From: Alphaproteobacteria bacterium
GTDB lineage: Bacteria; Pseudomonadota; Alphaproteobacteria; TMED109
DNA length: 44,219 nt
NCBI GenBank assembly: GCA_029247025.1
Contig: JAQWLZ010000013.1
Coordinates: 1-44,219, forward strand
Direction: 5' to 3'
In this document: piece after piece, positions 1-44,219 of the stretch
Position numbering within the stretch: position 1 is the first letter of the stretch
How the letters are laid out: each line of letters begins with the position of its first letter
The notes under the pieces: model-generated
The model's database searches: none
Seen by the model: the letters and a program-made list of their open reading frames with translations, nothing else
What the model was told of the DNA's origin: nothing
Translations under genes and position numbers: made by a program

Positions 1-666
1 GGCCGTGTTGCAGATATTCATAATTTACTGAAAGATTCAAATTTACATATTGTTAAGGAATATTTTTATAGAGTGAATCATCAACTCTTAGCTATTGAAG
101 GAGCTAGTATATCAGATATAGTAAACGTATGTAGTCATAACCAAGCCTTATCTCAATGTAGAAATTTTATAAATAATAATAACTTATCTCCTATTATAAT
201 GGGGGATACAGCGGGATCAGCTGCTTATATAGTAAAAAATAATGATATTAAATATGCTGCTATAGCATCAAGTTTGGCAGGAAATATTCATGGTTTAAAA
301 ATATTATCTTCTGATATACAAGATTCGAAAAATAATATTACTCGGTTTATAGTTCTTAGCGCAGAATCGAATGATCCAGAACCTGATGACGGATTAATTC
401 TCACCAGTTGTATATTTACTCTTAGAAATATACCGTCATCTTTATATAAAGCATTAGGTGGTTTTGCTACAAATAGGGTCAATATACTAAAACTAGAGAG
501 TTATATGATAGGAGAGAGTTTTACTTCTGCTCAATTTTATATAGATATTGAGGGACATCCTGCAAACCCTTCAGTGAAAATGGCCTTAGAAGAACTAGGT
601 TTTTTTTCCAAAGAAGTAAGAATTCTCGGGGTGTATAAAGGAGATAAAAATAGAGAAAAAAAATAA
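1..666 (+). CDS. pheA: Prephenate dehydratase, C-terminal part (5' end outside window)
   Basis: Cytoplasmic enzyme that converts prephenate to phenylpyruvate in phenylalanine synthesis. The frame is open from base 1, so the gene starts upstream; an internal GTG at 73 is not the start. The visible 221 residues hold the end of the catalytic domain, including the TRF motif (NNITRFIVLS), followed by a C-terminal ACT domain carrying YKALGGFATNRVN and the KLESY signature, then FYIDIEGH. The ACT domain is the usual site of phenylalanine feedback inhibition, so allosteric control is expected from the family. Monofunctional, with no chorismate mutase visible in the part seen. It converges on nudC with a 4-base gap. 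Confidence 0.95.
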   Translation, partial: GRVADIHNLLKDSNLHIVKEYFYRVNHQLLAIEGASISDIVNVCSHNQALSQCRNFINNNNLSPIIMGDTAGSAAYIVKNNDIKYAAIASSLAGNIHGLKILSSDIQDSKNNITRFIVLSAESNDPEPDDGLILTSCIFTLRNIPSSLYKALGGFATNRVNILKLESYMIGESFTSAQFYIDIEGHPANPSVKMALEELGFFSKEVRILGVYKGDKNREKK

Positions 667-670
667 TATT

Positions 671-1561
671 TTATGCTAACCAGTCTTTTATTAATCTTCG
701 CGCTATAGAAATCTTACCTGGCATTTTAAATTTAGAGTTTTCTGGGCTTGATTTTAAAAAATCTTTTGTATACCAAGAAGCATTTTCTAATTCTTGATAA
801 TTTACATTAAGCGATGTATCTAGAGCTTCGGCATGAAAACCTAACATTAATGAAGAAGGAAAAGGCCAAGCTTGTGAATATCTATATTGAATATTAGTTA
901 TTTTTACACCTGTTTCTTCGTATGTTTCTCTCTTAACTGCATGCTCAATTGTTTCACCATGTTCCACAAATCCAGCCAAAGTAGAATGCATTCCCTCTGG
1001 CCAAAATTTCTGTCTCCCTAATAAGCAGCTATCTTTATATGTAATTAACATTATTACAGCGGGATCTAATCTGGGGAAAACTTTATTTCTACATTTATTA
1101 TTTAAACAAACTCTTGAATTACCTGAATCGTCACTTTTTGAGATAGATCCACAAATTCCGCAGTAAATATTTTTTTTATGCCAGTAGTTTATTCCTTGAG
1201 CAGTGGTAAGAAAAGTTAAGTCTGACTTATTAAGTAAAGGATTAAGAGTTCTTAGATCATAATAGGATTTAATATGTTCATCTGTATCATCTATATTTAT
1301 TGAAAAATAAAAAGAACCTTTTAATACTCCAAGGAATATTAATGATTCATTGTTTAGCATTAAATCATATGCTTCCTTACCTGAGCACCATATTGCATAA
1401 TAATTTGTTTCATTAATTTTTTTAACAGAAAATTTATTTTGCCATATTTTTGCTAATTTTATTTTATTTATATCAAAGTCTTTATGATCTAAAATATGCC
1501 CCTCTCTTAGATGAGAGGCCTTATCAACAGTATCATAATTCATAAATAAATTATTTTTCAT
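671..1561 (-). CDS. nudC: NADH pyrophosphatase / NAD-cap hydrolase NudC
   Basis: Nudix hydrolase that cleaves NAD(H) to NMN(H) and AMP and, in the family, removes NAD caps from RNA. The 296-residue protein has a zinc ribbon with Cys at about 134, 137, 152 and 157, a Nudix box at about 197-219 (GFVEHGETIEHAVKRETYEE, then TG), and the NudC-specific SQAWPFP motif just after it (229-235). That last motif separates NudC from other Nudix enzymes, so the family call is firm. The ATG start is followed by a poorly conserved N-terminal domain typical of the family. It is transcribed toward pheA and away from the SRP RNA/dnaX block. Confidence 0.95.
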   Translation of the reverse strand: MKNNLFMNYDTVDKASHLREGHILDHKDFDINKIKLAKIWQNKFSVKKINETNYYAIWCSGKEAYDLMLNNESLIFLGVLKGSFYFSINIDDTDEHIKSYYDLRTLNPLLNKSDLTFLTTAQGINYWHKKNIYCGICGSISKSDDSGNSRVCLNNKCRNKVFPRLDPAVIMLITYKDSCLLGRQKFWPEGMHSTLAGFVEHGETIEHAVKRETYEETGVKITNIQYRYSQAWPFPSSLMLGFHAEALDTSLNVNYQELENASWYTKDFLKSSPENSKFKMPGKISIARRLIKDWLA

Positions 1562-1641
1562 TTAAAACCCATTAAATTAAATAATTATTTTATCTAAATA
1601 TAGTAAGATAATCAATTTATCTAAATATATTTTAAGATCTG

Positions 1642-1670
1642 CTTGGAACTAATTAATAATTGTTTATAGT
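1642..1670 (+). promoter_or_regulatory. Probable sigma-70-type promoter of the SRP RNA gene
   Basis: A CTTGGA element at 1642-1647 and a TATAGT element at 1665-1670 are separated by 17 bases, and the first base of the folded SRP RNA (G at 1677) lies seven bases past the -10 element. The spacing fits a housekeeping promoter and agrees with an independently placed RNA start. Inference from sequence only. Confidence 0.6.
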
Positions 1671-1676
1671 ATATAT

Positions 1677-1769
1677 GGGAGATCGTTATGGACGTGTCTT
1701 TTGTGAATTCGGTCAGGTCTGAAAAGAAGCAGCCGTAGCATTCTGTTCACGGGTTGTTTCGGTCTCCTT
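1677..1769 (+). ncRNA. ffs: Signal recognition particle RNA, small bacterial (4.5S) type
   Basis: RNA scaffold of the signal recognition particle, binding the M domain of Ffh. The conserved core lies at 1711-1734: GGTCAGGTCT, a tetraloop, then AGAAGCAGCC, which carries the asymmetric loop and AGCAGCC strand bound by Ffh. The ends pair: GGAGATCG at 1678-1685 with CGGTCTCC at 1760-1767 (one G-U pair), closing a hairpin of about 93 nt with a short T tract after it. The apical tetraloop is GAAA (1721-1724) with a U-A closing pair, where the commonest form is GGAA; both are GNRA loops. A good promoter sits just upstream. dnaX begins within about 35 bases of its end. Confidence 0.93.
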
Positions 1770-1801
1770 TCAATTATATACATAAGTTGAAAGATTTTAT
1801 T

Positions 1802-3454
1802 TTGGATAATGGTCAAGAAAATATAGATAAAGTATCTGTAAAAGATGCTAATTCTGGTGAATATAGAGTATTAGCTCGAAGATATAGACCTAAAACTTTT
1901 GATAATTTAATAGGACAATCTGCTACTGTAAGAATTCTCAGCAATGCTTTTGATTTAAATAGAATAGCGCATGCTTTCTTGTTTACCGGTGTTAGAGGGG
2001 TAGGTAAAACTACTGCGGCTAGGATTGTTGCTAAAGGTTTAAATTGTTTAAAAAATAATCATCCTACTATTGCTCCTTGCGGTGTTTGCGAATCATGTAT
2101 AGCTGCACAAAATGATAGACATGTAGATATTATAGAAATAGATGCTGCATCGCATACAGGTGTAGACGATATGAGAGAGCTTACAGAAGGTGTTAGATAT
2201 AAACCATCTGTCGGTAGGTTTAGAATTTACATTATAGATGAAGTACATATGCTATCTAATCAGGCTTTTAATGCTTTACTTAAAACCTTAGAGGAACCAC
2301 CTGATCACGCCAAATTTATATTTTGTACAACAGAGATTAGAAAAATACCTATTACTGTATTATCCAGATGTCAAAAGTATGACCTAAGAAGAGTTTCTAC
2401 ATCAGAAATAATTAGTCATTTAAAAATGATTTGTGAAAATGAAAAAGTCACAATCGATTCTGAATCTTTAAATTTACTTTCTAGATCAAGTGAGGGTAGC
2501 GTGAGAGATTCATTAAGTCTTTTAGACCAAGCAATAAGTATTGGTAAAAGTAATATTAAAGCTGAAGATGTTAAATCTATGTTAGGGCTTTCAGATAAAT
2601 CTAAATTATGGGACTTATTTGACTCTCTTATGGAGGGTGATCCTATAAAAGTCATCAATTGCTTTGAAACTTTACTAAATGATGGCTCTGATCCATTTTT
2701 AATAATAGAAGAATTAATGCTTATTTGTCATAACGTAACAAGAGCTATTGCTGTGCCAAGTTTAGATATGTCACAAAGTATGTCTGAGTTTGAAGCAAAT
2801 CGAGCAATTAATAGTGCTAAAAATTTGAATATTCCTTCTGTAAATAAGTGCTGGCAAATATTGTTGAAAGGACAAACAGAAATACAATCAACGTATTCTA
2901 TAAAAGAGGCGACTGAAATGATTCTTTTAAGAGTAACGTATGCTGCAAACTTGCCTGATCTTACAGATTTGATTGAAAAATCAAACCTAATAAAAAAAAA
3001 ACCTAAATTAACTAATCCTCTTGAAAATAATATTTTAAGTGAAAATGATAAAAATTCTAATATAGATGATTCTTATGATTTGAGTACTTTTGATAAACTA
3101 TTAGAGTTTGTAAAAAACAATAAAGAATTATCATTATATACTATACTTATAGATCAAATAAGAATGGTTGAGTATAAGCCTTATAATTTAAAAGTTAGTT
3201 TTGTTAAGAAAGAATATAATGATTTTTTAAATACTATAAATAGAACTTTGTTAAAATTAACCAAGAAAAATTGGAAAATTGAAGTTTTAAAAGAAAAAAA
3301 TAAAGCTAATTCAATTACAGAAAAGGCCGAAATTGAAGCAGAAAATAAAAAGAATAAACTTAAGGATAATATTATTGTAAAATCTATACTCAATGAATTT
3401 CCTGAGTCAGAGATTATTGAAGTGAAAAATTTAGAAGATAATGAAAAGGGATAG
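1802..3454 (+). CDS. dnaX: DNA polymerase III clamp-loader subunits gamma/tau
   Basis: AAA+ ATPase of the clamp loader, which loads the sliding clamp and couples the replicative polymerases. The conserved start of the family is EYRVLARRYRPKTF; Walker A is GVRGVGKTT, followed by a four-Cys zinc module (CLKNN...CGVCESC), Walker B DEVHML, and sensor/arginine-finger segments (TVLSRCQKYDLRR, SVRDSLSLLDQ). The frame is open back to a TTG at 1754, but that lies inside the SRP RNA, so a TTG at 1802 (weak GAAAG upstream) or 1787 is more likely; no ATG is available. The region after the ATPase core is short and Lys/Asn/Glu-rich. An A10 run at 2992-3001 falls at the core/tail boundary (see findings). 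It is followed closely by ybaB and recR. Confidence 0.93.
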   Translation: MDNGQENIDKVSVKDANSGEYRVLARRYRPKTFDNLIGQSATVRILSNAFDLNRIAHAFLFTGVRGVGKTTAARIVAKGLNCLKNNHPTIAPCGVCESCIAAQNDRHVDIIEIDAASHTGVDDMRELTEGVRYKPSVGRFRIYIIDEVHMLSNQAFNALLKTLEEPPDHAKFIFCTTEIRKIPITVLSRCQKYDLRRVSTSEIISHLKMICENEKVTIDSESLNLLSRSSEGSVRDSLSLLDQAISIGKSNIKAEDVKSMLGLSDKSKLWDLFDSLMEGDPIKVINCFETLLNDGSDPFLIIEELMLICHNVTRAIAVPSLDMSQSMSEFEANRAINSAKNLNIPSVNKCWQILLKGQTEIQSTYSIKEATEMILLRVTYAANLPDLTDLIEKSNLIKKKPKLTNPLENNILSENDKNSNIDDSYDLSTFDKLLEFVKNNKELSLYTILIDQIRMVEYKPYNLKVSFVKKEYNDFLNTINRTLLKLTKKNWKIEVLKEKNKANSITEKAEIEAENKKNKLKDNIIVKSILNEFPESEIIEVKNLEDNEKG

Positions 3455-3458
3455 CTAA

Positions 3459-3776
3459 ATGAAAAATATGCTAAATATGCTTAAACAAGCACAAGAAATG
3501 AAATCTAACTTTGCAAAGTTAAAACAAAATATTGAAAATACGTTTTTTTTTGGAGAGAGTTCTGATGGCTTTGTAAAAGTTAAAGTAAACGGTAAAGGAT
3601 TATTAGTTGATTTATCAATTCTGTATGAGGATAATAAAAGTATGGCTCAGGTCCAGGAATCAGTGAAGTATGCGTATTCAGATGCTAAAAAAAAGTCAGA
3701 TGAATTTTGTGAGTCTGAAATGAATAAAGCAACTGGAGGAATGTCTTTACCATTTGATATGAAATCATTTTTATAA
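3459..3776 (+). CDS. ybaB: Nucleoid-associated protein, YbaB/EbfC family
   Basis: Small 105-residue DNA-binding protein of the YbaB/EbfC family, which forms dimers and coats DNA. The start MKNMLNMLKQAQEMKSNFAK and the end ATGGMSLPFDMKSFL match the family pattern (an N-terminal helix rich in K/Q and a C-terminal GGM-(S/P)-LP-F segment). An AAGGG ribosome site lies ahead of the ATG. It starts four bases after dnaX and ends one base before recR starts, the common bacterial dnaX-ybaB-recR arrangement, so co-transcription is very likely. Its exact role is not settled in most bacteria; the position suggests a link to replication or repair. Confidence 0.93.
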   Translation: MKNMLNMLKQAQEMKSNFAKLKQNIENTFFFGESSDGFVKVKVNGKGLLVDLSILYEDNKSMAQVQESVKYAYSDAKKKSDEFCESEMNKATGGMSLPFDMKSFL

Positions 3777-3777
3777 T

Positions 3778-4380
3778 ATGGAATCAAAAGAAATAAAAAA
3801 CTTGATAACATTAATGGCTAAAATACCTGGATTAGGCCCAAGGTCAGCTAGACGAAGTGTTTTAAATTTAATTAAGAATCCTGAAAAATTAATGTTACCT
3901 CTTGCTAAAGCTCTTATTCAAGTTTCTGAAAATATAAAACTATGTTCCATATGTGGTAATATAGACTCGGACCATATTTGTGGAATATGTAAGGATGATA
4001 AAAGAGATAAAAAAATTATTTGTGTTGTTGAAGACCTAACTGATTTATGGGCGTTAGAACGATCTAACACTTATAAAGGCTGTTATCATATTCTGGGAGG
4101 CGTATTAAGCGCTATAGATGGAATAAATCCGGAAGATTTGAGAATTAAAGAGTTAATTAATAATATTAAAGAGAATGATGTTGAAGAAGTTATTTTAGCT
4201 ACCTCTGCTACGTTGGCTGGACAAACAACTAGTTTTTATATAACTGATTTAATTAAAGATATGAATGTAACTGTTTCAAGATTAGCTCAAGGGATACCAA
4301 TAGGAGGTGAACTGGATTATCTAGATGATGGTACTATTGGAGCAGCAATAGATTCGAGAAAAATTCTAAATAGTAAATAA
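3778..4380 (+). CDS. recR: Recombination mediator protein RecR
   Basis: Acts with RecF/RecO to load RecA at gaps during recombinational repair. The 200-residue protein has an N-terminal helix-hairpin-helix (KIPGLGPRSARR), a C4 zinc finger with Cys at about 56, 59, 68 and 71 (CSICG...HICGIC), and a Toprim domain beginning near residue 80 (ICVVEDLTDLWALE). The C-terminal segment SRLAQGIPIGGELDYLDDGT is the conserved Walker-B-like/wrap-around region. The length is standard. It is the last gene of dnaX-ybaB-recR and converges on rmuC with a two-base gap, leaving no room for a separate terminator. Confidence 0.97.
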   Translation: MESKEIKNLITLMAKIPGLGPRSARRSVLNLIKNPEKLMLPLAKALIQVSENIKLCSICGNIDSDHICGICKDDKRDKKIICVVEDLTDLWALERSNTYKGCYHILGGVLSAIDGINPEDLRIKELINNIKENDVEEVILATSATLAGQTTSFYITDLIKDMNVTVSRLAQGIPIGGELDYLDDGTIGAAIDSRKILNSK

Positions 4381-4382
4381 AT

Positions 4383-5450
4383 TTATTTTTTATCCAATTT
4401 TTTTCTTAAATTAACTCTAGTTTTATCAGGAATATTTTTAGCCTTAATATTTTCCATAGCCCCTAGGTCTGATATTTTTTTTATTTGAGGCATAATCCTT
4501 TTTTCTATAGAATTAATTAATTTATCATAATTATCTCCCGCTGTTTCTATCCCTTTTTTTATTCCATCTATATAACTGAAGAATTTTAGTATCCTTAATT
4601 GTAATTCCTGAGAATGAAGGGCTATCTCCTTTACATTTTTTGCAAGGCTTGCCTGTTGCCAATTAAAAGATATTCCTTTCAATAAGGCAATAAGAGTAGC
4701 AGGTGTGCATATTAATACTTTATTTTTTAGAGCATTTTCAAAGATATTTGGGTCAAATTTAGTAGCTGCTGTAAAGAAATGATCACCTGGTATAAACATT
4801 ATGACAAAATCTATATCTCCTTCTATGGCATTTTGATATTCTTTCTGTCCTAACAACTTTGCTGTATTTTTAATACTAATTGCATGTTTTTTAAGTTTTT
4901 CATTCTTCTCTTCTTCTGAATTAGCCTCGGTATATTCTATATAAGATGACAATGGTGTCTTCGCATCTATAGCTAAAGAACGGTTTCCTGGTAAATGTAT
5001 TATCGCATCTGGTCTTCCGCCATTATTAGATAATTCTTTTTGTAAATTAAAGTCAACATGTTCAGACATTCCTGCTAATTCTAAAATTCTTTTAAGTTGA
5101 ACTTCTCCCCATTTTCCTCTTAATGTAGGAGAGCGAAGGGCTTGTTCTAATTGACGCGTACCATTAGCTAGAATATCTACTTGTTCTGACAGTCTTCCGT
5201 ATGACTCAATTCTATTTTTTTCTATATCATTTACACTATTATTAAGCGTTTGTAGTTGAGTAGTAAGAGGTTCTATTAAATCAGAAATCCTTTTTTCACG
5301 AAAATCTAATTCTGTTTCATTATTAATAGATTTTAAGTTATTTTTCATTATATCAAATAATTTTTTTTGTATTAAATAAATTACTAAACTAAAAATTGAT
5401 AGGATGAATATACCAATTCCTATTATAATTAATAAATTTATATCATTCAT
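4383..5450 (-). CDS. rmuC: DNA recombination protein RmuC
   Basis: RmuC-family protein, linked by genetics to limiting inversions between short repeats; its C-terminal part belongs to the nuclease-like fold class. The 355-residue protein starts with a single membrane anchor (about residues 4-27, LLIIIGIGIFILSIFSLVIY), then a predicted coiled coil (about 30-100), then the RmuC domain with LRSPTLRGKWGEVQLKRILE, RPDAIIHLPGNRSLAIDAKT and FVIMFIPGDHFFTAA. These segments are diagnostic. It is shorter than the E. coli protein, as is usual in alphaproteobacteria. It is transcribed divergently from def across a 106-base gap in which I see no clear operator. Confidence 0.93.
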   Translation of the reverse strand: MNDINLLIIIGIGIFILSIFSLVIYLIQKKLFDIMKNNLKSINNETELDFREKRISDLIEPLTTQLQTLNNSVNDIEKNRIESYGRLSEQVDILANGTRQLEQALRSPTLRGKWGEVQLKRILELAGMSEHVDFNLQKELSNNGGRPDAIIHLPGNRSLAIDAKTPLSSYIEYTEANSEEEKNEKLKKHAISIKNTAKLLGQKEYQNAIEGDIDFVIMFIPGDHFFTAATKFDPNIFENALKNKVLICTPATLIALLKGISFNWQQASLAKNVKEIALHSQELQLRILKFFSYIDGIKKGIETAGDNYDKLINSIEKRIMPQIKKISDLGAMENIKAKNIPDKTRVNLRKKLDKK

Positions 5451-5556
5451 AGTTTAACCTATTGATAAGTTAATATATATTTTACATTTCTAATGTATTT
5501 GTTTAATTAATATAGAGATAGTTTTAATTATATAAAAGTAATAGAAAATTTTTATA

Positions 5557-6078
5557 ATGAGTATACTTAATTTAGTTTATGCACCTGCAACAGTTTTAGA
5601 GAAAAAAGCTCATGAAGTTAAGAATATTGATAAATCTCTAAAAAGCTTTGTTAATAATATGTTTGAGACAATGTATAAAAATAATGGGGTTGGTTTAGCA
5701 GCTCCTCAAGTTAATGAGTCTTTGCAAGTCATAGTTATGGATTGTTTTAATAAGAATAAAGAATCTAATCCACTAGTATTATTGAACCCAAAAATAATAA
5801 ATCAATCAGATACTTGTAAAGAATATGAAGAGGGATGTTTATCTTTTCCTGACCATTATTTTTCAATTTCAAGACCAGAATCTCTTAACGTAAAATTTTT
5901 AGATTTGGAGGGAAATAAAAAAGAAGTTTTTTTTACTGGTTTTGAAGCGGTCTGCGTTCAACATGAGATAGACCATTTATCAGGTACTTTATTTACTTCT
6001 TATATATCTAGATTGAAGCGCCAAATTATTTTAAAAAAAATGCAAAAATTCAAGAAAAATATAAATAAATCTATATAA
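5557..6078 (+). CDS. def: Peptide deformylase
   Basis: Metalloenzyme that removes the formyl group from the N-terminal methionine of nascent proteins. All three family motifs are present in 173 residues: GVGLAAPQ (44-51), EGCLS (92-96, Cys94 a metal ligand) and HEIDH (136-140, His ligands and the catalytic Glu). It is followed seven bases later by fmt, so the enzymes that remove and add the formyl group are encoded together, as in many bacteria. The ATG at 5557 has only a weak ribosome site, but homology begins immediately after it. Confidence 0.97.
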   Translation: MSILNLVYAPATVLEKKAHEVKNIDKSLKSFVNNMFETMYKNNGVGLAAPQVNESLQVIVMDCFNKNKESNPLVLLNPKIINQSDTCKEYEEGCLSFPDHYFSISRPESLNVKFLDLEGNKKEVFFTGFEAVCVQHEIDHLSGTLFTSYISRLKRQIILKKMQKFKKNINKSI

Positions 6079-6085
6079 TTTATTT

Positions 6086-7021
6086 ATGAATAATAAACTT
6101 AAATTATGTTTTATGGGTAGTCCTGAATTTGCTGTTCCAAGCATAAAAGTACTTCTAGAAGCAGGACATGATATTCCTGTAGTTTTTACCCAAGAACCTC
6201 GGCGTGCAAATAGAGGAAAAAAAATTCAAAAACAGCCTGTGCAAGAATTTGCTGAAAAAAATGGAATAAAGGTTATTTTTGGCAACCAGTTAAAGGATAA
6301 TATTGAATTTTTAAAAAGATTAAATTTAGACATGATTATTGTTGTGGCTTTTGGTTATATCTTACCTAAAGAATTAATAAAAATACCTAGATATGGCTGT
6401 ATAAATTTACATGCTTCTTTGTTGCCTAGATGGCGAGGGGCTGCTCCTATTCAAAGAGCTATAATGGCAGGAGATCAAAATACTGGAATAAGCATAATGT
6501 TAATGGATGAAGGGTTAGACACAGGAGATGTTATTTCTAAAATTACTATTGCCATAAAAGATAGGCAAAATAATGGCGATTTAACAAACTTATTATCTCT
6601 GAGAGGAGCAAAATTATTAAATGCAAGTATTTTAAAATTTGCAAATAATATAATTAAGGCAACTCCTCAGATATCTGAAGGCATAACTTATGCAAAAAAA
6701 ATATTTAAAGAGGATGAAATTATAGATTGGGATAGAAAAGCAGATGAAATATTAAATCAAATTAGGGCATTAAGCCCAATTCCTGGTGCTAAATGTCGAA
6801 TAAAAGATGAAAATATTAAAATATTAGATGCCGAGGTCATTAAAAATAATGTAAAAGCAAAAAACGGTATAATAGTTGATGAACCTATTATCGTTAAATG
6901 TTCTGAAAATGCAATTAAGATAAATATTCTTCAAAGACCTGGAAAGAAGATTATGTCTTCAAAAGAAGTGTTGAATGGTTGGAAAATACTTAAAGGACAT
7001 AAAATGCAAAATATTAGTTAG
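6086..7021 (+). CDS. fmt: Methionyl-tRNA formyltransferase
   Basis: Transfers a formyl group from 10-formyltetrahydrofolate to initiator Met-tRNA. The 311-residue protein begins FMGSPEFAVPSIKVLLEAGH, carries the folate-binding/catalytic signature NLHASLLPRWRGAAPIQRAI (catalytic Asn and His), and then DEGLDTGDVI. The C-terminal domain includes the conserved IRALSPIPGAK segment. It overlaps nothing and follows def by seven bases. Downstream it converges on the arsC-like gene with a two-base gap. An AT-only inverted repeat spans that junction (7024-7040), but it has no GC stem. Confidence 0.97.
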   Translation: MNNKLKLCFMGSPEFAVPSIKVLLEAGHDIPVVFTQEPRRANRGKKIQKQPVQEFAEKNGIKVIFGNQLKDNIEFLKRLNLDMIIVVAFGYILPKELIKIPRYGCINLHASLLPRWRGAAPIQRAIMAGDQNTGISIMLMDEGLDTGDVISKITIAIKDRQNNGDLTNLLSLRGAKLLNASILKFANNIIKATPQISEGITYAKKIFKEDEIIDWDRKADEILNQIRALSPIPGAKCRIKDENIKILDAEVIKNNVKAKNGIIVDEPIIVKCSENAIKINILQRPGKKIMSSKEVLNGWKILKGHKMQNIS

Positions 7022-7023
7022 GT

Positions 7024-7359
7024 TTAAAATAATATTTTAACATTTTCTGGAGGACGACCTATAATTGCCCTATTTCCTTTAACTACTATAGGTCTTTCTA
7101 ATAAAATTGGATTTTCAGATATCTTTTTAATTAATGTTTCTTCATCTGCGTCTTTTAAATTTAACTTCCTATAAATGTCTTCATTTTTTCTAATAATATT
7201 ATTTGCCGTAGTATCTAATTTTTTAATTATTATTCTAATTTCTTCTGCGGATAAGGGGTTTTCTAAATATAGAGTTATATTGTGTTTTATATTATTCTCT
7301 ATAATTATATTTAGAGTTTCTCTAGATTTAGAACATCTAGGATTATGAAATATTTGCAT
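7024..7359 (-). CDS. arsC: Arsenate reductase-like protein (ArsC/YfgD type)
   Basis: Thioredoxin-fold protein of the glutaredoxin-dependent ArsC family, 111 residues. The N-terminus IFHNPRCSKSRETL contains the catalytic Cys9; IIRKNEDIYRKL and ERPIVVKGNRAIIGRPPE supply the three arginines expected in the active site. The overall pattern is closest, from memory, to the YfgD subgroup rather than plasmid ArsC. No ars repressor or arsenite pump lies nearby, so it may serve a general redox role; arsenate reduction is the family activity, not demonstrated here. It is transcribed convergently with fmt and divergently from the ABC permease across 62 bases. Confidence 0.85.
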   Translation of the reverse strand: MQIFHNPRCSKSRETLNIIIENNIKHNITLYLENPLSAEEIRIIIKKLDTTANNIIRKNEDIYRKLNLKDADEETLIKKISENPILLERPIVVKGNRAIIGRPPENVKILF

Positions 7360-7421
7360 TTTTTTCCTAAAATTTATAATTATATGTGTACTTTTAAATA
7401 CTTAGCAGGTTATATATTCTC

Positions 7422-8234
7422 ATGCAAAAAAATAAGTTTATTTCTGAAAGGTCTGTCAAAGGTTTTAATAGTGTTAATTGGATAGGCGTTTACACTCTTT
7501 TTAAGAGAGAAGTAAACCGTTTTTTGAAAATATATCTGCAAACTATATTAGGACCTGCACTAACCACACTTCTTTTTTTAATTATTTTTGCATTGGCTTT
7601 AGGTAGATCTTCAAAATTAGTAGAAGATATACCTTTTTTAGAGTTTCTAGCACCAGGCTTAATTGTAATGGCAATGATACAAAATGCTTTTGGTAATACT
7701 TCGTCATCGTTATTAAGCGCAAAAGTTGCAGGAAATATAACTGACTTATTACTACCTCCACTTACATCTATAGAATTTGCATCAGCTTTTTTAGCTGGTG
7801 CGATATGTAGAGGATTATTTGTAGGTATATCTGTTTCTTTGTTAGTTTTAATTTTTGTTCCTTTAAAAATATATAATCCTTTTTTTCTTATATATTTTTC
7901 TATTTTATCCTGTTCATTTATGGGTTTGTTAGGTTTAATTACTGGAATATGGTCAAGTAAATTTGAACATGTTGCGGCTATAACAAATTTTATTGTTACT
8001 CCCTTATCGCTATTATCAGGAACATTTTATTCTATAAAGATTTTACCAGATAATTTTTATTTTATTAGCCAATTAAACCCATTTTTTTATATGATTGATG
8101 GTTTTCGTTTTTCAATGATAGGTTATTCAGACTCTAATATTTACCTTGGAGCTATAATTCTTCTTGTACTAAATATATTTTTATATATGGCTTCAATAAT
8201 AATGTTAAAGACAGGGTTTAAGCTAAAAGCATAA
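7422..8234 (+). CDS. ABC-2 type transporter permease without adjacent ATPase
   Basis: Integral membrane protein of 270 residues with about six hydrophobic segments (first TILGPALTTLLFLIIFALAL) and the ABC-2 permease pattern also seen in YadH and NodJ proteins: a conserved short N-terminal cytoplasmic helix, LEFLAPGLIVMAMIQNAF, and LSGTFYSIKILP followed by NPFFYMIDGFRFSMIGY near the end. The family exports lipids, polysaccharides or drugs when paired with an ATPase. No ATP-binding subunit is encoded in this window, so the partner must be elsewhere. It lies 68 bases ahead of argD; whether it shares a transcript with the arg genes is unclear. Confidence 0.85.
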   Translation: MQKNKFISERSVKGFNSVNWIGVYTLFKREVNRFLKIYLQTILGPALTTLLFLIIFALALGRSSKLVEDIPFLEFLAPGLIVMAMIQNAFGNTSSSLLSAKVAGNITDLLLPPLTSIEFASAFLAGAICRGLFVGISVSLLVLIFVPLKIYNPFFLIYFSILSCSFMGLLGLITGIWSSKFEHVAAITNFIVTPLSLLSGTFYSIKILPDNFYFISQLNPFFYMIDGFRFSMIGYSDSNIYLGAIILLVLNIFLYMASIIMLKTGFKLKA

Positions 8235-8302
8235 AATATAATTTTATTTAGCCTTTTTATTTTTTATCTGATATATTCATAGACTTTTTATAGAGGTTTT
8301 AA

Positions 8303-9481
8303 ATGAAAAATGTAATGCCAACATATGGCCGGATAGACCTTTCATTCGAGAGAGGAGAGGGCCCTTGGCTATTTACAAAGGACAAAAAAAAATATTTGGA
8401 TTTTGCTACAGGTATAGCTGTAAATACTTTAGGTCATTCTAATGAAGAGTTAATTAATACTCTTATTAGTCAATCAAAAAAATTGTGGCACACTTCTAAT
8501 CTATATAATATAAAACCGCAAGAAGAACTAGCAGAGCTTATATGTAAAAACTCATTTGGAGAAAGTGTCTTTTTTTGTAATTCAGGGGCTGAGGCATTAG
8601 AAGGAACAATCAAATTATGCAGAAAATATCATTTTAATAATGGTGATGAGAATAAAACAGAAATTTTAGTTTGTAGTAGTGCTTTTCATGGAAGAACACT
8701 GGGTACCCTTGCAGCAGGTGATAATGAAAAACATAGAGAAGGCTTTGGTGTAAACACAAATGGTTTCACAAGAGTTCCTTTTGGAGATATTAACGAAATA
8801 AAAAAATTTATAAATAAAAATACTGCGGCTATTTTAGTTGAGCCTATTCAAGGGGAAGGTGGAATTAATAGATCTCCTAAAGGCTTTTTAAAAAAATTAA
8901 GAATATTATGTTCAGAAAAAAAAGTACTCTTAGCTTTGGATGAGGTGCAAACAGGTATCGGAAGAACAGGAAAATTATTTGCGCATCAATGGGCAGATAT
9001 AATTCCAGATGTGATGGCAATTGCTAAAGGTCTAGGAGGAGGGTTTCCTATTGGTGCAGTTGTAGCTAAAAATAAAGCTGCATTGGGAATGTCTCCAGGA
9101 ACACATGGGTCTACTTTTGGTGGAAATTTTTTAGCCTCTAGTGTTGCTAAATCAGTAATTTCTCAAGTGATTGAGAGAGGTTTTTTAGATAATGTAACTA
9201 AAATTGGTAATAAATTATTTCAAGAGATTGAAGTTCTTTCTCAAAAATATCCTTCTATACTTAAAGGGGCTAGAGGTAAAGGACTTATGATAGGTATAAT
9301 ATGTAACGTGAGTAATATTGATTTATGTAAAAATTTAAGAGAAAAGGGTTTGTTGAGTGTTCCTGCTGGAAATAATGTACTACGTTTTTTACCTCCTTTA
9401 AATATTAAACTTGAACATGCTGATAAGTGTATAGAAATAATGAAAAAAACATTAGATAAAATGATGGTAGAACAAGTATGA
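8303..9481 (+). CDS. argD: Acetylornithine aminotransferase
   Basis: PLP-dependent class III aminotransferase that forms N-acetylornithine in arginine synthesis; members often also act on N-succinyl-diaminopimelate in lysine synthesis. The 392-residue protein has FFCNSGAEALEGTIKL (phosphate binding), LDEVQTGIGRTG (Asp213 to the pyridine nitrogen) and the Schiff-base lysine in AIAKGLGGGFPIGA (Lys242). TFGGNFLASSVAKSV completes the signature. An AGAGG ribosome site precedes the ATG. The stop codon overlaps the argF start (ATGA), indicating translational coupling. An A9 run at 8384-8392 does not break the frame. Confidence 0.93.
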   Translation: MKNVMPTYGRIDLSFERGEGPWLFTKDKKKYLDFATGIAVNTLGHSNEELINTLISQSKKLWHTSNLYNIKPQEELAELICKNSFGESVFFCNSGAEALEGTIKLCRKYHFNNGDENKTEILVCSSAFHGRTLGTLAAGDNEKHREGFGVNTNGFTRVPFGDINEIKKFINKNTAAILVEPIQGEGGINRSPKGFLKKLRILCSEKKVLLALDEVQTGIGRTGKLFAHQWADIIPDVMAIAKGLGGGFPIGAVVAKNKAALGMSPGTHGSTFGGNFLASSVAKSVISQVIERGFLDNVTKIGNKLFQEIEVLSQKYPSILKGARGKGLMIGIICNVSNIDLCKNLREKGLLSVPAGNNVLRFLPPLNIKLEHADKCIEIMKKTLDKMMVEQV

Positions 9482-10392
9482 GAAACCTTATAGATATAAA
9501 TCTTTTAGAAGATGGTATAGCTAGAAAATTATTACAAACTGCTAAATTTTATAAGTCTAGTGGAAGAGGTTTATTAGAAGGAGCTCCATTATTAGGAAGA
9601 ACTCTTGCAATGATTTTTGAAAAACCTTCAACGAGAACACGAATATCTTTTGAAGTTGCAATGACTGAACTAGGTGGATCAGCTATTTATCTAGATGCAA
9701 AATCTATGCAAATGGGACGTGGAGAAAGTATTGCTGATACAGCTAAGGTTTTAGGTAGATATTTGGATGGTATTATGATCAGAACTAGTAAACATGAAAC
9801 TTTAATAGAGATGGCTGAACATTCTAATATTCCAGTAATAAATGGATTAACAGATATTAGTCATCCTTGTCAGGTATTTGCAGATATAATGACTTTTGAA
9901 GAAAAATTAGGAGATATAGAAAATAAAATAGTTGCATGGATAGGTGATGGAAATAATATGGCTAATTCATGGATCCATGCATCAAAAGTTTTTAATTTTA
10001 AATTAAGGTTAGCGTGCCCTAATGAGCGATTACCAAACATTCATATTATTCAGTGGGCTAAAGATAATTCTGTAGATATAGAAATTATAGATGACCCATT
10101 GAAGGCTTGTAAAGATTCAGATGCAATATGTACTGATACCTGGGTATCAATGGGAGATGAAGGTATAATTAACCCAGAAAAGATTTTTAATAATTTTCAA
10201 GTAAACGAAAAATTATTTAAGGTTGCTTCTGATAATGCAATATTTATGCATTGTTTGCCTGCGCATAGAGGACAAGAAGTTTCGGAGGAAATTATTGATG
10301 GTCCTAGATCAGTAGTTTGGGATGAAGCTGAAAATAGGTTACACGTTCAAAAAGCAATTCTTTCTTGGGCTATTGCAGATAAGTTAATTTAG
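9478..10392 (+). CDS. argF: Ornithine carbamoyltransferase
   Basis: Forms citrulline from ornithine and carbamoyl phosphate, the step after argD and deacetylation. The 304-residue protein contains the carbamoyl-phosphate motif STRTR (51-55, within FEKPSTRTRISFEVAM), HPCQ (129-132), the ornithine loop DTWVSMGDE, and HCLPAHRGQEV near the C-terminus. These identify ornithine rather than aspartate carbamoyltransferase. It overlaps argD by four bases. The rest of the arginine pathway is not in the window. Confidence 0.96.
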   Translation: MRNLIDINLLEDGIARKLLQTAKFYKSSGRGLLEGAPLLGRTLAMIFEKPSTRTRISFEVAMTELGGSAIYLDAKSMQMGRGESIADTAKVLGRYLDGIMIRTSKHETLIEMAEHSNIPVINGLTDISHPCQVFADIMTFEEKLGDIENKIVAWIGDGNNMANSWIHASKVFNFKLRLACPNERLPNIHIIQWAKDNSVDIEIIDDPLKACKDSDAICTDTWVSMGDEGIINPEKIFNNFQVNEKLFKVASDNAIFMHCLPAHRGQEVSEEIIDGPRSVVWDEAENRLHVQKAILSWAIADKLI

Positions 10393-10408
10393 CAATATAA
10401 TATTAACT

Positions 10409-11002
10409 ATGTATAAAAAAAGTTATTTTATTTTATTGTTAACTTTGTATCTTTTTTGTGGTTGTGCCACTAATAAAAATTACTTAATTCAAGATATTAA
10501 TTTTGATAATCATAAGTCGTTTACTATAGATGCAGCTAGACTAATTGTTGAACAAGAATATAATACAAATATATCTTATCCTTATATAGATCATTTAGTT
10601 AAACAAGATTTAGTATCTTTGGTTAGTTCTTGGTCTATTGCAAGGCTAAATACTGAGACTTTAAATAATATTGGAAATTTAAAAGTCATAATAAATGAAG
10701 CTAGCATTAAAGCTCTGCCTATTTCAGATAATAATAAAATTGAAGAATTATTTATGTCGAATGCCGCTGTTAATATTGAGATGAAATTGGATGTAAATAT
10801 TGATTTACTTAATGAAAAAGGTAATAGAATTTCTTATGTAAATATCAAAGTATTTAAAAGCCAGGAATTAGGAGGCAATATCTCTTTATTAGAAAAAGAT
10901 TACAAAATTCAAGAAATGTCTAGATATATGATGACGGATTTTGATAGCTTGGCGATTAATAAAATAAAAGAAGTATTTAATAAAAGAATTTTATCTAATT
11001 AG
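10409..11002 (+). CDS. Putative lipoprotein of unknown function
   Basis: I do not recognise this 197-residue protein. It starts MYKKSYFILLLTLYLFCGCA: a basic start, a hydrophobic stretch and a Gly-Cys that fits a lipoprotein cleavage site (Cys19), though Phe at -3 makes the lipobox imperfect. The remainder is soluble, with a mix of predicted beta strands and helices (for example ALPISDNNKIEELF, NAAVNIEMKLDVNIDLLN) and no cysteine after the signal. It sits 16 bases after argF on the same strand and overlaps the 3' end of convergent lysK by eight bases. A periplasmic or outer-membrane-anchored protein is likely; no function can be assigned. Confidence 0.75.
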   Translation: MYKKSYFILLLTLYLFCGCATNKNYLIQDINFDNHKSFTIDAARLIVEQEYNTNISYPYIDHLVKQDLVSLVSSWSIARLNTETLNNIGNLKVIINEASIKALPISDNNKIEELFMSNAAVNIEMKLDVNIDLLNEKGNRISYVNIKVFKSQELGGNISLLEKDYKIQEMSRYMMTDFDSLAINKIKEVFNKRILSN

Positions 11003-12584
11003 CTAATTCACCTTTAATAGCTTTATTTATTAAATCTATTGTCTCATTACAACCATATATGGCAATAAATGATCCTATTCTAGGACCTTGTGTTTGTCCT
11101 AATAGTATTTTATAAAGCGCAGAAAACCAATCTTTCAATTCTTCATAATTATGTTCTTTTCCTGCTTCATAAACTTCACTTTGAATTTCTTCAGCATCAT
11201 TAGAATTATTTAATTTAATTAATCTTTTATTTAGGGATTGTAATGCAATAATTTCATTTTTATTTGGGTTTTTATATTTTTTATTTGGAGCAATAAAATC
11301 TTTATAATATTGAAGTGCCTTTTCAATTAAATTATTCATAAGTGGATCAGAATTATTATTATCCTCTGTATACTTAGAAATAAAACCCCATAAAATTTCT
11401 GAACTATTTGCATTACATACAGAAGCCAAATTCAATAGCATTGAATAACTTATTTCTTGATTATGTTTTGGAATGTTTCCGTTATGAATATGCCATACTG
11501 GATTTTTAATGAGTAACTCCATATCTTGGTTTTTTGAACTAGATAAAAACCTTGAATATTCATCCACATTCTTTGGTATAGTATCAAAATATAATCTTTT
11601 AGCACGTTTAGGGTTTTGGTACATATAAAGTGTAAGGCTTTCCTCAGTGCCGTATGAAAGCCATTCTTCTATTGACAAACCATTACCTTTAGACTTTGAT
11701 ATTTTTTCGCCATTTTGATCTAAGAATAATTCGTAAACCATATTTACTGGAGCTTTCCCTCCAATTGTATGAACAATTTTTTTTGAGAGATCAAATGAAG
11801 GAGTTAAATCTTTACCATTCATCTCATAATTAACATCTAATGCTGCCCAACGCATTGCCCAGTCAGCTTTCCATTGAAGTTTGCATTTACCTTTCGTAAT
11901 TTCAGTAATAATACTTTTTCCATTTTCGTTAGTATATTCTATAGTTTTATTATTTAAATTAATATTACTTATAGGTACTTGTAAAACTTTACCTGTTTCC
12001 TCGCATACAGGAAGAAAAGGACTGTATGTTTCTCTTCTATCTTTACCTAAAGTTGGAAGAATTATTTCAAGTATTTTTTCATAGTTGTTTAGAATACTTA
12101 TAAGGGATTCATCAAAATCACCGTTTAAATAACAATCAGTAGAAGATTTAAACTCATATTCAAAGTTGAATTGATCTAAAAATGATTTTAGTCTTTCATT
12201 ATTATATTCTGCGAAGCTATTATATTTTTCAAATGGGTCTGGAACATTTGATAAAGGTTTATCTAAATGAAGTTTTAGCATCTCTTGATTTGGAACATTA
12301 TCAGGAACTTTTCTAAAACCATCCATATCATCTGAAAATGTAATAAGTTTAGTAGGAATATCAGATATTGTATTGAAAGCATTTTTGACTAAAATTGTTC
12401 TGGCTACTTCACCAAAAGTTCCAATGTGTGGTAAACCAGATGGGCCATATCCAGTTTCAAATAAAACATAGCCTTTTTCAGGAGTCTTTCCATTTAGACT
12501 TTTCAATACTCTTAATGCTTCCTGAAATGGCCAAGCATTTGAATTTTTTGCTATATCTACTAATTTATTTTCCATTATATACAA
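10995..12584 (-). CDS. lysK: Lysyl-tRNA synthetase, class I
   Basis: Charges tRNA-Lys with lysine using the class I Rossmann fold, the LysRS type found in archaea, spirochaetes and most alphaproteobacteria, instead of the usual class II LysS. The 529-residue protein has the HIGH-like motif HIGT (53-56, in GYGPSGLPHIGTFGEV) and the KMSKS-like motif KISKSKGNG near residue 295, with TFSDDMDGFRKVPDNVP and RWAALDVNYEMNGKDL typical of the class I enzyme. Met1 and Met4 are both possible starts. It stands alone on the minus strand and is divergent from the desaturase-family gene across 97 bases. Confidence 0.95.
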   Translation of the reverse strand: MYIMENKLVDIAKNSNAWPFQEALRVLKSLNGKTPEKGYVLFETGYGPSGLPHIGTFGEVARTILVKNAFNTISDIPTKLITFSDDMDGFRKVPDNVPNQEMLKLHLDKPLSNVPDPFEKYNSFAEYNNERLKSFLDQFNFEYEFKSSTDCYLNGDFDESLISILNNYEKILEIILPTLGKDRRETYSPFLPVCEETGKVLQVPISNINLNNKTIEYTNENGKSIITEITKGKCKLQWKADWAMRWAALDVNYEMNGKDLTPSFDLSKKIVHTIGGKAPVNMVYELFLDQNGEKISKSKGNGLSIEEWLSYGTEESLTLYMYQNPKRAKRLYFDTIPKNVDEYSRFLSSSKNQDMELLIKNPVWHIHNGNIPKHNQEISYSMLLNLASVCNANSSEILWGFISKYTEDNNNSDPLMNNLIEKALQYYKDFIAPNKKYKNPNKNEIIALQSLNKRLIKLNNSNDAEEIQSEVYEAGKEHNYEELKDWFSALYKILLGQTQGPRIGSFIAIYGCNETIDLINKAIKGELAN

Positions 12585-12681
12585 TCTTTTCTAATTAAAT
12601 TAATATACACATATTTATATAATATCTTTAAATTATTTTACTTAAAATAAAAAGGCCTTATATTTTTATAGAGGTATAAAT

Positions 12682-13479
12682 ATGGATTATATTATTAATA
12701 ATGAAGCTAAACTTAGACTAAGTGCTTTTTTGTTTATGTTATCGCTAATATTTTTAATAGAATTGATTTTTCCTATCTATATAAGAAAAATTAAGTCTTA
12801 TAAAAGATGGATTATTAATTTTTCTTTTGTTTTGATCAATACATTAATTTTAAGATTTTTATTCCCAATTCTTGCAGTTAGTTTTGCATCAATTTGTATT
12901 AAATATAATATAGGTATTTTTAATTATTTTAATTTCAATGGGTTATTTTCAGTTGTAGTATCATTCTTATTCTTGGATTTAGGGATATGGTTGCAACATT
13001 TGCTATTCCATAAAGTAGGTTTTTTATGGAGATTTCATAAAATACATCACAGTGATGAGGAAGTTGACTTCACAACAGGTATAAGATTTCATCCAATTGA
13101 GATAATAATTTCTATGATATATAAATTTATTTTAATTGCCATTATTGGACCATCTATAGCTCTAGTAATTATATTTGAAATTATATTAAACGCGTCTTCT
13201 ATTTTTAATCATGGAAATATTAAAATAAAGAGGAAATATGATTTAAATTTTCGTAAGTTAATAGTAACGCCTAATATGCATAGAATTCATCATTCAGAAG
13301 AAGAAAAAGAAACTAATTCTAATTATGGGTTTAATTTTTCAATTTGGGATAGGGTTTTCGGAACCTATAGAGAAAATTCTGCAAAAGGAGATGACCTCAT
13401 AGTAGGCCTAGAGGAATTTAAAGATAAAAATACTAGTAGTATTTTTATGTTATTATTTAAACCATTTTCAAATAAGTAA
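12682..13479 (+). CDS. Sterol desaturase / fatty-acid hydroxylase family membrane protein
   Basis: Integral membrane di-iron oxygenase-like protein, 265 residues, with about four hydrophobic segments. The eight-histidine pattern of the superfamily is present: QHLLFH (His106, His110), HKIHH (119-123), HP at 137, an NHGN His177, and HRIHH (200-204), followed by WDRVFGTY, a conserved end of the family. Substrates in the family include sterols, carotenoids, fatty acids and alkylglycerols, and cannot be chosen from sequence. An AGAGG ribosome site precedes the ATG. No lipid-synthesis gene is next to it. It converges on yciB with a three-base gap. Confidence 0.88.
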   Translation: MDYIINNEAKLRLSAFLFMLSLIFLIELIFPIYIRKIKSYKRWIINFSFVLINTLILRFLFPILAVSFASICIKYNIGIFNYFNFNGLFSVVVSFLFLDLGIWLQHLLFHKVGFLWRFHKIHHSDEEVDFTTGIRFHPIEIIISMIYKFILIAIIGPSIALVIIFEIILNASSIFNHGNIKIKRKYDLNFRKLIVTPNMHRIHHSEEEKETNSNYGFNFSIWDRVFGTYRENSAKGDDLIVGLEEFKDKNTSSIFMLLFKPFSNK

Positions 13480-13482
13480 TTT

Positions 13483-14025
13483 TTATTTTTTTATCGTTTC
13501 TTTTAAAACAAGAGGCATTTGAGCTAAAGTCCATACAATTGTTAATGGCATTATCCCAAATAATTTGAATGTTACCCATGTATCAGTAGAATAATTTCTC
13601 CAAACAATCTCATTAAGTATTGCTAAAAATATAAAAAAAACAGACCAGCGTATGTTTAAAACTCTCCACCCACGTTCTGAGAGGTTGAAAGCTTTATCAA
13701 AAACTATTTTTAAAACATTAATTTTAAAGAAGACTCTACTTATAATGAGTCCGCTAGCAAAAACAAGATTGACTATAGTTGGTTTTAGCTTAATAAATGT
13801 TTCATCTTGAAACAAAAGAGTTAATGATCCAAAAAATACAACAAAAACTCCTATAACTATAGGCATGATAGGCAGCTTTCCTTCAATTTTCCATGAAATT
13901 GGAATAGCTATAGCTGTGGCAATCATAAATGCACCAGTTGCGTAAAAAATTCCATATTTTGCATTACCAATAAAAAATACAGCTAAAGGACCAACTTCGG
14001 TAATAAGTTTTAATAAAGGTTTCAT
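13483..14025 (-). CDS. yciB: Inner membrane-spanning protein YciB (IspZ/septation protein A family)
   Basis: Polytopic inner-membrane protein of 180 residues with five to six hydrophobic segments. The start LLKLITEVGPLAVFFIGNAK and the later ERGWRVLNIRWSVFFIFLA, NEIVWRN and DTWVTFKLFGIMPLT stretches are diagnostic of the YciB/IspZ family, tied to cell envelope integrity and septation; the molecular function is unknown. It follows ftsY by eight bases on the same strand, the last gene of the dapF-mtaB-ftsY-yciB run, an arrangement I know from other alphaproteobacteria. Confidence 0.93.
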   Translation of the reverse strand: MKPLLKLITEVGPLAVFFIGNAKYGIFYATGAFMIATAIAIPISWKIEGKLPIMPIVIGVFVVFFGSLTLLFQDETFIKLKPTIVNLVFASGLIISRVFFKINVLKIVFDKAFNLSERGWRVLNIRWSVFFIFLAILNEIVWRNYSTDTWVTFKLFGIMPLTIVWTLAQMPLVLKETIKK

Positions 14026-14033
14026 TTTATCTC

Positions 14034-15113
14034 CTAGTAATCTTCTATTTCTAAACCAAGTAAAGCTCTGGCATAAGGCTCTGCCTCAAAAACATTTAAG
14101 TCTTCTTGTTTTTCCCCTACACCAATAGCATGAATTGGAATTTCGTGATTTTTGCTAATAGAAATTATTATTCCTCCTTTTGAGCTAGTATCAAGTTTAG
14201 TTATAATAATTCCATTAATATCTATAGTTTCTCTAAAAGCTATAATTTGATTCAGTACATTTTGACCGGCAGTAGCATCAACTATAAGTATTCTATGGTG
14301 TGGAGCAGATTCATTTTTTTTATTAATTACTCTATGAATTTTTTTTAACTGTTCCATCAAGTCAGTCTGTGTTTGAAGTCTTCCGGCAGTGTCAATTAAT
14401 AGGACATCACTTTTTGTTTCTATTGCTCTATCATATGCCTTAAAAGCAATTCCTGCTGGGTCACTTCCTTCTGGTCCAGAAACTAGATCTGCTCCTACTC
14501 TCTTAGACCAAATTTCTAGTTGTTGGACAGCGGCTGCTCTGAATGTATCAGCTGCTGCTATAATAACTTTTTTACCTTTTGATATTTCTTGTGATGCTAT
14601 TTTTGCTATAGTAGTAGTTTTACCTGCGCCATTTACACCTGAAAATAATATAACTTGTGGAATATTAGAGTATTCTAAATTAAGAGGCTTAGATACTGAA
14701 GAAATATTGTTTGCAATTATTTCTGCTAATTTTTCTTTAACTATTTCTTCATCTATCTGTTCAAATTTATGATTTTTTAGGTCATTAATTAATTCATTTG
14801 CCGCTTTTGCTCCTACATCTGCTAAAATTAAGTTTTCCTCTATTTCTTCTAGAGCTGTATCATCAAGTTTTTTAGAGGTTAGCGCTTTAGTAATTCCAGA
14901 ACCAATGATAGAAGATGTTTTTGATAAGCCTGCTCCTAGCCTAGCAAACCAGCTTTTAAATACATAGTCTTCCGCCTCTTCTTTAGCAGACTCTTGAGAA
15001 GCATCTTTCTGAGCTTGTTCTTTTGCAGCTAATTCAGCAGCATCTTTCTGAGCTTGTTCTTGTTTGTCCTTACCAGTAAGTTTAGAAAACCATTTATTTT
15101 TAAATAGACTCAT
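14034..15113 (-). CDS. ftsY: Signal recognition particle receptor FtsY
   Basis: SRP GTPase that docks Ffh-ribosome complexes at the inner membrane. The 359-residue protein has an acidic, Ala/Gln/Lys-rich N-terminal region (about 15-48) containing a duplicated KEQAQKDA stretch, an N domain, then the NG GTPase domain: Walker A GVNGAGKTTT (159-168), ADTFRAAAVQQLEIW (the insertion box) and LLIDTAGRLQ. The C-terminal HAIGVGEKQEDLNVFE is standard. It starts inside the end of mtaB (14-base overlap), implying translational coupling. The partner protein Ffh and the SRP RNA are both encoded in this window. Confidence 0.97.
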   Translation of the reverse strand: MSLFKNKWFSKLTGKDKQEQAQKDAAELAAKEQAQKDASQESAKEEAEDYVFKSWFARLGAGLSKTSSIIGSGITKALTSKKLDDTALEEIEENLILADVGAKAANELINDLKNHKFEQIDEEIVKEKLAEIIANNISSVSKPLNLEYSNIPQVILFSGVNGAGKTTTIAKIASQEISKGKKVIIAAADTFRAAAVQQLEIWSKRVGADLVSGPEGSDPAGIAFKAYDRAIETKSDVLLIDTAGRLQTQTDLMEQLKKIHRVINKKNESAPHHRILIVDATAGQNVLNQIIAFRETIDINGIIITKLDTSSKGGIIISISKNHEIPIHAIGVGEKQEDLNVFEAEPYARALLGLEIEDY

Positions 15114-16350
15114 AAATTTTTCCGACTAGCATATTGTTTTCTATACCAATAATTTTACATTTATATATTTTTCTATGTTTAGCATTCTTTATCCTAGCAA
15201 CTAAGAAGTTTTCACAATGACCTATTCCATCTCTAGTTTCAATAAGAACATTTTGTATAGTATTAACACACTGTTTTAACTTATTTTGTAATTGATACTC
15301 CCCAACTTCTCTTAATTTTTTTGCTCTTTCTTTTATTAAATTATTAGGAGTTTGAGGCATTTTTGCTGCAGGAGTGCCTGGCCTAGAGGAATAAGGAAAT
15401 ACATGTAAAAAAGTAAGATCTAATTTTTTTACAGCGTTAAGAGTATTATTAAATGCCTCTTCATTTTCAGTAGGAAAGCCTGCGATTAAGTCTGCACCAA
15501 ATAAAATATCAGGCCTAGCTTCTTTAAGGTCATTAACGAGTTTTTCTGCATCTTCAGAGTTATGTCTACGTTTCATTCTTTTTAAAATTAAATTATCATT
15601 ACTTTGAAGACTTAAATGAATATGTGGCATAAGTCTTTTTTCATTTTTAAAAGCTTCCAAAAGATCTTGGTCAATTTCAGCTGCATCAAGTGATGAAATT
15701 CTTAATCTTTTTAATTCAGGAACTAATTTTAATATTTTTTTTACTAGTATTCCGAGATTATTTTTTCCTGGTAAATCTTCTCCATAGGAAGTTAAATCTA
15801 CCCCCGTTAATATAATTTCTTCTATACCATTACTTATAATATTTTTAATTTCAGAAATAATGAGTCCTGTCGGTACACTTTTACTATCTCCTCTAGCTTT
15901 AGTTATTATGCAAAAAGTACAGGAATGATTACACCCATTTTGTATTCTAATAAATGCTCTAGTTTTCAAACTATTATTACTTGCTGGTTTAAAATGGCTA
16001 GCATCTTCTTTTATAGCTTTACTATTATTAATTTCTGGCTTCAATCCCCACAAATTTGGTTTGAGTTTGTTTTTATTCGGAATAATTTTATCTACTTCAG
16101 GCATATTATTCCAATATTTTTGATCAAGTTCTACTGCACAACCAGTTGCCATTATATATGCATCAGGAAATTCTTTTCTCGCTTTTCTTATTTGCTGCCT
16201 TGCCTGTCTTTCGGCTTCAGCTGTTACAGCACAGGTATTTACGACTAAAATATCTTTTTTTGAGGAATAATTACCAAATTTACTTATTTTATCACTTTCA
16301 TAAGAATTTAATCTACAACCCATAGAAATAGTCTTCAAAGTTTTAGTCAT
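15100..16350 (-). CDS. mtaB: tRNA (t6A37) methylthiotransferase MtaB
   Basis: Radical-SAM enzyme that adds a methylthio group to t6A at position 37 of ANN-decoding tRNAs. The 416-residue protein has an N-terminal UPF0004 domain with cluster cysteines at about 12, 40 and 71, the radical-SAM CxxxCxxC at 140-147 (NGCNHSCTFC), SSLDAAEID, and a short C-terminal TRAM-like part. The sequence is of MtaB rather than MiaB type (short N-terminus, MGCRLNSYESD). It overlaps dapF by four bases upstream and ftsY by 14 bases downstream, so the three are almost certainly translated from one message. Confidence 0.93.
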   Translation of the reverse strand: MTKTLKTISMGCRLNSYESDKISKFGNYSSKKDILVVNTCAVTAEAERQARQQIRKARKEFPDAYIMATGCAVELDQKYWNNMPEVDKIIPNKNKLKPNLWGLKPEINNSKAIKEDASHFKPASNNSLKTRAFIRIQNGCNHSCTFCIITKARGDSKSVPTGLIISEIKNIISNGIEEIILTGVDLTSYGEDLPGKNNLGILVKKILKLVPELKRLRISSLDAAEIDQDLLEAFKNEKRLMPHIHLSLQSNDNLILKRMKRRHNSEDAEKLVNDLKEARPDILFGADLIAGFPTENEEAFNNTLNAVKKLDLTFLHVFPYSSRPGTPAAKMPQTPNNLIKERAKKLREVGEYQLQNKLKQCVNTIQNVLIETRDGIGHCENFLVARIKNAKHRKIYKCKIIGIENNMLVGKIYESI

Positions 16351-17174
16351 TTTTGTATACCTAATGTACTAAAATCTCCTAAAAAAGAAACTGAAACAGG
16401 GCCACTCATTATAACGTGTTTATTTGTATTAATGTTCCATGAAATATTCAAAGACCCTCCATCTAACAGAATTTCAGCCGTTTCATTTGATAAACCATTC
16501 TTATAAGCCGCAACTAATACTGCACATGCTCCAGAACCACAAGCTAAAGTTTTACCTGCTCCTCTTTCCCAGATTAATGCTTTAATTTTATTTTTGTTTA
16601 TTATCTGGCAAATTTCTATATTAATTCTTTGTGGAAATAGTTTATATGTTTCAATATAAGGTCCAATTTCATTTATATTAATATTATTCAAATCTTCCAC
16701 AAAAAATACAATGTGAGGGTTACCCATGTTAACGGCTAAGCCATTTATAAGAGAAAACTGCTCAAAATTAATTTCTTTTACGTTTTCATTTAAAGGGATT
16801 TCATTCCATAAAAACTTTGGTTTGCCCATATCCACTTTTATATTCCCATTAACCTCCGATTCTGCATTTATTATTCCAGAAATAGTTTCTATAGATATTT
16901 TCTTTTTAGGAGATGAGGCAAATAAAATTCCTGCAACGCACCTAGAAGCATTTCCGCAGGCTTCTGCTTCAGAACCATCAGAGTTATAAATTTTCATAAA
17001 AATATCTGCAGTCTTAGAGTCTTTCATTTCAATGACTTGATCGCAGCCTATTCCAAAGTGTCTATTAGAAATAAGTTTAATAGTTTCATCATTTATAAGA
17101 TAACTATTATTTCTGGAATCGATTATTACAAAATCATTGCCTAAGCCATGCATCTTAATAAAAGGTTTTTTCAT
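16347..17174 (-). CDS. dapF: Diaminopimelate epimerase
   Basis: Interconverts LL- and meso-diaminopimelate for lysine and peptidoglycan synthesis without a cofactor. The 275-residue protein carries both catalytic cysteines: Cys73 in EACGNASRCVAG and the second in LACGSGACA (near 217). The N-terminal KMHGLGNDFVIID and NSDGSEAEACGN are family signatures. It is the first gene of the minus-strand dapF-mtaB-ftsY-yciB run and is divergent from ffh across 188 bases, where promoters for both directions must lie. Confidence 0.97.
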   Translation of the reverse strand: MKKPFIKMHGLGNDFVIIDSRNNSYLINDETIKLISNRHFGIGCDQVIEMKDSKTADIFMKIYNSDGSEAEACGNASRCVAGILFASSPKKKISIETISGIINAESEVNGNIKVDMGKPKFLWNEIPLNENVKEINFEQFSLINGLAVNMGNPHIVFFVEDLNNININEIGPYIETYKLFPQRINIEICQIINKNKIKALIWERGAGKTLACGSGACAVLVAAYKNGLSNETAEILLDGGSLNISWNINTNKHVIMSGPVSVSFLGDFSTLGIQK

Positions 17175-17226
17175 AATTTTCTCTATTAATAAATTTTAAT
17201 ATTATAATGCTATATATAAAGAATAG

Positions 17227-17255
17227 TTGACGTTATAGCTAGTAAGATGTACTAA
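17227..17255 (+). promoter_or_regulatory. Probable sigma-70-type promoter upstream of ffh
   Basis: TTGACG at 17227-17232 and TACTAA at 17250-17255 are separated by exactly 17 bases. Transcription would start near 17262 and give a leader of about 100 nt before the ffh ATG. Inference from consensus and spacing only; AT-rich sequence makes chance -10 matches common, but the -35 match is good. Confidence 0.55.
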
Positions 17256-17285
17256 ATACTTTAATTTTAGTATATAGTTTTGTTT

Positions 17286-17340
17286 AATTGACTTTGAGGA
17301 GTCACACTGGTCTTCGATTTTCGTTCACCGGTGCTAATTG
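17286..17340 (+). promoter_or_regulatory. Structured 5' leader of ffh (candidate regulatory RNA)
   Basis: This GC-richer patch in the otherwise AT-rich dapF-ffh gap can fold into two adjacent hairpins. GACT (17290-17293) pairs with AGTC (17300-17303). CACTGG (17305-17310) pairs with CCGGTG (17328-17333, one G-U pair), and inside it CGA (17315-17317) pairs with TCG (17321-17323). It ends about 30 bases before the ffh start, so it would sit in the message. I recall that conserved ffh leader RNAs have been proposed in AT-rich marine alphaproteobacteria but cannot verify a match here. Confidence 0.5.
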
Positions 17341-17362
17341 TAGTATTTTAAAAGTGATATAA

Positions 17363-18769
17363 ATGTTTGATAGCTTAAGTGATAAATTAGTTTCGGCTTT
17401 TGATAAAATCAGAGGTAAAGGATCTCTGTCAGAAGGAGACATAGCTAATGCTATGAAAGAAGTTAGATTAGCTTTAATTGAAGCGGATGTAGCTTTGGAT
17501 GTTGTAAAACAATTTATTTCAGATGTAACTTCAGAAGCTCAGGGTCAACAAATTACTAAATCTGTAAAACCTGACCAAATGGTATTCAAAATTGTTCAAG
17601 ATAAATTGACGGATCTGTTAGGTGGAAAGAATACAGAAAATGATATTAATTTATCATCACCTCCATCATCTATTATGCTGGTAGGACTTCAAGGTTCCGG
17701 AAAAACAACATCTGCAGCAAAAATGGGGATGATGTTAAAAAATTCTGGAAAGAAAGTACTTTTAGCGTCCTTAGATGTGCAAAGGCCTGCAGCTATGGAA
17801 CAACTTCAGATCTTAGGCGATCAAACTAATATTGATGTTTTACCAATTGAAAAAAATCAAGGGCCTATAGAAATTACAAAAAGATCTAATCAGCTAGCTA
17901 AATTAAGTGGATATGATGTTGTAATATTAGACACTGCAGGGAGAACAAGTGTTGATGACGAATTGATGAATGAATTAAGTGAGGTATATAGTGAATCAAA
18001 ACCCTCGGAAGTCTTTCTAGTAGCAGATGCAATGACAGGACAAGAAGCGGCAAATGTTGCTAAAAGTTTTAAAGAAAAATCGAATGTAACAAGTATTATT
18101 TTAACTAGAGTAGATGGTGATGCTAGAGGCGGAGCAGCTCTTAGTATGTCAAATATTACTAATTGTCCTATAAAGTTTATGGGTACAGGAGAAAAAATAG
18201 AGGCTTTTGAAACATTTAAAGCAGACAGAATTGCATCCCGAATTTTAGGTATGGGCGATGTTGTAAGTCTAGTTGAAAAAGCACAAAGTGAGGTTAAGGA
18301 AGAAGAAGCAAAAGATTTAGCAAAAAAAATATCTAAAGGTACGTTTGATTTTAATGATTTTAGGAAACAATTAAATCAAATGAAAAAAATGGGAGGAATG
18401 CAAGGCATTCTAAGTTTATTACCTGGAGCTCAAAAAATAAAAAAACAAATGGCAGTGGGCGGCTTAGATGATAAAATTTTAGTAAGAATGGACTCTATGA
18501 TTTCTTCTATGACTTCTAAAGAAAGAGTTAATCCAAAAATATTAAATGGTTCGCGTAAAAGAAGAATAGCAGAAGGGTCAGGAAATTCTGTTCAAGATTT
18601 AAATCGTTTACTTAAACAATTTAAACAGATGACCTTAATGATGAAAAAAATGGGTAAAAAAGGTGGTAATATGGATATTTCAGATACAATGAATATGCAA
18701 GGTATGGATATGCCAAATGGTTTACCAAAGGGTTTTAATCCAGGGTCATTCCCTTTTAGAAGAAGATAA
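17363..18769 (+). CDS. ffh: Signal recognition particle protein Ffh
   Basis: GTPase that binds 4.5S RNA and signal sequences of nascent membrane proteins. The 468-residue protein has an N domain, a G domain with Walker A GLQGSGKTT (108-116), LLASLDVQRPAAMEQL, VILDTAGR and TRVDGDARGGAALS, and a methionine-rich M domain with RKRRIAEGSGNSVQDLNRLL and KQMTLMMKKMGKKGG near the end. The M domain contacts the SRP RNA core encoded at 1711-1734. It heads the run ffh-rpsP-rimM-trmD-rplS, with its own promoter and a structured leader upstream. Confidence 0.98.
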   Translation: MFDSLSDKLVSAFDKIRGKGSLSEGDIANAMKEVRLALIEADVALDVVKQFISDVTSEAQGQQITKSVKPDQMVFKIVQDKLTDLLGGKNTENDINLSSPPSSIMLVGLQGSGKTTSAAKMGMMLKNSGKKVLLASLDVQRPAAMEQLQILGDQTNIDVLPIEKNQGPIEITKRSNQLAKLSGYDVVILDTAGRTSVDDELMNELSEVYSESKPSEVFLVADAMTGQEAANVAKSFKEKSNVTSIILTRVDGDARGGAALSMSNITNCPIKFMGTGEKIEAFETFKADRIASRILGMGDVVSLVEKAQSEVKEEEAKDLAKKISKGTFDFNDFRKQLNQMKKMGGMQGILSLLPGAQKIKKQMAVGGLDDKILVRMDSMISSMTSKERVNPKILNGSRKRRIAEGSGNSVQDLNRLLKQFKQMTLMMKKMGKKGGNMDISDTMNMQGMDMPNGLPKGFNPGSFPFRRR

Positions 18770-18805
18770 TAATTTAATTAATATAACAATAGTAAAGGAA
18801 ATAAT

Positions 18806-19417
18806 ATGCCGTTAAAAATTAGACTTAGTCGTGGTGGGAATAAAAAAAGACCTCATTACAGAATAGTACTAGCTGATTCTAGAGCTCCTAGGGATGGAAG
18901 GTTCATAGAAAGATTAGGAACATACAACCCATTATTATCTAAAGATAATGACCAGAGAATAGTTTTTAATGAAGAAAGAATAAAATATTGGTTAAAAAAT
19001 GGAGCTAAGCCTTCAGACCGTATTACGAAGTTTTTATCTCAAGCTAAAATTATGGAAGATATTAAAAGAGATAATCCTAATAAGGCAAAGCCAAAAGCAA
19101 AGGCGCAAGAAAGAGCTCAAGCTATCGAAGATGCAAAAGTAGCTGCAGAGGAAGAAAAAGCTAAAGCAGAAGCAGCTCCAGCAGCAGAAGAGGCTCCGGC
19201 AGTAGAAGCAGCTCCGGCAGCAGAAGCAGCTCCAGCAGCAGAAGAGGCTCCGGCAGCAGAAGAGGCTCCGGCAGCAGAAGCAGCTCCAGCAGCAGAAGAG
19301 GCTCCAGCAGCAGAAGCAGCTCCAGCAGCAGAAGAGGCTCCGGCAGCAGAAGAGGCTCCAGCAGCAGAAGAGGCTCCGGCAGCAGAAGCAGCTCCAGCAG
19401 CAGATAAAAAGGAATAA
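18806..19417 (+). CDS. rpsP: 30S ribosomal protein S16 with long repetitive C-terminal tail
   Basis: Small-subunit ribosomal protein. The first 80 or so residues are ordinary S16 ([20 protein letters not shown], then [19 protein letters not shown]). After a charged linker ([18 protein letters not shown]), the protein continues as twelve tandem hexapeptides APAAE(E/A), one of them APAVEA, from residue 124 to 195, ending APAADKKE. A total of 203 residues is more than twice the core S16 length; Ala/Glu-rich extensions are known in alphaproteobacterial S16, but this one is very regular. An AAAGGA ribosome site precedes the ATG. It is second in the ffh-rpsP-rimM-trmD-rplS run. Confidence 0.96.
19175..19390 (+). 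repeat. Twelve tandem 18-bp units within rpsP
   Basis: In-frame tandem array of an 18-base unit, gctccagcagcagaagag or gctccagcagcagaagca, with only a few substitutions (for example ccg for cca, gta for gca). Each copy encodes APAAEE or APAAEA. A thirteenth, partial copy (APAAD) follows. The array is much richer in G and C than the surrounding genes. Near-identity of codons shows recent expansion or homogenisation by slippage or unequal recombination. Confidence 0.95.
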
Positions 19418-19431
19418 TTAAATAATTTTAA

Positions 19432-19935
19432 ATGAATGATAATGATTTAATAGTTATAGGAGTAATTAAGGGAAAACATGGTATAAAAGGCCTAATAAAA
19501 GTTAAATGGTATACAGAAAATGCTGATGGATTAGAAAAATATAATCCTATATTTATGAAAGACGGAAGTAGTCACACTTTAAAAATTAGGTTTAAAAATA
19601 AAGATTTAGCAATTTGTTATATTGAAGGAGTTAATAATCCTGAAAAGGCTGAATTATTAAAAGGGCAGCAGCTTTTTGCAAAAAGATCTTTTTTTCCTGA
19701 GCTTGATGATAACGAATACTATCAGACTGATTTGATTGGATGCAGTGTGGAAAATAATAAAGGTCAATTCTTAGGAACAGTATCAGCAGTATTTGATTAT
19801 GGTTCTTCTCCTTTGTTAGAGATAGGTAAGGATTTAGTGGCATTTAATAATGATAATTTTCCTGTAATAAAAATTAAAGAGAAAATAATTGTTAGTGAAT
19901 ATGATTTTTTCGGAGATAGAAATAATGAAGAGTAA
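19432..19935 (+). CDS. rimM: Ribosome maturation factor RimM
   Basis: Assists late assembly of the 30S subunit head, binding S19. The 167-residue protein has the N-terminal RimM domain (IVIGVIKGKHGIKGLIKVKW-type start, here VIGVIKGKHGIKGLIKVKWY) and a C-terminal PRC-barrel part with ELDDNEYYQTDLIGCSV. The ATG follows rpsP by 14 bases, and its 3' end overlaps the trmD start by 11 bases. Its usual neighbours rpsP, trmD and rplS are all present in the standard order. Confidence 0.95.
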   Translation: MNDNDLIVIGVIKGKHGIKGLIKVKWYTENADGLEKYNPIFMKDGSSHTLKIRFKNKDLAICYIEGVNNPEKAELLKGQQLFAKRSFFPELDDNEYYQTDLIGCSVENNKGQFLGTVSAVFDYGSSPLLEIGKDLVAFNNDNFPVIKIKEKIIVSEYDFFGDRNNEE

Positions 19936-20623
19936 ATGCTTTGAGGCAAGAGTTCTTACACTTTTTCCTGAAATGTTTCCAGGTCCTTTATCTTATTCTT
20001 TGGCTGGAAAGGCTATGGAGAATAAAATTTGGAATCTGAATACTATTAATATCAGAGATTACGCTGAGGACAAACATGGAACTGTTGATGATGAGCCATA
20101 TGGTGGAGGAGCTGGTATGATAATGAGACCAGATGTTCTAGGTAGAGCTTTTGATGAAAATAACCCAGGTAGAGAATGGAAAAAAATTATATTAACACCA
20201 AGAGGTAAGCCTCTTACTCAAAAAAAAGTTAGGGAAATTTCTTCTAAACCGGGAGTAATTATAGTATGCGGAAGATATGAAGGAATAGATGAAAGGTTTA
20301 TATCTTCTAGGTCATTAGATGAGGTATGTATAGGAGATTATGTTTTATCAGGTGGAGAGCCAGCTGCTTTAATTTTAATTGATGCAATAGTACGTTTATT
20401 AACTGGAACTATGGGAAGTAAAGAAAGTTTAATAGAGGAAAGTTTTGAAAATAATTTATTGGAGTATCCTCAATACACTCGACCATTTGACTGGGAAGGA
20501 ATGAAACCGCCAGAAGTATTGTTATCAGGCAATCATAGTGAAATAGAAAAATGGAGACGATATATGGCTTTAGAAGATACAAAAAAACGTAGACCAGAAC
20601 TTTTAATTAGTGAAAAAAAATAA
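19925..20623 (+). CDS. trmD: tRNA (guanine-N1-)-methyltransferase TrmD
   Basis: SPOUT-class enzyme that makes m1G37 in tRNAs, preventing +1 frameshifting. The protein of about 232 residues has ARVLTLFPEMFPGPLSYSLA at the start, DDEPYGGGAGMIMRPDV, the AdoMet-knot segment VCGRYEGIDERF and CIGDYVLSGGEPAA, and the LEYPQYTRP substrate region. The frame is open back to a TTG at 19889, but the ATG at 19925 has a good GGAGAT ribosome site and matches the family start, giving an 11-base overlap with rimM. Confidence 0.97.
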   Translation: MKSKCFEARVLTLFPEMFPGPLSYSLAGKAMENKIWNLNTINIRDYAEDKHGTVDDEPYGGGAGMIMRPDVLGRAFDENNPGREWKKIILTPRGKPLTQKKVREISSKPGVIIVCGRYEGIDERFISSRSLDEVCIGDYVLSGGEPAALILIDAIVRLLTGTMGSKESLIEESFENNLLEYPQYTRPFDWEGMKPPEVLLSGNHSEIEKWRRYMALEDTKKRRPELLISEKK

Positions 20624-20664
20624 TTTTAGTGATAAATATATCTTATTAAAGAGAGGATAAAAAA

Positions 20665-21105
20665 ATGAATATAATTGATGAGATTGAACAAGAGCAAATG
20701 AAGGAAATACGTGAAAAAAGAGATGTTCCTGAATTTAATGCTGGCGATACAATGAAAGTACATTTAAAAGTAGTAGAGGGTACAAGAGAAAGAATACAAA
20801 TTTTTGAAGGATTATGTATAGCTAAATCTAATAGATCTCTAAATTCTACCTTCACAGTAAGAAAAATATCTAATGGCGAAGGTGTGGAGAGAGTTTTTCC
20901 AGTTTATTCTCCATTAATTAGTAAATTAGAAGTTGTAAGAAGAGGTGATGTAAGACGAGCTAAGCTTTATTACCTTAGAGGAAGATCAGGAAAGAAAGCT
21001 AGAATAGCAGAAAAAAGGATGGATAATAAAACTGATAATGTATCCAAAAGCACTAAAAAAGAAGCTTCTGCAGAAATAGAAAAAAATAAAGATAATAATG
21101 AATAA
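20665..21105 (+). CDS. rplS: 50S ribosomal protein L19
   Basis: Large-subunit protein at the 30S-50S interface. The 146-residue protein contains [40 protein letters not shown] and [20 protein letters not shown], all L19 signatures, then a Lys/Glu/Asn-rich tail of about 30 residues beyond the core. A strong GAGAGGA ribosome site precedes the ATG. It is the last of the ribosomal run. leuC follows after 39 bases that contain a 7-bp inverted repeat. Confidence 0.97.
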
Positions 21106-21107
21106 AG

Positions 21108-21128
21108 CTTAAATATAATTAATTTAAG
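21108..21128. repeat. Short inverted repeat between rplS and leuC
   Basis: CTTAAAT (21108-21114) and ATTTAAG (21122-21128) are perfect reverse complements separated by seven bases. It lies in the only gap between the ribosomal and leucine genes. It could be a weak processing/termination hairpin or an operator; the stem is AT-only except for one G-C pair, so a strong terminator is unlikely. Confidence 0.35.
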
Positions 21129-21144
21129 TTAGAGGTATTTTGTT

Positions 21145-22545
21145 TTGAAAAGGACTTTATTCGATAAAATATGGGAACAACACGTTGTTAATGAGAGACA
21201 GGATGGAAGTTCTCTAATATATATAGACAGGCACTTAGTACATGAAGTTACTAGCCCTCAAGCTTTTGAGGGTCTTAGAAATAGTAAAAGGTTTTTAAGA
21301 AGACCTGACTTAACTTTAGCTGTAGCAGATCATAATGTTCCTACTGAAAATAGAGTAGAGGGTATAAAAGATGATGTTGCCAGAATTCAGGTAGAAACTT
21401 TAGAAAAAAATGTTAAAGAGTTTCAGGTTCCTTACATACCACTAATGGATTCGCGTCAGGGAATAGTTCATGTCATAGGACCTGAACAAGGTTTTACTTT
21501 ACCCGGTTGTACATTAGTTTGTGGTGACAGTCATACTTCTACACATGGGGCATTTGGAGCACTTGCTTTTGGAATTGGTACAAGCGAGGTAGAACATGTT
21601 TTTGCAACTCAAACATTAGTGCAAAAGAGACCCAAAACTATGTTAATTAATGTATCAGGTAAATTGTCAGTTGGAGTTACGGCAAAAGATATAGCTTTAG
21701 GTATAATTAAAAAATTGGGTACTTCAGGTGGAACAGGCTTCGTCTTAGAATATGCAGGAGAGGCAATATCTAATTTGAGTATTGAAGGACGAATGACTTT
21801 ATGTAACATGTCCATAGAAGCAGGAGCAAGAGCAGGTTTAGTAGCACCTGATAATAAAACATATGAATATATCAAAAATAGACCTATGTCTCCTAAAGGA
21901 GACTCATTTGAAAAAGCATTAGCTGAATGGATGTTGTTACCCAGTGATGAGGGAGCTAGTTATGATGAGATAGTCAAAATAGATGCTACTTCTCTTGAGC
22001 CTCATTTGACTTGGGGTACAAGTCCTGAAGATGTTCTTCCCATAAATAGTCAGGTGCCAGACCCAAAAAATATTGAAAAAGAAACTTTAAAAAATGCTAT
22101 GCAAGACTCGCTAGATTATATGGGGTTGAAACCAGGTAGTCTCCTAACTGATATAAAAATAGATAAAGTATTTATTGGATCTTGTACTAATAGTAGAATT
22201 GAAGACCTTAGAGAAGCAGCATCAATTGCTAAAGGCAAGAAGGTAAATGATTCTGTTCATGCAATGGTTGTGCCAGGTTCCGGATTAATTAAAGAACAAG
22301 CTGAAAAAGAAGGAATTGCTGATATTTTAATTCAAGCAGGTTTTGATTGGAGAGAACCAGGATGTTCTATGTGTTTAGGAATGAATCCTGATCAATTAAA
22401 ACCTAAAGAAAGATGTGCCTCCACATCAAATAGAAATTTTAGAGGTAGGCAAGGAAGAGATGGAAGAACGCATTTAGTCAGTCCAGGTATGGCAGCAGCT
22501 GCAGCTATAGCTGGACATTTTGTTGATGTAAGAAATTTTAATTGA
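21145..22545 (+). CDS. leuC: 3-isopropylmalate dehydratase large subunit
   Basis: With LeuD, isomerises 2-isopropylmalate to 3-isopropylmalate in leucine synthesis, using a 4Fe-4S cluster. The 466-residue protein has [20 protein letters not shown] and the cluster cysteines in [15 protein letters not shown] and [13 protein letters not shown]. The start is TTG ([12 protein letters not shown] follows, the family start), with AGAGG about ten bases upstream. It is followed 18 bases later by leuD, and the series leuC-leuD-leuB-asd is tightly spaced. Confidence 0.97.
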
Positions 22546-22563
22546 AAACTGGTATTATAAGAA

Positions 22564-23172
22564 ATGAAATCTTTTAATAAATTAAGTGGTATAGTGGCTT
22601 CCTTGCCTCAGTTAAATATTGATACAGATGCAATTATACCTAAGCAGTTTTTGAAAACAATTGAAAGAACTGGTTTGGGAAAACATCTGTTTCATGAAAA
22701 AAGATATAGCAAGGAAAATAATTTAAATGAAAATTTTGTATTAAATCAAGAACCATGGAATAAGTCTAAATTTATTGTTGCTGGTGATAACTTTGGATGT
22801 GGTTCTAGTAGAGAACACGCACCCTGGGCTTTATTGGATTTTGGTATAAGTTGTATTATTTCAACATCTTTTGCAGATATATTTTATAATAATTGTTTTA
22901 AAAATGGTGTATTACCTGTTATTTTAGATGAAAAGAATGTAATTGAAATCAGCAAGCTAGCAGATGAAGGAATTGAAATTTCTATAGATTTAGAAGAACA
23001 ACAAATAATAGCTCAAAATAAAATTTATAAATTTGATATAGATCCATATAGGAAACATTGCTTGCTAAATGGGCTTGATGATATAGGGATTACTCTAGAA
23101 AATGAAAATAAAATTAATTCTTATGAGGACAAATTAAGTAATAAAAAATGGTATGTCCCTGAGAAAATTTAA
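22564..23172 (+). CDS. leuD: 3-isopropylmalate dehydratase small subunit
   Basis: Swivelling-domain subunit partnering LeuC. The 202-residue protein has NIDTDAIIPKQFLKTIERTG, GDNFGCGSSREHAPWALLDF (the substrate loop) and FADIFYNNCFKNGVLPV, the standard LeuD motifs. The length is typical for the bacterial two-subunit enzyme. It lies 18 bases from both leuC and leuB, consistent with one transcript. Confidence 0.97.
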   Translation: MKSFNKLSGIVASLPQLNIDTDAIIPKQFLKTIERTGLGKHLFHEKRYSKENNLNENFVLNQEPWNKSKFIVAGDNFGCGSSREHAPWALLDFGISCIISTSFADIFYNNCFKNGVLPVILDEKNVIEISKLADEGIEISIDLEEQQIIAQNKIYKFDIDPYRKHCLLNGLDDIGITLENENKINSYEDKLSNKKWYVPEKI

Positions 23173-23190
23173 TAATTAAATAGGTGATTT

Positions 23191-24303
23191 ATGAAAAGTA
23201 ATAGAAAAGTATTAATGCTTCCTGGTGATGGAATTGGGCCTGAAGTAATGAATGAAACAAAAAAAGTAATTAATTGGTTTGATAAAAGAAGAGAAGTAGG
23301 TTTTGATTTAGATGAGGGTTTAGTTGGTGGAGCTTCATATGATAAACATAAAACACCCTTAATTGACGAAGTAATGGATAAAGCATTTAATTCTGATGGT
23401 GTTTTATTTGGGGCAGTAGGAGGTCCTGCATATGATAATCTTCCATTTTCAGAAAAACCAGAAAGAGGTTTATTAAGATTAAGAAAAGAGCTTGGTTTAT
23501 TTGCTAATTTAAGGCCTGCAATAGTATTTGATGCATTAGCAGATGCCTCTAGCTTAAAAAAAGAAATTGTATCAGGTTTAGATATAATGATACTGAGAGA
23601 GTTGACGGGTGGAATATATTTTGGAGAACCTAGAGGAATTAATGAGCTACCAGATGGTTCGAAAGTAGGTATAAATACAGAGGTTTATTCAACTAATGAA
23701 ATTAGAAGAGTAGGAGATGTAGCTTTTGAATTAGCATCAAAAAGAAGAGGATTAGTTCATTCCGTTGAAAAAGCTAATGTAATGGAAAGTGGATTATTCT
23801 GGCGTCAAGAAATGCAAAAATTATATGAAGAAAAATATGAAGATTTAAAATTAGAACATATGTATGCAGATAATTGTGCGATGCAGTTAGTTAGAGACCC
23901 CCATCAATTTGATGTAATTGTTACAACAAATCTCTTTGGAGATTTATTATCGGATATTTCTGCTCAACTTACTGGTTCTTTAGGTATGCTTCCTTCTGCA
24001 TCTTTGGGTGCAGTGAATGAATATGGTATTAGAAAATCTTTATTTGAACCAGTTCATGGTAGTGCACCAGATATATCTGGACAAGGTAAAGCTAACCCAA
24101 TTGCAATGATACTATCTTTTTCAATGATGCTGCGATATTCTTTAGATAGAATTGAAGATGCTAATTTGGTAGAACAAGCCGTTACTAAAGCATTAGAAGA
24201 TGGCTTAAGAACTGCGGATATTATGCAGCCAGGTAAAACTTTAATTTCTACTGAACAAATGGGGGCAGAGATATGCAACCGATTAGATCAATTATCCGTA
24301 TAG
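23191..24303 (+). CDS. leuB: 3-isopropylmalate dehydrogenase
   Basis: NAD-dependent oxidative decarboxylase that forms 2-oxoisocaproate, the third leucine-specific step. The 370-residue protein has [13 protein letters not shown] at the start, [19 protein letters not shown] (substrate arginines), the Lys/Tyr region [13 protein letters not shown], and [20 protein letters not shown] with the metal-binding aspartates. [19 protein letters not shown] closes the active site. It follows leuD by 18 bases and precedes asd by 16. Confidence 0.97.
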
Positions 24304-24319
24304 TATATAGGAGTTTATA

Positions 24320-25333
24320 ATGAGTTATAATGTTGCTGTTTTGGGAGCTACCGGTGCTGTTGGCCATGAAATGCTTACTATTTTGGAAGAAAGGGATTTT
24401 CCAATAAAGAATATTTATGCATTAGCTTCAAAAAGATCAGTTGGTAAAGAGGTAAGTTTTGGAGATGAAGTATTAAAAGTACAAGATGTTGAAAAGTTTG
24501 ATTTTTCCACTGCAGATATTGCTCTATTTTCAGCGGGATCTAGTGTCTCAAAAATTTGGGCACCAATTGCCGGTGAAAAAGGTTGTATAGTAATTGACAA
24601 TACATCTTTCTTTCGAATGGATCCAGATGTTCCTTTAGTAGTTCCAGAAGTTAATCCTGAAGCACTAGAAAACTATAGAAATAAAAATATTATAGCTAAT
24701 CCTAATTGTTCTACTATACAAATGCTAGTTCCATTAAAACCTTTACATGATTTATCTATAATTAAAAGGGTGGTTGTATCAACTTACCAATCTGTTTCAG
24801 GAGCAGGTAAATCTGCTATGGATGAACTCTGGGATCAGACTAGGAAAATGTTTTTTAATGAAACAATAGAAACTAAGAATTTTTCTAAAAGAATAGCTTT
24901 TAATGTAATTCCTCACATAGATAAATTTTTAGATGATGGAGCTACGAAAGAAGAGCAAAAAATGGTAGATGAAACGAAGAAAATTTTAGATAGTTCTATT
25001 GAGGTAAGCGCAACATGTGTAAGAGTTCCAGTTTTTATTGGGCATGCTGAATCTGTTAATATTGAATTTGAATCAAATATAAGCATTGAGGAAATAAGAA
25101 ATATATTGTCTGATGCACCAGGTGTGTCCCTAATTGATGATGTTGAAACAGATACATATATTACACCTATTGAGTGTGTATCAGATTTTTCTGTTTTTGT
25201 CTCACGTCTTAGAATTGACCATACTTTACCTAATGGAATTAATATGTGGGTTGTTGCAGATAATTTAAGAAAAGGAGCTGCTTTAAATTCAGTTCAAATA
25301 GCTGAAGAATTAATTAATAGAAAGTTTATTTAA
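24320..25333 (+). CDS. asd: Aspartate-semialdehyde dehydrogenase
   Basis: Makes aspartate semialdehyde, the branch point for lysine/diaminopimelate, threonine and methionine. The 337-residue protein has the NADP-binding start VAVLGATGAVGHEMLTIL, the catalytic cysteine in NPNCSTIQMLVPL, SVSGAGKSAMDELW, and the conserved RVPVFIGHAESVNIEF with the catalytic His. A GGAG ribosome site precedes the ATG. The stop and the sdhC start share one base (TAATG), linking the leu-asd and sdh groups. dapF, further along the same pathway, lies at 16.3-17.2 kb. Confidence 0.97.
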   Translation: MSYNVAVLGATGAVGHEMLTILEERDFPIKNIYALASKRSVGKEVSFGDEVLKVQDVEKFDFSTADIALFSAGSSVSKIWAPIAGEKGCIVIDNTSFFRMDPDVPLVVPEVNPEALENYRNKNIIANPNCSTIQMLVPLKPLHDLSIIKRVVVSTYQSVSGAGKSAMDELWDQTRKMFFNETIETKNFSKRIAFNVIPHIDKFLDDGATKEEQKMVDETKKILDSSIEVSATCVRVPVFIGHAESVNIEFESNISIEEIRNILSDAPGVSLIDDVETDTYITPIECVSDFSVFVSRLRIDHTLPNGINMWVVADNLRKGAALNSVQIAEELINRKFI

Positions 25334-25734
25334 TGAGTGATAAACAGACTTTAGATTCGAGACCATTATCTCCACATCTACAGGTTTATAAACCTCAAAT
25401 AACCTCAATATTATCAATATCCCATAGAATATCAGGAGTATTTTTATCATTAGGGTTAATAACTATGTCTCTATTTGTTTTATTACTGGCTATAGGTAAA
25501 GATAGTTTTTTTCTATGGATATTATTTTCAACTTCTTTTTTAGGTGAAGTAATTTTATTTGGTTGGGTTTTTGCTCTGTTTTTTCATATGTTTAACGGCA
25601 TTAGACATTTATTTTGGGATTATGGCATAGGATTATCCTTAACTGTTTCTAAATGGACAGGGTTAATTGTTTGTCTTACTAGTGTAATTATAAGTATTAT
25701 ATTTGGAATTATTTTATTGGAATTGATATTATGA
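25333..25734 (+). CDS. sdhC: Succinate dehydrogenase cytochrome b556 subunit
   Basis: Membrane anchor of complex II, binding haem b and ubiquinone with SdhD. The 133-residue protein has RPLSPHLQVYKPQITSILSI, then HRISGVFLSLGLI, three hydrophobic segments, and HMFNGIRHLFWDYG with the haem-ligand histidine. The start overlaps the asd stop by one base and the end overlaps sdhD by four (ATGA), so translation is coupled through the series. Confidence 0.95.
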   Translation: MSDKQTLDSRPLSPHLQVYKPQITSILSISHRISGVFLSLGLITMSLFVLLLAIGKDSFFLWILFSTSFLGEVILFGWVFALFFHMFNGIRHLFWDYGIGLSLTVSKWTGLIVCLTSVIISIIFGIILLELIL

Positions 25735-26066
25735 ATGGTGCTGTTAAACACTGGAAAATTCAGAGATATTCAGCAATAATGAATTTATTTATAGCTCTTT
25801 GGCTTGCTTTTTCACTTTTGTGTATACAAGGTAATTCATATGAGGAAACTATAAAATGGTTAAAATATCCTATAAATTCTATTCTGATTTCTCTTTTCTT
25901 TATTACAAGCTTTCTTCATATGAGATTAGGTTTACAAGTTGTAATTGAGGATTATGTATCTAAAATTTTATTAAGAAAAAGATTGATTATAGGTATAAAC
26001 AGCCTTAGCTGGATATTAACAATAATATCAATTGTTTCAGTCTTAAAAATAGTTATTTTTAATTAG
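25731..26066 (+). CDS. sdhD: Succinate dehydrogenase membrane anchor subunit
   Basis: Second membrane anchor of complex II. The 111-residue protein has three hydrophobic segments and the conserved FLHMRLGLQVVIEDYV, with the haem-ligand His. Sequence conservation in this subunit is low in general; the placement between sdhC and sdhA makes the call secure. It overlaps sdhC by four bases and is nine bases from sdhA, whose AGGAG-type ribosome site lies in that gap. Confidence 0.93.
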   Translation: MNGAVKHWKIQRYSAIMNLFIALWLAFSLLCIQGNSYEETIKWLKYPINSILISLFFITSFLHMRLGLQVVIEDYVSKILLRKRLIIGINSLSWILTIISIVSVLKIVIFN

Positions 26067-26075
26067 GAGTAAAAA

Positions 26076-27863
26076 ATGTCTAATGCCTATAATATTATAG
26101 ATCACAAATATGATGTAATAGTAGTTGGTGCTGGAGGTGCAGGATTACGTGCTACTCTAGGACTAGCCGAGAAAGGCTTAAAGACCGCCTGTTTAACCAA
26201 AGTTTTTCCTACTCGTTCTCATACTGTTGCTGCACAAGGAGGTATTAGTGCTGCCCTGGGTAATATGGGGGAGGATGATTGGCGTTGGCATATGTATGAT
26301 ACAGTCAAGGGAAGTGACTGGCTTGGAGATCAAGATGCAATTGAATATATGTGTAAAGAGGCTAACGCAGCTGTAATAGAATTAGAGAAGTATGGTGTAC
26401 CTTTTTCTAGAACAGAGGAAGGTAAGATTTATCAAAGGCCATTTGGTGGAATGACCACAGAGTTTGGTGATGGACCTCAGGCACATAGAACATGTTCAGC
26501 AGCTGATAGGACTGGTCATGCTATATTACATACGTTATATCAACAAGCTTTGAAAAATAATGCAGAGTTTTTTATAGAATATTTTGCTTTAGACTTAATT
26601 ATGGAAGATGGAGTGTGCAGAGGTGTGATGGCTTGGTGTTTAGAAGATGGAACTATTCACAGGTTTTTAGCACAAAGTGTTGTTTTAGCAACAGGTGGTT
26701 ATGGTAGAGTATATTTTTCTGCTACCTCAGCTCATACATGTACTGGTGATGGGAATGCAATGGCTTTAAGAGCAGGTCTTCCCCTTCAAGATATGGAATT
26801 TGTTCAGTTTCATCCAACTGGAATTTATGGAGCGGGTTGTTTGATTACGGAGGGAACACGCGGAGAAGGAGGTTACTTAACTAACAGTTCTGGAGAGAGA
26901 TTTATGGAGAGATATGCTCCACACGCAAAGGATCTTGCCTCAAGAGATGTTGTTGCAAGAGCTATGACTGTAGAAATTCACGAAGGAAGAGGTGTAGGTA
27001 AAAATGCAGATCATATATTTCTACATCTAGAGCATTTAGATTCAGAGGTTATCAATGAAAAACTTCCAGGTATAAAAGAAACTGCTAAAATTTTTGCAGG
27101 TGTTGATGTTAGCCGTGAACCAATTCCTGTACTGCCTACTTGTCATTATAACATGGGAGGAATTCCTGCAAAATATACAGGAGAAGTTCTTACTGGAAAA
27201 GGAACTGACAATAAAGAAATTATGCCAGGATTATGTGCAGTCGGAGAAGCTGCTTGTGTTTCTGTTCATGGAGCAAATCGATTAGGGTCTAATTCTTTGC
27301 TTGATTTAGTAGTTTTTGGAAGAGCTGCAGGTATTCATTTAGGAGATTCTTTAAAACCTGGTGCAACACAAAAACCAGTAAGTAAAAATCTTGGAGATGA
27401 TGCATTAGATAGGTTAAATAATATAAGATATTCTAAAGGAGCTTCTCAAACTTCGAGTATTCGTCTAGAAATGCAGAGGGCTATGCAAGAAAACTGTGCA
27501 GTTTTTAGAACAGGTGACATTCTAGATAAAGGAATGAAAAGAATAAATAATGTATGGGAAGAGTTTAAAGATATTTCTCTTACTGATAAATCTATGATTT
27601 GGAATACAGATTTACTTGAAACTTTAGAGTTAAAAAATCTACTAGAACAAGCAATGGTTACTATGGCTTCTGCTAGAAATAGAAAAGAAAGTAGAGGAGC
27701 ACATGCTAGAGAAGATTTTCCTGATCGTGATGATGATAATTGGTTATTTCATTCTTTAGCTTGGGAAAAAGATGGCGAAGTTAAACTTGGTAGTAGTAAA
27801 GTTACTCTAAATTCTTTAACTAATGATGTACAAAGTTTTCCTCCAAAAGCGAGAGTTTATTAA
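26076..27863 (+). CDS. sdhA: Succinate dehydrogenase flavoprotein subunit
   Basis: Catalytic subunit of complex II, oxidising succinate to fumarate. The 595-residue protein has the FAD-binding [16 protein letters not shown], the covalent FAD histidine in [17 protein letters not shown], the active-site segment [28 protein letters not shown], and [18 protein letters not shown] near the end. The length is standard. It lies nine bases after sdhD and one base before the sdhB start. Confidence 0.98.
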
Positions 27864-27864
27864 T

Positions 27865-28644
27865 ATGGTACAATTAACACTTCCTAAGAATTCTAAAGTT
27901 TTAAAGGGAAATTTATTTTCTTTGGAAACAGATGTTACAGGAAAGAAGACATTTAAGATATATAGGTATGACCCAGAAAAAAAAGAAAACCCAAGATTAG
28001 ATACGTATCAGATTGACTTAAAGAAATGCGGGCCTATGGTTTTAGATGCATTGATTTATATAAAAAATGAACTAGATCCGAGTTTAACATTTAGAAGATC
28101 CTGTCGTGAGGGAGTTTGTGGTTCATGTTCAATGAATATTGATGGCACAAATACTTTAGCTTGTACCAAAAATATTAATGATGTTAGAGGAGATTTAAAA
28201 ATTTATCCTCTACCTCATATGAAAGTTATAAAAGATCTAGTTCCAGATTTATCGAATGCTTATAAACAGTACGCTTCTATTGAACCTTGGCTTAAAAGTA
28301 CGACTGAAACTGAAGATGGGCTGGAAAAAAGACAATCTCCTGATGAGCGTAAGGAATTAGATGGAGCTTATGAATGTATATTATGTTTTTGCTGTTCAAC
28401 TAGTTGTCCATCATATTGGTGGAATGGTGATGAATATTTGGGTCCTGCAACTTTGCTCCAAGCTTATCGCTGGATCTCTGATTCAAGAGATGAAGCAAGA
28501 GAAGAACGTTTAGACTATTTAGAAGATTCTTTTAAGCTATATAGGTGTCATACTATTATGAATTGCACCAAAACTTGTCCTAAGGGATTAAATCCAGCTA
28601 AAGCAATATCAAAAATAAAAAAAGCAATCTCTGAAAGAACTTAA
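27865..28644 (+). CDS. sdhB: Succinate dehydrogenase iron-sulfur subunit
   Basis: Passes electrons from FAD to ubiquinone through three clusters. The protein of about 259 residues has the 2Fe-2S cysteines ([15 protein letters not shown], then LAC), the 4Fe-4S set [17 protein letters not shown], and the 3Fe-4S set [17 protein letters not shown]. The frame is open further upstream into sdhA, but the ATG at 27865 directly after the sdhA stop matches the family start, so I chose it. It closes the sdhCDAB group. Confidence 0.97.
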
Positions 28645-28677
28645 CATTAACTTTCTTTTGTAGTAGTTCTTTAATTC

Positions 28678-29610
28678 ATGATGTGGTTTTTTATAATTTT
28701 AGGTTTACTTATACTAGTGTCTTCGGGAGATTTTCTTGTACGTGGCTCAGTTGCTCTGGCAAATATTTTCAAAATATCTCCTTATATTATAGCAGCTACA
28801 TTTGTAGCTTTTGGAACATCCGCTCCAGAATTATTTGTTTCAGGAATAGCTAGTTATTCTGGTCATCCAGCTGCTGCAATTGGGAATATATTAGGGTCGA
28901 ATTTTGCTAATGTTTTTTTAGCATTAGGAATGACTGCATTAATTTTATCAATTTCAACACCTAAAAATAAGTTTCCTTTAGAAATTAAGGTATTACTATT
29001 TAGCTCTATAATATTTATATTAATATTGTATAATGTATCTTTAATTAGGTGGTGGATGGGATTACTATTACTATTATCCCTTATTACATATATTATATAT
29101 CTTATCAAATATGATACTAGAAAAGATTCTGAGGAGATTATAGAAGAGAATTTATCTTTATCTAAATCTATATTTATATTTTTATCAGGTTTAATAGGTG
29201 TTTCATTAGGAGCTAATTTATTAATTGAAGGCTCTATAGATTTAGCACACTATTTTGGAATTAGAGAAACTGTTATAGGTCTAGGAGTATTAGCATTTGG
29301 AACTTCTTTACCGGAAGTAGCAACTTCAATTATTGCAGCAATAAAGAAAGAGAATAACATTGCTATAGGTAATATAGTTGGTTCAAATATATTTAATATT
29401 TTAGGAATTGGTGGAGTAACTATATTAATTTCTGGTAATGACTTTTTAAATATAAATAATATTATAACTATATACGATATCATTCCGTTTTTATTATCAA
29501 CTATTATCTTAGTTTATTTTTATAAATTTAATGCCAATATTAATAGGTTATATGGAATTATATTTGTCATCTTTTATTTAATATGGATATTTTATATTTT
29601 TCTAAATTAG
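28678..29610 (+). CDS. Calcium/sodium antiporter, CaCA family (YrbG-like)
   Basis: Polytopic inner-membrane cation exchanger, 310 residues with about ten hydrophobic segments in two inverted halves. Each half carries the alpha-repeat signature: ATFVAFGTSAPELFVSGIA near residue 40 and VLAFGTSLPEVATSIIAA near 205, each with the acidic ion-binding residue, followed by GNILGSNFANV and GNIVGSNIFNI. Bacterial members exchange Na+ or H+ for Ca2+; the ion is not proven here. It lies 33 bases after sdhB and is separate in function from its neighbours. Confidence 0.93.
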   Translation: MMWFFIILGLLILVSSGDFLVRGSVALANIFKISPYIIAATFVAFGTSAPELFVSGIASYSGHPAAAIGNILGSNFANVFLALGMTALILSISTPKNKFPLEIKVLLFSSIIFILILYNVSLIRWWMGLLLLLSLITYIIYLIKYDTRKDSEEIIEENLSLSKSIFIFLSGLIGVSLGANLLIEGSIDLAHYFGIRETVIGLGVLAFGTSLPEVATSIIAAIKKENNIAIGNIVGSNIFNILGIGGVTILISGNDFLNINNIITIYDIIPFLLSTIILVYFYKFNANINRLYGIIFVIFYLIWIFYIFLN

Positions 29611-29691
29611 TATTAGTAAATATTAATTCTTTAGTATATTTATAAAAACGGTTAAAAAATTTAATTTATTTTTTTATATGGAGTAAAAATT

Positions 29692-31185
29692 ATGACAATT
29701 GTTGGTCACAGAATTAATGGAAAATTAGAAGTTGAAGAAAACTCGAGATTAGGAGATGTATATAATCCTGCTACTGGAGAAGTTGAGCGCCAGGTAGCAC
29801 TCGCTTCCGTTAACCAAGTTAATAGTGCAGTAAAAGCTGCGAAAGATGCTTTAGAAGCTTGGAGTCAAACGCCACCAATTCAAAGAGCTAGAGTAATGTT
29901 TAAATATAAACAACTTATTGAAGAGAATATAGATGAATTAGCTGACCTTGTAGGGAGAGAACATGGAAAAACTTTAGTAGATGCAAAAGGTTCAGTTATA
30001 AGAGGATTAGAGGTAGTTGAATTTGCCTGTGGTATACCTCATCTTCTTAAGGGAGAATATACAGAGCAAGTAGGAACTGGAGTAGATAGTTTTTCTATCA
30101 GGCAGCCAGTAGGAATTGCCGCCGGTATTACGCCATTTAATTTTCCTGCAATGGTTCCATTATGGATGTTTCCAATTGCAATTGCATGCGGAAATACATT
30201 TATTTTAAAACCTAGTGAAAGAGATCCTTCGTGTCCTATGAAGTTGGCGGAATTATTAGAAGAAGCTGGTGCTCCAGCAGGTGTTTTAAATGTTGTAAAT
30301 GGTGATAAAGAAGCTGTAGATGCAATATTGGACCATCCTGATATAGGTGCTGTTTCATTTGTTGGTTCTACGCCAGTTGCAAAACATGTTTATTCAAGAG
30401 GTTCTCTAGCTGGAAAAAGGGTTCAGGCATTAGGAGGAGCTAAAAATCATATGGTAGTAATGCCAGATGCAGATTTAGATCAAACAGTAGATGCTTTAAT
30501 GGGTGCAGCATATGGATCTGCAGGTGAGCGTTGTATGGCAATAAGTGTTGCTGTGGCTGTAGGAGATATAGGTGATAAATTAATCGAAAAAATGGCACCA
30601 AAAGTAAGTGGTTTAAAGATTGGACCTTGGGATGACCCAGAGGCTGAAATGGGCCCTATCGTTACAAGACAATCATTTGATAAAATTACTAATTTAATAA
30701 ACGAAGGTGAGAAAGATGGAGCTGATATAATAGTTGATGGCAGAAATCTTACATTACAAGGTTATGAAAAAGGTAATTTTATGGGAGGAACTTTATTTGA
30801 TAATGTTAAACCTGGTATGTCTATATATGATCAAGAAATCTTCGGTCCAGTTCTTTCAACAGTAAGGGCAAAGAATTATTCAGAGGCATTAGATTTAGTT
30901 AAGTCTAATCCTTATGGAAATGGAGTTTCTATTTTTACTAGAGATGGAGATACTGCTAGAGATTTTGCATCTAAAGCAAACATTGGAATGGTAGGTATTA
31001 ATATTCCAATTCCAGTTCCAGTTGCATACCATAGTTTTGGTGGTTGGAAAGATTCTTTATTTGGCTCCAATAATGCACATGGAATGGATGGGGTAAGATT
31101 TTATACAAGAATTAAAACAGTTTCTGCTCGATGGCCTTCAGGAATTAAAGATGGAGCTCTCTTTACAATGCCTATTATGAAATAA
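29692..31185 (+). CDS. mmsA: Methylmalonate-semialdehyde dehydrogenase (CoA-acylating)
   Basis: Aldehyde dehydrogenase-fold enzyme that turns methylmalonate semialdehyde (valine or thymine breakdown) into propionyl-CoA, and malonate semialdehyde (beta-alanine, inositol) into acetyl-CoA. The 497-residue protein has GITPFNFPAMVPLWMFPIA, FVGSTPVAKHVY, the catalytic cysteine in GSAGERCMAISVAVAVGD, and the MmsA-type end VPVAYHSFGGWKDSLFGSNN. That GERCMA context distinguishes MmsA from ordinary aldehyde dehydrogenases. A TGGAG ribosome site precedes the ATG. No other valine-degradation gene is in the window. Confidence 0.93.
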   Translation: MTIVGHRINGKLEVEENSRLGDVYNPATGEVERQVALASVNQVNSAVKAAKDALEAWSQTPPIQRARVMFKYKQLIEENIDELADLVGREHGKTLVDAKGSVIRGLEVVEFACGIPHLLKGEYTEQVGTGVDSFSIRQPVGIAAGITPFNFPAMVPLWMFPIAIACGNTFILKPSERDPSCPMKLAELLEEAGAPAGVLNVVNGDKEAVDAILDHPDIGAVSFVGSTPVAKHVYSRGSLAGKRVQALGGAKNHMVVMPDADLDQTVDALMGAAYGSAGERCMAISVAVAVGDIGDKLIEKMAPKVSGLKIGPWDDPEAEMGPIVTRQSFDKITNLINEGEKDGADIIVDGRNLTLQGYEKGNFMGGTLFDNVKPGMSIYDQEIFGPVLSTVRAKNYSEALDLVKSNPYGNGVSIFTRDGDTARDFASKANIGMVGINIPIPVPVAYHSFGGWKDSLFGSNNAHGMDGVRFYTRIKTVSARWPSGIKDGALFTMPIMK

Positions 31186-31202
31186 TAATAAAGGATGATT
31201 TT

Positions 31203-32318
31203 TTGAGCAATTCAAATGCTGTATCTGTTTTATATAAAAAATTAGTAGAAGCAGGTACAGTAACTGAAGACCATGGACAATTAAATGCTATTAACGCTTT
31301 AGATAATTTATACAATCAAATTACATCAAATATTTATTTTAAAAATTTATTCTCAAATAAAAAAGATATGGGAGTATATATCTTCGGTCGGGTAGGAAGA
31401 GGTAAATCCTATCTTATGGATATATTCTATAAATTAGTTCAAGATAAAAGGTGTATGAGATTACATCATCACGATTTTATGAAAAATATTTATGCTTACA
31501 TGAAAGAGAGTAGATTATCAAATCATAGAAACCCTTTAAACTATGCAATTGATAAATTAACTAAGGGTATTAGCTTATTATGTGTTGATGAATTTGAAGT
31601 ATTAGATGTGGCCGATGCAATGATATTAGAAAAAATATATGAAATACTGTTTAAAAAAAATATAAAAGTAGTTCTAACATCTAATACCTCTCCTTCAAAT
31701 TTATATAAAAATGGTCTCCAGAGAGAGCGTTTTGTTCCTTATATAAATTTAATAGAAAAATATTTGTCAGTTCAAGAGGTTTTAGATGGAAAAGATTATA
31801 GAATAAAAATTAACGACCATCGAGGAATTCATGAATTTCAGGACTTTTATTATTTACCTGCAAATACAAAATTATATGAAAAATTATTTAACATTTTAAT
31901 AAATAATAACCAGGTGGAATCTATAGATATAGAATATAATAGAAGGAAGATGAAGATTGAAAAAATTGCTAATCGTGTATCAATTTTTTCTTTTGAAAAA
32001 TTATGTGGAAAAAATTTATCAGCTATTGATTATTACCAAATAGTAAATGTGTGTGATTGGATCATTATTGCTAATGTTCCAGAGTTAGCTAAAAAAGATA
32101 GGAATAAAGCTAAAAGGTTTCAAATTCTTTTAGATATTATGTATGATAAAAAAATAGGATTAGCTTTATCATCAAATATTAAGCCTGAAGATATTTATGT
32201 AGCAGGAGATGGTTATATGGAATTTAGAAGAACTGTTTCTAGAATATATGAAATGACTAATAAGGATTGGTTAAATAAATTAAAAAATAAAAATTTTAAA
32301 AAATTATTAAGTTCATGA
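31203..32318 (+). CDS. zapE: Cell division protein ZapE / AFG1-family ATPase
   Basis: AAA+-type P-loop ATPase; in E. coli ZapE acts at the Z-ring, while the mitochondrial relative AFG1/LACE1 aids turnover of membrane complexes. The 371-residue protein has Walker A GRVGRGKSYLMDIFY, Walker B LLCVDEFEVLDVADAMIL, VLTSNTSPSNLYKNGLQRER and YRRTVSRIYEM-type end (FRRTVSRIYEM). The start is TTG with AAGGATG upstream. In many alphaproteobacteria zapE lies directly before mdh; here an alcohol dehydrogenase gene lies between. Confidence 0.92.
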   Translation: MSNSNAVSVLYKKLVEAGTVTEDHGQLNAINALDNLYNQITSNIYFKNLFSNKKDMGVYIFGRVGRGKSYLMDIFYKLVQDKRCMRLHHHDFMKNIYAYMKESRLSNHRNPLNYAIDKLTKGISLLCVDEFEVLDVADAMILEKIYEILFKKNIKVVLTSNTSPSNLYKNGLQRERFVPYINLIEKYLSVQEVLDGKDYRIKINDHRGIHEFQDFYYLPANTKLYEKLFNILINNNQVESIDIEYNRRKMKIEKIANRVSIFSFEKLCGKNLSAIDYYQIVNVCDWIIIANVPELAKKDRNKAKRFQILLDIMYDKKIGLALSSNIKPEDIYVAGDGYMEFRRTVSRIYEMTNKDWLNKLKNKNFKKLLSS

Positions 32319-32360
32319 TAGTTATATCAAATTAAATTCTTAAATATATGTGGAGGTCAC

Positions 32361-33521
32361 GTGTCTAATCAAATTATTATTCCAAGTATCATGCAAATAG
32401 GTTCTGGTGCAATCAAAGAATTAGGAAATATAATGAATAATATGGGTTATAAAAACCCATTAATTATAACTGATTCTATGATGATAGAATTAGGGTATAT
32501 ATCTAGGTTAGAAGAAATTTTGAAAAGTAAAAATATTATTGCAGATATTTTTAAGGATACAATCCCTGAACCTACAGTTAAATCTATTCAAGATGGAGTT
32601 AATAAAGTTAAAGATGGAAATTATGACTCTTTAATTGCTCTAGGAGGTGGAAGTCCAATTGATAGCGCAAAGGCAATAAGTATTTTAGGAAAATTTGGTG
32701 GTAATATGAAGGAATATAAATTCCCCCGAATAGTAGATGAACTGGGAATTCCAGTTTTAGCAATTCCTACAACAGCTGGAACAGGGTCAGAAGTTACAAA
32801 GTTTACAATAATCTCTGATGAGACAACAGATGAAAAAATGTTATGTGTGGGAAAAGGGTTTATGCCTAGTGTTGCTATTGTTGATTATGAACTAACTCTT
32901 AGTTTACCGAAAAGATCCACTGCTGATACCGGGATAGATGCCCTAACTCATGCAATGGAAGCGTATGTTAGTAAAAAAGCAAATAAATTTAGTGATGCAC
33001 AAGCTTTGCAAGCTATGAATTTAATAGCTCCTAATTTAAGAAAAGTTTTCCATGATGGAAGTAATAGAGATGCCAGAGAAAAAATGATGTTAGGAGCAAC
33101 ATTAGCTGGAGTTGCTTTCTCAAATGCTTCAGTAGCTTTAGTGCATGGGATGAGTAGACCTATAGGGGCATTTTATCATGTTCCTCATGGGTTATCAAAT
33201 GCAATGTTACTGCCTTCTGTAACAGAATTTTCAATCCCTGCAGCAACTAAACGTTATGCAGACTGTGCTCGAGCAATGGAGGTTGCTTTAAAAGAAGATA
33301 GTGATGAAGATGCTAATAAGAAGCTTTTAATTGAACTTGAGGATATTAATAAAGAACTAAATGTGCCTACCCCAAAAGAGTTTGGCATAAATGAAAAAGA
33401 TTTTATGAATAACTTAGAAATTATGGCTGAGCAAGCTTTAGCCTCAGGTTCACCTGGAAATAATCCTAGAGTCCCTGATAATAAAGAAATAATAAATATC
33501 TATAAACTATTATGGGCATAA
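32361..33521 (+). CDS. Iron-containing alcohol dehydrogenase
   Basis: Group III (Fe2+-dependent) NAD(P) alcohol dehydrogenase, 386 residues. Motifs in order: GGGSPIDSAKAISIL (cofactor), AIPTTAGTGSEVTKF, the metal ligands in DTGIDALTHAMEAYVS (Asp and His) and HGMSRPIGAFYHVPHGLSNA (two His). Substrates in the family range from short alcohols and 1,2-/1,3-diols to hydroxy acids. The start is GTG, with a strong TGGAGG ribosome site nine bases upstream. It may supply an aldehyde linked to central metabolism, but the substrate cannot be read from sequence. It lies between zapE and mdh. Confidence 0.93.
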   Translation: MSNQIIIPSIMQIGSGAIKELGNIMNNMGYKNPLIITDSMMIELGYISRLEEILKSKNIIADIFKDTIPEPTVKSIQDGVNKVKDGNYDSLIALGGGSPIDSAKAISILGKFGGNMKEYKFPRIVDELGIPVLAIPTTAGTGSEVTKFTIISDETTDEKMLCVGKGFMPSVAIVDYELTLSLPKRSTADTGIDALTHAMEAYVSKKANKFSDAQALQAMNLIAPNLRKVFHDGSNRDAREKMMLGATLAGVAFSNASVALVHGMSRPIGAFYHVPHGLSNAMLLPSVTEFSIPAATKRYADCARAMEVALKEDSDEDANKKLLIELEDINKELNVPTPKEFGINEKDFMNNLEIMAEQALASGSPGNNPRVPDNKEIINIYKLLWA

Positions 33522-33566
33522 TATATATTATTTTTTGGAAAGAAATATTAATACTTTAATAAAAGG

Positions 33567-33584
33567 TATTTATAGATATAAATA
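33567..33584. repeat. 18-bp palindrome upstream of mdh
   Basis: TATTTATA, two bases (GA), then TATAAATA: perfect 8-bp arms. It is nested within a looser outer pair, AATACTT (33550-33556) and AAGTATT (33584-33590). It lies about 33-50 bases before the mdh ATG, a position that suits an operator or a hairpin in the leader. All arms are AT-only, so chance in an AT-rich gap is a real alternative. Confidence 0.35.
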
Positions 33585-33595
33585 AGTATTATTAA

Positions 33596-34603
<1,008 letters not shown>

Positions 34604-34638
34604 TTTCTTAATTTATTTTTCTTTAACATTTATAGTTT

Positions 34639-34670
34639 AAACTTTTTGTTTATCATGATAGACAAAGTTT
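34639..34670. promoter_or_regulatory. Inverted repeat between mdh and sucC
   Basis: AAACTTT (34639-34645) pairs with AAAGTTT (34664-34670), and inside them GTTTAT (34648-34653) pairs with ATAGAC (34658-34663, one G-T mismatch read as G-U in RNA) around CATG. As RNA this is a 13-bp stem with a two-base bulge, followed by a T-rich stretch, so it could be a weak terminator or attenuator after mdh; as DNA it could be an operator for the suc genes. Confidence 0.45.
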
Positions 34671-34705
34671 ATTATTATTTATTATAAAATTATTGGTAAT
34701 AACTG

Positions 34706-35869
34706 ATGAATATTCATGAATTTCAAGCAAAAAAAATATTGGCTGAATACGGTGTAAGTATTCCCAAGGGAAAAGAAGCTTATAGTGTAGATGAGGCTGT
34801 TTCCGTAGCAAAAGATATAGGTGGAAAAAAGTGGGTAGTAAAGGCTCAAATTCATGCTGGTGGAAGAGGAAAAGCAGGTGGAGTTAAAATAGCCGATAGT
34901 ATAGAAGAAGTTGAAAAAATAAGTAAATCACTCTTAGGCATGCAGTTAGTTACCCATCAAACTGGACCTGAAGGTAAAAAAGTTAATAAAATCTTTATCG
35001 AACAAGGTATAAATATTATTAGTGAACTTTATCTTGGAGTTGTACTAGATAGAAGTAATGAAAAATATGTAATGATGGCCTCTACTGAAGGTGGTACAGA
35101 AATAGAGGTTGTTGCAAAAAAAACACCAGAAAAAATATTTAAGGCTGAAATAGACTCTTTATTAGGAATGCAACCATATCAAGCAAGACAGCTAGTTTTT
35201 AAATTAGGTTTAGAAAAATCTATATCAAACAAAGCTGTAAAATTTATATTAGCTCTATCTAAAGCTGTTGAACAAACAGACGCCAGTCTAGTTGAAATTA
35301 ACCCTTTAGTAGTAACTGAAGATGATGTTCTTGCTCTAGATGCTAAAATGAACTTTGACGATAATGCATTATATAGACAACAAGATATAGAAAAATTGAG
35401 AGATGAAGACGAAGAAGATCCTAGAGAGCTTGAAGCTACAAAACATGATTTAAATTATATTACTCTTGAAGGTAATATTGGCTGTATGGTAAATGGGGCA
35501 GGATTAGCTATGGCTACAATGGATATTATTAAATTAGAAGGAGGTAATCCTGCTAATTTTTTAGATGTTGGAGGAGGAGCAAGTAAAGAAAGAGTAGAGC
35601 AAGCATTTAAAATTATATTTTCTGATAAAAAAGTTAAAGCGGTACTTGTCAATATATTTGGAGGAATAATGCGTTGTGATATTATTGCTGAAGGAGTTGT
35701 AGCTGCTGCAAAAAATATTGATATTAGAGTTCCACTAATAGTCCGTTTGGCGGGAACAAATGTAGAAAAAGGTAAAGAAATTTTAAATAGTTCAGGTTTA
35801 GATATAATTAGTGCAGATAATTTAGGTGATGCTGCAAAAAAAGTAGTTCGATCTATAAAGGAATTATAA
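34706..35869 (+). CDS. sucC: Succinate-CoA ligase, beta subunit
   Basis: ATP-grasp subunit of succinyl-CoA synthetase, giving succinate and ATP or GTP. The 387-residue protein starts [20 protein letters not shown], has [18 protein letters not shown] in the nucleotide site, [15 protein letters not shown] (Mg2+ site) and the CoA-ligase segment [33 protein letters not shown] lies near the power helix. It is followed by sucD with a one-base overlap (TAATG). Confidence 0.97.
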
Positions 35870-36738
35870 TGTCTATAATTGTAAATTCAGAAACTAAAGT
35901 CATTTGCCAAGGCTTTACAGGTGCGCAGGGAACATTTCATTCTGAACAAGCCATAGCTTATGGAACAAAAATGGTAGGAGGAGTTTCACCTGGAAAAGGA
36001 GGTAGTCATCATTTAGATTTACCTGTATACAATTCGGTTGATGAAGCAGTCTATAATACAGACGCTAATGCAAGTGTAATTTATGTGCCTCCACCTTTTG
36101 CAGCAGATGCTATATTAGAAGCTATTGATGCAAAGATAGAGTTAATTGTATGCATAACTGAAGGTATTCCTATATTAGATATGGTTAAAGTAAAGAATGT
36201 TTTAAATAATTCTAAAAGTAGGTTAATCGGGCCAAATTGCCCAGGAATAATTACCCCTAATCAATGTAAAATAGGTATCATGCCAGGACATATTTGTATG
36301 GATGGTAATATTGGAATAGTATCAAGGTCAGGAACTTTAACTTACGAAGCAGTTGATCAAACTACAGCCTGTAAATTGGGTCAAACTACATGTGTAGGTA
36401 TAGGTGGCGATCCCATTCCTGGTACAAATTTTATTGATACTTTAGAGCTTTTTCTTGCAGATGAGGCAACTCAAGGAATTATTATGATAGGTGAAATTGG
36501 AGGCTCTGCAGAAGAGGAAGCTGCAGAATATATTAAAAGTTCAAAAATTAAAAAACCTACAGTAGGTTTTATTGCTGGTTTAAGTGCTCCTGAAGGAAAA
36601 AGAATGGGACATGCAGGTGCAATTATATCTGGAGGTAGTGGAGGAGCGGAAGATAAGATCGAAGCTTTAAAATCAGCAGGAGTTTCAATAGCTTCTTCTC
36701 CGGCAACTATCGGGGAAGAGATGTTAAAAATTATATGA
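35869..36738 (+). CDS. sucD: Succinate-CoA ligase, alpha subunit
   Basis: Binds CoA and carries the phosphohistidine. The 289-residue protein has [20 protein letters not shown] at the CoA site, [21 protein letters not shown] and the active His in [17 protein letters not shown]. The length is standard. It overlaps sucC by one base and is 22 bases before the probable sucA start. Confidence 0.97.
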
Positions 36739-36760
36739 TAGAATTAAGGGCTAAAAAGTT

Positions 36761-39577
36761 TTGTTAATGCAATCTTTAAATAAACAAGACCGTATAAAAG
36801 AGTTAAAACAACTGTATATTACCTATCTAAAAGATAGAAATTTAGTAAATATAGAATGGCAAGAATTTTTTGATGACCTTACTCCAGATGCTTGCTCATT
36901 TTTATCAAATTTGGATATTAGTAATAAAGCTAATTTTCAAGCTCAAAAGGAGTTAACTTTACAATCAAATGAAGATAGCAGGTCATCTACTTTAGATTCT
37001 ATAAGGGCCTTAATGTTAATTAGAGCTTATAGAGTAAGAGGTCACTTGAAAGCTAATTTAGATCCTTTAAATTTAACAAAATCTCTTGATCACCCTGAGC
37101 TTAAACCAGAAAGTTATGGTTTTGAAGAAAAAGATATGGATAGACCTATATTTATAGATAATGTGCTAGGACTAGAATCTGCAACACTAAGAGAAATTTT
37201 ATTAAATTTAGAAGCTACTTATTGTGGAACTATAGGCGTTCAGTTTATGCATATTCAAGATCCTGAACAAAAGGCTTGGATGCAAAAGACTCTAGAAAAT
37301 GTTTTAAATCAGCCAGATTTTACTGATATGGGAAAAAAAGCAATTTATGAAAGATTAGTTGCTGCAGAAACTTTTGAGAGGTTTTTAGATAGAAAATATA
37401 CTGGTACAAAAAGATTTGGATTAGAAGGTTCGGAAGCAATGATTCCTGCATTAGAGCAAATTCTTAAAAGAGGTGGGAAATTAGGCTTAGAAGAAGTGGT
37501 AATAGGCACTGCACATAGAGGAAGGCTCAATGTGCTTGCTAATTTTATGGGCAAGCCCTTTGAAGCTATATTTTCGGAGTTTCAAGGAAACTCTTCACAA
37601 CCAGAAAATGTTCAAGGTGCAGGAGATGTTAAATATCATTTAGGGACATCTTCTGATAGAACTTTTGATGGTAAAAAAGTACATTTATCGCTTACAGCAA
37701 ATCCATCGCATTTAGAGGCCGTGAATCCAGTAGTAGTTGGAAAAGTTCGAGCTAAACAAGATCAGAAAGAAGATTTAGGTAGACGAAAGGTTGCAGCTCT
37801 TTTGATACATGGAGATGCGGCATTTTCTGGCCAAGGATTAGTTCCAGAGACTTTGGACTTATCAGAACTAAAAGGCTATAGAATTGGTGGAACAATTCAC
37901 TTTATAATAAATAATCAAATTGGTTTTACTACAAACCCTGTAAACGCTCGTTCAGGACCCTACTGTTCAGATGTAGCTTTAATGATTCAAGCGCCTATAT
38001 TGCATGTTAATGGAGATGACCCAGAAGCAGTTGTTCATGCAGCAAGAATAGCAATTGAATTCCGACAAAAATTTAATAAGGATATAGTAGTAGATATGTT
38101 TTGTTATAGACGCCACGGTCACAATGAAGGCGATGAACCAGCTTTTACTCAACCTACTATGTATAAAGCAATATCAAATCATCCTTCAACACGAGAGATA
38201 TATAGTAAAAAACTGATAAAAGAAAAATTAATTTCTAAGGAAGAATCAGAAAAATACCTATTAGATTGGTATGCCAGATTAGAGGAAGAATATAAAAAAG
38301 CAAATTCATATAAGCCAGATAAAGCAGATTGGTTTAGTGGTGCATGGGAAGGTTTGGATATAGCTAGAGAAAAAGGAAAAAGAAGAGGTGATACTAGCAT
38401 AAGCCTAGATAAATTTAATATAGTAGGACAGGGATTAACTAAATTACCAAAAAATTTCAATGTACATAAAAAATTAAAAAAATTAATTGATCAAAAAAAG
38501 TTATCTTTTGAGGGAAAAAACCCTATAGATTGGTCTTCAGCAGAATCATTAGCTTTAGGTAGTTTACTTGTTGAGGGAGTAAAAATTAGACTAACTGGGC
38601 AAGATTCAGGAAGAGGAACATTTTCTCAAAGGCATGCAGTATTAATTGACCAAAAAAATGATAATAAAATTATTTTACTAAATAATATTAAAAAAAATCA
38701 GGCTATATTTGAAATAGTAGATAGCCCTTTATCTGAGGCGTCAGTTTTAGGTTTTGAATATGGTTATTCATTGGCGGAACCTAACACTTTAGTCATGTGG
38801 GAAGCACAATTTGGAGATTTTGCAAATGGAGCACAAGTAATTATTGATCAATTTATTTCTTCAGGAGAGAGTAAATGGTTAAGAATGTCAGGATTAACTT
38901 TATTATTACCGCATGGTTATGAAGGGCAGGGTCCAGAACATTCCTCTGCTCGAATGGAAAGGTTTTTACAATTATGTGCAGAAGATAACTTACAAGTAGT
39001 AAATTGTACTACTCCTGCTAATTATTTCCATGTTTTAAGGAGACAAATGCATAGATCATTTAGAAAGCCATTAATAATATTTACACCAAAATCTTTACTA
39101 CGCAATAAAAATGCAGTTTCAAAAATTTCTGATATAACATCAGGTTCTTGGTTTCACAGAGTTTTACCAGATCCAAAAAAATCATTAAAAAAAGATAATG
39201 TAAAGAGAGTAGTTTTATGCTCAGGAAAAGTTTTCTATGATTTAGTTAAATTGAGAGAAGAAAAAAAATTAACAAATGTTAGATTGATTAGAATTGAACA
39301 ACTTTATCCTTTTCCTGAAGATGCTGTAGTCAGAGAGTTAAAAAATTTTTCTAAAGCAAAAATAATTTGGTGTCAGGAAGAGCCTAAAAATATGGGAGCA
39401 TGGACTTATATAAGCACATTAATAGAAGACGTAATGATTAAGGTTGGTTCTAAACAAAATAGATTATTTTATGCAGGAAGGGAAGCACAAGCTTCTACAG
39501 CTTCTGGGTTATTTAGTAGACATCAGCAGGAGCAGCAAAAATTATTAGATATAGCCTTGTTTGAAAAGACTAAGTAA
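36761..39577 (+). CDS. sucA: 2-oxoglutarate dehydrogenase E1 component
   Basis: Thiamine-diphosphate decarboxylase of the 2-oxoglutarate dehydrogenase complex. The 938-residue protein has an N-terminal segment with IKELKQLYITYLKDRNLVN, DSIRALMLIRAYRVRGHLKA, IGTAHRGRLNVLANFMGKP, the ThDP motif HGDAAFSGQGLVPETLDLS to NNQIGFTT, and MWEAQFGDFANGAQVIIDQF with SGLTLLLPHGYEGQGPEHSS in the second half. The start is either TTG at 36761 (AAGGG ten bases upstream) or ATG at 36767; I cannot decide. sucB follows after 74 bases. Confidence 0.96.
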   Translation: MLMQSLNKQDRIKELKQLYITYLKDRNLVNIEWQEFFDDLTPDACSFLSNLDISNKANFQAQKELTLQSNEDSRSSTLDSIRALMLIRAYRVRGHLKANLDPLNLTKSLDHPELKPESYGFEEKDMDRPIFIDNVLGLESATLREILLNLEATYCGTIGVQFMHIQDPEQKAWMQKTLENVLNQPDFTDMGKKAIYERLVAAETFERFLDRKYTGTKRFGLEGSEAMIPALEQILKRGGKLGLEEVVIGTAHRGRLNVLANFMGKPFEAIFSEFQGNSSQPENVQGAGDVKYHLGTSSDRTFDGKKVHLSLTANPSHLEAVNPVVVGKVRAKQDQKEDLGRRKVAALLIHGDAAFSGQGLVPETLDLSELKGYRIGGTIHFIINNQIGFTTNPVNARSGPYCSDVALMIQAPILHVNGDDPEAVVHAARIAIEFRQKFNKDIVVDMFCYRRHGHNEGDEPAFTQPTMYKAISNHPSTREIYSKKLIKEKLISKEESEKYLLDWYARLEEEYKKANSYKPDKADWFSGAWEGLDIAREKGKRRGDTSISLDKFNIVGQGLTKLPKNFNVHKKLKKLIDQKKLSFEGKNPIDWSSAESLALGSLLVEGVKIRLTGQDSGRGTFSQRHAVLIDQKNDNKIILLNNIKKNQAIFEIVDSPLSEASVLGFEYGYSLAEPNTLVMWEAQFGDFANGAQVIIDQFISSGESKWLRMSGLTLLLPHGYEGQGPEHSSARMERFLQLCAEDNLQVVNCTTPANYFHVLRRQMHRSFRKPLIIFTPKSLLRNKNAVSKISDITSGSWFHRVLPDPKKSLKKDNVKRVVLCSGKVFYDLVKLREEKKLTNVRLIRIEQLYPFPEDAVVRELKNFSKAKIIWCQEEPKNMGAWTYISTLIEDVMIKVGSKQNRLFYAGREAQASTASGLFSRHQQEQQKLLDIALFEKTK

Positions 39578-39651
39578 TTAAGAAAAATAGTGTTAAACTA
39601 AAAAAGAAGGTTAATAATATAATGCAATTTATTCTATATAGGGCGGTATAA

Positions 39652-40887
39652 ATGAAAATTCTTGTTCCTACTTTGGGTGAGTCTGTTTCCGAAGCAACAG
39701 TAGCTAAGTGGTTAAAGAAAAAAGGTGATGATGTTTCTAAAGATGAAGTTTTAGTGGAACTAGAAACAGATAAAGCAACGTTAGAGGTTTATGCCCAATC
39801 AAATGGAGTATTGTCTGAAATATACATTAATGCAGGACAAGATGTTGAGATTGGGGCTGAATTAGCGGAGTTTTTAGAGAAAGAAGTTTCTGATTTATCT
39901 GAAGTTCCAGAAATAACTCATTCTGAATTGAAGGATGAGAGCAACAAGCCTGAAGGTACTAATATAGATAGCAAAAATGATAATGTTAAAAATGAAAATA
40001 TATTAGAAAAACAATTAATTTCTTCCTCAGATATAAATAGGTCTGGTATAGGAAATAAAATCACTAAAAACGATATAGAGGAGTTTATTACAGGGGAAAA
40101 TTTATCACCTAGTGAAAGAAGGAATAAATCTAAAAAACCTGTAAAAATATTAAATAATAATATAGAACAAAATGTAACATTAAGTTCTAAAAAATCCACA
40201 CGTATTCCAATGACTAGAATACAAAAGACTATGTCAGAAAGATTAAAAAAAGCTCAAAATGATGCTGCTATGTTAACCACATTTAATGAGGTTGATATGT
40301 CTGAGATTATTAATATAAGAAAAAATAATAAGGAAATTTTTGAGAAAAAATTTGGAGTCAAATTAGGCTTTATGTCCTTTTTTTGCAATGCAGTTGTATT
40401 AGCTTTAAAAGAAATAAAAATTATAAATTCAGAAATAGATGGTACAGATATTATATATCATGATCATATTGATATAGGTATTGCTTTAGGAGCACCACAA
40501 GGTCTCTTGGTTCCTGTTATTAGATCTGTAGATGAAAAATCTTTTTTTGAAATTGAAAAAGAAATATTTAATTTTGGTGAAGAGGCTAGAGAAGGAACAA
40601 TCACTTCTGATCAAATGACTGGAGCAACATTTACTATTACTAATGGCGGAGTTTATGGATCAATGATGTCTACTCCTATTATAAATCCTCCTCAATCAGG
40701 AATATTAGGATTGCATCAAATTAAGGATAGGCCAGTAGTAGAAAATGGGGAAATTATTATTAAGCCTATGATGTATGTTGCACTAACTTACGATCATAGA
40801 GCAGTATCAGGTAAAGAGGCAGTATCATTTTTAGTTAAAGTAAAACAATTTATTGAACGACCTGATAGAATGTTAATAGGCCTCTAA
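39652..40887 (+). CDS. sucB: Dihydrolipoyllysine succinyltransferase (E2)
   Basis: Core of the 2-oxoglutarate dehydrogenase complex. The 411-residue protein has an N-terminal lipoyl domain (lipoyl Lys41 in ELETDKATLEV), a Lys/Asn/Ser-rich linker, a degenerate peripheral-subunit-binding domain near 125-145 (SGIGNKITKNDIEEF), and the acyltransferase domain from about 180. The active-site segment reads YDHRAVSGKEAVSFL: the catalytic His382 is present, but the Asp of the usual HRxxDG motif is Ser386 (codon tca at 40807). The family call is secure from the neighbours and the rest of the domain. Its stop overlaps the lpd start by one base. Confidence 0.95.
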   Translation: MKILVPTLGESVSEATVAKWLKKKGDDVSKDEVLVELETDKATLEVYAQSNGVLSEIYINAGQDVEIGAELAEFLEKEVSDLSEVPEITHSELKDESNKPEGTNIDSKNDNVKNENILEKQLISSSDINRSGIGNKITKNDIEEFITGENLSPSERRNKSKKPVKILNNNIEQNVTLSSKKSTRIPMTRIQKTMSERLKKAQNDAAMLTTFNEVDMSEIINIRKNNKEIFEKKFGVKLGFMSFFCNAVVLALKEIKIINSEIDGTDIIYHDHIDIGIALGAPQGLLVPVIRSVDEKSFFEIEKEIFNFGEEAREGTITSDQMTGATFTITNGGVYGSMMSTPIINPPQSGILGLHQIKDRPVVENGEIIIKPMMYVALTYDHRAVSGKEAVSFLVKVKQFIERPDRMLIGL

Positions 40888-42278
40888 TGGAAAAGTTTGA
40901 TTTAATTGTTATAGGTGGGGGGCCAGGAGGATATGTTGCTGCTATATCAGCGGCACAAGCAGGACTTAAAGTAGCTTGCATTGATAAGAGAGGAAGTTTA
41001 GGGGGTACTTGCTTAAATGTAGGTTGTATACCTTCAAAAAGGTTATTACATTCTTCAAAATTATATAAAGATATTGTAGGTGAATCAATTAATCACGGAA
41101 TACAAATAAAAAAACCATCATTTGATATTAGTAAAATGATGCAAGGTAAAGATAATACTATTAATAAATTAACAAATGGAATTAAACATTTGTTCAAAAA
41201 AAATAGAATAGAATATATCATTGGTCAGGCCTCATTAGAGAATGACAGAACAGTTAAAGTGCAAAATAGTAAATATATTGCTGAGTATATTATAATTGCT
41301 ACAGGGTCTACTGCTTCTCAATTAAAAAATATTCAGTTTGATGAAAATTATATAGTTTCTTCAACTGGTGCTTTAAACTTTAAAAATGTTCCAGAAAAAT
41401 TAGCAGTAATTGGAGCCGGTTATATAGGTTTAGAGTTAGGTTCAGTATGGAGTAGATTAGGTTCAGAAGTAACAGTGATTGAATATGACAGTTCTATTGT
41501 GCCATCTATGGATTCCGATATAGCAGATAATTTTTATAAGGAATTAAAGAAACAAGGTTTAAATTTTAAATTATCATCAGAAGTTATCAATGCAAAAATT
41601 AAAGGCAATACAGTACAATTAAATACTAAATCTATAATTGATAATTCAGAAGCTAATTTGGTATTTGATAAAGCACTTTTAGCTGTAGGACGTATCCCTC
41701 ATACTAGAGAATTAGGTTTAGAGAAATTAAATATTATTTGTAATTCTAGAGGTTATATAGATGTAAATCATTTTTATGAAACATCAAGTAAAGGAATATA
41801 TGCTATTGGAGATGTAATAGAAGGGCCAATGTTAGCTCATAAAGCAAGCATAGAGGCAGAAGCGGTAGTAGATATTATTACAGGTAAAAATGGGCAGGTT
41901 AATTATAATGCAATACCTTCTGTAGTATATACTAGCCCTGAAGTAGCATGGGTAGGAAAAACGAAACAAGAATTAGACAAATATAACCTTGAATACAAAG
42001 AAGGTAAGTTTCTATTTAATGCTAATTCTAGAAGTAAAGTGACAGGAAATCTCTCAGGAATGGTAAAAATATATTCTCATAAGGAATCAGGTAAAATATT
42101 AGGAGCTCACATTATGGGAGAGCATGCTGGTGAGTTGATAGGAGAATTTGTGGTTTCAATTGAAATGGGTGCTTCAGCAGAAGATATAGCCTTAATATGT
42201 CATGCTCACCCAACATTATCAGAATCTATTAAAGAAGCAGCCAGTGTAGCTTCATATGGAAAAACAATTCATTCCTAA
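40887..42278 (+). CDS. lpd: Dihydrolipoyl dehydrogenase (E3)
   Basis: FAD disulfide oxidoreductase that reoxidises the lipoyl groups of the E2. The 463-residue protein has VIGGGPGGYVAAISAAQAG, the redox pair in GGTCLNVGCIPSK, the NAD-binding AVIGAGYIGLELGSVWSRLG, YAIGDVIEGPMLAHKA, and the catalytic His-Glu in CHAHPTLSESIKEAA. Only one E3 is seen in this window; it may also serve other 2-oxoacid complexes. It ends five bases from the convergent xerC-like gene. Confidence 0.96.
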   Translation: MEKFDLIVIGGGPGGYVAAISAAQAGLKVACIDKRGSLGGTCLNVGCIPSKRLLHSSKLYKDIVGESINHGIQIKKPSFDISKMMQGKDNTINKLTNGIKHLFKKNRIEYIIGQASLENDRTVKVQNSKYIAEYIIIATGSTASQLKNIQFDENYIVSSTGALNFKNVPEKLAVIGAGYIGLELGSVWSRLGSEVTVIEYDSSIVPSMDSDIADNFYKELKKQGLNFKLSSEVINAKIKGNTVQLNTKSIIDNSEANLVFDKALLAVGRIPHTRELGLEKLNIICNSRGYIDVNHFYETSSKGIYAIGDVIEGPMLAHKASIEAEAVVDIITGKNGQVNYNAIPSVVYTSPEVAWVGKTKQELDKYNLEYKEGKFLFNANSRSKVTGNLSGMVKIYSHKESGKILGAHIMGEHAGELIGEFVVSIEMGASAEDIALICHAHPTLSESIKEAASVASYGKTIHS

Positions 42279-42283
42279 AGCTA

Positions 42284-43264
42284 TTATTTTCTAGGGTGGG
42301 AATCTTTATGAGTTTTATGAATTGTACTAATGTTTACTGCAGTATAACCCTGTGTTGTAGATAAACTGCTGTGACCAAGAAGTTCTTGCAGTGTTCTTAA
42401 ATCAACCCCTTTTTCAAGAAGATGTGTAGCAAAACTATGCCTTAGAGTATGTGGTGTTAAACTTTTTGGTAAAGATAATTTATTTCTAATTTCTTCTACA
42501 TTTTTTTGTACTTGACGTGAACTTAATCTTTTTCCTTTTACTCCAAAAAATACAGGAGAGTTTTTTTCTAAATTTTTATTAATATCCAGTAATTGCTTTA
42601 TAGCAATTCGAGCGGATTCTATTAAAGGGATTTCTCTAATTTTTTTTCCTTTTCCAATTACCCTTAAAGTATCTAAGCCTTCTACATCTATTATATTTAA
42701 TTGAAGCGCTTCACTAATTCTTAGTCCAGTAGCATAAATTAATATTAAAAGAGTTTTGTCTCTTTGTCCTGTCCAATCATTTTTTTCACCAGATAAATTG
42801 ATTACATTCATTATTTCTTTAAATGTTAGGGGGCGAGGAATTTGCCTTTTTACTTTAGTTGTTTGAAGATTAAAAATGTTTGTATTTTTGACATAATTAT
42901 TTTTATTTAAAAATTTAAAAAATGATTTTAGTGAAGCTTTAGCTCTTGCCTGGCTTTTAGGAGATATATGATGATTTTTAGTTTTTTGTGATGACAGCCA
43001 AGATCTAAAATCTCTTAATGATAAATTTTCTAAATTTTGTATATTTACTTTATTACTAAGGTGGTTACTTAGAAATTTTAAAAAGTATTTTAGGTCTATA
43101 GAGTAAGCATTATAAGTATTATCACTAAGTAATCTTTCTTTTTTTATATATTCGAGCCATAGGTTGCATAAATTAAATACTTCACTATTGCAATATACGT
43201 TATCAGTAATATATTTTTCTTTATACATAGATTTTAAGTAATACTTTGACCTGTCATTTTCCAA
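42284..43264 (-). CDS. xerC: Tyrosine recombinase XerC
   Basis: Chromosome-dimer-resolving recombinase acting with XerD at dif. The 326-residue protein has a SAM-like N-terminal DNA-binding domain (about 30-120) and a catalytic domain with the full set: Arg182 ([10 protein letters not shown]), the beta-hairpin Lys (GKGKKIREI), His272 and Arg275 ([15 protein letters not shown]), His298 ([11 protein letters not shown]) and Tyr307. The assignment to XerC over XerD rests on the lpd/priA neighbourhood known in alphaproteobacteria and is less certain. The start at 43264 has GGAAG upstream inside fsa, giving a 31-base overlap; an ATG at 43228 would avoid it. No integrase-associated genes are nearby. 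Confidence 0.88.
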
Positions 43265-43890
43265 TCTTCCAAAAATGCTTTTAATCCATTATCTGTTAAG
43301 GGGTGACTTATTAATTGTTTAAGAACATTAGGTGGAAGAGTAACTATATCTGCTCCCATTTTTGCAGCCTCAATTACATGTTTAGGGCTTCTAATACTTG
43401 CTACTAGAACCTCTGTATTTAAATTAGGATAATTAGAATATATTGTACATATATCCGAAATAAGATCCATTCCATCTAAACCTATATCATCTAATCTTCC
43501 AACAAAAGGAGATATAAAAGTAGCCCCAGATTTCGCAGCTAAAAGGGCCTGACTTGCTGAAAAACATAAAGTAACATTTACTAAAACATCTTCATCTCGT
43601 AGTGTTCTACATGCTTTAAGACCATCCCAGGTTAAGGGAACTTTAATAGTTACATTTTTTGCTATTTTTTTTAAGACCTGAGCTTCAGCTATCATATCAT
43701 TGTAGTTTGTAGCGGCAACTTCTGCAGAAACAGGACCTGGAACAATATCGCAAATCTCTGCAATAACTTCATTTATATTTCTTCCTGATTTTTTTATCAG
43801 TGAAGGGTTTGTAGTTACCCCATCTAAAAAGCCACTTGAAGAAAGGTCTTTAATTTCAGAAACATCTGCAGTATCAATAAAAAACTTCAA
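43234..43890 (-). CDS. fsa: Fructose-6-phosphate aldolase / transaldolase (TalC-like)
   Basis: Class I aldolase of the small transaldolase group, 218 residues. It starts [20 protein letters not shown] with [13 protein letters not shown], the Schiff-base Lys83 lies in [16 protein letters not shown], and the end has [20 protein letters not shown]. Members act as transaldolase in the pentose phosphate pathway or as fructose-6-phosphate aldolase; the sequence alone does not decide which, though alphaproteobacteria commonly use this short form as their transaldolase. The ATG is preceded by AGGAGGT, a strong ribosome site. It is divergent from priA across roughly 90 bases. Confidence 0.92.
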
Positions 43891-43979
43891 TTTAACCTCC
43901 TAATAAATAATATAAATATATAATGTAATATTTATAGTTTAAATATACTAAAATTAAAACCTATGATTTAATGCATGTT

Positions 43980-44219
43980 ATGGATAAATTTTTTTCTAAT
44001 ATGAAGTTGAATAAAAAAATAAAAAATTCATGTCAGGTTTTAATTATTTCTCCTGGTAAAGGGATATATGACTATAAGGTAAATAATAAAATTGAAATTG
44101 GTCAAATTGTAACTGTCCCTTTAAGAAAAAAATTTTATCAAGGCATAGTTTTAGATAGAGGAACAAGAGGTTTTCCTGATTCTAAATTAAAAGATATTAC
44201 TGAAGTTCATCATTCTATC
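43980..44219 (+). CDS. priA: Primosomal protein N' (PriA helicase), N-terminal part (3' end outside window)
   Basis: Replication-restart helicase. Only about 80 residues are visible. The readable pattern is VLIISPGKGIYDYKVNNK, then IEIGQIVTVPLRKKFYQGIV and LDRGTRGF, which matches the 3'-DNA-binding domain at the start of PriA (the usual DYxVP...G..V.VPLG....GVV pattern). The frame stays open to the window end. ATGs at 43971, 43980 and 44001 are all possible; none has a clear ribosome site, and 44001 fits the usual family start best. The call depends on a short stretch, but the alphaproteobacterial neighbourhood supports it. Confidence 0.8.
   Translation, partial: MDKFFSNMKLNKKIKNSCQVLIISPGKGIYDYKVNNKIEIGQIVTVPLRKKFYQGIVLDRGTRGFPDSKLKDITEVHHSI

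Follow-up and report, generated by a model that had tools for sequence, protein, structure and literature searches.

The dnaX gene on the window, i.e., the whole stretch of 44,219 nucleotides of alphaproteobacterial DNA that was analysed, contains a run of ten A residues that is probably a programmed slip site. Slippage of RNA polymerase on this tract would allow a single gene to encode both tau and a shorter, gamma-like form of DnaX. The tract is in frame at the junction of the gamma and tau parts of the protein, it is followed at once by stops in both other reading frames, and both properties are kept in tau-bearing relatives. Comparable tracts are present in dnaX of many other Alphaproteobacteria.

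The dnaX gene and its A10 tract

The identity of the gene was confirmed by a match to NF006585 (E 5e-195, above the cut-off), together with matches to PF13177, PF12169 and PF12362. The mechanically called open reading frame starts at TTG 1754, but this codon was rejected as the dnaX start, since it falls inside a small bacterial SRP RNA (1677-1771) located directly upstream of dnaX and since stops are present at that place in three relatives. TTG 1802 is the likeliest start instead, from which tau is computed to be a protein of 550 aa and 62.3 kDa. Within positions 1-9000, Rfam returned the SRP RNA alone, without any dnaX element. The gene is followed by two ORFs that we take to encode a YbaB-like and a RecR-like protein. 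The features of interest are the following:

1802..3454, + strand: dnaX tau reading frame (TTG start, 550 aa), based on profile matches and on the choice of start
2555..2977, + strand: DnaX domain III (PF12169), the last part common to gamma and tau (residues 268-408 of the 1754 ORF)
2992..3001, + strand: A10, the putative slip tract, in the codons ATA AAA AAA AAA CCT; A9-A12 in 7/7 tau-bearing clade members
3004..3006, + strand: TAA in the -1 frame (reached by gain of one A), predicted product of 401 aa
3009..3011, + strand: TAA in the +1 frame (reached by loss of one A or gain of two), predicted product of 402 or 403 aa
3083..3424, + strand: tau-specific C-terminal domain (PF12362), missing from the predicted slipped products (residues 444-557 of the 1754 ORF)

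The tract lies 15 bases past domain III and about 80 bases ahead of PF12362, with a T directly before it and CCT directly after it. An initial annotation had pointed to an in-frame run of ten A residues where gamma and tau should part, with a stop close behind in each of the other frames, and the sequence bears this out: the -1 frame continues as ACC TAA and the +1 frame as CTA AAT TAA, which leaves one and two sense codons, respectively, between tract and stop. The accompanying expectation that a slip in either direction yields a protein of about 400 residues agrees with the products computed for dnaX mRNAs carrying A8, A9, A11 or A12, which range from 400 to 403 aa and from 44.6 to 45.0 kDa.

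In the proposed mechanism, RNA polymerase would slip on the A10 and thereby generate dnaX mRNAs that differ in their number of A. Transcripts with 10 or 13 A would be translated into tau, of 550 or 551 aa, and those with any other number would lead to a stop one or two codons on and thus to a gamma-like subunit of 400-403 aa. The latter would be devoid of the tau C-terminal domain and is proposed to act as a subunit of the clamp loader. We infer that the polymerase and not the ribosome is the slipping machine, that gamma is produced in some yield, and that it is used in the clamp loader.

The tract in the genome and family of the window

Taken alone, the sequence of the window is no proof of such a mechanism, because a run of at least ten A or ten T is unremarkable in it: one was seen against a mean of 3.3 in dinucleotide shuffles. 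The caution in the initial annotation that this DNA is AT-rich was appropriate, and the A9 that it mentioned in argD (8384-8392) is indeed present. An explanation without programmed slippage would fit these observations. The A10 would then be a side effect of AT bias and of lysine codons in a linker that tolerates such a run, and slippage on it would be low or harmless; AAA accounts for 84% of the Lys codons in the genome of the window (G000). However, long A runs are avoided in the coding DNA of this genome. In a sample of 20 stretches, with 317,737 bases and 272 mechanical CDS, runs of at least ten A are depleted compared to synonymous resampling (4 seen, 15.6 expected), also when only the part beyond codon 30 is considered (2 seen, 10.6 expected). 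Runs of A9 are near expectation (21 seen, 23.2 expected), and runs of A7 and A8 are as frequent as, or more frequent than, the resampling predicts. In a passage by Baranov and colleagues (PMC1088944), such depletion of long runs is taken as selection against slippage, with replication slippage as a possible contributor.

Conservation at the level of the genus was rejected as stand-alone proof, as 4 of the 25 tracts of at least ten A in G000, that of dnaX included, recur in both G002 and G003. Some further homopolymeric runs were observed in this genus. An A10 near the start of a gene that is presumably hydantoinase/oxoprolinase-like (L031, L156, L218) and a T10 in an apparent signal peptide (L006, L154, L147) are both kept in the same three genomes, and an A17 right behind an ATG in G000 (L204; contig C62, 11063-11079) is a candidate phase-variable or slippage-dependent start.

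DnaX matches were found in 26 of the 28 genomes of the window's family, although some are weak and probably represent other clamp-loader genes. Seven tau-bearing loci, the window included, were compared; they come from the AT-rich genera g1, g2, g3 and g6 and form one clade on the tree of the DnaX core. Another member of this clade, L059, is cut by a contig end and was unusable. All seven loci carry a long tract (A10, A12, A12, A10, A12, A9 and A10), followed by stops no more than 2 codons (-1 frame) and 6 codons (+1 frame) away. These distances are shorter than for the remaining codons in the tau parts of these loci (p=0.004, for seven related rows). Mixed AAA/AAG codons or a lost run, which had been named beforehand as contrary outcomes, occur in none of them. 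The linker surrounding the tract is scrambled or poorly conserved among these relatives, and in the g6 member the tract is located some 18 residues further along the linker, where it encodes LKKN and not KKK. The retention of both the run and the off-frame stops supports the suggestion of the initial annotation that slippage at the A tract may allow the gene to make gamma in addition to tau. Synonymous resampling of the linkers of this clade, with the amino acids fixed, gave a probability of 0.39-0.78 per sequence for a run of at least nine A, which is a weak test when applied to single dnaX linkers, as the lysines themselves belong to the signal.

In the genera g4, g5 and g7, DnaX is about 410 aa long and keeps a tail of some 20 C-terminal residues; PF12362 is absent from the three proteins of these genera that were tested. 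A run of at least nine A was found in only 1 of the 10 family members with such a tau-less DnaX, against 7/7 tau-bearing loci, which is difficult to reconcile with a mere by-product of base composition. Such a run is also absent from all seven dnaX loci of the GC-rich g8. The tau-bearing clade, g4/g5/g7 and g8 belong to one family by search, but the DnaX tree does not unite them in a single clade. In several family-level groups, DnaX proteins were observed with an open frame of about 380-470 aa, in which the tau domain is mostly or wholly missing and a short C-terminal tail, often FPxxxI/V, is present (L047, L049-L056 and L058; also L251, L259, L260, L262, L266 and L268). These short forms look as though the tau domain had been lost several times.

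A tracts in dnaX across the Alphaproteobacteria

A search of the class gave a dnaX match in 289 of 289 genomes. Outside the window's family, 101 loci were selected (28 best-scoring ones, 30 from small genomes, 40 more mostly from small genomes, and 3 named ones), of which 98 could be mapped to the linker and L250, L267 and L269 were dropped. Runs of at least nine A within 75 codons of the end of the DnaX core were counted and binned by the GC content of the locus. They are present in 4/14 loci below.34, in 5/15 at.34-.40, in 11/38 at.40-.54 and in 0/31 at.54 or above. For the 53 mapped loci at.34-.54, the longest A run falls into two heaps: 35 loci have A2-A6, 2 have A7, none has A8, and 16 have A9-A10. 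When families f48 and f90 are added, 83 tracts of at least nine A are found in 22.7 kb of dnaX linker at this GC content. The dnaX core (117 kb) and the dnaX tail (33 kb) are both free of them, and the other mechanical ORFs of the same loci have 4 over a total of 228 kb. The density in the linker is hence about 200 times that of other ORFs. Off-frame stops are nearer to the tract than to other codons in the class sample as well (p=2e-5, 15 loci with a GC content of at least.34).

At least one dnaX locus with such a tract occurs in 17 family-level groups, that of the window counted. Some families are mixed in tract state, with f22, f74, f24 and f98 being inconsistent. On a DnaX tree of 136 rows, from which incomplete and short rows were dropped, the trait changes at least 16 times, and 10 of these changes are forced by well-supported branches.

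Three families illustrate the constraint on the site. In f48 (perhaps the gut group RF32), for which a match was found in 47 of 49 genomes, A9 or A10 is present in 30 out of 30 loci examined. Its codons GTA AAA AAA AAC TCT show no synonymous variation at their places: GTA is used in 28/28 cases (expected share.16), AAA in 30/30 at both positions, AAC in 25/25 (.43) and TCT in 29/29 (.25). By contrast, synonymous codons are exchanged freely at the Glu, Leu, Pro and Thr positions shortly before them. As the f48 rows are related, the codon probabilities may not be multiplied into a p-value, but the invariant codons clearly stand out against their neighbours. Stops follow in all 30 loci after 1-2 codons in the -1 frame and after 2-6 codons in the +1 frame, a situation that applies to 6.7% of other tau codons. 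In f90, with a match in 38 of 43 genomes, 28 of the 30 loci examined have at least nine A, and one of the two without such a run is unique among the loci in its GC content of 60%. The site appears relocated in several f90 loci, where the run 8 residues past the end of the core is truncated or gone, with an A9 some 10 residues further on. Here too, off-frame stops are nearer than at other codons (p=4e-9, 28 related rows). In f139, both genomes have an A10 (L245, 1525-1534; L310, 2643-2652). The zero frame closes 5 codons behind it, for a length of about 400 aa, and PF12362 is encoded in the -1 frame (E about 1e-13). With the tau domain placed in the -1 frame behind the A10, production of tau in this family would require a slip, unless the same error is present in both genomes.

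Conserved A tracts that are also found in the coaBC linker (see below) and in the oxoprolinase-like gene would be in line with an A10 that merely follows from lysine codons and AT bias. That explanation does not account for the enrichment across the class at moderate GC content, the frozen codons of f48 or the apparently slip-dependent tau of f139, and is considered improbable.

In Escherichia coli, gamma arises by -1 ribosomal frameshifting on A_AAA_AAG in dnaX. A similar shift on A_AAA_AAA, ending at the stop at 3004-3006, would concern the same gene, place and outcome, and would yield the identical 401-aa product. The window has the slippery heptamer A AAA AAA in the proper phase, in a tract that lacks AAG, and the f48 tract contains A AAA AAC. 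In f48, the flanks outside the A run, with GAC on the 5' side and AAC and TCT on the 3' side, are frozen as well, which would be compatible with a ribosomal signal. The two stimulators known from E. coli were not found, however, in agreement with a reservation already made in the initial annotation. No Shine–Dalgarno-like element was seen by eye upstream of the window tract, and none is present within 30 bases upstream of the tract in any of the 30 f48 loci. Nor is there a stable downstream hairpin, with z-values of 0.39 in the window and of -1.29 to -0.02 in four relatives; in f48, folds of the 60 bases downstream are shuffle-like (mean z -0.18, 3/30 below -2). Moreover, the tracts are 9-12 long although 7 would suffice, and the +1 stop, which is of no use to a -1 shift, is kept close in the window clade and in f48. 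The missing hairpin and Shine–Dalgarno element point towards slippage by RNA polymerase, as in Thermus, over frameshifting of the E. coli type. Together with tract length and the kept +1 stop, they place the polymerase first, and a ribosomal slip appears rather unlikely.

Known systems, coaBC and the role of slippage

Transcriptional slippage on an A9 in dnaX of Thermus thermophilus was reportedly described by Larsen et al. in 2000. The window's dnaX resembles that gene in that at least nine A stand in frame where the gamma and tau parts meet, tau is encoded by a single open frame, and stops are near in both other frames. Tract and stops are also retained in the tau-making relatives (7/7, the window included). 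In contrast to Thermus, the host is an AT-rich marine alphaproteobacterium, the tract is an A10, and slippage is here deduced from sequence. The Thermus case is also among the slippage examples in PMC1088944. A reversed, two-ORF layout of dnaX belongs to the GeneTack dnaX cluster of Antonov and colleagues, which, in the part of the paper dealing with this cluster, contains nine 10-A genes and for which the Chlorobi are named for shorter tracts (PMC3711429). The alphaproteobacterial f139 loci (L245, L310) have this layout, with an A10, gamma in frame 0 and tau in frame -1. The window's dnaX is of the one-ORF type, as its zero frame does not end just past the tract.

A third route to gamma is post-translational. 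In Caulobacter crescentus, which belongs to the same class and has the same need for a gamma form, gamma is derived from DnaX by ClpXP processing, according to the relevant passages of PMC5422525. If tau were likewise subject to partial proteolysis here, the tract would be incidental; this leaves both the conservation at the nucleotide level and the off-frame stops unexplained, and is very improbable for the window's gene. The GC-rich dnaX loci examined here are without an A tract, and its absence from all 31 loci at.54 GC or above suggests that slippage and proteolysis may be alternatives between lineages.

Programmed slippage by RNA polymerase thus remains the preferred reading for the window. 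Slippage in dnaX as such is already known from Thermus and has been predicted elsewhere, but the putative slip site is unexpectedly widespread within the Alphaproteobacteria. Twelve dnaX passages of the review PMC5009743 do not name an alphaproteobacterial slip, and no report of dnaX slippage in this class was found in the titles or abstracts of the papers retrieved from the open-licence literature.

A second candidate slip gene in the window's clade is coaBC. An A10-A12 tract is present between the CoaC and CoaB domains in 9/9 clade members found, six from g1 and one each from g2, g3 and g6 (L388-L396; in G000 on contig C45, 5725-6915). The encoded residues vary, and stops occur in both other frames within 6 codons. 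Outside the clade, the tract was found in 1 of 10 genomes of g4, g5 and g7, counted per genome with a second match from one genome left out, and in none of 7 genomes of g8. There are two readings: the clade employs the slip device repeatedly, or A tracts accumulate in its linkers for some different reason. The latter would weaken the case for the window itself, leaving the class-wide case unaffected. It is tentatively possible that this clade generally exploits A tracts between domains for slippage-based expression, dnaX being just one case, and that slip-made gamma is old, or often regained, in the Alphaproteobacteria. In that event, the position of the coaBC tract between the domains, with both off-frame stops near, makes CoaC alone a candidate product beside CoaBC. 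Slip-made gamma would then be absent from GC-rich lineages, with proteolysis instead in one of them, Caulobacter.

The need of cells for gamma was long a matter of dispute (reviewed in part of PMC5009743). A slip site that has apparently been held or regained in 17 family-level groups, also at moderate GC content and with synonymous codons frozen, suggests that a short DnaX is worth keeping. As Caulobacter is well studied and makes its gamma by ClpXP, the switch between slippage and proteolysis may be approachable by comparing relatives.
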